Shown one piece after another: positions 1-64,000 of a stretch of DNA of 64,000 bases; the stretch's first letter is position 1, and every line of letters begins with the position of its first letter. The notes beneath the pieces were generated by a model. It was not told the origin of the DNA. It did no database searches and was given only the letters and a program-made list of their open reading frames with translations. Origin of the DNA: Propionispira raffinosivorans DSM 20765 (lineage in GTDB: Bacteria > Bacillota > Negativicutes > Selenomonadales > Selenomonadaceae); assembly GCF_000381065.1 (NCBI RefSeq), contig NZ_KB905840.1:186001-250000 (forward strand). Reading direction: 5' to 3'. The position numbers and the translations under genes are program-made.

Positions 1-768
1 TCTAAAATTTGTCTAATTACACGTTATGAGGCAGAAAAAGTACAATATATTACCCAGATCGGTACGGGAAACTATAATGCACAAACCGCTGCGATCTATA
101 CGGATCTTGCCCTGATTACGGCCAATCAGGAAATTGGCAAAGACGCGGTAACTTTTTTTAAAAACATGTGTATTGCTAATTTGAATGGTAATTATGATAC
201 CTTGCTCGTAGCACCGGTGAATTTGAAACAGCAGATTGTCGAATTGATCGGACAGGAAATGCACAAAGCACAATTGGGTAAAAAAAGTGGCATTTTGCTT
301 AAAATGAATTCCCTGACAGATCGTGATCTCATTGAGCAATTAGTTTTGGCGGCACAAGCTGGCGTGAAAATTAAATTGATTGTAAGAGGAATTTGCTGCT
401 TGCTGCCGAATGTCTTAGGTAAGACGGAAAATATTACAGTGATTAGTATTGTTGGACGTTTTTTAGAACATTCTAGGATTTTTTGTTTTGGCGTTGGGGT
501 AAATATGCGAATGTATATATCCTCAGCAGATTTAATGACCCGCAATACGGAACATCGCGTTGAAATTGCTTGCCCAATTTTTGACAAGCAGGTGAAACAA
601 AAAATTTATGCAACGCTTAAAATTATGTTAATGGACAATGTAAAAGGGCGACAGCTGCAAAATGATGGAACTTATAGAAAACGAATGGGACATGCAAAAC
701 GAATCGACAGCCAGCAATATTTTATTGATTCGTTCAGTGCATTGCTTGTCGCTGCAAACAAACTGTAA
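1..768 (+). CDS. ppk1: Polyphosphate kinase 1, C-terminal part (5' end outside window)
   Basis: This is the last 255 codons of a polyphosphate kinase, which reversibly moves the terminal phosphate of ATP onto a polyphosphate chain. The frame is open from base 1, so the start lies upstream. Visible family landmarks are TGNYN followed by a YTD segment near residue 21, RGICCL near residue 129, SIVGRFLEHSRI with the conserved histidine at about residue 157, and YISSADLMTRN. The last part (after the RVE segment) is the usual helical end of the family. A strong hairpin terminator follows directly, so this gene ends its transcription unit. Confidence 0.93.
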   Translation, partial: SKICLITRYEAEKVQYITQIGTGNYNAQTAAIYTDLALITANQEIGKDAVTFFKNMCIANLNGNYDTLLVAPVNLKQQIVELIGQEMHKAQLGKKSGILLKMNSLTDRDLIEQLVLAAQAGVKIKLIVRGICCLLPNVLGKTENITVISIVGRFLEHSRIFCFGVGVNMRMYISSADLMTRNTEHRVEIACPIFDKQVKQKIYATLKIMLMDNVKGRQLQNDGTYRKRMGHAKRIDSQQYFIDSFSALLVAANKL

Positions 769-802
769 AATTAGGACTCATTATTTTTACCTGTATCACG
801 AG

Positions 803-848
803 GAAAAGCCTGTCCTGTTATCATTAATGTATACAGGATAGGCTTTTC
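803..848 (+). terminator. Rho-independent terminator after ppk1
   Basis: A 15-bp stem (AAAAGCCTGTCCTGT pairing with ACAGGATAGGCTTTT, one G-U pair) with a 14-base loop lies 35 bases after the ppk1 stop. The right arm ends in TTTTC. Confidence 0.8.
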
Positions 849-896
849 TACTATTTCTTATGCTTGGTAAATTTTGAGAATGGATGGGGTGCTGAA

Positions 897-1727
897 ATGG
901 AAGCTGATTTTAATCCACTAAGCTTTTACGAACAAGAACAGCTGTCATTGATCGAACAATGGAAAAAAGAGTCTCCTGGTATGGCAACTCATGTTACGAG
1001 CACCGTTTTAAAACCGGTCACTTGGATTGCTGAAAAAATGATTCCGCAAGCTGCCATAAAAGGGGCGTTAGATTTTGCAAACCTTATTGGTAAATTATTA
1101 GCGGATGAAAGTGATCTGAAAAGAGATGCAGGTGTCCGCAGTATTTCAGAGCTTAAACAAAAAGATCTTGCCTTGTCTGACCGACTGGCAAATCAGGTTC
1201 ATAATTGGGGAATTGGCATGGCCGGCGGGGAAGGCGGCCTGACAGGAGCTGCCGGTGCGATTGGAATAGCTGCCGATGTACCAGCTATTATCACGCTGGC
1301 GCTTAGAACAATCCATAAAATAGGATTGTGTTATGGGTATGAAGCGAAAACAAAAGGCGATCAGGAGTTTATTTTCGGAATCATGTCAGCTTCGGGATCA
1401 AATTCGATTCAAGAAAAGCAGGCTGCTCTCGCAGTGCTGCGGAACATCCAAATTCATGTTATGAATAACACATTCGATCAATTGGTTAAGCAGCAGTTTG
1501 GCGGGCAAACGACTCTTCTTACTACGAAAGTTTTAGCAAATCAATTAGGAATCAATTTGACAAAGCGGAAAGCCTTGCAGGTTATTCCGGCATTAGGGGC
1601 TTTAGTGGGTGCTTCTGTCAATGGCTGGTATATCAAAGAAGTTGGCTGGGCTGCCAGACGATCTTATCAAGAAAAATGGCTGATTGATAATCATAAGATT
1701 CATGAGGTTCAAGATGGAGTGCATTAA
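897..1727 (+). CDS. EcsC family protein
   Basis: A 276-residue protein of the EcsC family. The name comes from the third gene of the Bacillus ecs locus; the biochemical role of the family is unknown. The diagnostic stretch is the glycine/alanine-rich GAAGAIGIAADVPAIITLALR followed by a conserved GYE and a QEFIFGIMS helix in the middle of the protein. The frame could open at a TTG at 864, but the ATG at 897 has a GGATGGGG ribosome site seven bases upstream and is preferred. It is a single gene between two terminators. The hydrophobic helices suggest membrane contact but no clean signal peptide is present. Confidence 0.8.
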   Translation: MEADFNPLSFYEQEQLSLIEQWKKESPGMATHVTSTVLKPVTWIAEKMIPQAAIKGALDFANLIGKLLADESDLKRDAGVRSISELKQKDLALSDRLANQVHNWGIGMAGGEGGLTGAAGAIGIAADVPAIITLALRTIHKIGLCYGYEAKTKGDQEFIFGIMSASGSNSIQEKQAALAVLRNIQIHVMNNTFDQLVKQQFGGQTTLLTTKVLANQLGINLTKRKALQVIPALGALVGASVNGWYIKEVGWAARRSYQEKWLIDNHKIHEVQDGVH

Positions 1728-1746
1728 AACGTACAATTACAGGGAG

Positions 1747-1778
1747 AAGGCATGCCGCTTTATGGGCATGCCTTTTTT
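1747..1778 (+). terminator. Rho-independent terminator after ecsC-like gene
   Basis: Perfect 10-bp stem AAGGCATGCC / GGCATGCCTT with an 8-base loop and a T6 tail, 20 bases after the stop codon. Confidence 0.88.
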
Positions 1779-1907
1779 GGATTCAGGAGCTATTTTGTAA
1801 GAAATGGATACTCCAGTGTAAGGTGAATATTCGATCATTTGAACCTACAAAAAGATTGTTGGTAAAAATTCCAGCAATAGCAGGGGTGAAAAAGATCTTT
1901 TTGTAAT

Positions 1908-1923
1908 TGGCATAGGACTTGCA
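1908..1923 (+). promoter_or_regulatory. Sigma-54 (-24/-12) promoter of the first PTS operon
   Basis: TGGCATAGGACTTGCA matches the RpoN consensus TGGCAYRNNNNTTGCW at every position; GG at 1909-1910 and GC at 1921-1922 are 12 bases apart, as required. It lies 47 bases before the IIB start. A LevR-like AAA+ activator with an intact GAFTGA loop is encoded just downstream of the operon (6282-9170). An imperfect inverted repeat (TGTAAGGT...ACCTACA, 1818-1849) is a weak candidate activator site about 60-90 bases upstream. Confidence 0.9.
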
Positions 1924-1970
1924 TATATTTAAGAGCGTAGACCAAGTTTTATAAAATGGGGGTGAGAAAG

Positions 1971-2276
1971 ATGCAAGAAAAAGTTACGATTTTATGTTGC
2001 TGTGGTGCGGGGATTTGTACTTCGAATTATTTAAAAGAAGAAATCGAAGATCGAATTAAAGCAGAGGGACTCAAACAGGTGAAAGTGAATCTTTGCCGAG
2101 TAAGTGATTTGGAAGAAGCCATTAATGATGCAGATCTGCTTGTGACAACGGTAGAAATCAAATCAAGCTATGACATTCCGATGATCAGAGCCTTAGGGAT
2201 TATGCTCGACGATAAAGCAGCAAAAAAAGCCCTGGATGAAATTGTTGATACGGTAAATAAGATAAAACAGGCATAA
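1971..2276 (+). CDS. PTS galactitol-type EIIB component
   Basis: A 101-residue soluble PTS phosphocarrier that takes a phosphate from EIIA and passes it to the sugar in the membrane channel EIIC. The phosphorylation loop is CCCGAGICTSN, with the active cysteine probably Cys11 of three adjacent cysteines. The frame could begin at 1956, but the GGGGGTGAG ribosome site before the ATG at 1971 decides for the later start. It is the first gene after the sigma-54 promoter, in the order IIB-IIC-IIA. The triple cysteine before the loop is unusual for the family. The substrate cannot be deduced from this protein. Confidence 0.88.
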   Translation: MQEKVTILCCCGAGICTSNYLKEEIEDRIKAEGLKQVKVNLCRVSDLEEAINDADLLVTTVEIKSSYDIPMIRALGIMLDDKAAKKALDEIVDTVNKIKQA

Positions 2277-2379
2277 GGAGTCCGGGGGTGTTGATTTAAT
2301 AAAAATAGTAGCAATGGTTTTAAATAGTACCCCCAGAATATAAGAGATTTTACTATATTTTGAGGAGGCGAATTCACAA

Positions 2380-3654
2380 ATGGATTTTATTACTTCAATT
2401 ACAGAGGTTTTATCGGCTTTTTTTAAATTTGATTCTACGGTTACAATCATAGGAATTATTTTAATTGTGTCACTATTGGTTCAAGTTACAGTCAAAAAAG
2501 CGATTCTTGGCGCATTGAAAGTATCCATTGGTTTAACCGGTTTGTTTATGGTTGTTAATTTAATTCAGGAGGCAATGGTAAAACCAATCACAAATATCGT
2601 TCTTGTTTATGGCTTGGACAAAAACATAATTGATATAGGCTGGGGCTCTGTTGGTTATGCTTTTGGTAATACTTATGGATACTTTGGTGTATTTGTCTTT
2701 TTGATTGTCAATGTATTGCTGGTGTCAATCCGGTTTACGCAGACCATCTACGTCGATGTTTTTAACACCTGGCGGGCGATGCTGTTGGCTGGATTCGTCG
2801 GTGTTGTTTCGGGGAGTTTCTGGCTGGCTACGTTAGCAGTGGTTGTGTTTTTGATTATCGATGTAAAAGCCGCGGATATTGCGGCGCCTTATATAGAAAA
2901 AATCAATAATTTTCCTCCAGGCGGATCTTGGCCGCATGGTACACATTTTTCTTTTCAGGCTTGTATTGCAATTCCATTAGAATGGGTTTTACGCCGTACG
3001 CCGATTATTAAAGATATTCATTTCGATGCGGAAACCATTCAGGAAAAATTTGGCGTATTTGGGGAAAGTACCGTCATGGGGGCTACGCTGGGTACACTAG
3101 TCGGATTATTCAGCCAAATCGGTCTAATGCCTTCGTTGCTTTTAGGCGTAAAAATGGCCGCAGCCTTTCTCTTACTTCCTCGTATGGCTGCTATTTTGGT
3201 AGAAGGCTGGTTTCCAATCATTAAAGCATCCCGCAGTATTTTGGTGAGCAAGTTAAAACGTGATGATGTCCGAATTGCCTTAGATTGTTCAACCGTTATC
3301 GGGCATGCCGCCGTCATTCCTACAACTCTTATTATGTATCCGATTGCGTTATTAATTTCTTTACTGCTTCCAGGAAATCAAATGATTGCTTCTGTCAGTT
3401 TGATTATTGTTTTATGGGAAAGTGCTGCTGTGAACGCGATTACGGGCGGAAATATCCTTCATAATATTATTATTTTGTGCTTTATTGTCTGCCTGTTTTG
3501 CTGGGGCGCGACCTTAATGGCATCACCAATGACGGCCTTGGCAGGGTCAATGGGATATGAAGCCAGCAAAGGAATGATTTCAAACTGGGATGCTGCAGGT
3601 ACACCCGCACTGGTTTTAGTATATAAACTCTTTTCAGTAGTTTTTGGCTTTTAA
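2380..3654 (+). CDS. PTS galactitol-type EIIC permease
   Basis: A 424-residue integral membrane protein of the GatC/EIIC-Gat family, which imports and phosphorylates a sugar, polyol or related compound. Around ten to twelve hydrophobic segments run through the protein, with the family's N-terminal FITSITEVLSAFF region and the central FGESTVMGATLGTLVGL loop. The ribosome site is a strong TGAGGAGGCG before the ATG. About 100 bases separate it from the IIB gene; that gap holds GGGGGT and ACCCCC blocks (2284-2289 and 2329-2334) that could pair across a long loop. The family handles galactitol, pentitols and less common substrates, so the true substrate is open. Confidence 0.9.
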   Translation: MDFITSITEVLSAFFKFDSTVTIIGIILIVSLLVQVTVKKAILGALKVSIGLTGLFMVVNLIQEAMVKPITNIVLVYGLDKNIIDIGWGSVGYAFGNTYGYFGVFVFLIVNVLLVSIRFTQTIYVDVFNTWRAMLLAGFVGVVSGSFWLATLAVVVFLIIDVKAADIAAPYIEKINNFPPGGSWPHGTHFSFQACIAIPLEWVLRRTPIIKDIHFDAETIQEKFGVFGESTVMGATLGTLVGLFSQIGLMPSLLLGVKMAAAFLLLPRMAAILVEGWFPIIKASRSILVSKLKRDDVRIALDCSTVIGHAAVIPTTLIMYPIALLISLLLPGNQMIASVSLIIVLWESAAVNAITGGNILHNIIILCFIVCLFCWGATLMASPMTALAGSMGYEASKGMISNWDAAGTPALVLVYKLFSVVFGF

Positions 3655-3691
3655 ATTTTAACAGCATATTGCGTGTAGAAGGAGGATCACG

Positions 3692-4162
3692 ATGGATCAA
3701 CAAACAACGGAAGTCTATTATCATGCTGTTATTTTGGAAAATATGAAGAGTCGGGAAGATATCATTCGTTCCTTATCGGCATATTTGTTAGAAAAAGGGT
3801 ATGTAACGGAGCAGTATCAACCAGCTACGCTCGAACGCGAGGAGATCTATCCGACTGGTCTGGCTACCAAACCGATTGGTGTTGCTGTCCCGCATTCGCA
3901 GGCTGAAAATGTGAAGCGGCCGGCAATTATCATGGGTATATCCAAAAATCAGGTTGCCTTTCATGAAATGGGCAATGCGGATTCGGAAATTGATGTAGGT
4001 GTCGTATTTTTGCTTGCCCTCAAAAAAGAAAATGCCCATTTGAACTACTTGCGTAATATAGTGAATTTTTGCAAAATTGAAGAAAATATTATACGGCTTT
4101 ATAAGTCAAAATCAGATCAGGATGCCTATAACGTTTTAGTAACGGAAATTTTATGTGAATAG
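3692..4162 (+). CDS. PTS EIIA component (fructose/mannitol/galactitol type)
   Basis: A 156-residue EIIA protein that accepts phosphate from HPr and hands it to EIIB. The active histidine is His68 in GVAVPHSQ, preceded by the typical EREEIYPTGL segment about 18 residues earlier. The start has a strong AGAAGGAGGATC ribosome site. It follows the IIC gene by 37 bases and completes the PTS of this operon. Confidence 0.92.
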   Translation: MDQQTTEVYYHAVILENMKSREDIIRSLSAYLLEKGYVTEQYQPATLEREEIYPTGLATKPIGVAVPHSQAENVKRPAIIMGISKNQVAFHEMGNADSEIDVGVVFLLALKKENAHLNYLRNIVNFCKIEENIIRLYKSKSDQDAYNVLVTEILCE

Positions 4163-4203
4163 AAATTTTTAATCCGTAGTTTATTATTGAAAGGGGTAAA
4201 AAA

Positions 4204-5298
4204 ATGGAAAAAGATAAAAAAATCAAAGTGCTCGTAGTCGGTGATGAATGGGTTCATACAGAGGATTTGGTAACGGTTACGAAAAGAATGCTGCAAGGCT
4301 ATGATTACGAAATTGATTCTTTTGATGTAATCATGGATAAACCAATGAGCCGTGATCGCAGTGACGATATTGGGGATGACAGCATTACCGAATATTGTGG
4401 GAACCCGCAGGATTTGATTGATCGCATCGCCGATGTCAACCTACTTGTAGTGCATACCGCACCGGTTACAAAACAGGTTATTGAAGCCGGTAAAAATTTA
4501 ATCGCGATTGGCTGCTGCCGCTCGGATGCAGTAAGCGTTAACATCAAAGCCGCTACGAATAAAGGCATTTATTTTTTCAATGCACCAGGACGCTCCGTGG
4601 AACCTGTATCCGATTTGACGATGGCTTTTACCCTTATGCTGGGCCGTAATATCTTAAGAGCTGATCGTTACGTGAAATCTGGAAAATGGGATGAAGACAT
4701 TAATCGTAAAACACCAATATGGGATGAGTTTACAACATTTCGTGGTTTGACCTTCAAGAATAAAAAATTTGGACTGGTTGGCTTTGGCAAAATTGGCAAA
4801 CGTGTCGCTGAAAAAGCAGCAGCACTTGGTATGAAAGTGGTAGTGTATGATCCGTTTGTTGAAGCGGCACTAATACAAAAATACAGCAAGGCAGAAAAAC
4901 TAGAGGAAATTTTTATCCAATGTGATTTTGTATCGATTCATGTACCACCACTTGCTGTAAACAAAGGTCTCATCAGCAAGAAATTATTTGAGATGATGAA
5001 ACCAACGGCATATTTTATAAACATAGCTCGTGGTGAAATTATTGATGAAGAAGCGCTCATCGATGTTTTGCAAAAGAAAAAAATCGCTGGTGCGGCGTTG
5101 GATGTATATTACACGGAACCATTGCCGAAAACCAGTCCGCTCACACAGCTGGATAATGTTATTATAACGCCGCATTTGGCAGGTCAAAGAACAGATCTTT
5201 CTACGGGATCGGCAGAATTGCTTGAAGAAATGATGGGACCGTTTTTCCAGACCGGTAAAAAAGACCATTGTTTTAATATCGACCAATTGAATAAATAA
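4204..5298 (+). CDS. D-isomer-specific 2-hydroxyacid dehydrogenase (PGDH/YoaD-like)
   Basis: A 364-residue NAD-dependent dehydrogenase of the D-2-hydroxyacid family. The Rossmann motif is GFGKIG (193-198), with an acidic residue (YDP) ending the following strand as expected for NAD. The catalytic trio is Arg276 (NIARGEI), Glu305 (YYTEPL) and His324 (TPHLAG). There is no C-terminal ACT domain, so it is not a standard serine-pathway enzyme with feedback control. Its place between a PTS and an aldolase suggests it oxidises the C2 hydroxyl of an imported phosphorylated acid, as PdxB does with 4-phosphoerythronate; this is inference. The ribosome site is GAAAGGGG. Confidence 0.85.
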   Translation: MEKDKKIKVLVVGDEWVHTEDLVTVTKRMLQGYDYEIDSFDVIMDKPMSRDRSDDIGDDSITEYCGNPQDLIDRIADVNLLVVHTAPVTKQVIEAGKNLIAIGCCRSDAVSVNIKAATNKGIYFFNAPGRSVEPVSDLTMAFTLMLGRNILRADRYVKSGKWDEDINRKTPIWDEFTTFRGLTFKNKKFGLVGFGKIGKRVAEKAAALGMKVVVYDPFVEAALIQKYSKAEKLEEIFIQCDFVSIHVPPLAVNKGLISKKLFEMMKPTAYFINIARGEIIDEEALIDVLQKKKIAGAALDVYYTEPLPKTSPLTQLDNVIITPHLAGQRTDLSTGSAELLEEMMGPFFQTGKKDHCFNIDQLNK

Positions 5299-5335
5299 GA
5301 AAAAGAATCAAAACTTTGGGAGGATGGCGCGGAAA

Positions 5336-6169
5336 ATGCTTGTAAATATGAAGGAAATATTATATGATGCAAAGAAAAAAGGTTATGGTGTTCCTGCAGC
5401 AAATGCTTGGAATGAATCGACAATTAAAGCCGTTATTGCTGCCGCCGAAGAAAAACATTCCCCCGTTATTTTAGCTCTATATCCGGAAATGGCAGATATT
5501 CTCGCCTTTGGTGAGATCGCTGTGCCATTAGCTGTGCGGGCAGCCGTCCCGGTTGTTGTTCATCTGGACCATGGACAGGAATTTGTGGATGCGGTTAAAG
5601 CTGTACGAGCAGGCTTTACATCACTTATGGTAGATCGCTCCATGGCATCGTTTGAACAAAATGTGTTTGAAGTGCGGGAAATTGTAAAATTTGCTCATTC
5701 GCTGGATATTAGTGTCGAAGCCGAATTGGGTCATGTTGGAAAAGGCACGGAATATGAAGAAACAAAGAATATCGGTCTTACCAATACGGAAGAAGCTAAG
5801 AAATTTGTTCAGGCAACGGATGTAGACTGTTTGGCTGTAGCGGTTGGAACTTCGCACGGACAATATGCAGGTACACCCGAGCTGCATTTCGATTTGTTAA
5901 AACAGCTTAATGAAATTGTACCTGTGCCGCTTGTTTTGCATGGCTGCTCAGGTACAGGGGATGAAAATTTGCAAAAAGCAATTAAATTAGGAATTCGAAA
6001 ATTGAATTTATATACCGATTTGGACCAAGCAGGGCTTGCCGCGGCGAAAGCAGCTTTTGCCGAGTCTGCAAAAACGAGTATGTTCTCTAGTCTGGATGAT
6101 ATGCTTTGTGGTTACCGTGAAAAACTCGGCTATTATATGCAGTTGTTTGGCTCAGCCGCTAGGGTTTGA
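5336..6169 (+). CDS. Class II ketose-bisphosphate-type aldolase
   Basis: A 277-residue zinc-dependent class II aldolase of the FbaA/GatY family, which cleaves ketose (bis)phosphates to dihydroxyacetone phosphate and an aldehyde. Zinc and catalytic residues visible are Asp78/His79 (HLDHG), His174 (GTSHG) and His202 (LHGCSG). The last motif is usually HGGSG or HGASG, so Cys204 next to the metal-binding histidine is unusual. The frame opens at an ATG at 5324 that touches the GGGAGG ribosome site, so the ATG at 5336 is preferred, although its 12-base spacing is long. It is the last gene of the first PTS operon. Confidence 0.88.
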   Translation: MLVNMKEILYDAKKKGYGVPAANAWNESTIKAVIAAAEEKHSPVILALYPEMADILAFGEIAVPLAVRAAVPVVVHLDHGQEFVDAVKAVRAGFTSLMVDRSMASFEQNVFEVREIVKFAHSLDISVEAELGHVGKGTEYEETKNIGLTNTEEAKKFVQATDVDCLAVAVGTSHGQYAGTPELHFDLLKQLNEIVPVPLVLHGCSGTGDENLQKAIKLGIRKLNLYTDLDQAGLAAAKAAFAESAKTSMFSSLDDMLCGYREKLGYYMQLFGSAARV

Positions 6170-6197
6170 CCGTTATAGTATTGTAAATAATGGAGAG

Positions 6198-6238
6198 GGA
6201 ATATGCCAAAGTTAAGTGGTGGGCATATTCCTTTTTTA
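6198..6238 (+). terminator. Rho-independent terminator ending the first PTS operon
   Basis: Perfect 10-bp stem GGAATATGCC / GGCATATTCC with a 14-base loop and a T6 tail. It separates the operon from the regulator gene at 6282. Confidence 0.9.
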
Positions 6239-6281
6239 CTGCATGCAGATTTACAAAACTTGTCGAAAGGAGGATATACAA

Positions 6282-9170
6282 ATGGTAAAGAACAATAAAG
6301 AAGAAATAAAAAAGTTGATTCTAAATGAAAAACCATTTGAGCCTTTATCTGATGAAAAAATTGCCAATACTCTGTCTATTTTGCGCGAAACTGTTACCGA
6401 GACCAGAAAATCTTTACGTATCATCAATTCGCGGGAACGGAAAAAGAAAAATATCCAAGACGCAATTTTGAAGATGCAGGAAAAAAATCCGGAAATTACG
6501 ATTTCACAAATTATCATGAATTTTTCAATGCAAGGAATTGATTTATCGAGAAAATACACAACAAGTATTTTAGCCGATGAAAAAACAAGTGAACTGGTCG
6601 TCGAAACAGTTAAAGAATTGACAGTAGAAGATCCCAAGCAGGATTTTTCGAAACTAGTAGGTTTTGATTATAGTTTGGTTAAAAATATTCAACAGGCAAA
6701 AGCTGCGATCTTATACCCACCAGCTGGTTTGCCAACTTTGATTGTAGGCGAAAGCGGAACTGGAAAATCACTTTTTGCCGAGTGCATGTATCAATACGCT
6801 TTGAATAAAAAAGTGCTTAAAGAGAACGCGCCCTTTGTATCGTTGAACTGCGCTGATTATGCAGATAATCCACAGCTCTTACTTTCTATTTTATATGGTT
6901 ATAAAAAAGGTGCTTTCACGGGAGCTGATCAAAATACAGAAGGTATGGTAGATGCAGCACAGGGCGGTGTTTTATTTTTGGATGAAATTCATCGCCTTCC
7001 CGCAAAGGGACAAGAAATGTTGTTTTCTATTTTGGACAAAGGAAAATTTAGACGGTTAGGGGAAACAAATGTAGAACACGAAGCCTCTGTTTATTTTATT
7101 GGTGCCACAACGGAAAATATCGAATCGTCTTTATTGTTAACCTTTCGCAGACGTATTCCCATGATTATTGAACTCCCGAATTTGCGTAACCGATCCATTC
7201 AAGAAAAAGCCCAGTTAGTTTATGACTTTTTTCAGGAAGAAGCAAATCGAACTCAATGCAAAATATTAGTAAAAAATAAAATATTGTCGGCCTTTGTTCT
7301 CAAAGAATATCAAGGTAATGTTGGGCAGCTGCGGAGTGAAATTCAAGTTACCTGTGCCAATGCCTATGTTGAAAAAATGAATAGTGATAAGACGGAAATT
7401 CATATCGATTTTAATGAACTCATTTATAACACCTTGTTTCAGAACAATCAGGGAACGGATAACCAACACAGTCGTTCGATTGTCTTTCAAGATATGCTCT
7501 TTGTGCCGCATATAACAGCGGCTAAGGTCAGTCATACTTATCCGATTTTTGAAGACATTTACAAAAAAGTAGAATTGAAATATTATGAACTCAAAAAAAT
7601 GGGGATTGATCCGGGTGAAATCGAAAAAATCATGTGGACTTTTGTTTTAAATAAATTTGATTTGATTCGATCCGAAGGTCATACCGAAAATCAATTATTA
7701 TCGCTTGATGAATTGAAATATTTAGTGGGCGAAAATATCAGTCAGACGATCAAAGCCTTTTTTGATGAAATAACACAAGTGCATGCTGCTATCGAAATCA
7801 ATAAAAAAGTATTAATTTATTTGGCTATTCATCTTAGTGAAGCTGTGAAGCGTATTAAATATGGACAGGAAATAATTAATCCAAACCTTGTGTATATTAA
7901 AGAGAATTTTGTTCACGAATATGATTTAGCGAGGCATTTGGTTCGAACGATTGAACAAAAGGAAAATGTGATAATTCCGGATGGGGAAATCGGTTTTATT
8001 GCCATGTATATCAAAGAGCTGTTACAGATTACCGATAAAAAAAATAAAGTTGCCATCATTACAGTGTGTCATGGGAAAGTTGCTTCGGAAATGATTGCAG
8101 TTGTTAATCAGCTGATGGGGGTAGATTTTCCAATTGCGATTGATATGCCATTTAATACAAATCCTATTGAAATTTTTGAAAAAGTCATCAATATTGCCCA
8201 AACGATTAAAAGTGATAGTGGTATCTTGTTTTTTGTCGATATGGGGTCTTTGGTAAACGTTGGCGACATTGTAACCAAACGAACGGGGATTAAGACTAGA
8301 ACGATTGATCGCGTTGATATGGTTTCGGTTATGGAAGCGGTTCGAAAAATTTATATAGCGGATCAAAATGCTGAAGAAACGTTAGATGATATTTACTATG
8401 ACATTGTAAGTACAAGATATTCCTATCCGATGTTGTCGGTTAATGAGTCCAATAAACCATCGTTGCTGCTTTGTCTGTGCTTGACGGGTCATGGTGTTGC
8501 GGTTAAAATAAAAGAGCTGTTAATAGAATATTATCCTAAATTAAAAATTCTATTATTAGGGATTATGGATGAAGACTTTACACTTCAGATCAATAAAATA
8601 AAGCAGCAGTATAATATTATTGCTGCGGTGGGAACCATCAATCCACACATTAATGGCGTGAATTTTATCCCGTTTGAGAGTGGTTTTAGTTCAGATAAAA
8701 AACAATTTCTAGATTGTCTGGTCCGGCAGTATCAAAGCAATACATTAAAGTCTTTTTTGAAGGCTGAGTTAATTTTCCTCGACCAGGAATATGCGGATAA
8801 AAAATGTCTGCTGGAAACAATCGGCAGTCTCTTGTTTAATCGTGGTTATATAAAAAATGAATTTATCACCTCACTGTTTGCTCGTGAAGAAATGGGCAGT
8901 ACTATTTTTAAAAATGGTGTAGGCATTCCCCATGGATTGCCAGCTTTTGTTAAAGAAACTGCGATTGTTTTTATTCGGCTGAACAAACCAATTATATGGG
9001 ATGATTTTGGCCATTTCGTTACGATGATCTGTCTGCCTGCTGTTAAAAAAGATGATGTTGCTACGATCAATGATTTGTTTTTTAGTCTCAAAAACAAAGA
9101 TGTTGTTCAGCAGCTCAATCAGGCAAAAGATGTCGGGGAGTTTATAGGGAAATTATGTCCGAAACAATAA
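6282..9170 (+). CDS. LevR-like sigma-54 activator with PRD and PTS domains
   Basis: A 962-residue enhancer-binding protein that should activate the sigma-54 promoter at 1908. An N-terminal region of about 130 residues (probable DNA binding) precedes the AAA+ domain: Walker A GESGTGKS (156-163), sigma-54 contact loop GAFTGA (210-215) and Walker B FLDE (232-235). Next come a PTS regulation domain, an EIIA-mannose-like domain with His597 (VCHGK), an EIIB-like region and, unusually, a C-terminal EIIA-fructose/mannitol-like domain with His884 (GIPHG). The frame extends upstream to 6216, but that runs through the terminator; the ATG at 6282 has AAAGGAGG. PTS phosphorylation probably sets its activity. 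Confidence 0.9.
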   Translation: MVKNNKEEIKKLILNEKPFEPLSDEKIANTLSILRETVTETRKSLRIINSRERKKKNIQDAILKMQEKNPEITISQIIMNFSMQGIDLSRKYTTSILADEKTSELVVETVKELTVEDPKQDFSKLVGFDYSLVKNIQQAKAAILYPPAGLPTLIVGESGTGKSLFAECMYQYALNKKVLKENAPFVSLNCADYADNPQLLLSILYGYKKGAFTGADQNTEGMVDAAQGGVLFLDEIHRLPAKGQEMLFSILDKGKFRRLGETNVEHEASVYFIGATTENIESSLLLTFRRRIPMIIELPNLRNRSIQEKAQLVYDFFQEEANRTQCKILVKNKILSAFVLKEYQGNVGQLRSEIQVTCANAYVEKMNSDKTEIHIDFNELIYNTLFQNNQGTDNQHSRSIVFQDMLFVPHITAAKVSHTYPIFEDIYKKVELKYYELKKMGIDPGEIEKIMWTFVLNKFDLIRSEGHTENQLLSLDELKYLVGENISQTIKAFFDEITQVHAAIEINKKVLIYLAIHLSEAVKRIKYGQEIINPNLVYIKENFVHEYDLARHLVRTIEQKENVIIPDGEIGFIAMYIKELLQITDKKNKVAIITVCHGKVASEMIAVVNQLMGVDFPIAIDMPFNTNPIEIFEKVINIAQTIKSDSGILFFVDMGSLVNVGDIVTKRTGIKTRTIDRVDMVSVMEAVRKIYIADQNAEETLDDIYYDIVSTRYSYPMLSVNESNKPSLLLCLCLTGHGVAVKIKELLIEYYPKLKILLLGIMDEDFTLQINKIKQQYNIIAAVGTINPHINGVNFIPFESGFSSDKKQFLDCLVRQYQSNTLKSFLKAELIFLDQEYADKKCLLETIGSLLFNRGYIKNEFITSLFAREEMGSTIFKNGVGIPHGLPAFVKETAIVFIRLNKPIIWDDFGHFVTMICLPAVKKDDVATINDLFFSLKNKDVVQQLNQAKDVGEFIGKLCPKQ

Positions 9171-9205
9171 AATAGGACTAATTAACTATTTAATAAATGT
9201 AGTAC

Positions 9206-9246
9206 AAAATAGACAAGTTGTATTTAAACATCTTGTCTATTTTTTT
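9206..9246 (+). terminator. Rho-independent terminator after LevR-like gene
   Basis: AAATAGACAAG / CTTGTCTATTT stem with a short loop and a run of T residues, about 40 bases after the stop. Confidence 0.85.
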
Positions 9247-9453
9247 ATGCCCGAAATCATTGCTTTAAATGTTAGGAAATATGAGATTCCAAAAGAATTG
9301 GAAAAATAAAGGCTTTTACTTTTTTGCAATATGATGTATCATATTATTAAAAGACTAAAGTCCCAACAATTTCCTTGGATGTGGGAATATTGGGTATGGG
9401 CTGAAGTCGGAGTAAAGAGAGATATTTGCAAGTTGGAGAGGAAGGATGTATTT

Positions 9454-10122
9454 ATGAGCATTCGCGCTAAAATTAGTGAGATTGTTTCATGCAAGGCGGA
9501 TGCGGTTTGGTCTGTTGCAGATATAGCTTATTCTGATTATAAAAATGATTTTTCATGTGCAATTGTTATAGCGCAAAGATATAGTTATTTTCTAACGGAA
9601 GCGGAATATGACGAAGAAAAATATAATACTATATTACTTGAAACAACCAGAAATCTGAATAAAAAAATCGGCAGTTTAAAAATTTTATTGGACTCATATC
9701 AAATAAAAAATTATGTGCCTGCAGCGGTGCAAAATGATGAAAAAAACCTTCGGGTCCCTTTTTCATTTAAAGAAGCGGCTGTCCATGCTGGACTTGGCTG
9801 GATTGGGAAAAGTGATGTTTTAGTTACAAAAAAATTTGGACCAAGGGTTCGTCTGGGGGCAATCCTTTTGGATTATCCTTTTTTGACTTGTGCAAAACCC
9901 ATAAAAAAAAGTTTTTGCGGGGATTGTCAGGTCTGTATAAAAGCTTGTCCAGATCAAGCACTTTATGGAATTGACTGGAACCCTGGTCTAACTCGGGAAG
10001 ATCTTATCGATTATAAATTATGCAATTTAAAACGCAGTGGATTTTTTATGGAATATGGTCGAAAGAGTGCCTGTGGTCATTGTATTTTAGTTTGTCCATG
10101 GGGTCTTTCCACAGCTAAATGA
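9454..10122 (+). CDS. QueG-like double [4Fe-4S] protein
   Basis: A 222-residue iron-sulfur protein related to the epoxyqueuosine reductase family. The core FKEAAVHAGLGWIGKSDVLV and the GPRVRLGAILLD segment match the family. Two 4Fe-4S clusters are indicated by CGDCQVCIKACP and CGHCILVCPWG, with a further cysteine in KLCNLKRSG between them. It is much shorter than true QueG (about 350 residues or more) and lacks its C-terminal repeats, so the tRNA-modification role should not be assumed. Short relatives are common in anaerobes and of unknown function. The frame opens at 9331, but GGAGAGGAAGG places the start at 9454. Confidence 0.78.
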   Translation: MSIRAKISEIVSCKADAVWSVADIAYSDYKNDFSCAIVIAQRYSYFLTEAEYDEEKYNTILLETTRNLNKKIGSLKILLDSYQIKNYVPAAVQNDEKNLRVPFSFKEAAVHAGLGWIGKSDVLVTKKFGPRVRLGAILLDYPFLTCAKPIKKSFCGDCQVCIKACPDQALYGIDWNPGLTREDLIDYKLCNLKRSGFFMEYGRKSACGHCILVCPWGLSTAK

Positions 10123-10146
10123 AGAGAGTAAAGGTTTGATAATAAA

Positions 10147-10194
10147 TGTTGGGATAAGCAAAAAAACAAATTACTTATCCCAACATATTTTTTT
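10147..10194 (+). terminator. Rho-independent terminator after QueG-like gene
   Basis: Perfect 12-bp stem TGTTGGGATAAG / CTTATCCCAACA with a 15-base loop, followed by TATTTTTTT. Confidence 0.9.
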
Positions 10195-10438
10195 ACCTCA
10201 AAATAGAAAATAACGAGGGAAAATATTCTAGCTAAAAATTTATGATATATTTTTTAAAAACACGTGATATGAAGTTTTTAGCATTAAATGGATATATATC
10301 ATCTATCACACTTGCGTACTAAAATGTCCCTTATATTAGACATGGTTTAGTATTTCTGAAATTTTCAAAATAAATTATAATAAACTTGTAAGTTAGAAAG
10401 AGCATATAGTCGGCATATCGTATATGGAGGATATAAAT
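10195..10438 (+). promoter_or_regulatory. AT-rich leader and probable promoter of the rare-sugar operon
   Basis: No gene is seen here. TATAAT at 10376-10381 is a good -10 box but the -35 position (TTTCTG, 10353-10358) is poor, which fits a promoter that needs an activator. No -24/-12 element is present, in agreement with the regulator lacking an AAA+ domain. Confidence 0.4.
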
Positions 10439-11947
10439 ATGGTACAAGAATTCTTGTCGACACGTGAGAAAAAAATTTTGACAGCCTTATTAAAGGCAAA
10501 TGCTTATCTTACTAGTGCTGAATTATCAGAAATATTAAATGTTTCTGATAAAACCATACATCGTGATTTGCAATCAATAAGGTATAAATTTGGCTGCCAA
10601 AGTATAGTGCAACATAAGCGTGGTAAAGGATATTGTATAGATCCTATTAGCGACATAAACACTGTTTTGGGTTTGTCAAAACAGCAGGCAGGCTTTTTTG
10701 GTATTGATGTTGAGATGAGGCGCAGGAATATTATGATTTTGTTATTGTTACAGGCGCCAATAGAAACATCAATCAATAAATTAGCTGAGATTTATTTCAT
10801 TAGCAATGCATCAATTGTAAATGATTTAAGCATTATAGAAGATGAGTTGAAACAATATAACTTATCTCTTGTACGATCACACAATGGAACTCATATAGAT
10901 GGCAGTGAGCATAACATTCGTAATCTGTTGATGCAAATGTTTAATCAATTTCCTATGAATAGTGCGCAGCCCCTGCTATATGAGAATACAGATACAGCAA
11001 TGGACCATGATTTATATACGTTTTTTTCACATAAGGATATAAGTTTTGTTAAATTATTGCTGGATCGGGTAGAACAGATTTTATGCGGCAAAATAAAGGA
11101 TCCATATTATATCAATATATTTACACATGTTTTAATTCTTATTAAGCGTTTAGAAAATAATGAACATACGGTAAATAAGGGAAATGACGAGAATGGAAAT
11201 TATAAAGATAAAGTTATATTTAATTGCACATCGATGGTTGTTCAGAAAATAGGAAAGTATATGAATCATACCATACCTACAAATGAATTTTTTTACATTT
11301 ACCAGTATCTTTATTCATCACGTATAGATCCTGAAAATGACAATAATCAATTAAAATTGGAAGAAAATAATGATGAAGAGAAAGGTTTTGTGAATGATTT
11401 ATTGAAACGCGTGTCGACGGAAGTGAAAAACGATTTTTCAAATGATTTTAGTTTACAACAGGCATTATTGCTTCATATTAGACCGCTTACAAAACGTATA
11501 GAAAGTAAAATATTTATTTCGAATCCGCTTAAAGATGATATAAAAAGAGATTTTCCCCAAGTATTCAAGGCAGTAAAACAAGCCTTAGAAAAACAAAACT
11601 TAAAGCTTGCTTTTCGAAATTTAAGCGATAACGAAATAAGCTATATCGTAGTATATTTTCAGTCTGCTTTAGAAAAAAAAGCGCAACAGAAGCGAGTTGT
11701 AATTGTTTGTTCCAGCGGTGTCGGAACATCACATTTATTAGCGGCACGTGTCAAACGCACCTTTCCCGACTGGGAAATTGTTGATATTGTTTCGGCAAGC
11801 AGAGTACAAAAATTTAGCCCCCATCAAGTTGATATTATTCTTACTACGGTAAAACTTGAAAGACAGAATATTCCGTCTATTCTTGTGAGCTCTATATTTA
11901 ATAAAATCGATGCAGTCAAAGTAAAGCAAGCTTTAAATCTAATTTAG
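10439..11947 (+). CDS. PRD-containing transcriptional regulator (MtlR/BglG type, no EIIA domain)
   Basis: A 502-residue regulator. The N-terminal winged helix is typical (LTSAELSEILNVSDKTIHRDL, residues about 20-40), followed by a second helical DNA-binding region, two PTS regulation domains and a C-terminal EIIB-like domain with Cys424 in VIVCSSGVGTSH. MtlR-type activators usually carry a further EIIA domain; here the protein ends before it, and a free-standing EIIA is encoded 12 bases downstream, as though the two had been separated. The ATG at 10439 (TGGAGG site) is preferred to that at 10424. It is the first gene of the rare-sugar operon and probably its activator. Confidence 0.87.
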   Translation: MVQEFLSTREKKILTALLKANAYLTSAELSEILNVSDKTIHRDLQSIRYKFGCQSIVQHKRGKGYCIDPISDINTVLGLSKQQAGFFGIDVEMRRRNIMILLLLQAPIETSINKLAEIYFISNASIVNDLSIIEDELKQYNLSLVRSHNGTHIDGSEHNIRNLLMQMFNQFPMNSAQPLLYENTDTAMDHDLYTFFSHKDISFVKLLLDRVEQILCGKIKDPYYINIFTHVLILIKRLENNEHTVNKGNDENGNYKDKVIFNCTSMVVQKIGKYMNHTIPTNEFFYIYQYLYSSRIDPENDNNQLKLEENNDEEKGFVNDLLKRVSTEVKNDFSNDFSLQQALLLHIRPLTKRIESKIFISNPLKDDIKRDFPQVFKAVKQALEKQNLKLAFRNLSDNEISYIVVYFQSALEKKAQQKRVVIVCSSGVGTSHLLAARVKRTFPDWEIVDIVSASRVQKFSPHQVDIILTTVKLERQNIPSILVSSIFNKIDAVKVKQALNLI

Positions 11948-11959
11948 GAGGAACGAATT

Positions 11960-12418
11960 ATGAACATTGAAACAATTTTGAATGAAAATTTAATTAATCT
12001 AAATATGGAAGCAAATACGAAAGATGAAGCCATAAAGGAACTTACAAATTTACTATACAAAGCTGGCAATGTGAAAGATGGAGACGCCTTTATAAAAGAT
12101 GTTTATAACCGCGAAGCGGAAGGAAAGACTGGTTTAGGCAATCATATTGCTATTCCACATGGTAAGTCGGATGCAGTCAATGTTACATCAATTGCAGTTG
12201 GAAGGACCAAGAATGATTTGATATGGGAATCTTATGATAATTTACCGGTGCATGTAGTTATTTTATTTGCAGTAAGAAATGTTGACAAAACTACAGTGCA
12301 CTTAAAGTTGTTGTCACAAGTTGCAATTGCGTTATCGGATGAAGAGATATTTGATAAATTACTTACTACAAATGATAAGGGCGAAGTGATTTATTTATTA
12401 TCGAATAAAATACAGTAA
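11960..12418 (+). CDS. PTS fructose-type EIIA component
   Basis: A 152-residue EIIA with the active His67 in HIAIPHGKS and the family spacing EAEGKTGLGN before it. It takes phosphate from HPr for the IIB at 12515. A TAGGAGGAAC ribosome site precedes the ATG, and only 12 bases separate it from the regulator gene, so the two are co-transcribed. Confidence 0.93.
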   Translation: MNIETILNENLINLNMEANTKDEAIKELTNLLYKAGNVKDGDAFIKDVYNREAEGKTGLGNHIAIPHGKSDAVNVTSIAVGRTKNDLIWESYDNLPVHVVILFAVRNVDKTTVHLKLLSQVAIALSDEEIFDKLLTTNDKGEVIYLLSNKIQ

Positions 12419-12438
12419 AAATGAAAGGAGAGATACGT

Positions 12439-12462
12439 ATGTTTATACCTGGCTTTGTATGA
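12439..12462 (+). other. Seven-codon mini-ORF with strong ribosome site
   Basis: GAAAGGAGAG sits seven bases before ATG TTT ATA CCT GGC TTT GTA TGA (peptide MFIPGFV). It lies between the IIA and IIB genes and ends 52 bases before the IIB start. It could be a translated leader that tunes IIB translation, or the remnant of an older start. Translation is not proven. Confidence 0.35.
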
Positions 12463-12514
12463 TTAAATGTTCAGAAATTGCAGACTAAAAAAAGAAGAAA
12501 GGACAGATGAAACC

Positions 12515-12826
12515 ATGAATATTATTGGAATTGCGGCATGTGTTGCGGGAATTGCCCACACGTATATTGCCAAAGAAAAACTGACAAAGGCTGCTGAGAA
12601 AAGAGGCCATACAATTCATATAGAAACGCAGGGACAGATTGGCACAGAAGATGAACTTACTGCTGAACAGATAAAAATATCAGATGTGGTTATTTTAGCA
12701 GTAGATACATCGATTAAAGGACGTGATCGTTTTGCAGGAAAAAAGATAGTCGAGGTTTCCACAGAGGTAGTAATTCATTCAGCCGGAAATTTGATTAAGC
12801 ATATTGAAGAGAATATTAAAGCTTAG
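12515..12826 (+). CDS. PTS fructose-type EIIB component
   Basis: A 103-residue EIIB of the fructose family. The active residue is Cys9 in AACVAGIAHTYIA, which corresponds to the CPTGIAHT loop of FruA-type proteins with the PT replaced by VA. The frame extends to 12467, but the AAGAAAGGA site supports the ATG at 12515. It works with the IIA at 11960 and the IIC at 12860. Confidence 0.9.
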   Translation: MNIIGIAACVAGIAHTYIAKEKLTKAAEKRGHTIHIETQGQIGTEDELTAEQIKISDVVILAVDTSIKGRDRFAGKKIVEVSTEVVIHSAGNLIKHIEENIKA

Positions 12827-12859
12827 TTTAGTAAGAAAAGTTGAAAGGATGATATTATT

Positions 12860-13936
12860 TTGAAAAATCTAAATATAAAGAAAAATCTAATGACAGCAAT
12901 ATCTTATTTGATTCCATTTGTTTGTTGTGCTGGTATGCTGATGGTTATCGGTAACATTAGTGGAGGACAGGGCATCAAGGATTTTAATGGAAGTATGTCG
13001 GTCGCAGATGTTTTATTTACGTTAGGTGGAGATGGATTAGGCCTTTTAGCGGTATTTATTTCGATGTTTATCTCTTATGCTATAGCTGATAGAGCAGGTA
13101 TTGTACCAGGTTTTTTACTTGGTATCTTATGCAAGGAATATGGTTATGGATTTTTAGGTGGGCTTTTTGCAGGGTTTATGACAGGCTATTTAGCAAATTA
13201 TCTTAAAAATGCAATTAGGCTGCCTGCTTGGTTTGAAGGAATTAAACCAATGCTTATACTGCCGTTTCTTACGACATTAATCGTTGCGCTTCTTATGCGC
13301 TATGTGGTGGGAATTCCAATTCATGCTTTACAGGATTTCATAGGTTATACGCTCACTAGCATGCAGGGCGGCTCTATCATTGTACTTGGAATGGTTGTTG
13401 GTATATTGTCAGCTGTTGATTATGGTGGACCAATTAACAAGGTTGTATTTGTTTTTTGCTTAGGTTTAGTTTCAGAAGGCTACACGACGCCGATGAATGC
13501 TTTGATTTCTGCTTCCATGATTGCACCATTAGGTCTTACTATTTGTTATTTTTTGAGTCGGCTGTTTAAACGCGACATATTTTCTGATGAAGAAGCCAAT
13601 GCTTTGAAAAGTGCATTTATTATGGGATGCTGCCAAATTACAGAAGGATCTTACCCGATTATTCTTAATGATTTAATACGAATTACAATTTGTACAGCGA
13701 TTGGTGCTGCGGTAAATGGAGCACTGGTATTCTATTGGGATTGCACTAACCCCATTGTTTGGGGAGGATTCTTTACGCTTCCAGGGCAAAATCATCCGGG
13801 ACTTTGGGTTGCAGCGCTGCTTATTGGTTCATTGGTATTTTCTATAATTTGCCTTTTGTTAAAGAGAAAACCAGTAACAAAAGAAAATGACGATGAGCAG
13901 GAATTGAATTTATCAAATGTTAAGATTTCGGGTTAA
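12860..13936 (+). CDS. PTS fructose-type EIIC permease
   Basis: A 358-residue membrane permease of the fructose PTS family, with about nine hydrophobic segments. Signatures seen are GGPINKVVF and QITEGSYPI, the latter standing in for the usual EGAIPF motif; that change in the substrate region suggests a ligand other than fructose. The start is a TTG ten bases after GAAAGGA; no better ATG exists. Fructose-type transporters generally put the phosphate on C1 of a ketose, giving a ketose-1-phosphate suited to the aldolase that follows. Confidence 0.9.
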   Translation: MKNLNIKKNLMTAISYLIPFVCCAGMLMVIGNISGGQGIKDFNGSMSVADVLFTLGGDGLGLLAVFISMFISYAIADRAGIVPGFLLGILCKEYGYGFLGGLFAGFMTGYLANYLKNAIRLPAWFEGIKPMLILPFLTTLIVALLMRYVVGIPIHALQDFIGYTLTSMQGGSIIVLGMVVGILSAVDYGGPINKVVFVFCLGLVSEGYTTPMNALISASMIAPLGLTICYFLSRLFKRDIFSDEEANALKSAFIMGCCQITEGSYPIILNDLIRITICTAIGAAVNGALVFYWDCTNPIVWGGFFTLPGQNHPGLWVAALLIGSLVFSIICLLLKRKPVTKENDDEQELNLSNVKISG

Positions 13937-13961
13937 TCAATATTCAATATTATTATATAGT

Positions 13962-14015
13962 GATTTCATATAAAGAATGGAGATGTGCTCCCCTTATATG
14001 AAATCCGAAAGGGGA
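13962..14015 (+). promoter_or_regulatory. Two competing RNA structures before the aldolase gene
   Basis: A perfect 12-bp inverted repeat (13962-13973 with 13994-14005) encloses a nested GGAG/CTCC pair. The same strand also offers TCCCCTT (13989-13995), an exact complement of the ribosome-site stretch AAGGGGA (14009-14015). Forming the long hairpin would free the ribosome site; opening it would allow the site to be masked. This looks like translational control of the aldolase, but it is inferred from base pairing only. Confidence 0.45.
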
Positions 14016-14023
14016 TTTTAATT

Positions 14024-14893
14024 ATGTTAATATCTATGTCAAAAATGCTTAAGGTTGCCAAAAAAGGTCATTTTGCGGTAGGGGCATTTAATGTTTCTTC
14101 CAGCATGCTCATGCGTGCTGTGATTGAAGAAGCAGAAGCTACGCAAACACCGGCAATAATTGCAATTCATCCAGATGAGCTGCAATTTATTACCAATGAA
14201 TTTATTGCTTATGTATTGGAAAAAATTCATAGAAGTCCAATCCCCTTCGTTTTGCATCTGGATCATGGTGGGTCGCTTGCAGATGTGGAACGGGCGGTAC
14301 ATGCTGGCTTTAATTCGGTAATGATTGATGGTTCAAAACTGCCATATGAGAAAAATATTGCTTTAGTTAAGCAAGTTGTTGATTTGATGCATCCAATTGG
14401 TGTAGCGGTTGAAGGCGAACTTGGAACGATTGGCGATACAGGCAACTCTATTGAAGGTGGTGCGACGAAAGTAATTTATACAAACCCAGAACAGGCCGTG
14501 AATTTTATTGAAAAAACAGGTGCTGACTCTTTGGCCGTTGCGATCGGCACGGCACATGGTATTTATCCAAAAGGGTTTAAGCCTGAGCTGCAAATGAATA
14601 TTTTACGAGATATTGTAGAACGTACGGATTCACCGCTTGTTCTTCATGGAGGTTCAGCGAATCCAGACAATGAAATCGCACAAGCGGTTACGATAGGCAT
14701 CCAAAAAATTAATATTTCCAGCGATATTAAGCATGCATTTTATGTAAAGTGTCGTGAAGTATTAAAAAATCAAGAATTGCGTGAACCTAATCAGATTTAT
14801 CCAGAATGTATTGAAGCTACTAAGCATGTAGTTAGACAGAAAATGCAATTGTTTAACTCTATTGGTAAAAGTTCTAACTATTTTGCCGAGTAG
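14024..14893 (+). CDS. Class II ketose-bisphosphate-type aldolase
   Basis: A 289-residue zinc aldolase of the GatY/KbaY/FbaA family. Key residues are Asp80/His81 (HLDHGG), the GELGTIG loop (131-137), His178 (GTAHG) and His208 (LHGGSAN). The usual final glycine of HGGSG is replaced here by alanine and asparagine, which may bear on the phosphate pocket. The start at 14024 is set by GAAAGGGG. In this operon it probably cleaves the ketose phosphate made by the PTS into dihydroxyacetone phosphate and an aldehyde. Confidence 0.9.
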   Translation: MLISMSKMLKVAKKGHFAVGAFNVSSSMLMRAVIEEAEATQTPAIIAIHPDELQFITNEFIAYVLEKIHRSPIPFVLHLDHGGSLADVERAVHAGFNSVMIDGSKLPYEKNIALVKQVVDLMHPIGVAVEGELGTIGDTGNSIEGGATKVIYTNPEQAVNFIEKTGADSLAVAIGTAHGIYPKGFKPELQMNILRDIVERTDSPLVLHGGSANPDNEIAQAVTIGIQKINISSDIKHAFYVKCREVLKNQELREPNQIYPECIEATKHVVRQKMQLFNSIGKSSNYFAE

Positions 14894-14920
14894 TAAAAAT
14901 AGTAAAAGTGGTGAAACGGA

Positions 14921-15961
14921 TTGATAACGAATCATAAGATTGGACAATTTAAAGGGAAAGATGTATATGCATATACTTTGACGAATCAAAATGGCATGTC
15001 ATTAACAGCATTAAACTATGGCTGTGTAGTAAAAGAAATTCTGTTTATGGATAAAAACAAAAAAAAGAGAAACTGTGTACTCAGCTATAAAGACATTGAA
15101 ATGTATGAAAAAAATCCAATGTTTTTAGGAGCGACTATAGGCCGTGTTGCGGGCAGAATTAAAAATGCGGAATGTATTTTACCAAATGACAAAAAATGTA
15201 TTTTTGAAAAAAATGATGGAAATCAGCATCTTCATGGTGGAGAAAACGGCTTTTATCATCAATTTTGGAATGTACAAACAAAGAGTGAGAATGGAAGAGA
15301 ACATATTATTTTTACTCGCAACGAAAAGGCGCATGACGGTTATCCGGGCAATTTGATAATTTGTGTTAGTTATACTTTAGATGATCGAAACACATGGACT
15401 ATAAACTATCATGTTGAATCTGATGAAATTAGCTTATGTAATATGACAAATCACAGCTATTTTCATCTCGATGAGGATGATACGATTGACAAACATCTAT
15501 TATATATTGATGCGGATCAAGCTCTGGAAGTCGATAAAGAAACAATGGCTACAGGAAAATATCTTTATGCTAAAACAGATCCTGTTTTTGATTTTTTGTC
15601 TCCTAGAGAGATCGGAACATATTTTTCTAAAGGTCATTCACAACTTTCGCTGGTTGGAGGAGGATATGACCATGCGTTTCAGTTAAATAAAAAGGAAAAA
15701 GATGAAATTAGGTGTTATTCTTTAAAAAGCCGGATAGAAATCAGCGTAAGAACTACGGAAGAAGCCGTCGTTGTTTATACATGTAACAATGTGGATCCAA
15801 CTGTACAGCTGGAAAACGGAGAAGCACGTCGCTATGGCGCGATAACGTTGGAAACGCAAGCACTGCCAGATAGAATCCATAGTGATAAACCGGGGCTGAT
15901 TATTGTTTATCCTGACAAGCCCTATGATAGTCAGACAACCTATACATTTTCATTAATTTAA
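14921..15961 (+). CDS. galM: Aldose 1-epimerase (mutarotase)
   Basis: A 346-residue mutarotase that interconverts alpha and beta anomers of free sugars. Landmarks are GATIGRVAGRI, HLHGG (103-107), the catalytic NHSYFHL with His178, and the catalytic Glu311 in ITLETQ. It starts at a TTG with a weak GTGGTGAA site. A mutarotase acts on unphosphorylated sugars, so this operon probably also handles a free intracellular sugar beside the PTS product. Confidence 0.9.
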   Translation: MITNHKIGQFKGKDVYAYTLTNQNGMSLTALNYGCVVKEILFMDKNKKKRNCVLSYKDIEMYEKNPMFLGATIGRVAGRIKNAECILPNDKKCIFEKNDGNQHLHGGENGFYHQFWNVQTKSENGREHIIFTRNEKAHDGYPGNLIICVSYTLDDRNTWTINYHVESDEISLCNMTNHSYFHLDEDDTIDKHLLYIDADQALEVDKETMATGKYLYAKTDPVFDFLSPREIGTYFSKGHSQLSLVGGGYDHAFQLNKKEKDEIRCYSLKSRIEISVRTTEEAVVVYTCNNVDPTVQLENGEARRYGAITLETQALPDRIHSDKPGLIIVYPDKPYDSQTTYTFSLI

Positions 15962-15986
15962 TCATAAATTTTAGGAGGATTTTTTT

Positions 15987-16676
15987 ATGAAACGGTCAGA
16001 AATTAACCATAGTATTGCATATATTATACAAAAAGTGCAGGACTTTAAGATTCCATTACCACCATTTGCATTCTACTCATCGGAAAATTGGAAGAATTTA
16101 ACGAAAGATGAACGTGAGCTTGTAGATACGATGTTAGGATGGGGCATTACTGATTTTGGTAAAGGTGATTACAATAAATGTGGACTGGGAATCTTTACTT
16201 TTAGAAATGGCAGTCAGTCAGATCCTGAGACATATTCAAAGGTTTATTGCGAAAAATTATTATTTGTCTTGGATGGGCAGATGTTACCATATCATTTCCA
16301 TTATTCAAAGATGGAAGATATCATTAATCGTGGTGGTGGTACATTGGAGATTACATTGTATAACTCCGATGAAAAAGAAGATTTTGCTAAAACAGATGTT
16401 ACGGTTACTTTAGATGGTAAACAAATAACGGTTAAGGCTGGTTCTAAAATAATGCTTGAACCAGGGCAAAGCGTTACTCTTTTGCCGCATCAATATCATT
16501 CGTGGAAGGGTATTGCTGGGACTGGTGATATTGCTGTATTTGAAGTATCAAAGGCAAACGATGATAATCTTGATAATCATTTTTATGATAAAACACCTTG
16601 GGTTCCACATGTAGAGGAGGATGAACCTATTCAATATTTGGTTTTTGATGATTATAAGAAATATGTCCAATTTTAA
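15987..16676 (+). CDS. D-lyxose ketol-isomerase
   Basis: A 229-residue cupin-fold sugar isomerase of the D-lyxose isomerase family, which converts D-lyxose to D-xylulose and often D-mannose to D-fructose. Likely metal ligands are His103 and His105 (PYHFHYSKMED), Glu110 and His171 (LLPHQYHSW). Length and the N-terminal RSEINHSI region fit the family. A TAGGAGG site precedes the ATG. Its neighbours are a mutarotase and a ketose 3-epimerase, so the three form an interconversion module for rare pentoses or hexoses. Confidence 0.9.
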   Translation: MKRSEINHSIAYIIQKVQDFKIPLPPFAFYSSENWKNLTKDERELVDTMLGWGITDFGKGDYNKCGLGIFTFRNGSQSDPETYSKVYCEKLLFVLDGQMLPYHFHYSKMEDIINRGGGTLEITLYNSDEKEDFAKTDVTVTLDGKQITVKAGSKIMLEPGQSVTLLPHQYHSWKGIAGTGDIAVFEVSKANDDNLDNHFYDKTPWVPHVEEDEPIQYLVFDDYKKYVQF

Positions 16677-16697
16677 AATTTACTTATTTTAAGTACC

Positions 16698-16739
16698 TGC
16701 CATGTAGTATGAGCTTTGAAAAAACTTATATCACATGGC
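16698..16739 (+). other. Intra-operon hairpin
   Basis: GCCATGT / ACATGGC are the ends of a longer imperfect stem in the 93-base gap between the lyxose isomerase and epimerase genes. No T-run follows, so it is more likely an mRNA processing or stability element than a terminator. Confidence 0.4.
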
Positions 16740-16769
16740 TATGCTTTTATCATATAAGGAGGAATGAAT

Positions 16770-17630
16770 ATGCAAATAGGAGTAGATACATTTATTTGGA
16801 CGGAAGTATTTACTGAAAAAGATTTGTGGATTATAGAAAAAAGTGAAAAATTGGGATTTGAGGCAATTGATTTTGCTATTGCTCATCCAGAAACGTTTCC
16901 TACAGAACAAGTAATAGCAGAATTAAAAAAGACAAAACTCAAACCTGTAACGTCGACAACCCTAAATGCAGAAAATAGCCTTATTTCATCTGATCCTGCA
17001 GTACGGAGAAAAGGGATTGAGTCATTGAAGCGGCTGGTCGATATAAATAAGCTAATTGGGTCTGAAATTCTTGGTGGTGTAAACTATGCGGGTTGGGGCT
17101 GCCTTACAGGAAAGCCGCGTACAGAAGAAGAATGGAATCATTCAGTAAGTGCTATGCGCGAAATTGCTGAATATGCTATTCAAGTACATCCTAAAATGAA
17201 AATTTGCGTAGAGCCCGTCAACCGTTTTGAGACGCATTTTATCAATACGGCAGAAGATGGTGTAAGATATTGCAAAGCTGTAGGAACTGGAAATATGGGG
17301 GTACATTTGGACTGTTTCCATATGATTAGAGAAGAGACAAGCTATACTGAAGCTGTAGAAACTTGTGGAAAAGAATACTTGGGCTATGTACATGTTTGTG
17401 AAAATAATAGGGGAATTCCAGGTACAGGACTTGTGCCGTTTGCGGAATTTTTTACAGCATTAAAAAAAATAGGTTATACAGGACCGTGTGTAATTGAATC
17501 TTTTGATCCCGGATTTGAAGAATTAAATGCGCAATGTGCAATTTGGCGAAAATTTGCAGATACTGGCGAGGAATTAGCAATTAAAGGTTTGGCTAATTTG
17601 AAGAAAATTGCTAAGCAAGTAGGAGCTTGA
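16770..17630 (+). CDS. Ketose 3-epimerase (D-tagatose/D-allulose 3-epimerase family)
   Basis: A 286-residue TIM-barrel enzyme that inverts C3 of free ketoses, for example D-fructose/D-allulose, D-tagatose/D-sorbose or D-xylulose/D-ribulose. The metal and acid-base residues are visible: Glu148 in CVEPVNRFETHF, Asp181 and His184 in HLDCFH, His208 in VHVCENNRG and Glu243 in VIESFDPG. Two in-frame ATGs occur; the one at 16770 has the correct seven-base distance from TAAGGAGGA, while 16764 nearly touches it. Which sugar is used cannot be read from the sequence. Confidence 0.88.
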   Translation: MQIGVDTFIWTEVFTEKDLWIIEKSEKLGFEAIDFAIAHPETFPTEQVIAELKKTKLKPVTSTTLNAENSLISSDPAVRRKGIESLKRLVDINKLIGSEILGGVNYAGWGCLTGKPRTEEEWNHSVSAMREIAEYAIQVHPKMKICVEPVNRFETHFINTAEDGVRYCKAVGTGNMGVHLDCFHMIREETSYTEAVETCGKEYLGYVHVCENNRGIPGTGLVPFAEFFTALKKIGYTGPCVIESFDPGFEELNAQCAIWRKFADTGEELAIKGLANLKKIAKQVGA

Positions 17631-17664
17631 ACTATCAGGTAAAATTTAAAGGAGAGGAGGAAAT

Positions 17665-18663
17665 ATGGTGCAGAGAATATTAAATGATCCTGATAACATT
17701 GTAGATGAAATGATATCCGGTTTTTTGAAGACACATAAAGACATCGTGGAAGCAACGGAGAATAACCGAGTAATCAAAGCAAAAAATATTCCGAAGGATA
17801 AGGTGGGTATTATCACCGGAGGTGGCAGTGGTCATAAACCTGCTTTTATTGGTTATGTCGGAAAAAATATGTGTGATGCAGTTGCAGTAGGGGAGGTCTT
17901 TTCGTCACCGACTGCAATGGCTTTTTTAGATGCGGCGAAAGCCGTAGATCAGAAAAAAGGCGTCGCCTGTTTATATGGAAATTATTCAGGTGATAATATG
18001 AATGTAAAAATGGCTATAAAAATGGCTATAAAACAGGGCATAACAATAAAAAGTGTTATAGCGAATGACGATGTTGCTTCTGCCCCAAAGAACCAGAGAG
18101 AAAAGCGCCGGGGGGTAGCAGGCGAAATCTTGATGTGGAAAATAGGTGGTGCTAAAGCGGCACAGGGTGGCAATTTAGATGAAGTGATAGCGGCAGCGCA
18201 AAAGGCTATCGATTCAACGCGAAGTGTAGGAATTGGTCTTTCTCCTTGTACTTTACCAGCAGCGGGACATCCTAATTTCGAAATAAAACCAGGTATGATG
18301 GAAATGGGTATTGGTCATCATGGGGAACCAGGGATGGAGATATGTCCATTGAAAACAGCGAAGGAAATTGCTGAAAAAATGATCAATATTGTTATACCAG
18401 ACTATCCGTTTAAAGAACAGGATGAGGTCGTTGTTCTTGTATCTGGTCTTGGTGCTACGCCAGTCATGGAACTCTATGTTTTATACAATGAAATCGAAAA
18501 ACTCATTAAGACAAAAAATATTATAATTTATAAAGCTTATGTGGGTAACTACTTTACATCACTTGAGATGAAGGGAGCTACTTTGACTATAATGAAATTA
18601 GATCAAGAATTAAAAAAACTTATTGATATGCCAGCTTACACTATGGGGCTCAAGCAGAAATAG
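17665..18663 (+). CDS. dhaK: Dihydroxyacetone kinase subunit DhaK
   Basis: A 332-residue substrate-binding subunit. It holds dihydroxyacetone or a similar carbonyl compound as a covalent hemiaminal on His219 (GHHGEPG), with His57 (GGGSGH) and Asp110 (GNYSGD) as further active-site residues. DhaL, encoded nine bases downstream, supplies the nucleotide. No DhaM phosphodonor is present in the window, so either DhaM lies elsewhere or the pair uses ATP. In this operon its substrate may be the aldehyde or ketone released by the aldolase. A GGAGAGGAGG site precedes the start. Confidence 0.9.
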   Translation: MVQRILNDPDNIVDEMISGFLKTHKDIVEATENNRVIKAKNIPKDKVGIITGGGSGHKPAFIGYVGKNMCDAVAVGEVFSSPTAMAFLDAAKAVDQKKGVACLYGNYSGDNMNVKMAIKMAIKQGITIKSVIANDDVASAPKNQREKRRGVAGEILMWKIGGAKAAQGGNLDEVIAAAQKAIDSTRSVGIGLSPCTLPAAGHPNFEIKPGMMEMGIGHHGEPGMEICPLKTAKEIAEKMINIVIPDYPFKEQDEVVVLVSGLGATPVMELYVLYNEIEKLIKTKNIIIYKAYVGNYFTSLEMKGATLTIMKLDQELKKLIDMPAYTMGLKQK

Positions 18664-18674
18664 GGGTAAAGATG

Positions 18675-19322
18675 ATGAATGTATTTGAAAATAAAAAAGG
18701 CAAAATCATTTTGCTTAAAATGGTAAAAACTATTCAGGAAAATAAAGTGTATTTGGGTGATCTGGATGGGCTTATCGGTGACGGAGATCATGGGATGAAT
18801 ATGAATAAAGGGTTTTCGCTCTTCGAAAAAAGATATTGTAAGAATGATTTTAGATTCACGGATGGACTGAAAAATCTGGGAATGCTTCTTATGAATGAAA
18901 TCGGCGGGTCTATGGGACCAATTTATGGAACTATTTTTACAGGAATGGCCGAAGCCAGCGAAAAATTGGAAACGATATCATTGAAGGACTTTAGTGAAAT
19001 ATTGGAAGCTGGGTATAATGGACTTATGGAAATTGTTGAAGCGAGAGCTGGTGATAAAACCTTGGTCGATACGCTTTTTCCAACATTAAAAAGTCTAAAA
19101 ACAGATGTGGTGTTAGGCGTAGATTTTGTTGTCGCACTGGACAAAATGAAAGCCGCTGCAAAACAAGGCAGCGAGTCAACAAAAGATATGGTCGCTAGAT
19201 ATGGTCGCTCAAGCAGACTAGGTGAAAGAAGCAGAGGCGTACTTGACACTGGATCGGTCTCTTGTTATCTGATCCTGGCAGCTATGGCAGATGGAATTAA
19301 GGAAATATTAGAAGAGCTGTAA
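18675..19322 (+). CDS. dhaL: Dihydroxyacetone kinase subunit DhaL
   Basis: A 215-residue helical nucleotide-binding subunit. The magnesium site is Asp31, Asp36 and Asp38 in DGLIGDGDHG, with the usual His39. The GGSMGPIYGT loop and the SRLGERSRGVLDTGS tail are typical of nucleotide binding. Two consecutive ATGs occur; 18675 lies seven bases after AGGGGT and is preferred. It is the last gene of the rare-sugar operon. Confidence 0.9.
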   Translation: MNVFENKKGKIILLKMVKTIQENKVYLGDLDGLIGDGDHGMNMNKGFSLFEKRYCKNDFRFTDGLKNLGMLLMNEIGGSMGPIYGTIFTGMAEASEKLETISLKDFSEILEAGYNGLMEIVEARAGDKTLVDTLFPTLKSLKTDVVLGVDFVVALDKMKAAAKQGSESTKDMVARYGRSSRLGERSRGVLDTGSVSCYLILAAMADGIKEILEEL

Positions 19323-19525
19323 CACAAACGTTACAATGATTTTACAATTGAATTATAGTGCGTTGTTTAGCAATTAGGGAATAAAGAATGGAATGGTCAG
19401 GATAAAGTTGGTAATTGCACAGGATCAATACAGAATAAAGTTTGATTTTAGATTACTTATTAAGAAGAGAGTAAAATCAGATTGAATTAGTTCATTTACA
19501 TGGGTAAATATTGGTTGTGGGCACT

Positions 19526-19563
19526 AAAAAAACCGTAGCAGTTTTTCGCTGGTACGGTTTTTT
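19526..19563. terminator. Bidirectional terminator between dhaL and a convergent gene
   Basis: AAAAAACCGTA / TACGGTTTTTT stem with an inner GCAG / CGCT helix. A-run and T-run on opposite sides allow use in both directions. Confidence 0.85.
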
Positions 19564-19568
19564 GTTTT

Positions 19569-20063
19569 TTATAATAAGAGTAATTGTTTTTTCCAATAGG
19601 TTAAATCTACATCACTAAGGGGAAGCTCAATGGGGGTGGGATTGCCTTTGTACTGGAAGGATATTTTTATTTGTTTTGCTGCCGCAATTTCTTTTTGGAT
19701 TTGCGGTGGGAAGGCGACGATTAGATGGTTGGTATATTTGAAGCTATTCACATTACTGAAATCTTGGAGGGAATAAGTAGGTGCTTGCGATGCTGTTTCG
19801 AAGGCATCAAGCTGGTATTCTTTCCCATCAATGTCAATTCGACAAAAACTTTCGAGTGGCTGTTTTGAGAATCTAAAATCAAGCAGCGACAAAGTTACTT
19901 GACTGATCTTGTTTGTGGATGGATCAATGATACTGCGGAAATCAATATTGCAGTAGGCTGACAGATTGCTGGCGGAACGGTTGTCGTAGGAGCTGCGATA
20001 AGCAAAACTTCCTAAAGAAGCAAGAATCAGGATGATAATGAGGGTTCTGATAAATTTACGCAT
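19569..20063 (-). CDS. Hypothetical exported or membrane-anchored protein
   Basis: A 164-residue protein of no family that I recognise. Residues about 5-22 (FIRTLIIILILASLGSFAY) after basic residues form a signal peptide or single membrane anchor; no lipobox cysteine follows. The rest is a soluble domain rich in serine and polar residues that ends in WKKQLLLL. A good AAGGTGG site precedes the ATG. It stands alone, convergent with dhaL and divergent from nfo. Confidence 0.7.
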   Translation of the reverse strand: MRKFIRTLIIILILASLGSFAYRSSYDNRSASNLSAYCNIDFRSIIDPSTNKISQVTLSLLDFRFSKQPLESFCRIDIDGKEYQLDAFETASQAPTYSLQDFSNVNSFKYTNHLIVAFPPQIQKEIAAAKQIKISFQYKGNPTPIELPLSDVDLTYWKKQLLLL

Positions 20064-20174
20064 GAAATACCACCTTCAGTATGATTTAAATCGCCAAATG
20101 TAATGACGTTCGTCCGATGTTAAAAAGAATAGTATATTTATTTTATCATAAACCAGTAGATTTGCGGTTGAATT

Positions 20175-20183
20175 TGTTATAAT
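20175..20183 (+). promoter_or_regulatory. Extended -10 promoter of nfo
   Basis: TGTTATAAT is a full extended -10 element about 60 bases before the nfo start; no convincing -35 box is seen. Confidence 0.5.
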
Positions 20184-20245
20184 AAATGCAGAATATATTA
20201 TATATAATGCAATTTATATAGGAGAGCAGGAGGGAAAGCTTTTTG

Positions 20246-21079
20246 ATGAAGATAGGTTGTCATTTGTCGGTGGCAAAAGGTTTTAAACATATGGGAGAGG
20301 AAGCGCTGCAGATAGGTGGTAACACCTTCCAGTTTTTTACTCGTAATCCTCGCGGCGGGAAGGCCAAAGCTCTTGATTTGGAGGATTTGAAACAGTTTAA
20401 AGAATTGGCGAAAGCCAATCAATTCGCTACGATTCTGGCACATGCACCTTATACATTAAATGCGTGTTCGGCAAGTGAAGCGACTCGGCAATTTGCCTGG
20501 ATGATGTTCGCGGATGATTTGCAGAGAATGGAACAGATTCCCGATAGTTTCTATAACTTTCATCCAGGAAGTCATGTTGGACAAGGGATAGAAGCTGGTA
20601 TCAAGTTGATTTCAGAAATGCTCAATCAAAATTTAACGGCGGAGCTAAAAACGACGGTGTTGCTTGAAACTATGGCGGGGAAAGGGAGCGAAGTTGGCAG
20701 TCAGTTTGAAGAATTACGTGAAATTATAGATCGGGTTCAATGCAGTGATAAACTGGGCGTTTGCCTTGATACTTGTCATGTCTATGATGCCGGATATGAT
20801 CTGGTGAATGATTTAGATGGTGTACTTGAAAAATTTGACCAAATCATTGGTCTGGAAAAACTCAAAGCCATTCATTTGAATGATAGTAAGAACCCGTTTG
20901 CCAGCCATAAAGATCGACATGAAAAAATTGGACAGGGATCAATTGGCGAGAAAGCAATTTTTGCTTTAATCAACCATCCGCAGTGCCGAAACTTGCCATT
21001 TTTTTTGGAAACCCCCAATGAATTATCTGGTTATCAGGCAGAAATCCTTTTGTTAAAGAATGCCTATCGGGAAGTTTGA
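20246..21079 (+). CDS. nfo: Endonuclease IV
   Basis: A 277-residue AP endonuclease that cuts the DNA backbone 5' to abasic sites in base excision repair. Family segments are [10 protein letters not shown] at the N terminus, [36 protein letters not shown] and [23 protein letters not shown], which carry the trinuclear zinc ligands. The start at 20246 has CAGGAGGGA ten bases upstream; a TTG one codon earlier is ignored. Confidence 0.96.
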
Positions 21080-21106
21080 GCAGGCATATTTGCGGTACAT
21101 ATAGAT

Positions 21107-21142
21107 AATGAGCTTTTTTGAAAAGAGCTCATTTTATTTTTT
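21107..21142 (+). terminator. Rho-independent terminator after nfo
   Basis: AATGAGCT / AGCTCATT stem followed by TTATTTTTT. Confidence 0.8.
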
Positions 21143-21179
21143 GATGCGATTCATTACAATGAGACGGGCACTTCTTTCA

Positions 21180-21208
21180 TTGACAGCTTATTTTTTTTGC
21201 AGTATAAT
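21180..21208 (+). promoter_or_regulatory. Consensus sigma-70/A promoter of the MFS gene
   Basis: TTGACA (21180-21185), a 17-base spacer and TATAAT (21203-21208): a perfect match. The predicted start near 21215 leaves a leader of about 160 bases carrying two copies of a palindromic operator, so this strong promoter is probably repressed. Confidence 0.85.
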
Positions 21209-21220
21209 CAAATACATTGA

Positions 21221-21239
21221 TTAACTAGTTCACTATTAA
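21221..21239 (+). promoter_or_regulatory. MarR-type operator, copy 1
   Basis: TTAACTAGTTCACTATTAA lies just after the predicted transcription start and matches 17 of 19 bases with the copy at 21316. Confidence 0.6.
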
Positions 21240-21308
21240 TTTAGCAGAGCATAAAAACTGCTGGCGGGATGTAGCTTCATACTTAGGAGATTTTTGTATA
21301 AATTTTAC

Positions 21309-21334
21309 TTAATAGTTAACTAGTTAATTATTAA
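21309..21334 (+). promoter_or_regulatory. MarR-type operator, copy 2
   Basis: A 26-bp near-perfect palindrome centred on TTAACTAGTTAA, with a single asymmetric base pair. It lies 40 bases before the MFS start. The MarR-family gene at 22626 is the likely binder. Confidence 0.65.
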
Positions 21335-21372
21335 GGTAAGAAGCTTAATAAGCTTAGTTAAAGGAGAAGAAT

Positions 21373-22569
21373 ATGGAAAAGATAAATTTATGGACAAAAA
21401 ATTTCATCGCTTTGGTGTGTTCTAATGCATTATTATTTGGAGGCTTTCATATATTATTGCCGACACTGCCGCTTTATGCTGCAGCTAGCGGAGCGACCGG
21501 AGCAGAAATTGGTATTATTACCGGAGTGTTTGGTTTTTCAGCTATTTTTATTCGGTTGTTTACGGATTTAGGGGTTAGTACAGTTGGCAAGAAAAATTGT
21601 TTGTATTTAGGATTAGGTATATCCGTTTTTTGCACAATTGGTTATGCACTCTTTAATTCGGTCAATGAGATGATTGCTTTGCGTGTTTTGCATGGGTTTG
21701 GCTTTGGCTTGACAACGACTTTTTCAGCGGTCATTGCCGCCGATATTATACCAGCTTCGCGGCGCGGGGAAGGTATCGGTTATTTTGGCTTGGGGAGTAC
21801 TGCAGCCATGGCTTTAGCACCGGCAGCTGGTGTACTGTTGATTACGGATTATGGCTTTGGACCAATGTTTTTAATTGCTGCTTTGGCGTCTGGCTTGGCT
21901 ATATTGGGAACAAAATTATGTACGGTGCCAAAGCTTGTCGTAGATGAAAAAAAACAAGCGGTTACGATATCGTTAATGGATAAGTTGTTTGAAAAAGGAA
22001 CAGGGATGCCAGCCCTGCTCACGATGCTGTTTGGGATTAGCTACGGGAGTATCAATACCTTTATTGCGATGCTGGCACATGAAGCCCAGATACCGGATGC
22101 TGGATATTTTTTTATTGTGGGAACTTTATGCGTGTTTATTTCACGACCAATTGGCGGCCGTATTTTTGATAGTAAAGGTGCAGCTTGGATCATACTGCCT
22201 GGGGCTGTTTTATTATTTGCGGCATTGCTAGTTCTGATTCAGACGACAACTTTGACTATGCTGCTTAGTGCTGCGGTTTTATATGGACTTGGGGGTGGAT
22301 TTTTGCTTCCGGCATTGATGACATGGATGCTGAATTTGGTAAGACCGAGCCGCCGCAGCGGAGCAAGTGCTACTTTTTATAATATGCTGGATGTGGGAAC
22401 GAGTGCTGGGGCGATTGGTCTGGGAGCGATTGCGGGGGATGTTGGTTTTATCAATATGTATAAGTATTCAGCAGGAGCAATGGTATTGTTTTTGAGCTTA
22501 TTTATCTTGCAGTGGATATTAAAACCAAAAAAGCAAGCTGTGGTCGAAGTAGAAGAAAATGTGGATTGA
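21373..22569 (+). CDS. MFS transporter
   Basis: A 398-residue, twelve-segment major facilitator protein. The family loop between segments 2 and 3 reads RLFTDLGVSTVGKKN, and the segment 4-5 region GEGIGYFGLGSTAAMALAP resembles the drug-efflux signature of this superfamily. A GGAGAAG site precedes the ATG. The MarR-family regulator directly downstream and the palindromic operators upstream point to inducible efflux of a toxic compound, though the ligand is unknown. Confidence 0.87.
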   Translation: MEKINLWTKNFIALVCSNALLFGGFHILLPTLPLYAAASGATGAEIGIITGVFGFSAIFIRLFTDLGVSTVGKKNCLYLGLGISVFCTIGYALFNSVNEMIALRVLHGFGFGLTTTFSAVIAADIIPASRRGEGIGYFGLGSTAAMALAPAAGVLLITDYGFGPMFLIAALASGLAILGTKLCTVPKLVVDEKKQAVTISLMDKLFEKGTGMPALLTMLFGISYGSINTFIAMLAHEAQIPDAGYFFIVGTLCVFISRPIGGRIFDSKGAAWIILPGAVLLFAALLVLIQTTTLTMLLSAAVLYGLGGGFLLPALMTWMLNLVRPSRRSGASATFYNMLDVGTSAGAIGLGAIAGDVGFINMYKYSAGAMVLFLSLFILQWILKPKKQAVVEVEENVD

Positions 22570-22625
22570 TTTTGCAAAAAAATTGCATTCTGTTTGATTG
22601 TCTGTTATAAATTAGACAAGAGGGA

Positions 22626-23084
22626 GTGATTATTATTCAGACAATTGAGCAAACGGGAAATTTAGAAACGTCGGATCGATTGATGCATCAACTTTATCAA
22701 ACGACACGTGCTATATCAAAAAATTTAAATTATTTGTTAGGTGAATATGGGGTTTTTAGTTCAGAGTGGACAATTCTTAAAATGATTAAAGAGAAGGGCA
22801 ATATGTCACAAGTTGCCTTATCTAGCTATTTGAATATTGAACCGGCGGCCATTTCGAAAAGTCTAGTTAAATTAGAAAAAAAAGGCTTTGTTGAGCGTAA
22901 AATAGGTACGGACAAAAGGGAGAAAAATATATATTTGACGGCAATAGCCCTTGAGCAATATCCAATGTTAATTAAAATTGTAGAAAAGCATCGAGAACAA
23001 ACATTGGCTGCTTTATCACAATCACAGCAACAGGAACTTATTGTTTTATTGAAAACCATGTATGGAAATACGCTTGCTAAATAA
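22626..23084 (+). CDS. MarR family transcriptional regulator
   Basis: A winged-helix regulator of up to 152 residues. The recognition region is MSQVALSSYLNIEPAAISKSLVKLEKKGFVERK and the wing contains DKREKNIYLT. The start is uncertain: GTG at 22626 almost touches its AGAGGGAG site; TTG 22679 or ATG 22682 would give a shorter protein that still covers the whole domain. It probably represses the MFS operon through the sites at 21221 and 21309 and releases DNA on binding a ligand. Confidence 0.85.
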   Translation: MIIIQTIEQTGNLETSDRLMHQLYQTTRAISKNLNYLLGEYGVFSSEWTILKMIKEKGNMSQVALSSYLNIEPAAISKSLVKLEKKGFVERKIGTDKREKNIYLTAIALEQYPMLIKIVEKHREQTLAALSQSQQQELIVLLKTMYGNTLAK

Positions 23085-23196
23085 AAGAAAATCAAAGGAT
23101 TGTATGGCTATAGCGTGCCAGAGATGATATGATATTATTATTTGCAGTCAGGGGAATTTTAAATTATTTTAAATGAACTTAAAGGAATGATATGAT

Positions 23197-23772
23197 ATGG
23201 TCCATAAATTTAATCCAGCCAATCAGCATAAATTGGATAATCCTGAACGTCGTAAACTTCTGCCGCCGGAAGAAACTTTGTCGCGGTTTGGTTTAGCGGA
23301 AGGCGACAGCATTGCAGATATTGGTTGCGGCACGGGCTATTTTACGTTATCGGCGGCTCGCGTAGTAGGTACGCAAGGGAAAGTCTATGCTTTAGATATT
23401 ATGCCAGAAATGCTTGAAATAGCCAGGGCTAAAGCCAAAGAGAAAAATTTCAAGAATATAGAATTCATTCAGACGAAGGAAACTGATTTTATTTTGCCGG
23501 ATGCAGCGGTAGAGCGCGCCTTGGCTTGTTTGGTTGTTCATGAAGCAGATGACCCAATTGCTTTTTTTCAGGAAGTGAAACGGATTCTACAAATCGGGGG
23601 GCATTTTTACATTATTGAATGGACTCGACAGGAAAATAGTAAAATGGGACCACCGCTGGAACATCGAATTGATGGTAAGGCTTTATCTACTGTACTCGAA
23701 CAGGCTGGGTTTCAGAATGTGGAACAGTTTGAACTTAATTCAGAAATGTACGCAATTATAGTTAAAAAATGA
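23197..23772 (+). CDS. Class I SAM-dependent methyltransferase
   Basis: A 191-residue methyltransferase. Motif I is IADIGCGTGYF, followed by the acidic end of strand 2 (ALDIMPEML). The HKFNPANQHKLDNPERRKLLPP opening is found in a group of small methyltransferases in anaerobes. The substrate is unknown; resemblance to UbiE alone does not show a quinone role. An AAAGGAATG site precedes the ATG. Confidence 0.85.
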   Translation: MVHKFNPANQHKLDNPERRKLLPPEETLSRFGLAEGDSIADIGCGTGYFTLSAARVVGTQGKVYALDIMPEMLEIARAKAKEKNFKNIEFIQTKETDFILPDAAVERALACLVVHEADDPIAFFQEVKRILQIGGHFYIIEWTRQENSKMGPPLEHRIDGKALSTVLEQAGFQNVEQFELNSEMYAIIVKK

Positions 23773-23782
23773 TACATAAAAA

Positions 23783-23825
23783 CAGCCACAGGATTCTTAG
23801 ATTGAAGAGTCTTGTGGCTGCTTTT
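23783..23825. terminator. Terminator between methyltransferase gene and convergent gene
   Basis: CAGCCACAGGATTCTT pairs with AAGAGTCTTGTGGCTG (a few mismatches), then CTTTTTAATT on the plus strand. Confidence 0.8.
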
Positions 23826-24298
23826 TAATTATACAAAATGCTGATGTCAAAGGATTGGTCAGTGGCTGTATAAAGTGATAGGATTGTATGGTTGCCAATC
23901 CAGGTACAAGTCGTATGATTTTTCGTTTGAACAATACTTGGCGCCCCATAAAGATTCGTCAAATAATCCTGTATCGTTGCAAAGTCTGCTATAGCTAAAT
24001 GACTCATGAACATTGCTACATAGCCTGTGGAGGCTAGTCCTTTGATTTCGACATATGGGGGAATCATTTTGTTTGGGAGGTAATCATCATATTGATAGGC
24101 GTATACATCAAGAACCGTGTAGGTGTTGATGCCAGAATCATTAGGAATATCAATAAGTTCCAGGCTGGGCATTAGGGTTATATCTGTTCCCCAGTTAAAG
24201 CCGCCAGCACCAGATGGAATATTGAGCGAAGATGCTTGTGTTATAGTCGTGATTTGTAAAAACATCAGCATAAGAATCATACACATAACTTTTTTCAT
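23825..24298 (-). CDS. Hypothetical secreted protein
   Basis: A 157-residue protein with a clear signal peptide (MKKVMCMILMLMFLQITTITQA, cleavage near residue 22). The mature part opens with a GFNWGTDI segment, a pattern I associate with small exported proteins of the diderm Firmicutes that have no known function. It contains TTCTWIGNHTILSLY near the end, suggesting a beta-rich fold. A GGAGGG ribosome site precedes the ATG. It is a single gene. Confidence 0.75.
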   Translation of the reverse strand: MKKVMCMILMLMFLQITTITQASSLNIPSGAGGFNWGTDITLMPSLELIDIPNDSGINTYTVLDVYAYQYDDYLPNKMIPPYVEIKGLASTGYVAMFMSHLAIADFATIQDYLTNLYGAPSIVQTKNHTTCTWIGNHTILSLYTATDQSFDISILYN

Positions 24299-24392
24299 GG
24301 TAAGGACCCTCCTTTTATTTGTGATGCGAATCCAATACTTTTTGTTCTTTTAGTATAGCAGATATTTGGAATGAAAAATTATTCTTCATGAA

Positions 24393-24433
24393 AATAAACG
24401 CTCTGTAAATGTTTCAATTACAGAGCGTTTATT
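24393..24433 (-). terminator. Terminator of the PsiE-family gene
   Basis: Perfect 16-bp stem AATAAACGCTCTGTAA / TTACAGAGCGTTTATT with a nine-base loop, 15 bases after the PsiE-family stop on the minus strand. Confidence 0.85.
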
Positions 24434-24447
24434 ATATACATTGTTCT

Positions 24448-24918
24448 TTAATTGGCAGGAGTTTTAAGTGGATTTTTCATTGAATTTGGCGTGTGCAAAA
24501 TCCAATAGACGATACCAAGTACTAACAGGCTGACTAAGTACACACTGGCGTCCATCAAAGGTACGCCTTCCGTGCTGATGACCAGTAATTTACGAACAAA
24601 TGCCGCGATGGCAACTTCAATAAAAATGGAAACTTGTATTCGTTCTCCCATAAGAGAGCGAACCTCGGAATGCAAGAGTTCAGATAATGTCCATAAAACT
24701 AAAAGTGAACCCAATGCATGGATGGTACCTGTAGCTAAATTGCCATTGAAAAAAATATTATAGATATCAGTGGCAAAAATGACAAGTGTGAGTATAACTG
24801 TGATCATGAGTGCGATGCTAAATAGAACATGCAGGGCTCGAATGAAGTGGTTGATATATTTGGCAATGATCATTTCAAATTGATGACTTTCTTCTAGTTG
24901 ATTTTTGTTAAAATTCAT
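24448..24918 (-). CDS. PsiE family membrane protein
   Basis: A 156-residue protein with four predicted membrane helices, related to the phosphate-starvation-inducible PsiE family. The conserved core is the region around LLVLWTLSELLHSEVRSLMG and IEVAIAAFVRKLLVI. The biochemical function of the family is unknown. A GAGGATA ribosome site precedes the ATG. No Pho-box could be identified with confidence upstream. Confidence 0.85.
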   Translation of the reverse strand: MNFNKNQLEESHQFEMIIAKYINHFIRALHVLFSIALMITVILTLVIFATDIYNIFFNGNLATGTIHALGSLLVLWTLSELLHSEVRSLMGERIQVSIFIEVAIAAFVRKLLVISTEGVPLMDASVYLVSLLVLGIVYWILHTPNSMKNPLKTPAN

Positions 24919-25085
24919 AGCGTATCCTCTTTCATAATTATTCTTATTTAATAATAATTAAAAATTTATTAGTATTATTATAGTTCATTTTATGATATTT
25001 TTCTACTGCTTCGTTTTCTATTTTAGTGAATCGGTAAGATTCTCTGTTGTTTTGGATGTTTTTTGTTGACTTTGTGATGATAAAT

Positions 25086-25137
25086 ATTGTAGTATAAGCG
25101 TATAATCGTATAAGCGATTATACGCTTATACTACAAT
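25086..25137. promoter_or_regulatory. 52-bp perfect palindrome before the ArsR-type gene
   Basis: Arms of 23 bases (25086-25108 and 25115-25137) are exact complements around a six-base loop. TATAAGCG occurs at 25093 and 25109 and its inverse at 25123, so two overlapping regulator sites may exist. The right arm ends one base before the GAGGTG ribosome site of the ArsR gene. TTGACT at 25066-25071 is a possible -35 box, which would place the palindrome over the -10 region. Confidence 0.75.
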
Positions 25138-25148
25138 GAGGTGTGCGG

Positions 25149-25520
25149 ATGGAAAATTTAGTAGATGTTTTAAAAGCATTATCGGATGAAACGCGACTGC
25201 GAATTTTGAATTTATTATATGAACAAGAACTTTGCGTTTGCGACGTGATGGAAACTTTACAGATTTCACAGGCGAAGGCTTCGCGTCATTTAATTTATTT
25301 GAAAAATGCGGGATTGATCACCGATCGAAAATATGCACAGTGGGCATATTATTCTTTGCTAAAAACGACAGATTTAAAATTTATTGATCATTTGATTTAT
25401 GATACTTTACGAAACTTGCGTCTCTATCAGCAGGATTTAGAAAATCAGGAAAAATGGCGGATGGGTAAAGCCGATTTTTGTGATCGTTATGAAGTCAAAC
25501 AAAAGCACTTTAGTATATGA
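25149..25520 (+). CDS. ArsR family transcriptional regulator
   Basis: A 123-residue winged-helix repressor. The helix-3 motif ELCVCDVMETL carries Cys29 and Cys31, the pair that binds arsenite or antimonite in classical ArsR and could also form a sulfur bridge in persulfide sensors. The recognition helix is ISQAKASRHLIYL. The ATG at 25149 fits the GAGGTG site better than the GTG at 25143. It precedes a CoA-disulfide reductase-rhodanese gene by 15 bases, so sensing of reactive sulfur or a thiophilic metal is plausible. It probably represses itself through the palindrome at 25086. Confidence 0.88.
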   Translation: MENLVDVLKALSDETRLRILNLLYEQELCVCDVMETLQISQAKASRHLIYLKNAGLITDRKYAQWAYYSLLKTTDLKFIDHLIYDTLRNLRLYQQDLENQEKWRMGKADFCDRYEVKQKHFSI

Positions 25521-25535
25521 GGGAGTGATATTAAA

Positions 25536-27176
25536 ATGAGGATTATTATTATAGGGTCTGTGGCGGCAGGAACATCAGTTGCGGCGAAAGCGCGCCGCAA
25601 TAATTTAGATGCTGAGCTTGTCATTTATGAAAAAGACCAAGACATTTCATATTCCGTTTGTGGCCTGCCTTATTATATTGGTGAAGACTATATTGAAAGA
25701 GGTCAGCTAAGTCCCCGAGATCCACTTTGGTTTAAAAAACGCTTTGCAATTGATATTTTTACGGGGCATGAAGTTTTGAGCTTAGATGTACAAGATCAAA
25801 CATTGCAGATTAAAAATTTGCAGACGGGTACAGTTTTTTCAGATCAATATGATGTTTTGGTTTTAGCAACAGGGGCAAATGTTGTATCTCCGCCGATTGA
25901 GGGTAAAGATGCTGATCATGTATTTTATTTGCGAAATATTGTGAGTGCCGATAAAATCAAAACATATATCCAAGATAAAGAGCCAAAGACCGCGGTAGTT
26001 GTTGGTAGTGGTTTCATCGGACTTGAAATCGCTGAAAACTTGAGTCGAAAAGGTATGAATGTTACGGTTGTTGAAGCGCTGCCAAAAGTTATGCCGTCTT
26101 ATGATGATGAAATGTCGATTCGCATAAAACAGGAATTGCAGGAACATCAGGTTCAGGTATTTACCGAAGAAAGAGTGCAGGTGATTGATGCCTTGACTAA
26201 AACAGTGCGGACGGATCGTGGCCGCGTGCTGCCAGCAGATTTAGTGATCCTTTCCGTTGGCGTCAAACCAGCGGTAGAACTTGCTCAAAAAGCGGGTATA
26301 AAACTGGGTGTTACGGGAGCCATTGCGGTTGATGCACGAATGGAAACTTCAATTTCAGGTATTTATGCGGTGGGAGATTGTGCGGAAAGTTATTTACTGA
26401 TTGATGGCAGACCGTGTTATCGACCAATGGGGTCAACGGCAAACAAAATGGGCCGGATTGCTGGTGATGTTATTACCAGTGGCGATTTGACGTTTCGTGG
26501 CGTATTAGGTACTGGTATTGTACAAGTTTTTAATTTAAGCTGTGGCCAAACAGGCTATACAGAAACAGCCGCTAAAAAAGCCGGCTATGATGTAGAAGTT
26601 ATTCATAATATAAAGCCAAATCAGACAGAGTATTTTGCCGGAAGTTCAGAACTAATCATTAAGGCAGTCGCCAATAGGAAAACACAAAAACTGCTGGGTG
26701 TGCAAATTATCGGTAAACAAGGTGTAGATAAACGACTGGATGTGTTTGTGACGGCTATTACATTTGGTGCAAAAGTCGGTGATTTGGCACATCTTGATCT
26801 GGCATATGCGCCACCGTTTGCTACGACCAAAGATCCGGTACTTTATACGGGCATGATACTAGATAATGCTTTGCAGCGTGGTCGAAAAATCATTACAAGC
26901 AAGACGCTTATGAACGATCGGGAGTCTTATACCGTCATTGATGTGAGAAGTAATAAAGACTTTGCTAAAGGTCATATTGATGGTGCTATCAATATACCAT
27001 TAGCGGATATTCAAAACCAAGCAGGACAGTTTGACAAAGAGCAGGCTATAGTCGTTCATTGTAATAAAGGTGTAACGGGGAATGCAGCGCAAAATGTATT
27101 AATTAACCTGGGATTTTCCAAAGTATATAATCTTTCAGGTGGTTATAAGGAATATAAAATTGAGCGGGATTTGTAA
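25536..27176 (+). CDS. CoA-disulfide reductase with rhodanese domain (CoADR-RHD)
   Basis: A 546-residue FAD- and NAD(P)H-dependent oxidoreductase. The N-terminal GSVAAGTSVAAKARR binds FAD; the single active cysteine is Cys42 in YSVCGLPYYI, as in CoA-disulfide reductases; VVGSGFIGLEIAENL is the second dinucleotide site; YAVGDCAE closes the FAD domain. A C-terminal rhodanese domain begins near residue 465 and has the active Cys509 in VVHCNKGVTG. Enzymes of this architecture reduce CoA disulfide, CoA persulfide or polysulfide. The link with an ArsR-type regulator fits control by sulfur species. Confidence 0.92.
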   Translation: MRIIIIGSVAAGTSVAAKARRNNLDAELVIYEKDQDISYSVCGLPYYIGEDYIERGQLSPRDPLWFKKRFAIDIFTGHEVLSLDVQDQTLQIKNLQTGTVFSDQYDVLVLATGANVVSPPIEGKDADHVFYLRNIVSADKIKTYIQDKEPKTAVVVGSGFIGLEIAENLSRKGMNVTVVEALPKVMPSYDDEMSIRIKQELQEHQVQVFTEERVQVIDALTKTVRTDRGRVLPADLVILSVGVKPAVELAQKAGIKLGVTGAIAVDARMETSISGIYAVGDCAESYLLIDGRPCYRPMGSTANKMGRIAGDVITSGDLTFRGVLGTGIVQVFNLSCGQTGYTETAAKKAGYDVEVIHNIKPNQTEYFAGSSELIIKAVANRKTQKLLGVQIIGKQGVDKRLDVFVTAITFGAKVGDLAHLDLAYAPPFATTKDPVLYTGMILDNALQRGRKIITSKTLMNDRESYTVIDVRSNKDFAKGHIDGAINIPLADIQNQAGQFDKEQAIVVHCNKGVTGNAAQNVLINLGFSKVYNLSGGYKEYKIERDL

Positions 27177-27237
27177 ATACACGATTGTCATATAGAATAT
27201 TAAATGCAATTTATAGAGAAAAAAGGTGGTGTAATAT

Positions 27238-27879
27238 ATGATTACAAAATCGATTTTAAATCCAGATTCGCTAGTGGTTATAGATGAATCCAGTAAAATG
27301 TCTTATTATGGCTGCGACCAAGATTGGTATAAAACACAGTGGCAGCGCGCTTCTGGCTGTGGACCATCCGTGGCTTGCAATATTATGTTTTATTTGACGA
27401 ATCTGGATAGGGATAGAATGCCAAAAGAAAATTGGCTGAAGCGTATGGAAGAAAGCTGGCAGTATGTAACACCGACGGTGCGAGGTATCTCGTCGAGCAA
27501 GCTTTTTTGTGAATTGATGGCAGATTATATCGATGCCAAGGGTTTGAATTTTGATTTTTCGCGATTTGAGGTGGCGGCGGTGCCTGCTTCGAGACCGCCT
27601 ATCAAGCAACTCTTTCACTTTATTGAGGTTGCATTGAGCAAGGATATGCCAGTCGCATTTTTGAATTTATCGAATGGGAAAGTCGAAAATCTCGATTCAT
27701 GGCATTGGGTAACGGTTGTCGCCATTTCTTATGAAGAAAATGGCAGTGCTGCTTTTGTAAAAGTATTTGATAGTGGTGAATTGAAAACGATTGATTTATT
27801 ACTATGGTATAAATCCACAATCTTAGGTGGTGGTTTCGTGTATTTATCCCCTAAAGAAAAGGCACAGGTAGCTGTTTGA
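27238..27879 (+). CDS. C39-like cysteine peptidase fold protein
   Basis: A 213-residue protein that I tentatively place in the papain-like C39 group. The likely triad is Cys41 in ASGCGPSVACNIM, His156 in DSWHWVTVV and Asp178 in VFDSG, with order and spacing as in that fold. It has no signal peptide or membrane segment, unlike peptidase domains of bacteriocin exporters. The neighbours give no substrate. An AAAAGGTGG site precedes the ATG. Confidence 0.6.
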   Translation: MITKSILNPDSLVVIDESSKMSYYGCDQDWYKTQWQRASGCGPSVACNIMFYLTNLDRDRMPKENWLKRMEESWQYVTPTVRGISSSKLFCELMADYIDAKGLNFDFSRFEVAAVPASRPPIKQLFHFIEVALSKDMPVAFLNLSNGKVENLDSWHWVTVVAISYEENGSAAFVKVFDSGELKTIDLLLWYKSTILGGGFVYLSPKEKAQVAV

Positions 27880-27949
27880 AGTTGACATTTCTTAAAACGG
27901 ATGATAAAGTATGTGAGTATATCACAAATTGAATATTGAATTTCGTATG

Positions 27950-28105
27950 AAGATAATGGGAGAGCGATTTTAGAATCCGCCGAAGATGTTATGCTTTCAG
28001 GCAAAAGGACCGTTATTGGACGAAACTCTGGAGAGCCTCAATAGAGCACCGAAGGAGCAAGCTGATTTTAATAAATCAGTGAATCTCTCAGGTAAAAGGA
28101 CAGAG
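27950..28105 (+). promoter_or_regulatory. Tandem glycine riboswitch
   Basis: Two aptamers follow each other. The first runs from GGGAGAGC (27958) through GCCGAAG (27979-27985) to CAGGCAAAAGGACC (27999-28012). The second runs from CTGGAGAGCC (28028) through CACCGAAGGAGCAAGC to CTCAGGTAAAAGGACAGAG (28087-28105). These are the hallmark glycine-riboswitch core elements. A terminator hairpin at 28128 and a CycA-like permease gene follow. Whether glycine turns the permease on or off cannot be decided by eye. Confidence 0.92.
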
Positions 28106-28127
28106 CAAATTAATTGTTGTATTTTTT

Positions 28128-28156
28128 GAGGCCAAATTTATATGTTTGGCCTCTTT
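28128..28156 (+). terminator. Riboswitch-linked terminator hairpin
   Basis: GAGGCCAAA / TTTGGCCTC stem with an eight-base loop, followed by TTT. It lies 23 bases after the second aptamer and is probably the expression platform. Confidence 0.75.
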
Positions 28157-28306
28157 CTGTATTTTTGCGAGAGGTCTCCATTCATGTATGGAGGGAAGTA
28201 TGTGAGTAGTTTAGCTGTAAATTTATAACGGAATTAGAAAAGTTTTATGGGTAGCTGTAGTTATAAAATTCTAAAATGGTAATATTTCGAAAGGTGGAAT
28301 CTATAT

Positions 28307-29689
28307 ATGGCAGAAAATGAAAATTTATCGAGAGGATTAAAAAATCGTCATGTACAATTATTGGCGATTGGCGGTGCCATTGGTACGGGATTATTTCTAG
28401 GTTCAGGCAGGTCCATTCATTTGGCAGGTCCATCTATTTTATTTGCGTATATGATAACCGGGGTAATTTGTTTTTTTGTCATGCGTGCCTTGGGCGAATT
28501 GTTGCTCTCTAATTTACAATATCGTTCTTTTGTCGATTTTGTTCGTGAATATCTGGGAAATGGGGCGGCATTCATTACGGGCTGGACTTATTGGTTTTGC
28601 TGGATTTCCCTGGCAATGGCTGATGTAACGGCGGCGGGGCTTTATATACAATATTGGTTTCCTGATATCGCGCAATGGGTACCAAGTTTGATCATTTTGA
28701 TCATTTTACTGCTCATGAACCTTACTGCCGTAAAATTGTTTGGTGAAATGGAATTTTGGTTTGCCTTGATTAAGGTTATAGCGATTGTGTCTCTCATTGC
28801 AATCGGCCTTATTATGGTTTTTAAAGTATTTTCTACTGATGTTGGTGTATCGAGCTTTACAAATCTTTGGACGCATGGCGGTTGGTTTCCAAATGGGGCG
28901 GGTGGTTTTGTCCTTTCGTTTCAAATGGTTGTATTTGCGTTTACAGGTATTGAGTTAGTAGGTTTAACAGCTGGTGAAACGGAAAATCCAGAACATGTTA
29001 TTCCACAAGCGATTAACAACATTCCAATTCGTATTATTCTTTTCTATATTGGTGCCCTTTTTGTTATTATGAGTATTTATCCATGGAATTCAATCAGTCC
29101 GGATAAAAGCCCGTTTGTCCAAGTCTTTGCTGCAGTCGGAATTGGCGCTGCCGCAACGATTGTAAATTTTGTTGTACTGACATCCGCGGCATCGGCTTGT
29201 AATAGCGGTATTTTCAGCACGAGCCGGATGGTTTATTCGCTGGCCAAAGAAAATAATGCACCAGCAGCCATGAAAAATTTAACCGTGAATCATGTGCCGG
29301 CGAATGCAACAATTTTTTCCGCTATTGTTATTTTGATTTCTGTTATTTTGAACTATATTATGCCGGAAGGTGTATTTGTCCTCATTACGAGTATATCAAC
29401 CTTTTGCTTTATTTTTATATGGGCAATGATTGTTATCTGCCATTTGAAATATCGTAAAAATAATCCAGCTCTTGCGGCTAAAAGTAAATTCAAAATGCCG
29501 CTCTATCCCGTTATCAACTATATTATTTTAGCTTTTTTTGCTTTTGTGCTTGTAGTATTGGCATTCAATGAAGAAACAAGGGTAGCTCTCTTTGTAACGC
29601 CGGTATGGTTTATGGTGCTTGGTGTGATCTATAAGATTATGAAAGTAAAAGAAAAAAATCAAGAAGATCGTCAAAGTAATTTGGCTTAA
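28307..29689 (+). CDS. cycA: Amino acid permease, CycA-like (glycine/D-alanine/D-serine)
   Basis: A 460-residue, twelve-helix transporter of the amino acid-polyamine-cation superfamily. The opening RGLKNRHVQLLAIGGAIGTG, then GSGRSIHLAGPS and MRALGELLLSNL, match the AAT subfamily containing CycA, a proton symporter for glycine, D-alanine and D-serine. The glycine riboswitch upstream independently supports glycine as a substrate. An AAAGGTGG site precedes the ATG. Confidence 0.85.
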   Translation: MAENENLSRGLKNRHVQLLAIGGAIGTGLFLGSGRSIHLAGPSILFAYMITGVICFFVMRALGELLLSNLQYRSFVDFVREYLGNGAAFITGWTYWFCWISLAMADVTAAGLYIQYWFPDIAQWVPSLIILIILLLMNLTAVKLFGEMEFWFALIKVIAIVSLIAIGLIMVFKVFSTDVGVSSFTNLWTHGGWFPNGAGGFVLSFQMVVFAFTGIELVGLTAGETENPEHVIPQAINNIPIRIILFYIGALFVIMSIYPWNSISPDKSPFVQVFAAVGIGAAATIVNFVVLTSAASACNSGIFSTSRMVYSLAKENNAPAAMKNLTVNHVPANATIFSAIVILISVILNYIMPEGVFVLITSISTFCFIFIWAMIVICHLKYRKNNPALAAKSKFKMPLYPVINYIILAFFAFVLVVLAFNEETRVALFVTPVWFMVLGVIYKIMKVKEKNQEDRQSNLA

Positions 29690-29712
29690 AAATAGCTCCA
29701 GAAATCTCTATA

Positions 29713-29748
29713 CAAAAAAGCTCTGCAAAATTTTGCAGAGCTTTTTTG
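29713..29748. terminator. Perfect-palindrome bidirectional terminator
   Basis: A 36-bp perfect palindrome without a loop, with core GCTCTGCAAAATTTTGCAGAGC flanked by A6 and T6. It separates the convergent cycA and yjhH genes. Its central 32 bases recur at 35183-35214. Confidence 0.9.
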
Positions 29749-29794
29749 CTAGTTTTTGTTATCACTAAAATATGTTGTATTCATATCGGTTTTA

Positions 29795-30691
29795 TTATTG
29801 CTGTTTATGAGCTTCGGTAAGGATGTTTTTAATGTTTTGATATTGTGTATTTGTTACCTGGACGGCGGGACCCTTTGTATACGCAGACATTTCAAGCCCG
29901 TTTGCTTTCACAGCAGCTTTGATTCCAGTGATAAATAAATCGGTTGTATCGTAGAGTTTCATAAGGGTAGATACTTTCTGGGCACATGTTTGAGTTGTAA
30001 TAAAATCTTTATTTTCATAAGCCGTATGCAATGTGGTAAATAATGATGGGTCAACATTTGTTAATCCGCATAAAACACCATCACCACCTGATATTCGGTT
30101 CACCAAGTAATATTCGTCGAATCCAGACAAAATTGAAAAATCAGGACGTTCGGGTTTTATTTTTTGAATTAATTTTCTGGTATGGCTGATATTATCAACC
30201 GTATCTTTAATGCCTACAATATTTGGGTATTTCATGGCTAATTTGTATACTAAATCGGGGGTTAAATCATTGCCTGTTCTGGCAGGAAAGTTGTATAACA
30301 TAATAGGAATGTCGACTTTTTCGGCAATTGTACCAAAATAAATTTCAGCAGCCGTATCTGTCGGTCCAAAATAATAAGGCGATACAGCAACGGCGGCATC
30401 AGCACCAGCAGTTTTAGCATACTGGGTCAGCTCAATTACATCCTCCATTATAGTTCCACCGACGCCAATCATAACAGATACTCGTTTATTCACTGCTTTT
30501 ATGGCAAAATCAATCATTTGTTTTTTTTCGTCCAAGGAAAAAGCAAAAAATTCACCGAGACTGCCGAAAAACAAAATTCCATTAATTCCATTTTTAATTA
30601 GATTATTGATATGTTTTTCCATAGCCGGAAAATTGAATGTTCCATCTTCGTGTAAAATCGTAATACTTGGTGTATAAATACCTTTAAACAT
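29795..30691 (-). CDS. yjhH: 2-keto-3-deoxy-aldonate aldolase (DapA/NanA family, YjhH/YagE-like)
   Basis: A 298-residue class I aldolase of the dihydrodipicolinate synthase superfamily. The Schiff-base lysine is Lys162 (IVGIKDTVDN), the helper tyrosine Tyr133 (YNFPARTG), and the GSLGEF loop (43-48) replaces the GTTGE of DapA. With the YjhG-type dehydratase and GntP permease encoded next to it, the likely reaction is cleavage of 2-keto-3-deoxy-D-xylonate to pyruvate and glycolaldehyde. It is the last gene of the cassette; AAGGAGGGC precedes its ATG. Confidence 0.87.
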   Translation of the reverse strand: MFKGIYTPSITILHEDGTFNFPAMEKHINNLIKNGINGILFFGSLGEFFAFSLDEKKQMIDFAIKAVNKRVSVMIGVGGTIMEDVIELTQYAKTAGADAAVAVSPYYFGPTDTAAEIYFGTIAEKVDIPIMLYNFPARTGNDLTPDLVYKLAMKYPNIVGIKDTVDNISHTRKLIQKIKPERPDFSILSGFDEYYLVNRISGGDGVLCGLTNVDPSLFTTLHTAYENKDFITTQTCAQKVSTLMKLYDTTDLFITGIKAAVKANGLEMSAYTKGPAVQVTNTQYQNIKNILTEAHKQQ

Positions 30692-30721
30692 AAGTAGCCC
30701 TCCTTAAATTTTGTAGGTGTA

Positions 30722-32068
30722 TTAAACAAATAAGCTCAATAGTAAAATAAATAGCAAACCAGATACGGATACAATTGTTGATAGCAACGTCCAGGTGGCA
30801 AATGTTTCTTTTAGACTCAACCCGAAATATTCTTTTACCATCCAAAATCCGGCATCGTTTACATGCGAAGCTATCGCACTGCCAGCACCCGTGGCTAGCG
30901 TTACTAATGCCAAGTTGACATGGGAAGCAGCTAGCATGGGAATAACTAAGCCGGCGGTAGAAAGAGCAGCTACTGTTGCTGACCCTAACGATACACGCAA
31001 AATTGCGGCAACAATCCAAGCAAGCAAAATGGGTGACATGGAGCTTCCTTGAAATAATAGAGCGATATAATCACCAACGCCGCCAGCAATAAGGACTTGT
31101 TTGAAAGCCCCGCCGCCACCGATAATTAAAAGCATCATTCCAATGGAAGCGATTGAGGATGAACAAGCCGCCATTACTTGTTTTATAGGAATGTTCCTGC
31201 GAATTCCCATTGTGTAAAATGCAAGGAGTAAAGATATAAGCATGGCAGTGGAAGGGTTTCCGATAAGATTTACCACTTTAAAAAAGAAACTGTCGGGCAT
31301 TCCGGCTGTGTTTTTTATGATTGAAAGTATTGTTGCAAGTAACATTAAAATGACAGGGAATATTGCCGTTAACAAACTGATGCCAAAGGCAGGCGTTTCT
31401 TCTAACTTTAAAACTTTTTGTTCACCCAATGACGAAATATTACAGTCTTTCGTAAAAGCATTTGGTACAATTTTTTTGGCGAATTTCGTAAATATTGGAC
31501 CTGCTAAAATCACAGATGGTATGGCAACGATAATACCATATAATAAAACAGTTCCAATATCTGCACCATATTCGCCAGCAATGACAGTCGGTCCTGGGTG
31601 CGGTGGGAGGAATGCATGTGTTGCTAATAAAGCAGAAAGCATGGGAATACCTAAATATAATGGTGAAACTTTTAATTCTTTTTCAATTGAAAAAACGATA
31701 GGGATTAATAAAACTAAACCTACTTCGAAGAACATTGCGACACCAACAATAAATGAGGAAACTACAACAGCCCATTGAATTCGTTTTTCACCAAATTTAT
31801 GAATTAAAGTCAGGGCAATTCGTTTTGCTCCGCCCGAGTCAGCAATTAACTTGCCCAACATAGCGCCTAGCCCAAAGATTAAAGCAATATGACCAAGTGT
31901 TCCGCCAATCCCAGATTCAATTGTCAAAACTGTTTTTTCCATTGGTACACCTAAGGCTAAAGAGGCAATGAAAGAGATAATCAAAAGAGAAACAAAGGTA
32001 TTCATTTTAAAGACAGAGATTAATACGATTAAGAGTACTACACCCAGTGCTACAATAAATAATGGCAT
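30722..32068 (-). CDS. GntP family aldonate/gluconate permease
   Basis: A 448-residue membrane protein with about twelve helices of the gluconate:H+ symporter family. Family segments include AFLPPHPGPTVIAGEYGAD and the C-terminal GSATVAALSTAGLVIP with NDAGFWMVKEYFGLS. Its place between the aldolase and dehydratase suggests uptake of D-xylonate or a related aldonate. An AGGAGG site precedes the ATG. Confidence 0.9.
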   Translation of the reverse strand: MPLFIVALGVVLLIVLISVFKMNTFVSLLIISFIASLALGVPMEKTVLTIESGIGGTLGHIALIFGLGAMLGKLIADSGGAKRIALTLIHKFGEKRIQWAVVVSSFIVGVAMFFEVGLVLLIPIVFSIEKELKVSPLYLGIPMLSALLATHAFLPPHPGPTVIAGEYGADIGTVLLYGIIVAIPSVILAGPIFTKFAKKIVPNAFTKDCNISSLGEQKVLKLEETPAFGISLLTAIFPVILMLLATILSIIKNTAGMPDSFFFKVVNLIGNPSTAMLISLLLAFYTMGIRRNIPIKQVMAACSSSIASIGMMLLIIGGGGAFKQVLIAGGVGDYIALLFQGSSMSPILLAWIVAAILRVSLGSATVAALSTAGLVIPMLAASHVNLALVTLATGAGSAIASHVNDAGFWMVKEYFGLSLKETFATWTLLSTIVSVSGLLFILLLSLFV

Positions 32069-32094
32069 AATAATCCTCCTGTTATTGCATATTT

Positions 32095-34071
32095 TTATTT
32101 TTTATCAGCTAATGCTTTTGATCCGGCAGCAAGAACTTCAATGATTTTATCTACATCATAGATACTACCCCGCCAGGTACCGCCACTTACCGATTGAAGT
32201 GCTGCCCATAATCTTGTATCATCGGGAAGATCAGGGTCGGGTTGCAGCCCAGCGTGGATTTTACGTGCGGCTAAAACATCGGCTGCAGCTTCATAAGAAA
32301 GAGGATTATTCTCCGTTCCGATAAAGTTAATGGAACCTTCAAGTCGGTTGGTATCAATGATAATTTCAATAATGTCGTTATTTTGTAATTTTCCAATTGG
32401 ACCACCGATCAATGCTTCCGGACCAACATGACCAAAGCAGGCTCCTGTTGAAACACCGGAAAAACGTGCATCGGTAATGAGGGAAACATGTTTGCCAAAA
32501 GATAATTTTTTTAGTGCAGAGGTTAATTGATACGTTTCTTCCATTCCCGTTCCCATCGGACCTACACCACTTACAATCATAATATCTCCTGCTTGAATTT
32601 GTCCCCCGGTTTTAATCGCTTGAATTGCATTCTTTTCAGATGTGAAAACTTTGGCTTTGCCTGTATGCCGGAATACCCCGTCCGTATCGATAACGGATGG
32701 ATCAATCGCGGTTGATTTTACGACAGAACCTTCGGGCGCAATATTGCCTATGGGGAATGTAACAGTTGAGGTTAGCCCTCTTACTTTTGCTTGGCTGGGG
32801 CTCATAATAACTTCATCATCAGCAATATGATCAATTTCAAACAGGTGCTTTTTGCACTGGGCGCGTCTTGTGGATTTTTCCCACCAATCAAGATTTGCGC
32901 CAAGGGTTTCGCCTGTAACCGTCAGAACATCCTCATGCAAAAGACCGAGCTTTCTTAAATGAAGCATAACTTCTGGAACACCTCCGGCTAAAAATACGGA
33001 GACTGTAGGATGATTAACGGGACCAATTGGCATAACACTCACTAAACGAGGGACTTTTTTATTAATTTTTGCCCAATCAGTGACGGTTGGAATTTTGCAG
33101 TTTGCCGCATGGGCAATGGCCGGAAGATGAAGCAGCAAATTTGTTGATCCACCAAAAGCTGCATGAATCACCATAGCATTTTCGATTGCTTTATCGGTGA
33201 GAATGTCTTTTGTTGTTATTTTCTGGTGTGCCATTTCTAAAGCAGCTCTGGCTGATTGTTTGGCGAGTTCTTCCCATATTGGCTGACCAGAAGGTGCTAA
33301 TGCAGAGTGGGTTAATGCTAGTCCTAAGGCTTCGGCAATGACTTGAGAGGTTCCAGCTGTTCCAAAAAATTGACAGCCTCCACCGGCAGAAGCACAGGCT
33401 TTACAGCCTAGACGGGATGCATCTTCTAGGGATATTTCATTATTTGAAAATCTGGCGCCAATTGTTTGGATGGTTCCGGCATCTTCACCTTCATTTGGCT
33501 GTAAAGTGGAACCGCCAGGCACAATAATTGTTGGTAGATCATGCATAGCTGCCAGTGCCATCATCATAGCAGGCAGACCTTTGTCGCATGCTGCTACCCC
33601 AATTACGGCTTGCCGTGTTGGCAAGGACCGAATTAAACGGCGAAATACAATTGCCGCATCATTGCGATAAGGTAGGGAATCAAACATTCCAGTTGTACCT
33701 TGACTGCGACCGTCACATGGATCTGTCACATAGGCAGCATGAGGTACACCACCGGACTTTTTTATTTCTGCGGCCGCCGCGCGCATTTGCAAACCTAATT
33801 CAAAGTGACCAGTATGTAAACCTACCGCAATAGGTGTACCATCATTGTCGCGAATTCCACCTTGTGTGCTCAGCAGTAGAATATCATCACCGAGAAGCTT
33901 ATCTGGATTCCAGCCCATTCCTGCATTTAAAGTCATACCGAATATATTCCCACTTGGTGAATTTTTTAATAATGATGGGGTTAATGGTAGTGAACCACGT
34001 GGACCGTTTGCATGAGTCGGAATATCATATAAAGTTGCAGATTCTTCTCCGTAAATTGTTTTCATTGACAT
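32095..34071 (-). CDS. yjhG: YjhG/YagF-type D-xylonate dehydratase
   Basis: A 658-residue member of the IlvD/Edd dehydratase family. The length and the N-terminal [30 protein letters not shown] match the YjhG/YagF branch (about 655 residues). Fe-S cluster cysteines are likely in TDPCDGR, AACDKG and [15 protein letters not shown]. The enzyme would convert D-xylonate to 2-keto-3-deoxy-D-xylonate. It is the first gene of the minus-strand cassette, with a TTGACA promoter at 34188 and a palindromic operator at 34122. Confidence 0.92.
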
Positions 34072-34102
34072 AATAATTCCTCCAATTCAATCGTTATTTG
34101 AA

Positions 34103-34120
34103 AATATGAATACTCATATT
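34103..34120. promoter_or_regulatory. Small palindrome in the yjhG leader
   Basis: AATATGA / TCATATT around four bases, about 30 bases before the yjhG start; a possible second regulator half-site. Confidence 0.35.
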
Positions 34121-34121
34121 A

Positions 34122-34154
34122 TTCGTATATACAAATCTTATTTGTTTATACGAA
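34122..34154. promoter_or_regulatory. Probable IclR operator between yjhG and the regulator
   Basis: Two 15-base arms (34122-34136 and 34140-34154; TTCGTATA...TATACGAA at the outer ends) with a single mismatch around CTT. It lies just downstream of the predicted yjhG transcription start, as expected for a repressor site. Confidence 0.7.
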
Positions 34155-34165
34155 ACGTTAATTAA

Positions 34166-34193
34166 ATATTACTATATTCTAGCGGAATGTCAA
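34166..34193 (-). promoter_or_regulatory. Promoter of the yjhG-gntP-yjhH cassette
   Basis: On the minus strand TTGACA (34188-34193), 16 bases, then TAATAT (34166-34171). Transcription would begin near 34160, directly before the operator. Confidence 0.6.
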
Positions 34194-34379
34194 GAGAATT
34201 CTGATTAATTCGTAAATTCTGATTAACAATTTAGATTTGAACAAAAATATATAGGGAATTGTTTTTCTGTGTTACAATAAAATTAATTGCGATTTAGTTT
34301 ATATAAGAAATATGTCGATAAATGTATCTATTGCTTAGCCTTATTTTTAAGGTATACAAGTAAATAAATGGAGGTCCAT

Positions 34380-35168
34380 ATGGCACATAAACCTACGGAG
34401 AGAGTACTGGATATTTTAAAGTTTTTATCAGTTACACCAAAAGGATTAACATTGACGGAACTTTCGGAAGCAAGTGCTGTACCGAAAAGCACACTATACC
34501 CTATTATGCAAACGATGTTAATTCGTAAGTTTGTTTCGCTTGACAAAAGTTCGCTAAAATATAAAATTGGTATTGCGGCTTTTTCGGTAGGGTTGTCTTA
34601 TTCAAAAAATAAATATATATTAGATTTTATAAAAAAAATCATGGTGAATATTGTTTCTCAAATAAATGAAACTTGCCAAATGGGTATATTAGATGAAAAT
34701 AATGTAGTCTATATATTACGTGAAGACCCCGTAAAAGAAAGTGGATTTCGGTTGGTTTCACATATTGGAACGCGAATACCGGCTTATTGTACTGCACTGG
34801 GAAAGGCTTTATTGAGCGAATATGAAATTGAAAAAATAAAAGAGCTTTATCCAGCTGGATTAAAAGCCGTTACGAAAAAGACAGTAACCGATTTTGCTGT
34901 ATTAGAAGATCAACTAAAAACCATTCGTAAAACGCAGATAGCAAAAGAGTTTGAAGAAGTGACGGAATTTTTATGCTGCTTTGCCGTTCCTTTGATTTCA
35001 AGCGGAAAAACGTTTGCGGCGATTAGCATAAGTATTCCGAGCTTTAGAGCGAATGAAGAAAAAATAAATTTGGCGACTGCATTATTATTACAAGCAAAAG
35101 AACAAATTGCCGCAACAAGTTTAAATATTGATGCGGACTCTGTTAATAACTTTAGGCTCAATGACTAG
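34380..35168 (+). CDS. IclR family transcriptional regulator
   Basis: A 262-residue regulator. The winged helix is at the N terminus (LTLTELSEASAVPKSTLYPI), followed by the ligand-binding IclR domain with HIGTRIPAYCTALGKALLS and the conserved FEEVTEFLCCFAVPL. The ATG at 34380 follows GGAGGT by five bases; an ATG at 34368 overlaps that site. It is divergent from the xylonate-type cassette and is probably its repressor, with an aldonate or its keto-deoxy derivative as inducer. Confidence 0.9.
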   Translation: MAHKPTERVLDILKFLSVTPKGLTLTELSEASAVPKSTLYPIMQTMLIRKFVSLDKSSLKYKIGIAAFSVGLSYSKNKYILDFIKKIMVNIVSQINETCQMGILDENNVVYILREDPVKESGFRLVSHIGTRIPAYCTALGKALLSEYEIEKIKELYPAGLKAVTKKTVTDFAVLEDQLKTIRKTQIAKEFEEVTEFLCCFAVPLISSGKTFAAISISIPSFRANEEKINLATALLLQAKEQIAATSLNIDADSVNNFRLND

Positions 35169-35175
35169 GTGGTAT

Positions 35176-35221
35176 TCCAATCAAAAAGCTCTGCAAAATT
35201 TTGCAGAGCTTTTTGATTGGA
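35176..35221. terminator. 46-bp perfect-palindrome bidirectional terminator
   Basis: A perfect 46-bp palindrome without a loop lies between the convergent IclR and LevR-like genes. It shares the central 32 bases with the palindrome at 29713. Confidence 0.88.
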
Positions 35222-35270
35222 GTTTTTCAGCAGCGAGCTATTTTATATTTGTATTCAGTTGAATAATTAA

Positions 35271-38060
35271 TTATGCATGAACTTCTATTAATTTTATAAT
35301 ATAACAGACTTCATCGTCATTAATTTGTATATCATAGCTTTTTTCTAGCGAAGTTATAGCCTTACGAATGATTGGGAAAATGACAAGGTGGTCTTGTTTG
35401 AATTGGCGAATATTTTCAAAATAAATGGCATCTCTGTGAATACAACGATCGAGCATACAACCAAGATGAACAGTGAAATCCAACAGTTGTTCATCATTTT
35501 TTGAGGAATACTGTATGTCGTTGATGAAGGTTTTTATGTGTTTGATTGCAACTTTGGGGTTGATATACTTTACATATTTTTCTAATAGCAAGCACGCTTT
35601 ATCGTAAACATCGTTGATTTTAAATAGGGTTAATTCTTCTTGCGGTGATGCTGGTAAACTCGCATTGAGCAAGGTCCAGAATTTTTTTCGACCAGATTCT
35701 TCCATAAGTTGACCAATAGGAAAATAGGGGATATCAAGTTCTGGGTCGATATTGCCTATGGCAGCAATGAAATTATGTGTTGCTTGTAGTTTAGAATAAT
35801 CTTTTTTGACATCAAGATAATTTGTGACGATGATATCAAAAATTTGACGATACTTTTTTTGCAGGGTATTTTCTAGAATATCTTTTACCATTTTACTGGC
35901 TCCTTCACCGGTTATACAAACAGAAAGGATAGCAAGTTTCCGATTGGTAGTAACAGGCAGAAAGTTATTGCTTAGGATAGAGTTGTAAATGTCATCTAAT
36001 TCATCTGTTTTGTATAATACTTTGCGTAATAATTCAAGCGCTAGCGGGGTAGAAATTGATTCTACTACGCTGACCTGTATACCCGTTTCTTTTGTAAGGC
36101 GTTTGCCAAAATCAACGAGTGATCCCATATCAACTAACAGAAGTATGCCTCGGCCACGATGAACAGAAATGGCCATACTACGGAATTTTTTGAAGGTTTC
36201 GTCAATAGTAGCGGATAATGGCATATCGATAGCTTTTAACCAGGCTGTATTCAATAATGCATTGGCAACAGCCGCCATGCTTGAGGCTGTCGAGTTACCG
36301 TGGCAGATAATAATAATACCAATATAGTTTTTGACCACTGCATCAAGTTTGTTTTGGGATAGGAGTAAGGCTAAAAAGCCCTGTTCATAGGCTGGAATCA
36401 AAGTATGAAATGTTTTTTCGAGTTTTTTTATGATGGCTTGTGATACTTGGAATTCTTTGAGATGTTCGACTTGAACTTTGGATAACTGTGGTGTTGGCAT
36501 AATTGGATTGGTATTCAATCGCTTTAATAAGGCATGAATATGAAAACAAAGACCGAAAATAAATTTATCTTTAAACTTTGTCGCTAGTTGATGCTCAGCA
36601 AACTCGACAAGTTTGACCGCAGTATCAACAATTTCTTGCGGAATAACTTTATAAAGAGTTTGTATATTGGACTGCGTTGTGTGAATATTTTTTAAAATGC
36701 AGCTAAAATATTCGTCGACATCTTTTTTTAATACTTCGTGAATTGTATCATTATTAAGTCCTTGGTGACGTAAATCTGTTAGTTTCGTTGACATTTGATC
36801 ATAAATATCATTGTTAAGCAGCTCAAACGGATAATCATTTTTTTCTTTATCCGGGGAGATCACGATGTTTTCCGAGAACATGCTAAGATAATGTTTTGTT
36901 TCGCTGTCCAATTTTTCTAAATGGAACATACCTTCTTTGATATCCTTGTTTAGTAAAGAAAAATCGATATAGATTGTTTGATTATCCTGTAGATATTGCA
37001 GAAATGCATTCGCGCAAAGCAACTTGATTTCGGAGCGCAATTGTCCAATATTGCCAGTCTTGAACGTGTAAATAGCGAGAGCTTTTAAAACTTCTGGTGC
37101 TAGCGTTATCGAGCGGTTTAAGTTTATGGATTCATACTTAAAAAAATGATCGACAATTTCAATGCGTTCGAAGATCGGTTTTTGATTGAATGTCGGAAGA
37201 TTTATTGTAACAGGGATACGACGTTTGAAAGTTGTCAGCAACGTATTATCTGGATTTTCGGTTGTAGCGGCAATAATTAAAAGATTCGCTTTGCGCCTGG
37301 AAGAACTTTCACCTAAACGATTGTATTCACCTTTATCCATTAGATAAAATAACATTTCTTGACCATCAGGTGGTAAGCGATGGATTTCGTCGAGAAAGAG
37401 GATGCCATTATTTGCTTTTTCCACTAGACCGACCTTATCTTGGTTGGCTCCCGTAAAAGCGTTTTTGGTATGCCCGAACAGTTGAGAGAGTAATAACTGG
37501 GGATTATTGAAATAATCAGCACAGTTGAATGTAATAAACGGGAATTCGTCTGATTTTTTTTTATGTATATGCAGACCATAGGCATGCATGGCAGCCGCAA
37601 ATGTAGTTTTACCAACACCACTGGCTCCAAGGAGTAGCGTATGTAAACCATTTGGTGGATAAACGATGGCAGCTTTTGCTTGGCTAATTTGATTGGCTAG
37701 ACTTCCATTGTTACCTAAAAGATGACTAAAAGGATCATCATTGGAAGAGTTTGCCTGCAAAATGGTAATGAGTTCATTTAATGTATAGGTTTCTTTGTTT
37801 TTAGGAGAATGGTCTTGGCAAAAAATCTGAAAATTTTTCTTGGTGATGAATGTAACGGGGCGGCTGTTGATTTTGATGAGCTGTCCTTTTTTGTGCAGCT
37901 GGTTCAATATAGTACTGGCATTGTTACGGACGATACCGAGTGCTTGCTGAATATCCTCGGCTTGAATTCCCAGCGTTTTGTTATCTTGTAGAGATTGAAG
38001 CAGCATTGTATAAGAACAGTTTTTTTCGATAAAATCAAGAACTAAATCAGAACTTTTCAT
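35271..38060 (-). CDS. LevR-like sigma-54 activator with PRD and EIIA-Man domains
   Basis: A 929-residue enhancer-binding regulator for the divergent sigma-54 operon at 38276. An N-terminal winged helix (about 1-75) is followed by the AAA+ domain: Walker A GASGVGKT (145-152), sigma-54 loop NAFTGA (200-205) and Walker B LFLDE (221-225). The first glycine of the canonical GAFTGA is asparagine here. Further on come a PTS regulation domain, an EIIA-mannose-like domain with His587 (ICHGNS), an EIIB-like region and a C-terminal PTS regulation domain. Unlike the regulator at 6282 it has no terminal EIIA domain. Confidence 0.9.
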   Translation of the reverse strand: MKSSDLVLDFIEKNCSYTMLLQSLQDNKTLGIQAEDIQQALGIVRNNASTILNQLHKKGQLIKINSRPVTFITKKNFQIFCQDHSPKNKETYTLNELITILQANSSNDDPFSHLLGNNGSLANQISQAKAAIVYPPNGLHTLLLGASGVGKTTFAAAMHAYGLHIHKKKSDEFPFITFNCADYFNNPQLLLSQLFGHTKNAFTGANQDKVGLVEKANNGILFLDEIHRLPPDGQEMLFYLMDKGEYNRLGESSSRRKANLLIIAATTENPDNTLLTTFKRRIPVTINLPTFNQKPIFERIEIVDHFFKYESINLNRSITLAPEVLKALAIYTFKTGNIGQLRSEIKLLCANAFLQYLQDNQTIYIDFSLLNKDIKEGMFHLEKLDSETKHYLSMFSENIVISPDKEKNDYPFELLNNDIYDQMSTKLTDLRHQGLNNDTIHEVLKKDVDEYFSCILKNIHTTQSNIQTLYKVIPQEIVDTAVKLVEFAEHQLATKFKDKFIFGLCFHIHALLKRLNTNPIMPTPQLSKVQVEHLKEFQVSQAIIKKLEKTFHTLIPAYEQGFLALLLSQNKLDAVVKNYIGIIIICHGNSTASSMAAVANALLNTAWLKAIDMPLSATIDETFKKFRSMAISVHRGRGILLLVDMGSLVDFGKRLTKETGIQVSVVESISTPLALELLRKVLYKTDELDDIYNSILSNNFLPVTTNRKLAILSVCITGEGASKMVKDILENTLQKKYRQIFDIIVTNYLDVKKDYSKLQATHNFIAAIGNIDPELDIPYFPIGQLMEESGRKKFWTLLNASLPASPQEELTLFKINDVYDKACLLLEKYVKYINPKVAIKHIKTFINDIQYSSKNDEQLLDFTVHLGCMLDRCIHRDAIYFENIRQFKQDHLVIFPIIRKAITSLEKSYDIQINDDEVCYIIKLIEVHA

Positions 38061-38145
38061 AAAACAGGCTCCTTATAATAAAATTTTGTATTATTTATTT
38101 TAACTTAATATAAAGAACAGAAAATTTCAAATATTATTTTCAGAT

Positions 38146-38198
38146 ACTGCATACTATTTAGTGAAATTACCAAAAAAATCCGGTAAAAATTATGCAGT
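38146..38198. promoter_or_regulatory. Candidate upstream activator site for the LevR-like regulator
   Basis: Nested inverted repeats ACTGCATA / TATGCAGT (38146-38153, 38191-38198) and TTACC / GGTAA (38167-38171, 38182-38186). An element related to the left part, AAATAGTTTAGTGCA, recurs inverted near 38207-38221. They lie about 80-130 bases before the -24/-12 promoter, the usual place for enhancer-binding proteins. Confidence 0.4.
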
Positions 38199-38275
38199 TT
38201 TCAAATAAAATAGTTTAGTGCATAAAAACAGAAAATTCAAACGAATTATATGGGATAAAGGTGTATGCACTAGAT

Positions 38276-38291
38276 TGGCACGGAATTTGCA
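38276..38291 (+). promoter_or_regulatory. Sigma-54 (-24/-12) promoter of the second PTS operon
   Basis: TGGCACGGAATTTGCA matches TGGCAYRNNNNTTGCW exactly, with GG (38277-38278) and GC (38289-38290) 12 bases apart. It lies 60 bases before the IIA start and next to the divergent LevR-like gene. Confidence 0.93.
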
Positions 38292-38350
38292 ATTATATTA
38301 AGTGTCATGTGAGGTTTATTTAAAAGTTTTATAAAAAAAGGAGGTTTTAG

Positions 38351-38812
38351 ATGATGGCATCACTTTTACATGAAGAGCTTGTTTTGCTGAATTATCAAGC
38401 AGACAATGCAGAAACACTACTTAAAGAATTAGCTATAATTTTACACCAGCAGGGATATGTTAAGGACAGCTATATACAAGCTATTCTTGCTAGGGAAAAA
38501 GAATTCCCTACTGGGTTGAATACGCCTGGGGTAAAATTGGCGATGCCCCATGCAGCACCAAAGCATGTTTATAAAGAGGCAATATTGGTGGCTAAACTGG
38601 CTCAGCCGGTTATGTTTAAAGAAATGGGGAATAGTGGAAAAGATGTGGAGGCAAGTCTTATTTTTATGTTGGCAGTACAAGATCCCAAAAATCATTTGGA
38701 TGCGCTAAGTAAACTAATGTCTATTTTTTCGCAAAAAGAAAAATTACTGGAGGTGTATAATACTGTCGATAAAAAACGATTAATAGAAAAATTAAATGCA
38801 GTTTTAAATTGA
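38351..38812 (+). CDS. PTS EIIA component (fructose/galactitol type)
   Basis: A 153-residue EIIA with active His67 in KLAMPHAAP and the preceding EKEFPTGLNTPG. It is the first gene of the second sigma-54 operon; AAAGGAGG precedes two adjacent ATGs, of which the first is taken. Confidence 0.92.
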   Translation: MMASLLHEELVLLNYQADNAETLLKELAIILHQQGYVKDSYIQAILAREKEFPTGLNTPGVKLAMPHAAPKHVYKEAILVAKLAQPVMFKEMGNSGKDVEASLIFMLAVQDPKNHLDALSKLMSIFSQKEKLLEVYNTVDKKRLIEKLNAVLN

Positions 38813-38833
38813 TTAAAAAGGAGTGTACGTAAA

Positions 38834-39115
38834 ATGAAAAGAATTTATGTGGCTTGTGGTTCCGGGGTTGCTACATCACAGACGGTGGCATCTAAAATTA
38901 GTAGTATGTGTGAGGATGAAGGGCTGGATGTCGCCATTGAAGCAGTAGATATTAAATCATTGGAAAACATTATTGATCAATGTGATATATATGTTTCCAT
39001 TGTTTCTAATGAAGCAAATATTTTTGATAAACCAACCGTTAGTGGAATTCCGTTTTTGACAGGGATTGGTATGGATGATGAATGGGAAAAATTAAAGAGT
39101 TTTATTGAATTATAA
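38834..39115 (+). CDS. PTS galactitol-type EIIB component
   Basis: A 93-residue EIIB with the phosphorylation loop CGSGVATSQ and active Cys8. An AAAAGGAGTG site precedes the ATG. It lies 21 bases after the IIA gene. Confidence 0.92.
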   Translation: MKRIYVACGSGVATSQTVASKISSMCEDEGLDVAIEAVDIKSLENIIDQCDIYVSIVSNEANIFDKPTVSGIPFLTGIGMDDEWEKLKSFIEL

Positions 39116-39123
39116 AAAAAGAG

Positions 39124-39142
39124 CCCTCTCGAAAAGAGAGGG
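39124..39142 (+). other. Intra-operon hairpin after the IIB gene
   Basis: CCCTCTC / GAGAGGG with a five-base loop and no T-run. It may protect or adjust the amount of the upstream IIA-IIB message relative to IIC. Confidence 0.5.
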
Positions 39143-39236
39143 ATGATCCTAAAATATACTGGATCAAATATAAACACATTTTGATTATAACATATATTTA
39201 AAATTTATAGATAAAAAAGTGAGGTGCCTTAAAATC

Positions 39237-40586
39237 ATGGATGCTATATTGAATTATATATTAGGGCTCGGAGCCGCAATCTTTTTACCAGTAATTATGA
39301 TTATTCTTGGTCTATGCATGGGTATGAAAGTCAAAAAAGCTATAACTGCGGGTGTGACATTGGGGATTGCGTTTACAGGTATGAACGTAGTTTTAGGCTT
39401 TATGTTTGATGCTATCAGTCCAGCAGCGAAAGCATTAGTTGAAATGACGGGGATACAGCTAACCGCAATTGATGTTGGCTGGGCACCAATTGCTTCGATT
39501 GCATGGGCTTGGCCTTATGCTGTCTTAATGTTTCCTTTTCAGATTGCAATAAACTTAATTATGCTTGCTTTGAATCGGACAAATTGTTTAAATGTAGATT
39601 TATGGAATGTATGGGGAAAAATTTTTATAGCTTCTATGGTAACGTATGTTTCCGGTAGTTTAATTTTTGGCTTTATTGCCGCAGGAATTCAAGTTATTCT
39701 GGAACTTTTAAATGGAGATTTGATACAAAAACAATTATATCAGTTTACTAAAATACCAGGTGTCACTTGTACCCATCCAATGTTTTTGCAGACACCGGTA
39801 CTTTGTGCCTTTAATCGTATTCTTGATTTTATTCCTGGAATTAATAAAATTAATTTAGATTCTAAAGGGCTAAAAGATAAGTTGGGGATTTTTGGAGAAA
39901 ACAGTGTTATGGGGTTGCTTGTTGGTGCACTTATTGCTGGAATCGGCGGTTATGATTTTAAAGGTATTGCAACAACAGCTATTCAGGTTGCTACGGCAAT
40001 GGTTTTATTTCCGATGGTTGCAAAGTTATTTATGCAGGCGTTGGCACCTATCGCTGATGCTGCCAGTACTTTTATGAAAAACAAATTTAAGGGAAGAGAA
40101 TTTTATATTGGTTTGGATTGGCCGTTTATTGCTGGACAATCAGAAGTGTGGGTTGCCGCAATTATTATTGTCCCAGTCGAATTACTACTGGCGATTGTCA
40201 TGAGTCAAATGGGACTTAATAATTTGATTCCACTGGCCTCCATTATTAATGTGGCGGTTACAGTGCCAGCACTTATTGCAGGAAACGGAAATTTACTTAG
40301 AATGATCCTAATTTCGATTATGGCAACACCGATTTATCTATTAGTTGCGACCAGTTTTGCTCCAGTAATGACAAAAATGGCGATAGCAACCAATGCGCTG
40401 CAAGTTCAATCTGGACAATTTATTGGTTGGCTTGCATTTGAAGCACCTGAACTTAGATGGGGTTTGGCACATGCATTTAATGGAGAAGTAACGGGAATTG
40501 CTGTAATTATAGTGCTAGCATTGGCATTTGTTTGGTATTTTAAAAGTATGACAGCTATTAATAAAACGTTGGATGATAAAAAATAA
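39237..40586 (+). CDS. PTS galactitol-type EIIC permease
   Basis: A 449-residue membrane permease of the GatC family with about eleven hydrophobic segments. Family regions are MKVKKAITAGVTLGIAFTGM, the central FGENSVMGLLVGALIAGIGG loop and LAFEAPELRWGLAHAFNGEV. It differs widely from the IIC at 2380, so the two transport different compounds. The ATG at 39237 follows GTGAGGTG; the frame also contains a GTG at 39219 within that site. Confidence 0.9.
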   Translation: MDAILNYILGLGAAIFLPVIMIILGLCMGMKVKKAITAGVTLGIAFTGMNVVLGFMFDAISPAAKALVEMTGIQLTAIDVGWAPIASIAWAWPYAVLMFPFQIAINLIMLALNRTNCLNVDLWNVWGKIFIASMVTYVSGSLIFGFIAAGIQVILELLNGDLIQKQLYQFTKIPGVTCTHPMFLQTPVLCAFNRILDFIPGINKINLDSKGLKDKLGIFGENSVMGLLVGALIAGIGGYDFKGIATTAIQVATAMVLFPMVAKLFMQALAPIADAASTFMKNKFKGREFYIGLDWPFIAGQSEVWVAAIIIVPVELLLAIVMSQMGLNNLIPLASIINVAVTVPALIAGNGNLLRMILISIMATPIYLLVATSFAPVMTKMAIATNALQVQSGQFIGWLAFEAPELRWGLAHAFNGEVTGIAVIIVLALAFVWYFKSMTAINKTLDDKK

Positions 40587-40603
40587 TTTAGGAGGATATT
40601 CAG

Positions 40604-41269
40604 ATGTTAGATAATTTAAAACAAGAAGTTGTAAAGTATGCATTAGAAGCAGACTGTTCAGGGTTGTGTAAACATAGATCTGGCAACTTTAGTATGCGTG
40701 ATCCTAAAACAGGGTATGTATGCATTACACCAACAGGGGTTGACCGAGCGGAATTAAGCTACCATGATATTGTTGTGGTGGATCTGGATGCTAAGGTCAT
40801 TGAAGCAGAGACTGGCCTTAGACCGACGAGTGAAACGCTTATGCATTTGGCCGCATATAAAATGCGACAAGATGTAAATGCAGTGGCACATACACATTCT
40901 AGATTTGCTACATCCTTTTCCATCCTAAAGAAGCCCATTCCAGCGATTGTATATGAAGTTGCTAACCTTGGCTGTAAAAATGGCTATATTCCAGTAGCTG
41001 ATTATGGTCGACCGGGAACGCCGGAATTGGCTGAAAGGACGGTTGCTCAGCTGCAGATTTCTGATGTCGTTTTAATGGAAAGTCATGGCGTAATTGCTGT
41101 TGATGCGGATATAAAAGAAGCCTTGTTAAAGGCCCATTATGTAGAAGAAATGGCGGAAATTTATTATCGGACACTTACGTTGACCGGTGGGGTAGAGCCT
41201 CATACTGTGCCACTGGAGGAATTGCAGAAATGGGAATACCCAAAAGAGATTCAATTACTATCTAAATAA
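40604..41269 (+). CDS. Class II aldolase/adducin family (FucA/AraD-like)
   Basis: A 221-residue zinc aldolase or epimerase related to L-fuculose-1-phosphate aldolase. The catalytic Glu77 (RPTSETLMH), zinc ligands His96 and His98 (AHTHS) and His161 (ESHGV) are all present; SGNFSMRD near residue 26 binds phosphate. Aldolases of this group cleave a ketose-1-phosphate to dihydroxyacetone phosphate and lactaldehyde, glycolaldehyde or glyceraldehyde. Coupled to a PTS and DhaK/DhaL, aldol cleavage is likelier than epimerisation. A TTAGGAGGA site precedes the ATG. Confidence 0.88.
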   Translation: MLDNLKQEVVKYALEADCSGLCKHRSGNFSMRDPKTGYVCITPTGVDRAELSYHDIVVVDLDAKVIEAETGLRPTSETLMHLAAYKMRQDVNAVAHTHSRFATSFSILKKPIPAIVYEVANLGCKNGYIPVADYGRPGTPELAERTVAQLQISDVVLMESHGVIAVDADIKEALLKAHYVEEMAEIYYRTLTLTGGVEPHTVPLEELQKWEYPKEIQLLSK

Positions 41270-41326
41270 GCATACTCTATAGAACGCATTAAAGAAATTA
41301 CATTCAGTCTATCAGTCTGCCAGAAA

Positions 41327-41381
41327 TGGGGTATAGGGCATCGTTTACTTCCTACGTAACGCCACTCAACCCTATACCCCA
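41327..41381 (+). other. Long-range inverted repeat between aldolase and DhaK genes
   Basis: Perfect 12-base arms TGGGGTATAGGG (41327-41338) and CCCTATACCCCA (41370-41381) enclose a smaller CGTTTAC / GTAACG stem. No T-run follows, so the operon is probably not terminated here; processing, stabilisation or another RNA role is possible. Confidence 0.5.
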
Positions 41382-41453
41382 GTCCTGCGATTGCCATATA
41401 AAATGTTTAATGCCGTATATATAGTATTTTTTATAAAATTGGAGGTATGGAAT

Positions 41454-42458
41454 ATGAAAAAACTCATTAATAGGGCGGAAGATTTCGCTCGAGAAACCAT
41501 AGAAGGGATTGTTTTAGCTCATCCAGAGAGTTTGAAAATGTTGAATGAAAATCACCATTGTGTGGTGCGGGCTGATGAAAAAAAACAAGGCAAGGTGGCA
41601 ATTGCAACCGGAGGCGGATCGGGTCATTTACCTTTGTTTTTAGGGTATGTAGGCAAGGGCTTGGCGGATGGGGTGAGCGTGGGAAATGTATTTGCCTCAC
41701 CGAGTGCGGAAGTCATGCATGAGGTCGATAAGGCTATTCACGCTGGTGCGGGTGTATTGCATCTCTATGGAAATTATGGTGGTGATATCATGAATTTTGG
41801 GATGGCGGCAGACCTTGCGGAAATGGAAGATATTGAAGTTACCGAGGTATTGGGGTGTGATGATGTAGCTTCAGCACCAAACGGCAAAGAAAGTAAACGC
41901 CGTGGTGTGGCAGGCTTGCTATTTGCTTATAAGATTGCTGGTGCGGCCGCTGAAGACATGCTTTCCTTAGCTGAAGTAACCCGTGTCGCACAAAAGACGG
42001 TTGATAATACGAGAACGATGGGAGTTGGTCTTACACCATGTATTGTCCCTGAAGCTGGCAAAGCTACGTTCAGTATTGGTGAAGATGAAATGGAAATTGG
42101 TATGGGAATTCATGGCGAACCAGGAATTAATCGTACGAAGCTAAAGCCTATAGATGAAGTTGTTGCAGAAATAATGAATAAGATTCTTGCTGATTTGTCA
42201 TTTGATGATGGCAGTGAAGTGTCTGTGCTGATCAATGGATTAGGTGGAACTCCCAAAGAAGAACTATATATTGCTTATCGTCAGGTTTATAAGATTTTAC
42301 AAGGAAAAGGTATCAAAATTTATCGTAAATATATAGGCGAATATGCGACTTCCTTGGAAATGGCAGGTATGTCAGTCAGCTTATTGAGACTTGATAATGA
42401 ATTGAAAAAATATATAGACAAACCATGTTATTCACCATTTTTTGAACAATCTCGCTAA
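41454..42458 (+). CDS. DhaK-type carbonyl-binding kinase subunit, paralogue 2
   Basis: A 334-residue DhaK homologue with the covalent-binding His220 (GIHGEPG), His58 (GGGSGH) and Asp111 (GNYGGD). The serine normally found in GNYSGD is glycine here. The frame extends upstream to 41391, but GGAGGT seven bases before the ATG at 41454 decides the start. It may phosphorylate dihydroxyacetone or a related product of the FucA-like aldolase. Its sequence is clearly distinct from the DhaK at 17665, so it is not a recent duplicate. Confidence 0.87.
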   Translation: MKKLINRAEDFARETIEGIVLAHPESLKMLNENHHCVVRADEKKQGKVAIATGGGSGHLPLFLGYVGKGLADGVSVGNVFASPSAEVMHEVDKAIHAGAGVLHLYGNYGGDIMNFGMAADLAEMEDIEVTEVLGCDDVASAPNGKESKRRGVAGLLFAYKIAGAAAEDMLSLAEVTRVAQKTVDNTRTMGVGLTPCIVPEAGKATFSIGEDEMEIGMGIHGEPGINRTKLKPIDEVVAEIMNKILADLSFDDGSEVSVLINGLGGTPKEELYIAYRQVYKILQGKGIKIYRKYIGEYATSLEMAGMSVSLLRLDNELKKYIDKPCYSPFFEQSR

Positions 42459-42472
42459 TGGAGGAAACTGTT

Positions 42473-43123
42473 ATGGAAAAAATAACAAAAGCGGCATTAA
42501 AAATTATTTTAAAACATATCATGGATGTCATGGAAGAGGAAAAACAATTTCTTATTGAATTGGATGGTTCTATGGGGGATGGGGATTTAGGACTCACCAT
42601 GTGTTCTGGATTTCAAGTGGTATATAAGGAAATAGATAATATCGAGGATGAAGATTTAGGTAAAGTAATTATGAAGCTTGGCATGAAAATGAATGCAACC
42701 GTTCCATCAACGATGGGGACTTTGATTTCAACTTGCTTTGTGAAAGCAGCACCAAAAGCTAAAGGGAAGACAGAACTTACTTTGCAGGATTTTGCAGCTA
42801 TGGGTAGAGCTGGAGTAGCTGCAATTATGGTGAGGGGGAAAAGTAAGGCTGGAGACAAAACCATGCTGGATGCTTTGCTTCCAGCGGTAGAAGCTTTAGA
42901 ATTTGCAGTTATTGCCGGTAAGACAATGAAATTAGGGCAGCAAGATGCTTTAGCAGCGGCTGAAATCGGTGTAGAAAAAACAAAGGCAATGCAGTCTGTA
43001 CATGGACGAGCAGCGTATTATGCGGAAAAATCAATTGGCAAGCAAGATCCAGGGGCTACGGCGGTTATGTTTATTATTAAAGGAATTGTGAGAGCCTGTG
43101 AGGAATTGAATAAAAATCACTAG
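42473..43123 (+). CDS. DhaL-type nucleotide-binding subunit, paralogue 2
   Basis: A 216-residue DhaL homologue. The three magnesium-binding aspartates are kept (Asp31, Asp36, Asp38 in DGSMGDGDLG), but the residue after them, His39 in nearly all DhaL proteins and in the paralogue at 18675, is leucine. The later PSTMGTL loop and HGRAAYYAEKSIGKQDPGA tail are also altered. The ATG at 42473 follows GGAGG by eight bases; an ATG at 42458 overlaps the DhaK stop and the ribosome site. The changes suggest a different substrate or phosphate donor. Confidence 0.85.
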   Translation: MEKITKAALKIILKHIMDVMEEEKQFLIELDGSMGDGDLGLTMCSGFQVVYKEIDNIEDEDLGKVIMKLGMKMNATVPSTMGTLISTCFVKAAPKAKGKTELTLQDFAAMGRAGVAAIMVRGKSKAGDKTMLDALLPAVEALEFAVIAGKTMKLGQQDALAAAEIGVEKTKAMQSVHGRAAYYAEKSIGKQDPGATAVMFIIKGIVRACEELNKNH

Positions 43124-43183
43124 ATCTAGTGACAACTGTGAAAATATATTTGAATAAGTGATTGGGGCTATTATGAAATATGT

Positions 43184-43226
43184 AAAACCTCCAAATGAAT
43201 TCTACCAGATTCATTTTGGAGGTTTT
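43184..43226 (+). terminator. Rho-independent terminator ending the second sigma-54 operon
   Basis: A long stem AAAACCTCCAAATGAAT / ATTCATTTTGGAGGTTTT with an eight-base loop and T5 tail. Confidence 0.9.
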
Positions 43227-43271
43227 TACTGTATGCAGCTAGGGCGTCGATTGGTTTGTATTCCAATACTA

Positions 43272-43301
43272 TTGACAATATATAATGTGACTTGTTATAT
43301 T
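43272..43301 (+). promoter_or_regulatory. Sigma-70/A promoter of the P-loop kinase gene
   Basis: TTGACA (43272-43277), 18 bases, TATATT (43296-43301), about 60 bases before the start codon. Confidence 0.6.
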
Positions 43302-43365
43302 GTTTATGGATGTATTCATGACGTGGCTCTTAAATTTATTTGCTATAGAATAGGAGCAGCATGAA

Positions 43366-43971
43366 ATGAAAAAGACCTTAGTTTTATTAGCGGGATATCC
43401 AGGAACGGGAAAGTCTTATTTTTGTAGTATGATTTTGAAGCTGGAAAAACGGTTTTTTGTTTTATCACCAGATGAAATTAAAGAAAAATTTTGGGATGAA
43501 TATGGTTTTGATAATGAAACGGAAAAACAAAATGATATTGCGATGAGTTGGCAATATTATTATAAAAAAATGGAAGAATGCATGCAGGCTGATATTTCGA
43601 TTATTTCGGATTATCCTTTTAGCATTAAACAGAAGGCGGCATTGCAGGAACGAATAGAAAAATATGGTTATCAGGTTGTGACAATACGGTTATTGGCCGA
43701 TTTAGATATATTGTTTGAACGACAGAAAAAAAGGGATTTGGATGATCAGCGTCATTTGGGACATATTTTGAGTGCTTATCATAAGGGTGATGTTTTAAAA
43801 AATCGTTATAAGGCAGATTCATTGGTCACTCGTGCTGAATTTGTGAATCGTTGCCGGACGCGAGGGTATGATACTTTTTGTTTGGGCTATTTAATTGAGT
43901 TGAATGTAAGTGACTTTAGCCAAGTTGATTATTCAGGCGCAATGGAAAAGCTCGCACTGCTTATAAAATAA
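43366..43971 (+). CDS. P-loop AAA/kinase-like protein of unknown substrate
   Basis: A 201-residue nucleotide-binding protein with Walker A GYPGTGKS (10-17) and a lid-like segment rich in arginine (FERQKKRDLDDQRH, about 125-138). This is the AAA_33/zeta-toxin-like kinase architecture found in many small-molecule kinases. A two-codon frame (ATG AAA TGA at 43361) overlaps the true start. Position between two sugar operons suggests a metabolite kinase, but no substrate can be named. Confidence 0.7.
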   Translation: MKKTLVLLAGYPGTGKSYFCSMILKLEKRFFVLSPDEIKEKFWDEYGFDNETEKQNDIAMSWQYYYKKMEECMQADISIISDYPFSIKQKAALQERIEKYGYQVVTIRLLADLDILFERQKKRDLDDQRHLGHILSAYHKGDVLKNRYKADSLVTRAEFVNRCRTRGYDTFCLGYLIELNVSDFSQVDYSGAMEKLALLIK

Positions 43972-44042
43972 AATTCTTGTGTAAGCTAAGCGAAATGGTA
44001 TGGCTGCATGGTGGAAAAATGGATAGATTTTTAATAGATAGT

Positions 44043-44104
44043 ACGCTCTCTTTGAGGGAACAGTCGAAATATGGCTGCTTTTTCATAGAGAGCGTTTTGT
44101 TTTA
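44043..44104 (+). terminator. Terminator after the P-loop kinase gene
   Basis: ACGCTCTCT / AGAGAGCGT outer stem with inner CAG / CTG pairing, followed by TTTGTTTT. Confidence 0.75.
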
Positions 44105-44183
44105 GAATTTTATATATAAGGAGATAGATGCTGGTGCATAAGCATGAAATCATAATTTTTATAGCTAAGCTAATCGTGGTACT

Positions 44184-44223
44184 TAGGCATTGTATTTCCG
44201 CAAGGGCGGAAATACAATGCCTA
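44184..44223. promoter_or_regulatory. Perfect 18-bp hairpin before the PRD regulator
   Basis: Arms 44184-44201 and 44206-44223 are exact complements around AAGG. No T-run follows. TATAAT at 44245-44250 has no -35 box, and the hairpin lies where an activator would bind; as RNA it would lie before the transcript. An operator is therefore the first guess; a mobile palindrome is another. Confidence 0.6.
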
Positions 44224-44277
44224 GGAAACCTGAAAAAGGAATTGTATAATACAAACATAGCAAGAAGGAGAGACATT

Positions 44278-46227
44278 ATGAATACATCCAACAAGAGAAT
44301 ATTGAAAATAATCAAAATATTTGATGCAAGTAAAAAATTATTGGATAGTAGTAAATTAGCGCTTTTATTAGGTGTAAGTTCCAGAACAGTGCGTAGTGAT
44401 ATGAAAGAAGTCAATTCACTTTTGAAAAATTATGGGGCCGTAATTCAATCTGAAACTGGGTTGGGATATTTATTAAAAATAACGGATGCGAAAAAGTATC
44501 AGGAGTTTAAAGGACAACATCTCAATTTCAGAAAAGCGGATTACGTTACGGATCAAATTGTGCCAACAGATCATAATGATCGTATATTTTTTATCATTAC
44601 AAAACTACTGACCTTCTCGCTTCATCAGAAAATTGTCAATCAGCTGGAACTTGCTGACGAATTGTTTATTAGTTTATCAACACTGAAGTCTTACTGGAAA
44701 GATATCAAAAAAAGTCTGGCTAGATTTAATCTGCAGCTTGTTGCGGATCGATCAAATGGTGTAAGAATTGAGGGCGATGAGGCCCAGATCCGTCATTGCA
44801 TATCAGAATATATTTTCAATAAAGATGATTTGGTAGATTTGGAAAACAATAAATTTTATGCCAATGTTTTTTCGATAGAAGAAGTTGAAACTGTAACGGA
44901 TATTTTGCTCAAAGTTATTTCAAAGTACAATATTTATTTAACGGATACTGCTTTTAGAGGCTTGATTGTTCATATCGTGATTGTCTTAAAAAGGGCTGAT
45001 ATTAAAAATACCCTTGAATATAGTTGCGATGAGATGAAAGAACTTAGTAAGACTCTTGATTTTGTTGTTGCGAATGAAATTACGCAGGAAATAGCAGAAA
45101 AAATGTGTGTGGATATTAGCGATGAAGTTTTTTATCTTACCAAGCATTTTATGTCGAGCAAAAAATTCATGAAAGATGGAAGTAATGCCGATAAGGGTGA
45201 ATATAAGGGTCTTATTGAAAATATCTTAGCGACGATCAAGTGTGATATTGGAATTGATTTTTCGGCAGATGAAGAGTTATTATCAGGGCTTACGATTCAT
45301 TTAGGCGCAGCGGTAAATCGTTTGAAGTTTAATATGAATATTCGAAATGATATTTTAGCGACCGTTAAAAAAAGTTATCCATTAGCTTTTGAAATCGCTA
45401 TTGCGGCCAGTAAAGTTATGGAAAAAGCAGAAAATCTCAAGACGAATGAAAATGAAATTGGTTTTTTGGCCGTTCATTTTGGTGCAGCGCTTGAAAGAAA
45501 TAGTTGTAAAGAAAAAACGGCTATTGTGGTTTGTGGAGCCGGAGCGGCAACGGCAATGCTATTAAAAAGTAAGCTGCAGCGCCGCTTTGGCGGATACCTT
45601 CAAATCGTAAAGATCTGTCCATCGTATGCCATTACCGAAGAACTGGCTAAAACTGTAAATTATATATTTACAACAGTACCACTTAAAAATATTATTTCGA
45701 CAAAAGTGATTCAAGTAGATCCAATTCTTACAGAAGAAGATTTGGAGGTTTTGAATCAGGTGATTACAACCGACAGCGACGGCGGGAATACTATACGATA
45801 TAATGACTTTTTTAAACGCGATTTATTTTTCCCGAAATTAGCAGCGTATTCAAAATTTGAGGTTTTGGATAAGCTGACTAATAGAATGATTCGAGAGGGT
45901 TATATCGATGAAAAGGTAAAAAAATCTATTTTCGACAGAGAACGTATGGCATCAACAGAGCTGGGGGGGCTTATTGCAATTCCCCATGCACTGGAAAATA
46001 ATATGGAACAGCCATCCATTGCAATTGCTATATTAGAAAATCAGATTGTTTGGGATGCAGAGAAAGTACAAGTTGTTTTTCTGATCAGTATATCGAAAAC
46101 AAAATATGATATATGGGAACCTGTTTTTAAAAAAATTTATCGTTATTTTGTAATGAACATGGGAGTCAATGATCTTATTCGAGAACCGGATTTCGATATT
46201 CTTATGAAAAATTTATCAATGGCATAA
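44278..46227 (+). CDS. PRD-containing transcriptional activator (MtlR/BglG type) with EIIB and EIIA domains
   Basis: A 649-residue regulator. Winged helix with LDSSKLALLLGVSSRTVRSD near residues 20-40, a second helix-turn-helix (LELADELFISLSTLKSYW), two PTS regulation domains, an EIIB-galactitol-like domain with Cys419 (VVCGAGAATA) and a C-terminal EIIA domain with His570 (IAIPHALE). This is the full MtlR layout. The frame extends to 44128 through the hairpin, but AGAAGGAGAG sets the start at 44278. It heads the ascorbate-type PTS operon and probably activates it. Confidence 0.9.
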   Translation: MNTSNKRILKIIKIFDASKKLLDSSKLALLLGVSSRTVRSDMKEVNSLLKNYGAVIQSETGLGYLLKITDAKKYQEFKGQHLNFRKADYVTDQIVPTDHNDRIFFIITKLLTFSLHQKIVNQLELADELFISLSTLKSYWKDIKKSLARFNLQLVADRSNGVRIEGDEAQIRHCISEYIFNKDDLVDLENNKFYANVFSIEEVETVTDILLKVISKYNIYLTDTAFRGLIVHIVIVLKRADIKNTLEYSCDEMKELSKTLDFVVANEITQEIAEKMCVDISDEVFYLTKHFMSSKKFMKDGSNADKGEYKGLIENILATIKCDIGIDFSADEELLSGLTIHLGAAVNRLKFNMNIRNDILATVKKSYPLAFEIAIAASKVMEKAENLKTNENEIGFLAVHFGAALERNSCKEKTAIVVCGAGAATAMLLKSKLQRRFGGYLQIVKICPSYAITEELAKTVNYIFTTVPLKNIISTKVIQVDPILTEEDLEVLNQVITTDSDGGNTIRYNDFFKRDLFFPKLAAYSKFEVLDKLTNRMIREGYIDEKVKKSIFDRERMASTELGGLIAIPHALENNMEQPSIAIAILENQIVWDAEKVQVVFLISISKTKYDIWEPVFKKIYRYFVMNMGVNDLIREPDFDILMKNLSMA

Positions 46228-46286
46228 AAATATTTCTGACGCAGCCGAAGCGTTAGCGAAAAATCCTTTATATTGGGGTGTTAGGT

Positions 46287-46751
46287 ATGATTCATGATGT
46301 GATGCAGGATAGTCATATTTTACTAAATATGAGTCCAAAAGATTGGCAAGAAAGCATCCGCTTAGTGGCACAGCCGCTACTTAAAGAAAAATATATTACG
46401 CAAAATTATATTGAGGCAATGGTTGATGCGGTTAAACAATATGGTGCTTATATCGTTGTCGGAAAAGGCGTGGCACTTGCCCATGCGAGACCTGAAGAAG
46501 GTGTTCAAAAGTTAGGGCTTAGTGTGATGACGTTAAAAGAACCAATTGCTTTCGGAAATCAAGAAAATGATCCTGTAAAACTGATATTTTGCCTGGCCGC
46601 CATTGATTCGAAGGCTCATTTGGATATTATGCGTTCTATCGTTCATATAATTAATGAGAATTGGAAAGTAAATGAAATTGTGGCACAAAAAAATTTAATG
46701 GATTTTAAAAAAACACTGGAAAAAATTGAAGAAAATAGTAAAAGTGACTAA
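46287..46751 (+). CDS. PTS ascorbate-type EIIA component
   Basis: A 154-residue EIIA of the UlaC/SgaA group, with active His66 in GVALAHARPEEG. A TTGGGGTG site is followed by the ATG at 46287; the upstream GTG at 46278 overlaps that site. It lies 59 bases after the regulator gene. Confidence 0.88.
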   Translation: MIHDVMQDSHILLNMSPKDWQESIRLVAQPLLKEKYITQNYIEAMVDAVKQYGAYIVVGKGVALAHARPEEGVQKLGLSVMTLKEPIAFGNQENDPVKLIFCLAAIDSKAHLDIMRSIVHIINENWKVNEIVAQKNLMDFKKTLEKIEENSKSD

Positions 46752-46904
46752 CTTGTAAAGAGCACAGCCTTGTTAATGACGATTAGCAAGGCATATGTTG
46801 AAAAATCAGTTTGATAATAATTGTTGCAAAATTGTGAAAATACAAGCAAAAAATATATTGGATGCGATTCAGCTGAATATTAAAATAAATAGGAGTGTGT
46901 TGAA

Positions 46905-47213
46905 ATGAAAAAGAAAATAAAGATTTTAATGGTTTGCGGGGCAGGTCTTGGAAGTAGTTTTGCTTGTCAGATGAGCGTGGAAGATGTTTTGAATAAATTA
47001 GGGGTGGAAGCTGATTTAGATCATTGTGATATTTCATCAGCAGTATCAATGCATCCAGATCTTATTCTGACAGCATCTAATTTCAAATCACAGTTTGAAA
47101 ATTTTACGATAAATCCAGCGGAAACAAACATTATTTATTTGACGAACATTGTTGGTAAAAAAGAAATCGAAGAAAAACTGGTACCTATATTGAAAGAAAA
47201 AGGCATTATGTAA
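46905..47213 (+). CDS. PTS ascorbate-type EIIB component
   Basis: A 102-residue EIIB of the UlaB/SgaB family, with active Cys11 in VCGAGLGSSFACQMSVEDVL. A 153-base gap separates it from IIA; an imperfect GCCTTG / CAAGGC hairpin (46767-46792) lies there. An AGGAGTG site precedes the ATG. Confidence 0.92.
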   Translation: MKKKIKILMVCGAGLGSSFACQMSVEDVLNKLGVEADLDHCDISSAVSMHPDLILTASNFKSQFENFTINPAETNIIYLTNIVGKKEIEEKLVPILKEKGIM

Positions 47214-47237
47214 AAGAAGAAAGAGGGGGTTTTTTCT

Positions 47238-48518
47238 ATGGGTGTTATCAATTTCATAATCAATAATATTTTGACGCAGGCTGGCATTACGTTGGCACTG
47301 ATAGCCTTGCTTGGACTCGTATTGCAGAGAAAATCAATCGGGCAGACAATCGCCGGTACATTTAAAACTTTACTGGGATTTCAGGTGTTGTCCGCAGGTT
47401 CAGCGATCATCGTTGCTAGTTTGATCTATTTTGGTAAGATATTTACACAAGGATTCCATATGCAGGGAATTATTCCTTCCATTGAAGCAATTAATGGACA
47501 GGCCATGAATGAACTTGGTTTGGGCAGTCCCATTGCATTTACGTTTCTAGCTATTTTTGTTGCCAATATTATTATTGCCCGTTTCACAAAATGGAAATAT
47601 GTATTTTTAACGGGGCAGGCTATTTTATGGATGGCTACGATGTGTACGATATTTGGGTATTTTGCTGGACTTAGAGGTTTTATGCTGGTTGCTGTTGGTG
47701 GGGTTGTTGGTGGGATCTTTGCTGTAGCAATGCCTGCAATGGCACAGCCAATTGTTCGTAAGATTACTGGTAATAATGATATTGCCTTAGGTCATTTTTG
47801 CACCATTGGATATTTATTTGAAGCGGGTGTTGCTAAACTTGTTGGTAACCCTGAACAATCTGTAGAAAAGATTAACCTTCCGAAGGCTTTTGAATTTTTA
47901 CAGGATACGTATTTGTCTGTTATGGTCATTATGGTTCCGCTTTATATAATTACAGCTTTTTTTGCTGGTGAGGAATTTTGTCAACCGATTGCAGGAAATA
48001 CAAATTATTTGGTACATTCATTTTTACAGGCCATTCAATTTGTTGTAGGTGTTTATGTATTACTCGCGGGTGTTCGTTTAATCTTAGGAGAAATCGTTCC
48101 GGCTTTTCGCGGCATTGCTATGAAAATTGTTCCAGATGCTATTCCAGCACTGGATTGTCCGGTACTTTTCCCCTTCTCTCCGAATGCTGTTATCGTGGGG
48201 TTTGTGACGACAACAATCGGTACGGTCATTGCAATGTTCGTTTTGCCAAGTTTTGGTTTGGCGATGATCTTGCCGGGGATGCTCACGAACTTTTTTGCCG
48301 GCGGTACCGCGGGAATTTTCGGCAATGCTGTTGGCGGTAAACGAGGTGCGATTATCGGCGGGATTGCCCACGGTTTCTTTATTACCCTGCTGCCAGCCTT
48401 GCTTGTGACAATTTTTAATACATTAGGTTTTGTTAATGCGACGGCAACGGATGTTGATACGATTTCGGCAGCGTTATTGTATGCATGGATTATAATGCCG
48501 CTTATGACTTTGCTGTAA
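47238..48518 (+). CDS. PTS ascorbate-type EIIC permease (UlaA/SgaT family)
   Basis: A 426-residue membrane permease. The N-terminal LTQAGITLALIALLGLVLQR, the AINGQAMNELGLGS segment and the AKLVGNPEQSVEKINLP loop are typical of UlaA. The ascorbate enzymes UlaD, UlaE, UlaF and UlaG are absent from the operon, which instead has a class II aldolase, so the substrate is probably not ascorbate. An AGAGGGGG site precedes the ATG. Confidence 0.92.
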   Translation: MGVINFIINNILTQAGITLALIALLGLVLQRKSIGQTIAGTFKTLLGFQVLSAGSAIIVASLIYFGKIFTQGFHMQGIIPSIEAINGQAMNELGLGSPIAFTFLAIFVANIIIARFTKWKYVFLTGQAILWMATMCTIFGYFAGLRGFMLVAVGGVVGGIFAVAMPAMAQPIVRKITGNNDIALGHFCTIGYLFEAGVAKLVGNPEQSVEKINLPKAFEFLQDTYLSVMVIMVPLYIITAFFAGEEFCQPIAGNTNYLVHSFLQAIQFVVGVYVLLAGVRLILGEIVPAFRGIAMKIVPDAIPALDCPVLFPFSPNAVIVGFVTTTIGTVIAMFVLPSFGLAMILPGMLTNFFAGGTAGIFGNAVGGKRGAIIGGIAHGFFITLLPALLVTIFNTLGFVNATATDVDTISAALLYAWIIMPLMTLL

Positions 48519-48539
48519 TGTAATAAGGGGGACTTGAAA

Positions 48540-48926
48540 ATGTTCTTTTGGAATAACAATAAAAAAAAGCAAGAAGTACCTGTAATTGAAATGGTTGAAG
48601 TGGCAGATATAGAAAAATTGAAAGAAAAAATAGAAAGTTTAGAAACCGATTTAACAGCAGCGTTGGGAAAAGACAGAATCGTTTGCCTCAATGCTTTAGG
48701 GAGTGCGTGTATGGAGATAAAAGATACAGAGAAAGCGATTCGTTACTATGAAATGAGTCTGGAAGAAGATACAGTTTTTAGTAAAGCCTGTACGGATCTT
48801 ATGAGTCTGTACAATATTAAACGTCGGGAAGCCGCTGTGGCAAAAGATGATGAGCAGCTTCAATTATATTTAAATAAAATAGATAATTTGATGCAAACTA
48901 CAAAAACCATTATGCGTAAAGTATGA
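48540..48926 (+). CDS. Small TPR-like helical protein in a PTS operon
   Basis: A 128-residue cytosolic protein. A charged coiled-coil stretch (EKLKEKIESLETDLTAALGK, about 23-42) is followed by one or two tetratricopeptide-like helix pairs (CLNALGSACMEIKDTEKAIR YYEMSLEED). It has no catalytic motif. The ATG at 48540 lies seven bases after AAGGGGGA. Its position between IIC and aldolase suggests a scaffold or regulator of this PTS, but that is a guess. Confidence 0.7.
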   Translation: MFFWNNNKKKQEVPVIEMVEVADIEKLKEKIESLETDLTAALGKDRIVCLNALGSACMEIKDTEKAIRYYEMSLEEDTVFSKACTDLMSLYNIKRREAAVAKDDEQLQLYLNKIDNLMQTTKTIMRKV

Positions 48927-48967
48927 AGGTAGTGAGTTAGTCAGGATCTACGAGAGGATGACAGTAT

Positions 48968-49810
48968 ATGTACAAGACATTAACAGAAGTTTTAGAGCAG
49001 GCAGAAAAATTTAATTTTACAGTAGGGTCCTTTAATATGCACAACATGGAAATGCTGCCTGCCATGATTATGGCAGCGAAGGAAATGGGATCACCGATTA
49101 TCATTCAAACGAGTGCTGGAACAGCTAAATATATAGGCTATGGTGTTATAGCGAGTGTATGTAAATACATGGCAGATTATGAAGATGTGGATGTGGTACT
49201 GCATCTTGATCATGCAGCGAAATTTGATGATATTCGCACGGCGATTGAAGCTGGGTACAGTTCCGTAATGTTTGACGGGTCAGCCCTGCCGTTCAAAGAA
49301 AATATTCTTCGTACAAGAGCGGTTGTTGAATATGCTCATAAACGAGGGGTATCGGTAGAGGCAGAACTCGGAACGATTGGCGGAACAGAAGAAGGTGTTC
49401 ACGTAAGTGCAGAAAACATGGTTTATACCGATCCGAAAGCTGCCAAAATTTTTGTTGAAGCGACAGGAATAGATGCTCTTGCAGTAGGTGTTGGGACCAA
49501 CCATGGACAATATAAATCAAAGACAGAACTTAATTTTCCATTACTAAAAGAAATTAATGAAACCATTGATACACCATTGGTCATCCATGGTGGAACGGGC
49601 GTAAAAGAAGAAGATATCCATCAGTGTACAAATTATGGTGTTCGAAAATTTAATGTAGGGACAGAACTTCTGGTGGGCTGGACCGAAGCGGCTCAAAAAA
49701 TGTTTGGACAGACAAAGGTTAATGCCTCACTTCGCAATAATATAGTTCCCTGCAACGATGTTGTTAAGGATGTAATCAAAAGAAAGATCGGTATATTTTT
49801 AAATTTATAA
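48968..49810 (+). CDS. Class II ketose-bisphosphate-type aldolase
   Basis: A 280-residue zinc aldolase. Key residues are Asp81/His82 (HLDHAAK), the AELGTIGG loop, His179 (GTNHGQY) and His207 (IHGGTGV). It is the third class II aldolase of this fold in the window and closer in its phosphate loop to standard FbaA enzymes than the other two. As last gene of the ascorbate-type PTS operon it probably cleaves the imported ketose phosphate. Confidence 0.9.
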   Translation: MYKTLTEVLEQAEKFNFTVGSFNMHNMEMLPAMIMAAKEMGSPIIIQTSAGTAKYIGYGVIASVCKYMADYEDVDVVLHLDHAAKFDDIRTAIEAGYSSVMFDGSALPFKENILRTRAVVEYAHKRGVSVEAELGTIGGTEEGVHVSAENMVYTDPKAAKIFVEATGIDALAVGVGTNHGQYKSKTELNFPLLKEINETIDTPLVIHGGTGVKEEDIHQCTNYGVRKFNVGTELLVGWTEAAQKMFGQTKVNASLRNNIVPCNDVVKDVIKRKIGIFLNL

Positions 49811-49848
49811 AAATCAAAAATAGATCGTTTTTGAAATTCTATAAAACT

Positions 49849-49903
49849 GAAGCCCAGCCTGTTTTATCTTTAAAAATAAAGCAGGCTGGGCTTCGGTATT
49901 TTA
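49849..49903. terminator. Terminator between the aldolase and convergent terC
   Basis: Perfect 13-bp stem GAAGCCCAGCCTG / CAGGCTGGGCTTC with an inner CTTTAAAAATAAAG hairpin, followed by GGTATTTTATG. Confidence 0.8.
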
Positions 49904-49925
49904 TGCTTGGCGGTATTTAAACTAT

Positions 49926-50708
49926 TTACGAATCGGTTGAAGAAGTACTCTCTGATTTTATTTTATCGTTTGATATTTCGAGGTGTGGTTGATGAAGTTT
50001 GACCGGATTACTCTTCCTGATTTTCATGTTTAATATTTCAATCATGATTGAGAAGCCCATTGCGAAATAGATATATCCTTTTGGAATATGCATATCAAGA
50101 CCGTCACCAATAAGTGCTATGCCTATTAAAAGTAAAAAACTTAAGGCCAGCATCTTGATAGTTGGGTGCTGTTCCACAAATATACTGATTTTTTCGGAAA
50201 ATACCATCATAAAAACAACAGCAATGATAACTGCCGCAATCATGATACCCAATTGTTGTGCCATACCTAATGCGGTAATGATTGAGTCAAGCGAAAAAAC
50301 AACATCCAAAAGCAATATCTGAAAAATCACAGATTTGAAGGTTGCTCCAACGCGATTAGGTGCAGCCATCTCCTCTCCTTCCAGCTTTTCGTGGATTTCC
50401 ATGGTGCTTTTCCATATCAGAAACAATCCACCGATAATAAGAATCAAATCACGTCCGGAAATTTCATTGCCAACGACAGTAAATAGTGGGATGGTAAGTC
50501 CCATCAACCAAGTAAATGAAAAAAGCAGTGCTATGCGTATAAACATTGCCAGTCCCAGCCCGACGCGTCGGGCTTTGGTTTGGAGATGATAGGGGAGCTT
50601 ACTTGCTTGAATTGAGATGAAAATTACATTATCAATTCCGAGTACAATTTCCAGTGTAGTTAGGGTCACCAATGCTATCCAGGCCTGTGGATCAGTCAAC
50701 CATTCCAT
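49926..50708 (-). CDS. TerC family membrane protein
   Basis: A 260-residue protein with seven predicted helices. The opening LEIVLGIDNVIFISI and LDVVFSLDSIITALG carry the two conserved acidic metal-binding repeats of the TerC family, which is linked to tellurite resistance and metal (often manganese) export. The C-terminal tail is hydrophilic and rich in serine. GGAGATGA precedes the ATG. A TACAAATGTA palindrome lies upstream at 50795-50804. Confidence 0.9.
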   Translation of the reverse strand: MEWLTDPQAWIALVTLTTLEIVLGIDNVIFISIQASKLPYHLQTKARRVGLGLAMFIRIALLFSFTWLMGLTIPLFTVVGNEISGRDLILIIGGLFLIWKSTMEIHEKLEGEEMAAPNRVGATFKSVIFQILLLDVVFSLDSIITALGMAQQLGIMIAAVIIAVVFMMVFSEKISIFVEQHPTIKMLALSFLLLIGIALIGDGLDMHIPKGYIYFAMGFSIMIEILNMKIRKSNPVKLHQPHLEISNDKIKSESTSSTDS

Positions 50709-50881
50709 TGCGTCATCTCCTCATAATAATGAATTATGTGAATCATCCAAACAAAGTTTTCCATTGCGGCAATTGTATATACTTTCTATATTACTACAAA
50801 TGTAGTTGATGCGAAATGATGTTTGTAATAAAGAAAAAAAATCAGTATGGCAGATGCCCACTGCAATGCTAGCGGAAACAA

Positions 50882-51721
50882 TTATAGCTCGTGGCATGTT
50901 CGTATGGGGACTGATTTTTTACAGGCACCGGGAGTCTGACCAGTTCTTTTTTTAAACAATCGACTGAAATAATATGGATCAGTGTAACCCACGCAGTGTG
51001 AAACTTCTGCTACCGAATATTGCTGTCGGTAAAGCAATTCCTCTGCTCGCTGAATTCTCAAGCTAATAATATATTGATTAGGGCTTATACCCTTAAATTT
51101 ACGAAATAAATAGGTGAACTGCTTACCTCCTAGACCATAATTTTCTGCGATGGCTGGTATGGTCAAGTTTTTTGTATAGTGCAAGTCTATGAATTTTATG
51201 GCTTCTTGGATTAAAAGCCGACTTTTTTCATTATCAGTATCTAATTTTTTCGGTAGAATTTCCGTCCAGATATTTGACAATAATGCCTGCGCCTTTTGGT
51301 TAGTAAACTGTGCAGGGATAGAGCATTGCATATAAAATTGCAATAAAAGATCATAAAGATGCGGCGTAAAAGAGATGTCACTTTCATAATGGGAATTGGC
51401 ATAATGCAGGACGGGGAGGTTGTCTTCACGGTCGTATTGTATGATTATATAGTCCCAATAATCCGGACCAATGACCTCTTTATCTAGGTGCATGTTTGGT
51501 GCAAAATGAAATATTTTCCCCGGCTCCATTTCATATAGAACTTTATCAAAATGCATGTTTGCTCGTCCACACAAAGGAATGAGCAAACCGTACGCTGGGG
51601 GCGTTTTTGCTCCCAAATATTTACTGCCAGGAGCGACTACATTTCGTTGAACGCGTAAGACTTGGAAAACAGCTTGTCTGTAATAGTTTATAACTTGTTT
51701 TATATCGAGTATTTTGCGCAT
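50882..51721 (-). CDS. AraC family transcriptional regulator
   Basis: A 279-residue regulator with an N-terminal cupin-like sensor domain and a C-terminal double helix-turn-helix (ISLRIQRAEELLYRQQYSVAEVSHCVGYTDPYYFSRLFKK). It is divergent from a TonB-dependent receptor and has its own Fur box. It may activate the receptor when the cognate siderophore has entered the cell, as in other AraC/siderophore-receptor pairs. Confidence 0.9.
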   Translation of the reverse strand: MRKILDIKQVINYYRQAVFQVLRVQRNVVAPGSKYLGAKTPPAYGLLIPLCGRANMHFDKVLYEMEPGKIFHFAPNMHLDKEVIGPDYWDYIIIQYDREDNLPVLHYANSHYESDISFTPHLYDLLLQFYMQCSIPAQFTNQKAQALLSNIWTEILPKKLDTDNEKSRLLIQEAIKFIDLHYTKNLTIPAIAENYGLGGKQFTYLFRKFKGISPNQYIISLRIQRAEELLYRQQYSVAEVSHCVGYTDPYYFSRLFKKRTGQTPGACKKSVPIRTCHEL

Positions 51722-51747
51722 CAGATCATAGACTCCTTTTTAAAAAC

Positions 51748-51760
51748 GATAATCATTATC
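51748..51760. promoter_or_regulatory. Fur box before the AraC-type gene
   Basis: GATAATCATTATC is the core of the Fur consensus and a near-perfect palindrome; it lies 27 bases before the AraC-type start codon. Confidence 0.8.
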
Positions 51761-51917
51761 AATTTATCAAAAAATAGAATTATTGTCAACTAAATGTCGA
51801 AAATAAAAAATTTTTTATAGCATTACTTTGCTGATTTGGAAAATATGCAGGTGTTTTGAGGAAAAAATCCATTTACATTACCAATGTATATTGTTAAAAT
51901 AGCGACATACTAACTGG

Positions 51918-51932
51918 TGATAATTATTATCA
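51918..51932. promoter_or_regulatory. Fur box before the TonB-dependent receptor
   Basis: TGATAATTATTATCA, a near-perfect palindrome that matches the Fur consensus, ends two bases before the GAGAGGAG ribosome site. Iron-loaded Fur would block transcription or early elongation. Confidence 0.8.
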
Positions 51933-51950
51933 TTGAGAGGAGAACTTATA

Positions 51951-54185
51951 TTGAATAGATTGTCAAAACATAAAAAAAAAGTTTTATATGCATTAGTGGG
52001 CAGCAGCTTAGTATTGCAAACACCTGCAGTTGTATATGCAGATGAAACGGAGACTGCGGCTGAAACTGTGCAGCAAAGCAGCGACAGCAAAGAAATTAGG
52101 CAGAAAAAAGCATCGGAAAATGAATTTTCCTTTGAGGGAATCACTGTTTTTGCAAAACGTGAAGAAAAGAAAAAAGATGCGGAAGATACATATGTGGGCG
52201 GGAAACTTTCGAAAAAAGCCAATGTCGGAATTTTAGGTAGTGCCGATATTTTTTCGATTCCATTTAATATTACGAGCTATACAGCCCAAGAAATTGAATC
52301 GAAACAAGCAAGAACGCTTTCGGATATTTTGCTTGACGATTCATCCGTACGATTTACGACATCGAGTGGACATATGAATGAAAACTATACCATTCGTGGA
52401 TTTGATGTTACAGCAGATGACCTGAGTTTGAATGGTCTATATGGTCTTGCTCCATCGGGCCATGTGCCAACGGAATTTATCGATCGAGTCGAAGTTTTAA
52501 AAGGGCCGAGTGCACTTTTAAATGGTACGCCGCCAGGGGGATCGGTGGGCGGTACAGTAAATATTGTTACGAAAAAAGCCGGGGCAGAGTCTGTTACGCG
52601 TCTTACGACGGATTATGCATCAGGTTCACAGATGGGGCTGCATTTGGATCTGGGGCGACGTTTTGGAAAAGTAAAAGAATGGGGGATTCGTCTAAACGCT
52701 GCAACGCGCGATGGGCAAACTGGTGTTGACGGGCAAAAGAAAGAGCGGGCGTTTGGCTCAGTTAATGTCGATTATCAAGGGCAAAATTGGCGAATGTATC
52801 TCGATGCATTTGATAATGAAGAAAAATTCAAAAATGGTTCTTCGATGATGGTGAATTTCAAAAATTCTGTTACAGCAATTCCCGATGCACCGGAGGGGTC
52901 GGTTAATGCTTTCAAAGGTGCCAACGCAAGTCTCGAAAATAAAGGTGCAATGCTGCGCGGTGAATATGATCTTAGTAAGAATTTGACAGCATATGCTGGT
53001 ATTGGCTACCTTAAAAATACATATGAAGGTTTTATAAACTCAACACATGCTAGAAGCGTTGATTCAGATGGTAATTATACTGGCTATACTACATATATCA
53101 ACGGATATTCGAATAATGTATCAGCTGAAGCTGGTCTGCGCCAGAGCTTTAAAACCGGAATGGTAAATCATAAAATGGTTCTGAGTGCTACCCGCCTAGA
53201 GATAGAGAGCGGGTCGGCTTACACCGAAAGTGCACGCTATGCGTCCAATATCTATCATCCGGTTATCCCACTGCTTGCTGCAGTTGCATCAAATGCACCC
53301 AAAACGGCAGAAAGTACCCTGAACAGTATTGCTTTTGCGGATACTTTGTCTTTTGGCGGAGATAAATACAATCTGACATTAGGTGTACGCAACCAGATGA
53401 TTGAAAGTAAAAATTACAATCGTTCCACAGGAGCAATGACAGCTTCTTACAATAAAAATGCCCTAACTCCGGCGATTGCATTTGTTTTTAAACCATGGGA
53501 TAAACCAGTTTCTTTTTATGCAAATTATATCGAAGGTTTAAGCAAAGGCAGTACGGTTACCGATACGACGGCAGCGAATTATGGTGATGTATTTGCACCA
53601 TTTAAAACAAAACAAGCAGAAGTTGGCGTGAAGTGGGAAAATGGAACATTTGCTAATACTTTGAGCTTTTTCCAAATTAATAAACCAAGTCTTTTGAAAG
53701 ACAGTTTAAGCAATACCTATAATGAATCTGGAAAACAGCAAAATCGTGGGATTGAATGGAGTGCTTTTGGCAAACTAAATAACGAAGTGTCCATTTTAGG
53801 TGGTATCACCTATATGCGTGGAGTGCAAACTCATACGCAAAGTGGAACCAATGATGGAAAAACAGCGTATGGAGTTCCGGCTTGGCAAGCAAATGTTAGT
53901 TTCGAATATGCCGTACCACATGTGCAAGGTTTGAGTTTTGATACACGCCTGGTTTATACAGGATCGCAGTATACAAACAATAATAATACAGCGAAAATTC
54001 CTTCCTGGATGCGATTCGATGCCGGGATGCAGTATAAAACATCACTGCAGGGAAATCCGACTACGCTGCGCTTTAGCGTGGAAAATCTAACAAATAAAAA
54101 TTATTGGTCAGGCTTGTTTAGAGAAGATTATTTGACGATAGGCAATGGACGTACATATAAGTTATCGATGTCAATTGATTTGTAA
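51951..54185 (+). CDS. TonB-dependent siderophore receptor
   Basis: A 744-residue outer-membrane receptor that imports ferric siderophores with energy from TonB. A signal peptide occupies residues 1-30 (cleavage after VVYA), a TonB-box-like ITVFA lies near 64-68, then a plug domain with QARTLSDILLDDSSVRF, YTIRGFDV and RVEVLKGPSALLNG, and a beta-barrel that ends in TYKLSMSIDL with the typical aromatic/hydrophobic pattern. The start is TTG at 51951 after GAGAGGAG. It proves an outer membrane in this otherwise Firmicute-like organism. Confidence 0.95.
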   Translation: MNRLSKHKKKVLYALVGSSLVLQTPAVVYADETETAAETVQQSSDSKEIRQKKASENEFSFEGITVFAKREEKKKDAEDTYVGGKLSKKANVGILGSADIFSIPFNITSYTAQEIESKQARTLSDILLDDSSVRFTTSSGHMNENYTIRGFDVTADDLSLNGLYGLAPSGHVPTEFIDRVEVLKGPSALLNGTPPGGSVGGTVNIVTKKAGAESVTRLTTDYASGSQMGLHLDLGRRFGKVKEWGIRLNAATRDGQTGVDGQKKERAFGSVNVDYQGQNWRMYLDAFDNEEKFKNGSSMMVNFKNSVTAIPDAPEGSVNAFKGANASLENKGAMLRGEYDLSKNLTAYAGIGYLKNTYEGFINSTHARSVDSDGNYTGYTTYINGYSNNVSAEAGLRQSFKTGMVNHKMVLSATRLEIESGSAYTESARYASNIYHPVIPLLAAVASNAPKTAESTLNSIAFADTLSFGGDKYNLTLGVRNQMIESKNYNRSTGAMTASYNKNALTPAIAFVFKPWDKPVSFYANYIEGLSKGSTVTDTTAANYGDVFAPFKTKQAEVGVKWENGTFANTLSFFQINKPSLLKDSLSNTYNESGKQQNRGIEWSAFGKLNNEVSILGGITYMRGVQTHTQSGTNDGKTAYGVPAWQANVSFEYAVPHVQGLSFDTRLVYTGSQYTNNNNTAKIPSWMRFDAGMQYKTSLQGNPTTLRFSVENLTNKNYWSGLFREDYLTIGNGRTYKLSMSIDL

Positions 54186-54194
54186 GGTGGCTTT

Positions 54195-54524
54195 ATGCAG
54201 ATAAAAAGAATAAAGACAGAATGGGTCTGTGTGGAAGAGCTTCTCTTTCACACAAGCCCTGTACTTGTGATGTTTATGCGGTTTTTAGCTGCAATAGCAG
54301 GTGGTATAAGTTTGACGTATTTTATGGAAAAGATCTTGTCACTTGCCAATCTATTCGGAGCCTTGGAGACGATTTTTCTTTGCGAGTGGCTTGCCCCCAT
54401 TTTTTATGTACTCGGGTCATGGTATGCATTTTCGATTGTAAACGTGGCGTTGGTATGGAGGAATTTTTTATTCGTTACGCTCGTCGGCAGATTGATTGTC
54501 GGTGGATTTTATTTGTTTCAGTGA
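54195..54524 (+). CDS. Small membrane protein of the iron-uptake locus
   Basis: A 109-residue protein with about three hydrophobic segments (near 24-42, 55-75 and 80-105), starting nine bases after the receptor stop with an AAGGTGG site. I do not recognise the family. Its position between a TonB-dependent receptor and a PepSY protein suggests an accessory role in siderophore handling. Confidence 0.75.
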   Translation: MQIKRIKTEWVCVEELLFHTSPVLVMFMRFLAAIAGGISLTYFMEKILSLANLFGALETIFLCEWLAPIFYVLGSWYAFSIVNVALVWRNFLFVTLVGRLIVGGFYLFQ

Positions 54525-54541
54525 AGGAGGTTATCGAGACG

Positions 54542-56032
54542 ATGCGTGATTTTCACACGTGGGGTGGTCTTTTTTTTGGTTGGCTGTTGTTTATCGTATT
54601 TTTTACGGGAACATTGTCTGTTTTTGCACCTGAAATTACCTATTGGATGACGCCCGAAGCACGCGTGGCGGCAGTTAATCATGGACAGGCTCTGCAAGCA
54701 GCTGAAAAAGCCTTACAGGAAAATGCCCCTGATGCAGATATGTGGTTTGTGATTTTGCCGCAAGGACGGACAAAATCACTGAAAATTTCCTGGCAAAAGA
54801 ATGGACAGAAATTTGAGCGGTACGTACATCCCAAAACAGGTGAAACGTTAAACGTTCGCCAAACGAAAGGGGGCGAATTCTTCGCAGAATTTCATTACCA
54901 GTTGCACCATGAGCCACTTGGAATCTGGATTGTTAGCATCGCTGGTGGGATGATGGTCATGGCGATTTTTTCAGGTATTGCAATTCGAAAAAAGGTGATC
55001 TTTGATTTTTTTTCTTTTCGTTGGCGAAAGACTTTTTTTAGTATTCATACAATGAGTGGAGTACTGACGTTGCCATTTGTCGTGATCATTACCTATACGG
55101 GGCTTGTTATGACCTTTACAGAAGTGATGCCTGTTGCGCTGCATACGTTTTATAAAAATGAAGGTGGTTTTTGGACGGAATTTCTACAAAGTGTGGAGCG
55201 ACCGAAAAGTCATGTATGGGCGAAATTATATCCACTAGCAGAACTTTTACCAGTGGCGGAACAAGAACTAGGTGAAGGGCAGTTGGCATTTGTTCAGATC
55301 AAGCAGCCAAATACAGAAAATGCAGTTATTCATTTTATGCGGCGTGTAGATGATCGGATGCTGGCCATTACAGACCGTGCTAGTTTTGATGGTGTAACGG
55401 GGCAATGGCTTATTACAAAAAATACATGGGATACGCAGGCTACAATTGTTCGGTCGATGGTTGGACTTCATATCGCAAAGTTTGGCGGCTATCCAATGGC
55501 TTGGGGATATTTTTTATTTGGACTGATTAGCAGCGGTATGATTGCTACTGGCTTGGTTTTTTTCACAATAAAGCGCCGATTACTATATGAAAGAGCAAGC
55601 GCTGGAACACAAAATTTTTTCAAAAAAGTTGAGTCTTTTAATATTGCGGTAGTTTGTGGTTGTATCGTAGCTGTCAGTGCCTATTTTTGGGCAAATCGAC
55701 TATTGCCACTATCACTGAATGGACGCGAAGATATGGAAGTGGGGATTTTTTTTCTTGCTTGGGGAATCATGGTGTTTCATGCTTTTTGGCGATCGGTTAA
55801 AGTGGCGTGGGTCGAGCAATTAAAAATTAGTGCCACTTTATTTTTTGTATTGCCATTTTTTAGTGTCTGGAAAACTTCGGAAAAATTTTGGTACCTACTT
55901 TCTACAGGAGAATGGATGAGCATCGCGGTAGAACTGGTTTTTTTCTTGGCGGCGATTGTTTTATGGGCAGCAGCACATAAATTAAATAAACAATGGAAAT
56001 TGAATCATAAAAATACGTTTCTTTCCGAATAA
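54542..56032 (+). CDS. PepSY-associated membrane protein (PiuB-like)
   Basis: A 496-residue inner-membrane protein. The opening DFHTWGGLFFGWLLFIVFFTGTL is the classic PepSY-TM first helix; a periplasmic PepSY-like domain follows, then three further central and several C-terminal helices. Such proteins accompany siderophore receptors and are thought to reduce or release iron from siderophores. GTGAAGGAGG provides the ribosome site for the ATG at 54542; a longer frame from 54221 overlaps the small membrane gene and is not used. Confidence 0.88.
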   Translation: MRDFHTWGGLFFGWLLFIVFFTGTLSVFAPEITYWMTPEARVAAVNHGQALQAAEKALQENAPDADMWFVILPQGRTKSLKISWQKNGQKFERYVHPKTGETLNVRQTKGGEFFAEFHYQLHHEPLGIWIVSIAGGMMVMAIFSGIAIRKKVIFDFFSFRWRKTFFSIHTMSGVLTLPFVVIITYTGLVMTFTEVMPVALHTFYKNEGGFWTEFLQSVERPKSHVWAKLYPLAELLPVAEQELGEGQLAFVQIKQPNTENAVIHFMRRVDDRMLAITDRASFDGVTGQWLITKNTWDTQATIVRSMVGLHIAKFGGYPMAWGYFLFGLISSGMIATGLVFFTIKRRLLYERASAGTQNFFKKVESFNIAVVCGCIVAVSAYFWANRLLPLSLNGREDMEVGIFFLAWGIMVFHAFWRSVKVAWVEQLKISATLFFVLPFFSVWKTSEKFWYLLSTGEWMSIAVELVFFLAAIVLWAAAHKLNKQWKLNHKNTFLSE

Positions 56033-56033
56033 C

Positions 56034-56074
56034 AAAGGACGCATGCCTGGATTTTTTCCAGATATGCGTCCTTT
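56034..56074. terminator. Bidirectional terminator after the PepSY gene
   Basis: AAAGGACGCAT / ATGCGTCCTTT outer stem with inner CTGG / CCAG, between convergent genes. Confidence 0.82.
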
Positions 56075-56096
56075 GCTTCGTGGGGTTTTGATCAAA

Positions 56097-56711
56097 TCAA
56101 CAAATTGTACTTTTGTTTTTTCCCGACTTTTTGGAGTTGTACATCGCATTATCACTACGCGTTAGAATGGAATCTACGGTGTCACCTTTTTTTATTTTTG
56201 TTATTCCCCAGCTTAATGTAATGTCTTGAAAGTGATTATTTATTTGGATGTTTGTTAAACTTAGACGGATTTTATTTTCAATTATTTTTGCCTGTTCCGT
56301 GTTAAGATCTTCTAATATAATTAAAAACTCTTCTCCACCTAAACGTCCCGCAAAACTGTTTTTTGGTATGGCTTCTTTGATTGTTTTGGAAACGGTAATT
56401 AAAACCTGATCACCGCTCGTGTGCCCATAGGTGTCATTCACTTTTTTGAAATAGTCAATATCGCCAAACATAATACAGGTGTCATAAATGGTTGGGGCAA
56501 TCGTCGTGATGAAATAATTTAATTTATCTTGAATAAATTTGCGAGAAAATAAACCTGTTAAATAATCCGTATTTAACATTTGTGAAAATTTTTTATTCAC
56601 ACAGTTTAATTCATAATTTTTTTGTTCTAATTCTCGATTGCAATTCGCTAATTCATTATTTAATTTTGAAATGATGGCGTAGATGTGTTCGGCTTTCTTA
56701 GAATAATGCAC
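56097..56711 (-). CDS. GGDEF diguanylate cyclase
   Basis: A 204-residue protein that makes cyclic di-GMP. A coiled-coil of about 45 residues (NELANCNRELEQKNYELNCV) leads into a GGDEF domain with DYLTGLFSRKF, GDIDYFKKVNDTYGH and the active-site GGEEF (125-129). The RxxD inhibitory site that should lie at 116-119 is PKNS, so product inhibition is probably absent. It has no sensor domain of its own. It is encoded 30 bases downstream of a B12-binding protein, which probably supplies the signal. GGAGGC lies before the ATG. Confidence 0.93.
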   Translation of the reverse strand: MHYSKKAEHIYAIISKLNNELANCNRELEQKNYELNCVNKKFSQMLNTDYLTGLFSRKFIQDKLNYFITTIAPTIYDTCIMFGDIDYFKKVNDTYGHTSGDQVLITVSKTIKEAIPKNSFAGRLGGEEFLIILEDLNTEQAKIIENKIRLSLTNIQINNHFQDITLSWGITKIKKGDTVDSILTRSDNAMYNSKKSGKNKSTIC

Positions 56712-56741
56712 AGAGCAGCCTCCTTAGATAATCTTATCTGG

Positions 56742-57845
56742 TTATAATACCACTGCTTTTTCATTCGTAGCAGTGTTCTTTTTTAGGTTACACCAGTGAT
56801 TATTGGCTAGATTTAAAAATTCTTCGGCATTTCTTGCAAGATTGTCAGCTTTTAATTTGATCCAAATATCAGGAGCGTAATTAAATATATTTCCGCCAAC
56901 AATGACTAATGTACTGGGTGGCGTGCGTTTCTTTATAGCCTGAATGATCTCAGATGCATTCGCTAGATTATAGGGCATTGAAATACTGAGTCCGATTATA
57001 TCAGGTTTTAAACGATCTATTTCTTTTAATAATAAATTTGTTTCCGTATTACTGCCTAAATAATGCACGTCCCAACTATCCGCTTCTAATAAATCGGCGG
57101 ACATTCTCGCACCGATTTCATGATATTCATTAAAAACTGTAGCTAAAATAGCGGTTCCTTTTTTGTGATCACCCAATACATATTGGCTGTATAATGCTGT
57201 CATGATATTTATAACGATTGCAGACGCCAAATGCTCTTGGGCAACACTGATTTTTTGCGTTTCCCACAAATACCCAATATCGTATAAGCAAGCCTGAATT
57301 ACGGTGAGATAAAAATCTTTTAACGTCTCTTTATCATGTACATATTTTTCGGTTAAATCTAAGGCAGTTGTTTTTTCTCCTGCTAAAATTATTTGTAAAA
57401 ACTGCTCTTTTACCAGATTATTACTGGATAATAATTGATTTTTCAATAAATTTACATTAGATTCAGCAATTTTTATAAAATTTTTATGGTTTTTTATGAG
57501 TGAATCATATACATTTATCAATTCGGTATTATCATTTTTGGAAATGTTTTTCTGAATCGCATATTTCCAAGCTTTAAATTCACATAGGATCGTATTGTAG
57601 TTTTTTCCCGTTCTATACCACCAAATAACTAAGTAGGTCAGAAGGTTATAATCTGCATATTGAAAAATATTTGACATATAGTTAAAATGTATTTCTTGGT
57701 ATAGATAATTCGTAGTTTGTTTACGGTTTAAATATTGTATAGCATCAGTAAGTAGAAATTGTTTTTTTTCTTTAAACAACCATAAGCAATCTAAAGAAAT
57801 TGGTTTTAAATGAAATAAAAATTTTTTATATTGGCTTGAAAACAT
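56742..57845 (-). CDS. CarH-like cobalamin-binding sensor protein
   Basis: A 367-residue protein with an N-terminal helical region of unknown function (1-130) and a C-terminal cap plus B12-binding domain. The cap shows Trp194 and Glu204-His205 (W-x9-EH), the pattern that senses adenosylcobalamin in CarH-type light receptors; the lower ligand is His242 in EYHEIGARM, followed by VHYLGSNT and LSISMP. No MerR DNA-binding domain is present. Of two possible starts the ATG at 57845 is nine bases from GGGGAG, while that at 57854 touches it. It is co-transcribed with the diguanylate cyclase gene. Confidence 0.85.
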   Translation of the reverse strand: MFSSQYKKFLFHLKPISLDCLWLFKEKKQFLLTDAIQYLNRKQTTNYLYQEIHFNYMSNIFQYADYNLLTYLVIWWYRTGKNYNTILCEFKAWKYAIQKNISKNDNTELINVYDSLIKNHKNFIKIAESNVNLLKNQLLSSNNLVKEQFLQIILAGEKTTALDLTEKYVHDKETLKDFYLTVIQACLYDIGYLWETQKISVAQEHLASAIVINIMTALYSQYVLGDHKKGTAILATVFNEYHEIGARMSADLLEADSWDVHYLGSNTETNLLLKEIDRLKPDIIGLSISMPYNLANASEIIQAIKKRTPPSTLVIVGGNIFNYAPDIWIKLKADNLARNAEEFLNLANNHWCNLKKNTATNEKAVVL

Positions 57846-58021
57846 ATAAAACATCTCCCCATATTTGATGCTTTATTAAACTTACTTTGATTATTAGACA
57901 AATATATCGATTTTCCTTTAAAAATAAATGATCGAGTATTATTTTGTCGAATACAGGAGCATTTTGATCAAATTGAAAGAAAAGGGGGTATGTGTTATAT
58001 TTGATAGATGGAGGAATGAAA

Positions 58022-58546
58022 ATGGTATTACTGGTGATTGATGTACAAAAGTTGATCGTAACGGAGAACCTGTACAAATTTGATTTGTTTGTTTCCAATA
58101 TCAAAAAATTAATATGTGCAGCCAGAAAAAATAAGATTGAGATAATCTATGTACGCCATGATGATGGTGCAGGCTGTGAGTTGACAAAAGGAACCGATGG
58201 ATTTGAAATCTACGACGAATTTAAACCATTTTCCCAAGAAAAAATATTTGATAAGTCAGTTAACAGTGCTTTTAGAGATACAGGTTTATTGGATTATTTG
58301 AAAAATAAAAATGAAAAAGAAGTAATCGTCGTAGGTCTTCAAACAGATTATTGTATTGATGCAACGGTGAAATGCGGATTTGAACATGGATTTAAAATGA
58401 CCGTACCAACGTATGCAAATTCAACGGTTGATAATGATTTTATGACTTCGGAACAAAGCTATAAGTACTACAATGAATATATGTGGAACAACAGATATTC
58501 TTCTTGTATTTCAATGGATGAAACCATTAACAAAATGGAAAAATAA
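58022..58546 (+). CDS. Isochorismatase-like cysteine hydrolase
   Basis: A 174-residue hydrolase. The catalytic trio is Asp7 (VIDVQ), Lys78 (FDKSVNSAF) and Cys111 (QTDYCIDATV), as in nicotinamidases and related amidases. The substrate is unknown. Start codons at 57992 and 58016 are less well spaced from GGAGG than the ATG at 58022. Confidence 0.9.
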   Translation: MVLLVIDVQKLIVTENLYKFDLFVSNIKKLICAARKNKIEIIYVRHDDGAGCELTKGTDGFEIYDEFKPFSQEKIFDKSVNSAFRDTGLLDYLKNKNEKEVIVVGLQTDYCIDATVKCGFEHGFKMTVPTYANSTVDNDFMTSEQSYKYYNEYMWNNRYSSCISMDETINKMEK

Positions 58547-58834
58547 ATTGATTTTTCGTGAACAAACAAACTCTCTAATGGTTTGAATGTAGTATAATTC
58601 TTACCAATTTGGAAGATTTTTATTTTTTATGACAAGTATTTTGCTTAACTCGTAGCTGGGCTATAGGCTGATGGGGTCATTAGGGATGAAAAGTTTATGC
58701 TTAGAAAACGATAAGATGTTTTATCATTTGCTTAGGCTATATCTTTGCAGAATCGAATTTGTTGCAATAAAAGAGCAACTGGAGCGTCAGTATAATTAGA
58801 AGCTAATCTTATATAAATAGGAAGGTGAATCATT
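58547..58834. other. Intergenic region without recognised gene
   Basis: Two TATAAT boxes (58593-58598 and 58791-58796) lack good -35 partners. A GATAAGATGTTTTATC dyad near 58709-58724 is a possible operator. No reading frame or RNA gene is convincing. Confidence 0.4.
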
Positions 58835-59320
58835 ATGGAAATTTATGATTTTGAAGTTCCTACTGCGACGGGCAAGATAAAATCGTTAGCTGAATATCAA
58901 GGAAAAGTTTTACTGATCGTTAATACGGCGAGCAACTGTGGTTTTACTCCACAATATAAAGAATTAGAAGAACTGTATCAGAAATATAAACAGAGAAATT
59001 TTATGGTTTTAGGGTTTCCTTGCAATCAATTTCGCAAACAAGAACCAGGGACGAATGAAGAAATTCAAAAATTTTGTCAAGTCAATTATGGTGTTACTTT
59101 CCCTGTATTTGGAAAAATTGATGTGAAGGGTGAAAATGCCCATGCGTTATTTACGTATTTAACCAAGCAGGCTCCCGGCTGGATTGGGGACGCGGTCAAA
59201 TGGAATTTTACAAAATTTCTGGTAGATTCTCAGGGAAAAGTAAGAAACAGGTATGCTCCGATAACGAGTCCGCATAAATTTGCAGCCGATATAGAAAAAA
59301 TATTGGATCAATCGATATAA
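58835..59320 (+). CDS. Glutathione peroxidase family thiol peroxidase
   Basis: A 161-residue peroxidase. The peroxidatic residue is Cys35 (NTASNCGFTPQ), with GFPCNQF (60-66) and Trp123-Asn124 (KWNFTKF) completing the active site; Cys81 is a candidate resolving cysteine, which would make it thioredoxin-dependent rather than glutathione-dependent. It has cysteine and not selenocysteine. GGAAGGTG precedes the ATG. It protects against peroxides in the cytosol. Confidence 0.95.
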   Translation: MEIYDFEVPTATGKIKSLAEYQGKVLLIVNTASNCGFTPQYKELEELYQKYKQRNFMVLGFPCNQFRKQEPGTNEEIQKFCQVNYGVTFPVFGKIDVKGENAHALFTYLTKQAPGWIGDAVKWNFTKFLVDSQGKVRNRYAPITSPHKFAADIEKILDQSI

Positions 59321-59330
59321 TAATCGTTAA

Positions 59331-59374
59331 AAATGCCATCCAAATTGACAAGCAGTCATTTTGTGATGGCATTT
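59331..59374 (+). terminator. Terminator after the peroxidase gene
   Basis: AAATGCCATC / GATGGCATTT stem with a 24-base loop and a short AT-rich tail. Confidence 0.65.
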
Positions 59375-59464
59375 ATTATGTTACCACGATAGATGAATAT
59401 TTTAATATATAAAACGGTTAAGAGTTTTTATATATTAAGTTGGATTTTCTAAAATACGTTATTG

Positions 59465-60325
59465 TTAGGCACGCATTACATCAATAAAATTAGCCATGTT
59501 GATTGGTTGTACGGTATCTTTTCGTTGTATTAGCATTGTTGTACAATTTCGTAGATGAGAGGGTAATTCATAGGCGGTTAGCATACCTGATTGAAGCTTG
59601 TCTTCTACAGCAGATTTTGGTAATAGAGATATTCCAATACCAGAAGCTACGCCGCCAATAATAGCTTCTAATGAGCCAAACTCAAAACGTTTTAAAGAAA
59701 TCAACTTATTTTCGAATAGATATTGTTCCAGCAACGCCCGGTATGAACAGCCAGGACGGAAAACTAATATGACCCTGCTTTTTAAGGCTTTTTCAATGTC
59801 TTTTGACGGTTGTCCACCTTCAGAAATCAAGACCATTTCTTCTTTAAAAGCTTCAATTTCAATAATTTCAGGGTGATTAATGGGTGCTGCAACAAAAGCC
59901 AGATCGAGATTGTAATTCAAAACTTGATTGATTAAGTATTCAGTCGTTCCGGTTTGAAGTGATAATTCAACATTCTGATATAATGAATGATATTTTTTGA
60001 GCAATGAAGGAAGATGAATTGCGGCTGTCGTTTCCATAGAACCAATTCGTAATAGACCGCCCATAGGTTCAGTCGGATTTAACAGAGAATATAATTCATC
60101 TAGTACTTGAGTGAGCTTTGCACCCTGTTCTAAAAATATTTTACCTGCAGGGGTGATATGGACACCTTTTGCGTTTCGATAGAATAAGTTCACATTTAGA
60201 TGTGCTTCTAGTTTTCGGATGCGTGCTGTAACACTAGATTGTGCATAGCCAAGAGTTTCAGCCGCTTTGGTCATAGAACTGTGTAAAGCGACTTCACGAA
60301 ATACTTTTATATCATCAAAATCCAT
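59465..60325 (-). CDS. LysR family transcriptional regulator
   Basis: A 286-residue regulator. The helix-turn-helix is SSMTKAAETLGYAQSSVTARIRKLEAHL (about 16-43), followed by a periplasmic-binding-protein-like effector domain (LRIGSMETTAAIHLPSLL). GTGGAG leads to the ATG at 60325; the GTG at 60337 is within the ribosome site. It is divergent from an MFS gene and probably controls it. Confidence 0.92.
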   Translation of the reverse strand: MDFDDIKVFREVALHSSMTKAAETLGYAQSSVTARIRKLEAHLNVNLFYRNAKGVHITPAGKIFLEQGAKLTQVLDELYSLLNPTEPMGGLLRIGSMETTAAIHLPSLLKKYHSLYQNVELSLQTGTTEYLINQVLNYNLDLAFVAAPINHPEIIEIEAFKEEMVLISEGGQPSKDIEKALKSRVILVFRPGCSYRALLEQYLFENKLISLKRFEFGSLEAIIGGVASGIGISLLPKSAVEDKLQSGMLTAYELPSHLRNCTTMLIQRKDTVQPINMANFIDVMRA

Positions 60326-60357
60326 TTTAAACTCCACTCCAATAGATAAAAACGATT

Positions 60358-60375
60358 ATTGTTATAGAAAACAAT
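60358..60375. promoter_or_regulatory. Candidate LysR-type operator
   Basis: ATTGTTATAGAAAACAAT: an ATTGTT / AACAAT dyad with the T-N11-A geometry of LysR sites, between the divergent LysR and MFS genes. Confidence 0.5.
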
Positions 60376-60440
60376 CGCTTCTATGAATAACTAATTTATA
60401 GTAACATAAAACTATATTCTTTGGCAAGGAGATGAATATA

Positions 60441-61613
60441 GTGAATAAACAGCGTAGCAAGTCTATTCTTATTGGTGGGATTTGTGCCTTGAGCTTGGCA
60501 ATGGGGCTTTCTCGATTTGGCTTTACGCCAATTATTCCTCTGATGCAAAGAGATACTGGTATATCTGAATGGGTGATCGCCGTGCTCGCTTCGGTGAACA
60601 ATTTAGGTTATCTGATTGGAGCATATATTTCAAGAAAACAATGTATTAGAAAGCATTTGCTCCTTTGGTTAGGAATCGGTATAGCTGGCAGTATATTTAC
60701 GCTGACAGCTATGTCGCTCACGTTAAATGAAATGTTTTGGCTTTTACTTAGGCTGCTGGCGGGATTCTTCAGTGCCATTTTATTTGTTGTTGCCTCAAGT
60801 CTTACTTTGGGGCAAGGGCGAAGTGACTGGGCTGGATATCTATATAGTGGCGTTGGTATTGGCATTGCATTGAGCGGTATATTTACTCCTCTGTTTGATA
60901 GCGCAGGTGGATGGCAAGCCTCATGGCAGGGATTGGCAGTATGGGGAAGTGCTTTCGGCATTGTGGCATGGCGGACTCTATCAAAGACGCTATGTTTGGC
61001 AGCGAAGGAACCAGTAAAAATTCGACATACGAATCATTTTATGAGAGATTATAAGTGGTATGTTCTTCTCGTTGTCTATGGACTGGAGGGGGTTGGCTAT
61101 ATTATCACCGCTACATTTATTGTACAAATGATAAAAGCAATGCCTGAGCTCAGCCATATTGCGAATCAAAGTTGGATATTAATTGGCTTGGCGGCAGTTC
61201 CATCCACCCTTCTATGGGCACAACTGGCAAAAAAGACAGATATTAAAGTGAGTTTAATTCTTGCTTTTGCTTTGCAGGCATTGGGGGTTTTACTAACCGT
61301 TGCAATACCAAATCAAATTAGTGTCTTGATCGGAGGTGCTTTGTTCGGCGGAACCTTTATGGGAATAACCAGTCTAACGATTACATTAGCAGGCAAGATG
61401 AAGCCAGAAAATCAAATGGAGGCTATCGGAGAATTAACTACGGTATATGCTATAGGTCAGATCATCGGTCCGATTGTAGCAGCATATCTTCAAAAAAATG
61501 TTAATAGTTTAGCTCCTAGCTTTTTTGCTGTATCGGTTTTAATAGTAGCTTTATTTGCGTTGATGGCACTCAGTTTGAAAGATATTATATTGAAAGACTG
61601 CAAAAGTGAATAA
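60441..61613 (+). CDS. YbfB/YjiJ-like MFS transporter
   Basis: A 390-residue major facilitator protein of the YbfB/YjiJ branch. The opening GGICALSLAMGLSRFGFTPIIPLM and GYLIGAYISRK are characteristic. The start is probably GTG at 60441, nine bases after AAGGAG; the ATG at 60432 touches that site. The substrate is unknown; the divergent LysR gene is a frequent partner of this branch. Confidence 0.85.
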   Translation: MNKQRSKSILIGGICALSLAMGLSRFGFTPIIPLMQRDTGISEWVIAVLASVNNLGYLIGAYISRKQCIRKHLLLWLGIGIAGSIFTLTAMSLTLNEMFWLLLRLLAGFFSAILFVVASSLTLGQGRSDWAGYLYSGVGIGIALSGIFTPLFDSAGGWQASWQGLAVWGSAFGIVAWRTLSKTLCLAAKEPVKIRHTNHFMRDYKWYVLLVVYGLEGVGYIITATFIVQMIKAMPELSHIANQSWILIGLAAVPSTLLWAQLAKKTDIKVSLILAFALQALGVLLTVAIPNQISVLIGGALFGGTFMGITSLTITLAGKMKPENQMEAIGELTTVYAIGQIIGPIVAAYLQKNVNSLAPSFFAVSVLIVALFALMALSLKDIILKDCKSE

Positions 61614-61634
61614 ATCATGCTTACTTAAAATGAT

Positions 61635-62480
61635 TTATAAAGTTACGGATTTAGTACGAAATGCCTCGATCATTTCACTCGTGAGACTTATTTGTAATAG
61701 ATCTTCTTGCGGAATATTTTCACGATTTTTCCAAACAGCAAGAGCTAATTCATCTTCTTGAAGCGTTACTTTATCATCACCATCAAGTTCAGCAAAAAAG
61801 CCAGCAAGTAAAGTATTAGAAAAAGGCCATGGCTGACTTTTATAATATGTAAGATTTTTTATTTTTAAGCCCACTTCTTCCATAACTTCACGGCGAACCG
61901 TTTCTTCGAAACTTTCACCGATTTCGGCAAATCCAGCAATAAGCGCATGGCGTGCATGGTTGCGATTCGCATATTTGGTAAGTAATAAACGATCATCAGT
62001 ATATACACCAACAATGATGGCTGGGGAAATTGTCGGATAAACTTGAAGACCACAATTTTCGCAGTGAAGCAGACGCTCTTTACTGGATTTTTTCATGAGT
62101 TTTCCGCAATGACTACAAAATTTATGTTGTGAATACCATTGGCTTAGTTGATAACCAACAATTCCGGCAAAAGACCGCCAGCATTCAGATTCTGAACGTA
62201 ATTGTTGGATATTAGCATATGCCCAACCAGAGATATTATTAAGATCGGGATTCTTTACAAGAAAATAATTTGTGCTATCAATCGTGAATAAAAATTGAGC
62301 GTTTTCGACAAGATTAGGATAGGTCGATGAAAAGTCAGAAAAACGTGGATAGCACAGATGATCGCTGTTTTCGCGGATCAAAATATTGTTTTTTTCGTAA
62401 GTTAGACAAATATCGTTGTTGCTAGCTTGTTTGTTTTCAAATTTATTATTGAAGACTTTGGGCGCTATATCTTGAATCAT
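61635..62480 (-). CDS. nudC: NADH pyrophosphatase / NAD-capped RNA hydrolase NudC
   Basis: A 281-residue Nudix enzyme that cleaves NADH to NMNH and AMP and can remove NAD caps from RNA. The zinc ribbon has Cys122, Cys125, Cys140 and Cys143 (FCSHCGK, HCENCG); the Nudix box spans 183-205 (GFAEIGESFEETVRREVMEE in part); the NudC signature SQPWPF is at 215-220. A GGAGG site precedes the ATG. Confidence 0.95.
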   Translation of the reverse strand: MIQDIAPKVFNNKFENKQASNNDICLTYEKNNILIRENSDHLCYPRFSDFSSTYPNLVENAQFLFTIDSTNYFLVKNPDLNNISGWAYANIQQLRSESECWRSFAGIVGYQLSQWYSQHKFCSHCGKLMKKSSKERLLHCENCGLQVYPTISPAIIVGVYTDDRLLLTKYANRNHARHALIAGFAEIGESFEETVRREVMEEVGLKIKNLTYYKSQPWPFSNTLLAGFFAELDGDDKVTLQEDELALAVWKNRENIPQEDLLQISLTSEMIEAFRTKSVTL

Positions 62481-62500
62481 AACAATCCTCCATAAATATA

Positions 62501-62854
62501 CTATTTTTTTTCTTGTGTTTTGGAGAAATTAAAGACTTCTTTGGACCAGATTCGTGACCATTCACCAAAGGGACGTAATAACTCCATCAGCTCTTTGCCT
62601 CTGGTGGTTAATTGGTATCCATCAATGGTACGCTCTATAATATCAGCGGTTCTTAATTCTTTGATACGACTGTTTAAGATTGAAGGAGAAATGGATTCGC
62701 ATCTTTCCTGAAGTTCTCTGAACGTAGTCGGACCTTTCTGTAAATTCCAGATGATACCCATAGCCCAATTTCTACCTAAAAAATCAAAAAGTGCCATGAT
62801 TGGAATTCCAGATTTTGAGCCTCGAACCGGCTTACCGGGACACGGAATAGACAT
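62501..62854 (-). CDS. HxlR family transcriptional regulator
   Basis: A 117-residue winged-helix regulator. FLGRNWAMGIIWNLQKGPTTFRELQERC and the recognition helix ISPSILNSRIKELRTADII are typical. The ATG at 62854 follows GAGGAGG; the frame extends to 62899 without a ribosome site. It lies 86 bases downstream of a tautomerase gene and may control it. The CPGKPVRG segment holds the only cysteine before the DNA-binding region and may sense a thiol-reactive compound. Confidence 0.9.
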   Translation of the reverse strand: MSIPCPGKPVRGSKSGIPIMALFDFLGRNWAMGIIWNLQKGPTTFRELQERCESISPSILNSRIKELRTADIIERTIDGYQLTTRGKELMELLRPFGEWSRIWSKEVFNFSKTQEKK

Positions 62855-62891
62855 ATTATTCCTCCTCGGATAAATTAAATTTTTGTGAATA

Positions 62892-62922
62892 GCCAGCATC
62901 TTTTATTATAAAAGATGCTGGC
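62892..62922 (-). terminator. Hairpin between tautomerase and HxlR genes
   Basis: Perfect 13-bp stem GCCAGCATCTTTT / AAAAGATGCTGGC with a five-base loop. The T-run on the minus strand is poor, so it may only partly reduce read-through into the HxlR gene. Confidence 0.6.
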
Positions 62923-62940
62923 CCTAGAATAATTATTGTA

Positions 62941-63135
62941 TTACTTATTCGCTAATTTTTCAACTAAGGGTTGTCCGGCAATACCAATACTGTCAGGGTC
63001 ATATTCTTCAATAAAGACAGTAAAAGAACTTGGTTGTGAATTCGTAACTTCAACTGCAGCAGCAGTTAATTTTTCAATTAATAATTTTTTCGTTTCTGGT
63101 GTTGTTTTTTTCATTTGCATTGTAATTACTGGCAT
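62941..63135 (-). CDS. 4-oxalocrotonate tautomerase family protein
   Basis: A 64-residue tautomerase. After removal of Met1 the catalytic Pro1 is exposed (MPVITMQM), and the rest (KKLLIEKLTAAAVEVTNSQP) fits the small hexameric subunit. Substrate unknown; such proteins also occur without any link to aromatic breakdown. GAAGGATG precedes the ATG. Confidence 0.9.
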   Translation of the reverse strand: MPVITMQMKKTTPETKKLLIEKLTAAAVEVTNSQPSSFTVFIEEYDPDSIGIAGQPLVEKLANK

Positions 63136-63166
63136 AAAAACACATCCTTCGTAGATTTTTTTGCAT

Positions 63167-63191
63167 GCATGCTATAGTTATTATAGCATGC
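63167..63191. promoter_or_regulatory. Palindromic operator over the tautomerase promoter
   Basis: GCATGCTATA / TATAGCATGC around five bases. It covers the -10 box and the start of the tautomerase transcript, so its binder should repress; the HxlR-type protein is the obvious candidate. Confidence 0.65.
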
Positions 63192-63208
63192 TATCTTTTT
63201 AGTAGCAA
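63180..63208 (-). promoter_or_regulatory. Promoter of the tautomerase-HxlR unit
   Basis: On the minus strand TTGCTA (63203-63208), 17 bases, TATAAT (63180-63185). Confidence 0.65.
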
Positions 63209-63456
63209 TGTTGTTTTTAAAGAATTGCCTATGGAAAGAAAAAGCTATGTGCTGGATGTCCCATTTTTATGGAATGAGTCTTTGATTTATATGTTAAATT
63301 TTAGAGGTTTTTTTGGCACACTAGAGAAATAATTTATTTATAATATAGCAATTTTTTCTTTACAACAATGATATACCTATTGTATAATCTTAGCAGATGA
63401 TAGTGATTATTATTATTATTAAATGATTTGAGCATAAAAATAGGAGATGGTAGTGC
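63209..63456 (+). promoter_or_regulatory. Intergenic region with possible promoter of the HMA-domain operon
   Basis: TATAAT at 63383-63388 with a poor -35 box (TTACAA, 63360-63365). A run of ATT repeats (63405-63421, GATTATTATTATTATTA) follows and resembles a degenerate Fur site. No gene is seen. Confidence 0.35.
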
Positions 63457-63930
63457 ATGAAAAATATGGTAATACCTTTATTCAGTTCGTTTACTGGAAC
63501 TTTAGTTTTGTTATTTTTTAATAAACGCAGCCATGCCTTAATGGGAAGTCTCTTTACTGCTCTTACTTTAGCTCATCTAATGAAACATCGTAAAATCATG
63601 CAAAAAAATCTCAGTAAGGAGTGTTTGACATTGAATTTTTTTAATTCATTCAATATACCAACTAGTAAAATGGATGTCATGTTACGTAATGTGAAAATCG
63701 TACATTATATTCCTGGAAGGCTTCGGTTGCATTGCCCAAATTTGGTAAATAACGCAGATGTATCTGTATTAATCACGAATCATTTGCAAACAATCAGGGA
63801 AATACATGATTTTAAATTAAATATTTTAACCGGTTCTATTTTATTGCAATACGATCCGGCATTAGTTTCTCAAAATTCTGATTTATTAAAGATCCATCAA
63901 TTATTACTGAAGAATTATTCGAGGAGATGA
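63457..63930 (+). CDS. HMA-like domain membrane-anchored protein
   Basis: A 157-residue protein. Two short hydrophobic segments lie at the N terminus (about 4-20 and 27-42), followed by a ferredoxin-like fold domain related to HMA metal-binding domains: IVHYIPGRLRLHCP (82-95) and FKLNILTGSILLQYDP. The CxxC pair of copper-binding HMA domains is missing. Related proteins are often encoded beside P-type metal ATPases; the downstream genes lie beyond the window. TAGGAGATGG precedes the ATG. Confidence 0.65.
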   Translation: MKNMVIPLFSSFTGTLVLLFFNKRSHALMGSLFTALTLAHLMKHRKIMQKNLSKECLTLNFFNSFNIPTSKMDVMLRNVKIVHYIPGRLRLHCPNLVNNADVSVLITNHLQTIREIHDFKLNILTGSILLQYDPALVSQNSDLLKIHQLLLKNYSRR

Positions 63931-63936
63931 CAATTT

Positions 63937-64000
63937 ATGTCTTATATTTCAGGACTTGCACTTGGATTATCAGCAGGTAAACAAATTCACCAAATGTTAT
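63937..64000 (+). CDS. Start of the next gene in the HMA operon (3' end outside window)
   Basis: Twenty-one codons (opening MSYISGLALGLSAGKQIHQ) follow a GAGGAG ribosome site, six bases after the previous stop. The glycine-rich start suggests a membrane-associated protein, but too little is present to name it. Confidence 0.6.
   Translation, partial: MSYISGLALGLSAGKQIHQML

Follow-up and report, generated by a model that had tools for sequence, protein, structure and literature searches.

A predicted B12-globin sensor paired with a diguanylate cyclase in Propionispira raffinosivorans, and a helix common to the partners of such sensors

The stretch of Propionispira raffinosivorans DSM 20765 DNA analysed here (64 000 nucleotides, hereafter the window) contains on its minus strand two neighbouring genes, one for a predicted B12-binding protein of 367 aa with an N-terminal globin fold (56742..57845) and one for a diguanylate cyclase of 204 aa with a GTG start (56097..56711). 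On balance we favour the reading that the pair forms a two-gene input module for cyclic di-GMP, in which the B12 state of the sensor would control the cyclase in trans, probably through direct contact between the two proteins. This reading draws on the near-invariant B12 pocket of the sensor, on the recurrence of the pairing in many phyla, and on a short helix that the cyclase has in common with the partners of other B12-globin sensors.

An earlier note on this DNA had described a CarH-like B12 sensor lacking a DNA-binding domain, 30 bases away from a GGDEF protein lacking both a sensor domain and an I-site, and each part of this description stands. Both open reading frames lie where that note had placed them, and its numbering of W194, E204-H205 and H242 is correct with the sensor start at 57845, which we adopted; this start is 9 bases after an alternative ATG (57854) and is better spaced from the GGGGAG sequence. 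The measured intergenic stretch (56712..56741, minus strand) is 30 bases long and includes an AAGGAGG ribosome-binding site; no terminator-like site was seen in the region of the gene pair, and no cobalamin riboswitch was matched in Rfam at the gathering threshold between positions 48000 and 64000 of the window. The pair is also present in Propionispira arboris DSM 2179, and comparison of the two species gives dN/dS values of about 0.21 (sensor) and about 0.07 (cyclase); thus both genes are under purifying selection. Positions 51933-56032 of the window encode a TonB-dependent receptor and then a PepSY-TM protein (PepSY was identified on the P. arboris copy), which are likely a metal or siderophore uptake set.

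Pfam recognizes two domains in the sensor, a B12-binding_2 cap at residues 146-218 (57192..57410, minus strand; E 1.8e-13) and a Rossmann-type B12-binding domain at residues 231-327 (56865..57155, minus strand; E 3.2e-19), and neither a DNA-binding domain by Pfam nor a helix-turn-helix was found. The cap carries G191-x-x-W194 and E204-H205 of the upper-ligand pocket, and the Rossmann domain carries the lower-ligand H242 within NEYH. Among 57 aligned homologues, which represent many phyla, G191, W194, E204 and H242 are kept in all 57 sequences and H205 in 56, and the W-x9-EH spacing is that of SasPcob (W-QANRWSVAQ-EH). The full AlphaFold2 model is confident (pLDDT 92.5, pTM 0.90), and residues 140-353 match best the fold of SasPcob (Z 26.8 over 208 residues), followed by those of AbDPcob (Z 25.3), CtMerR (Z 23.3) and CarH (about 20); a profile search concurs, with SasPcob matched at E 1e-39. 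Judged by these features the gene 1 product is a predicted B12-binding protein of CarH-like type, scoring 47.9 bits against the 400-bit cut-off of the CarH family model NCBIfam NF052513. A signature of light-responsive cobalamin domains that includes GxxH, the SignatureFinder signature, has been published (PMC11796333); its GxxW and EH elements are present in the sensor and GxxH is absent, the site reading NEYH, with N at that position in 50 of the 57 homologues. NEYH conforms to E/DxH, the motif given for photocobilins (PMC10979010). The residue following W194 is E, so that the sensor, like CtMerR and SasPcob, cannot form the bis-His light state of TtCarH (PMC11796333). Adenosylcobalamin is likely available in Propionispira, since its genome has genes for a cobalamin adenosyltransferase and for several further B12-binding proteins.

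The N-terminal part of the sensor, about 130 residues that had been called unknown in the earlier note, turns out on structure search to be a globin-fold domain of the phycobiliprotein/photoglobin type (about residues 15-130; 57456..57803, minus strand). Modelled alone, residues 1-140 form seven helices (pLDDT 90.6), and all of the structure matches listed are globin folds, among them smURFP (Z 11.3), allophycocyanins (10-11), the bilin domain of SasPcob (Z 9.7), globin-coupled sensors and RsbR. smURFP is a biliverdin-binding derivative of a phycobiliprotein. The Foldseek E value for the N-terminus is only 0.45, with a probability near 1, and there is only modest reason to place the domain nearer to bilin globins than to other globins. 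The globin fold is visible by structure alone, a sequence-only profile of the N-terminus having found no match in the PDB; the Phycobilisome family of Pfam was touched in two homologues, both under the curated cut-off (E 7.4e-4 and 0.04). A globin placed N-terminally to the B12 unit gives the domains of a photocobilin in reverse order, and both orders are known to exist (PMC10979010).

The Propionispira globin lacks a loop of about 11 residues and is altered in the DNHxNH and HGFSYDYFP stretches, which nearly all homologues keep; the invariant W75 lines up with Trp296 of SasPcob only in a sub-threshold alignment. Neither a PF01126 heme oxygenase nor a HugZ-type PF10615 protein was found in the Propionispira genome or in most of the other sensor carriers checked, PF01126 occurring in only four carrier genomes, all from a single family of aerobe-like Bacillota. 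Propionispira is therefore unlikely to have a bilin chromophore, which its globin has probably lost. At several loci (L163-L164, L167, L169-L170 and L174-L177) the globin and B12 domains are encoded by separate adjoining genes, most of them beside a histidine kinase gene; some of the loci with split globin and B12-only genes are Bacteroidota-like.

Gene 2 has a GGDEF domain at residues 47-200 (56112..56573, minus strand; E 2.8e-38) and nothing else above the Pfam cut-off, including PAS. Its catalytic GG[DE]EF motif is intact (GGEEF), and PKNS stands in place of the I-site RxxD, which is kept in 30 of 37 motif-bearing sequences. The I-site is common in diguanylate cyclases and is not obligatory. 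The GGDEF domain scores 119 bits against partner cyclases from other phyla and 97 bits against the best paralogue in its own genome; by these scores gene 2 seems to belong with the partner cyclases; a GGDEF tree did not settle its placement. Other partner cyclases usually have about 130-150 residues ahead of the GGDEF domain, PAS-like in some, whereas gene 2 begins just before a coil-forming helix, so that the PAS-like region is missing and the helix is kept.

The gene pair is far from peculiar to Propionispira. We surveyed 75 loci with a full-length sensor, in 67 of which a same-strand gene at the +1 position could be counted: 37 of the 67 encode GGDEF proteins, 11 histidine kinases and one an EAL or HD protein, against 3 (GGDEF) and 20 (histidine kinase) of 574 genes at other positions of the sensor loci, an enrichment of GGDEF at +1 with a Fisher probability of 5e-38. 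These loci are not fully independent, and when each 60%-identity cluster is represented once, GGDEF stands at +1 in 25 of 56. A random neighbour would be a GGDEF gene in well under 1% of cases (22 GGDEF matches in the 4.13-Mb genome). Paired loci span Bacillota, Thermodesulfobacteriota and other deltaproteobacterial lineages, Nitrospirota, Spirochaetota, Thermotogota, Planctomycetota and Actinomycetota, and no other cyclase pair has a gap as wide as the 30 bases of Propionispira. Conservation of the pair, which had been put forward as a check, is thus borne out across many phyla. Within the Negativicutes few genomes carry the sensor (7 of 380 genomes of the class at E<=1e-14), and a close homologue occurs in only two of 189 genomes of the family, both of the same genus. 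Outputs within the class vary: Propionispira has GGDEF, one genome has GGDEF-EAL, and another has an HD protein upstream. Several sensor loci carry other outputs or none; at one a SpoIIE-type phosphatase protein follows the sensor (L158:6180-7391). At two further loci (L096:5868-6782 and L097:5783-6679) a Cro/C1-type helix-turn-helix (HTH_3/HTH_19), a DNA-binding domain unlike the MerR type of CarH, is fused to a CarH-like B12 unit. No relative was found in viral contigs.

The 27 residues that precede the GGDEF linker in the partners have the consensus S-x-LNNEL-x-N-x-x-REL-x-KKN-x-EL, and the N-terminal helix of the Propionispira cyclase (residues 13-36, IISKLNNELANCNRELEQKNYELN; 56604..56675, minus strand) matches it as LNNEL-REL-KN-EL. 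With a profile trained without Propionispira this helix scores 35.0 bits. Of the 37 partner cyclases, 35 show the coil at 15 bits or more, as do 7 of the 16 partner kinases and 13 of the 22 partners that are neither cyclase nor kinase. Two of 52 control GGDEF frames also reach this score; both stem from the G472 locus and seem to be its partner gene. Among other genes five of 735 do so, all five at split or broken sensor loci. A search of 398 Bacillota genomes gave 15 matches, 13 of them directly after a sensor gene; seven of these 13 come from genomes that supplied training sequences, which leaves six of eight as independent. It is the scarcity of matches away from sensors that shows the coil to be specific. 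The remaining two are an orphan coil-GGDEF gene and a match that is probably due to chance. The orphan (L250:4748-6970, genome G690) lies after a transposase gene of the IS605 type, and the 13 kb examined contained no gene for a sensor. Ten loci (L112, L114, L116, L119, L126, L130, L134, L145, L148 and L154) have small coil proteins right after the sensor, PAS-like in part, and no catalytic domain was recognized in those scanned.

In the module that we favour, the sensor would bind adenosylcobalamin base-off/His-on through H242, with W194, E204 and H205 surrounding the adenosyl group; once this group is lost or photolysed, the cap and the dimer would be reshaped, and the reshaped sensor would directly contact the N-terminal coil of the cyclase, which, having no sensor of its own, would be altered in dimerization and output. 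Since the pocket residues would report on the adenosyl group, the stimulus in Propionispira could be either the cellular status of adenosylcobalamin or light that acts solely on adenosylcobalamin; the two are nearly even, and we lean slightly to status. The earlier proposal that light or B12 status acts on the cyclase accordingly fares unevenly: GGDEF at +1 and the shared coil speak for coupling in trans, but light is doubtful in this anaerobe.

That the same module is specifically a green-light sensor, in which photolytic cleavage of the Co-C bond would switch the cyclase in the manner of AbDPcob, seems to us rather unlikely. In its favour are the conservation of the residues that would hold the adenosyl group, the fact that the closest relatives with solved structures sense light, and the description of a light-activated cyclase (PMC10979010). 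Against it, the bilin pocket looks lost, no PF01126 or HugZ-type protein was found in Propionispira or most carriers checked, and the E after W194 precludes the bis-His state of TtCarH, a point that loses some force because CtMerR and SasPcob share it (PMC11796333). A further reading, to which we give still less credence, makes the Propionispira sensor a decaying one and the cyclase autonomous, so that the pairing would be the remnant of an acquired module. The loss of globin motifs, PAS-like region and I-site, together with the widest gap, does mean that the coupling could have weakened in Propionispira; the patchy distribution in the family fits such a remnant, and the orphan coil-GGDEF gene of G690 demonstrates that sensors can be missing. 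Against decay stand the low dN/dS of both genes, the complete B12 pocket in a confidently modelled fold, and the retention of the coil by gene 2. We reject a corrinoid methyltransferase subunit of the MtaC/MtbC type, unrelated to the cyclase, as very improbable: the sensor has weak NCBIfam matches to MtbC and MtgC, but all NCBIfam matches are far under the curated cut-offs, no methyltransferase neighbour was seen, and photocobilins match better, with the W and EH motifs present.

More broadly, B12-globin sensors may address unrelated outputs, namely cyclases, histidine kinases and PAS-coil proteins lacking an output domain, through one conserved partner helix across many mostly anaerobic phyla, the signal being adenosylcobalamin status and not light in carriers unable to make biliverdin; we put this forward tentatively, as possible and not yet as probable. 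The family supplies natural cognate pairs of sensor and output, whereas in the literature searched photocobilin control of a separate enzyme is documented only in vitro, with a cyclase that was either split off or non-cognate. The coil is a short candidate coupling helix, open to mutation or swapping, and if it works as proposed, a single type of sensor could be attached to either cyclases or kinases. In carriers that have no known source of biliverdin, sensing of light and of B12 status can be distinguished, and, if the status reading is true, there would be a protein-based B12-status input to cyclic di-GMP and phosphorelay signalling.

AppA/AerR SCHIC-type proteins are B12-fold regulators that work by protein contact. 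Their fold matches that of the sensor at Z about 20, but their partners are different, and AppA is a BLUF/heme protein. CarH and LitR have in common with the sensor the W-x9-EH and ExH motifs, a base-off/His-on lower histidine and the B12 fold; in contrast, the Propionispira sensor has no MerR DNA-binding domain and its neighbour is a cyclase, so that its output is probably not transcription. CtMerR (PDB 8JBS, PMC11796333) resembles the sensor in the fold of its B12 unit, but has a MerR DNA-binding domain and keeps GxxH. The photoglobin family, as cited in two papers, also joins globins to B12-binding domains in proteins linked to signalling (PMC10151467, PMC10979010). The cyclase control that the earlier note set against CarH is not new in principle; regulation of diguanylate cyclases by CarH-type B12 domains, fused or in trans, is already published: adenosylcobalamin photolysis alters the cap and dimer of photocobilins, light activates the fused photocobilin-diguanylate cyclase AbDPcob (PDB 8J2Y) more than 10-fold, and standalone photocobilins such as SasPcob (8J2W/8J2X) change a separate cyclase in vitro (PMC10979010). 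In the literature searched, the original photoglobin paper aside, neither a widespread two-gene form nor a coil common to cyclases and kinases was found, and priority for the operon type and the coil is uncertain. Photocobilins come close to the Propionispira sensor in combining a CarH-type B12 unit with a bilin-type globin and, as we propose for this sensor, control diguanylate cyclases, also in trans in vitro. Unlike in AbDPcob and SasPcob, however, the Propionispira globin is N-terminal and most of its pocket motifs are absent, and the cyclase is encoded by a separate gene that bears a partner-specific coil.
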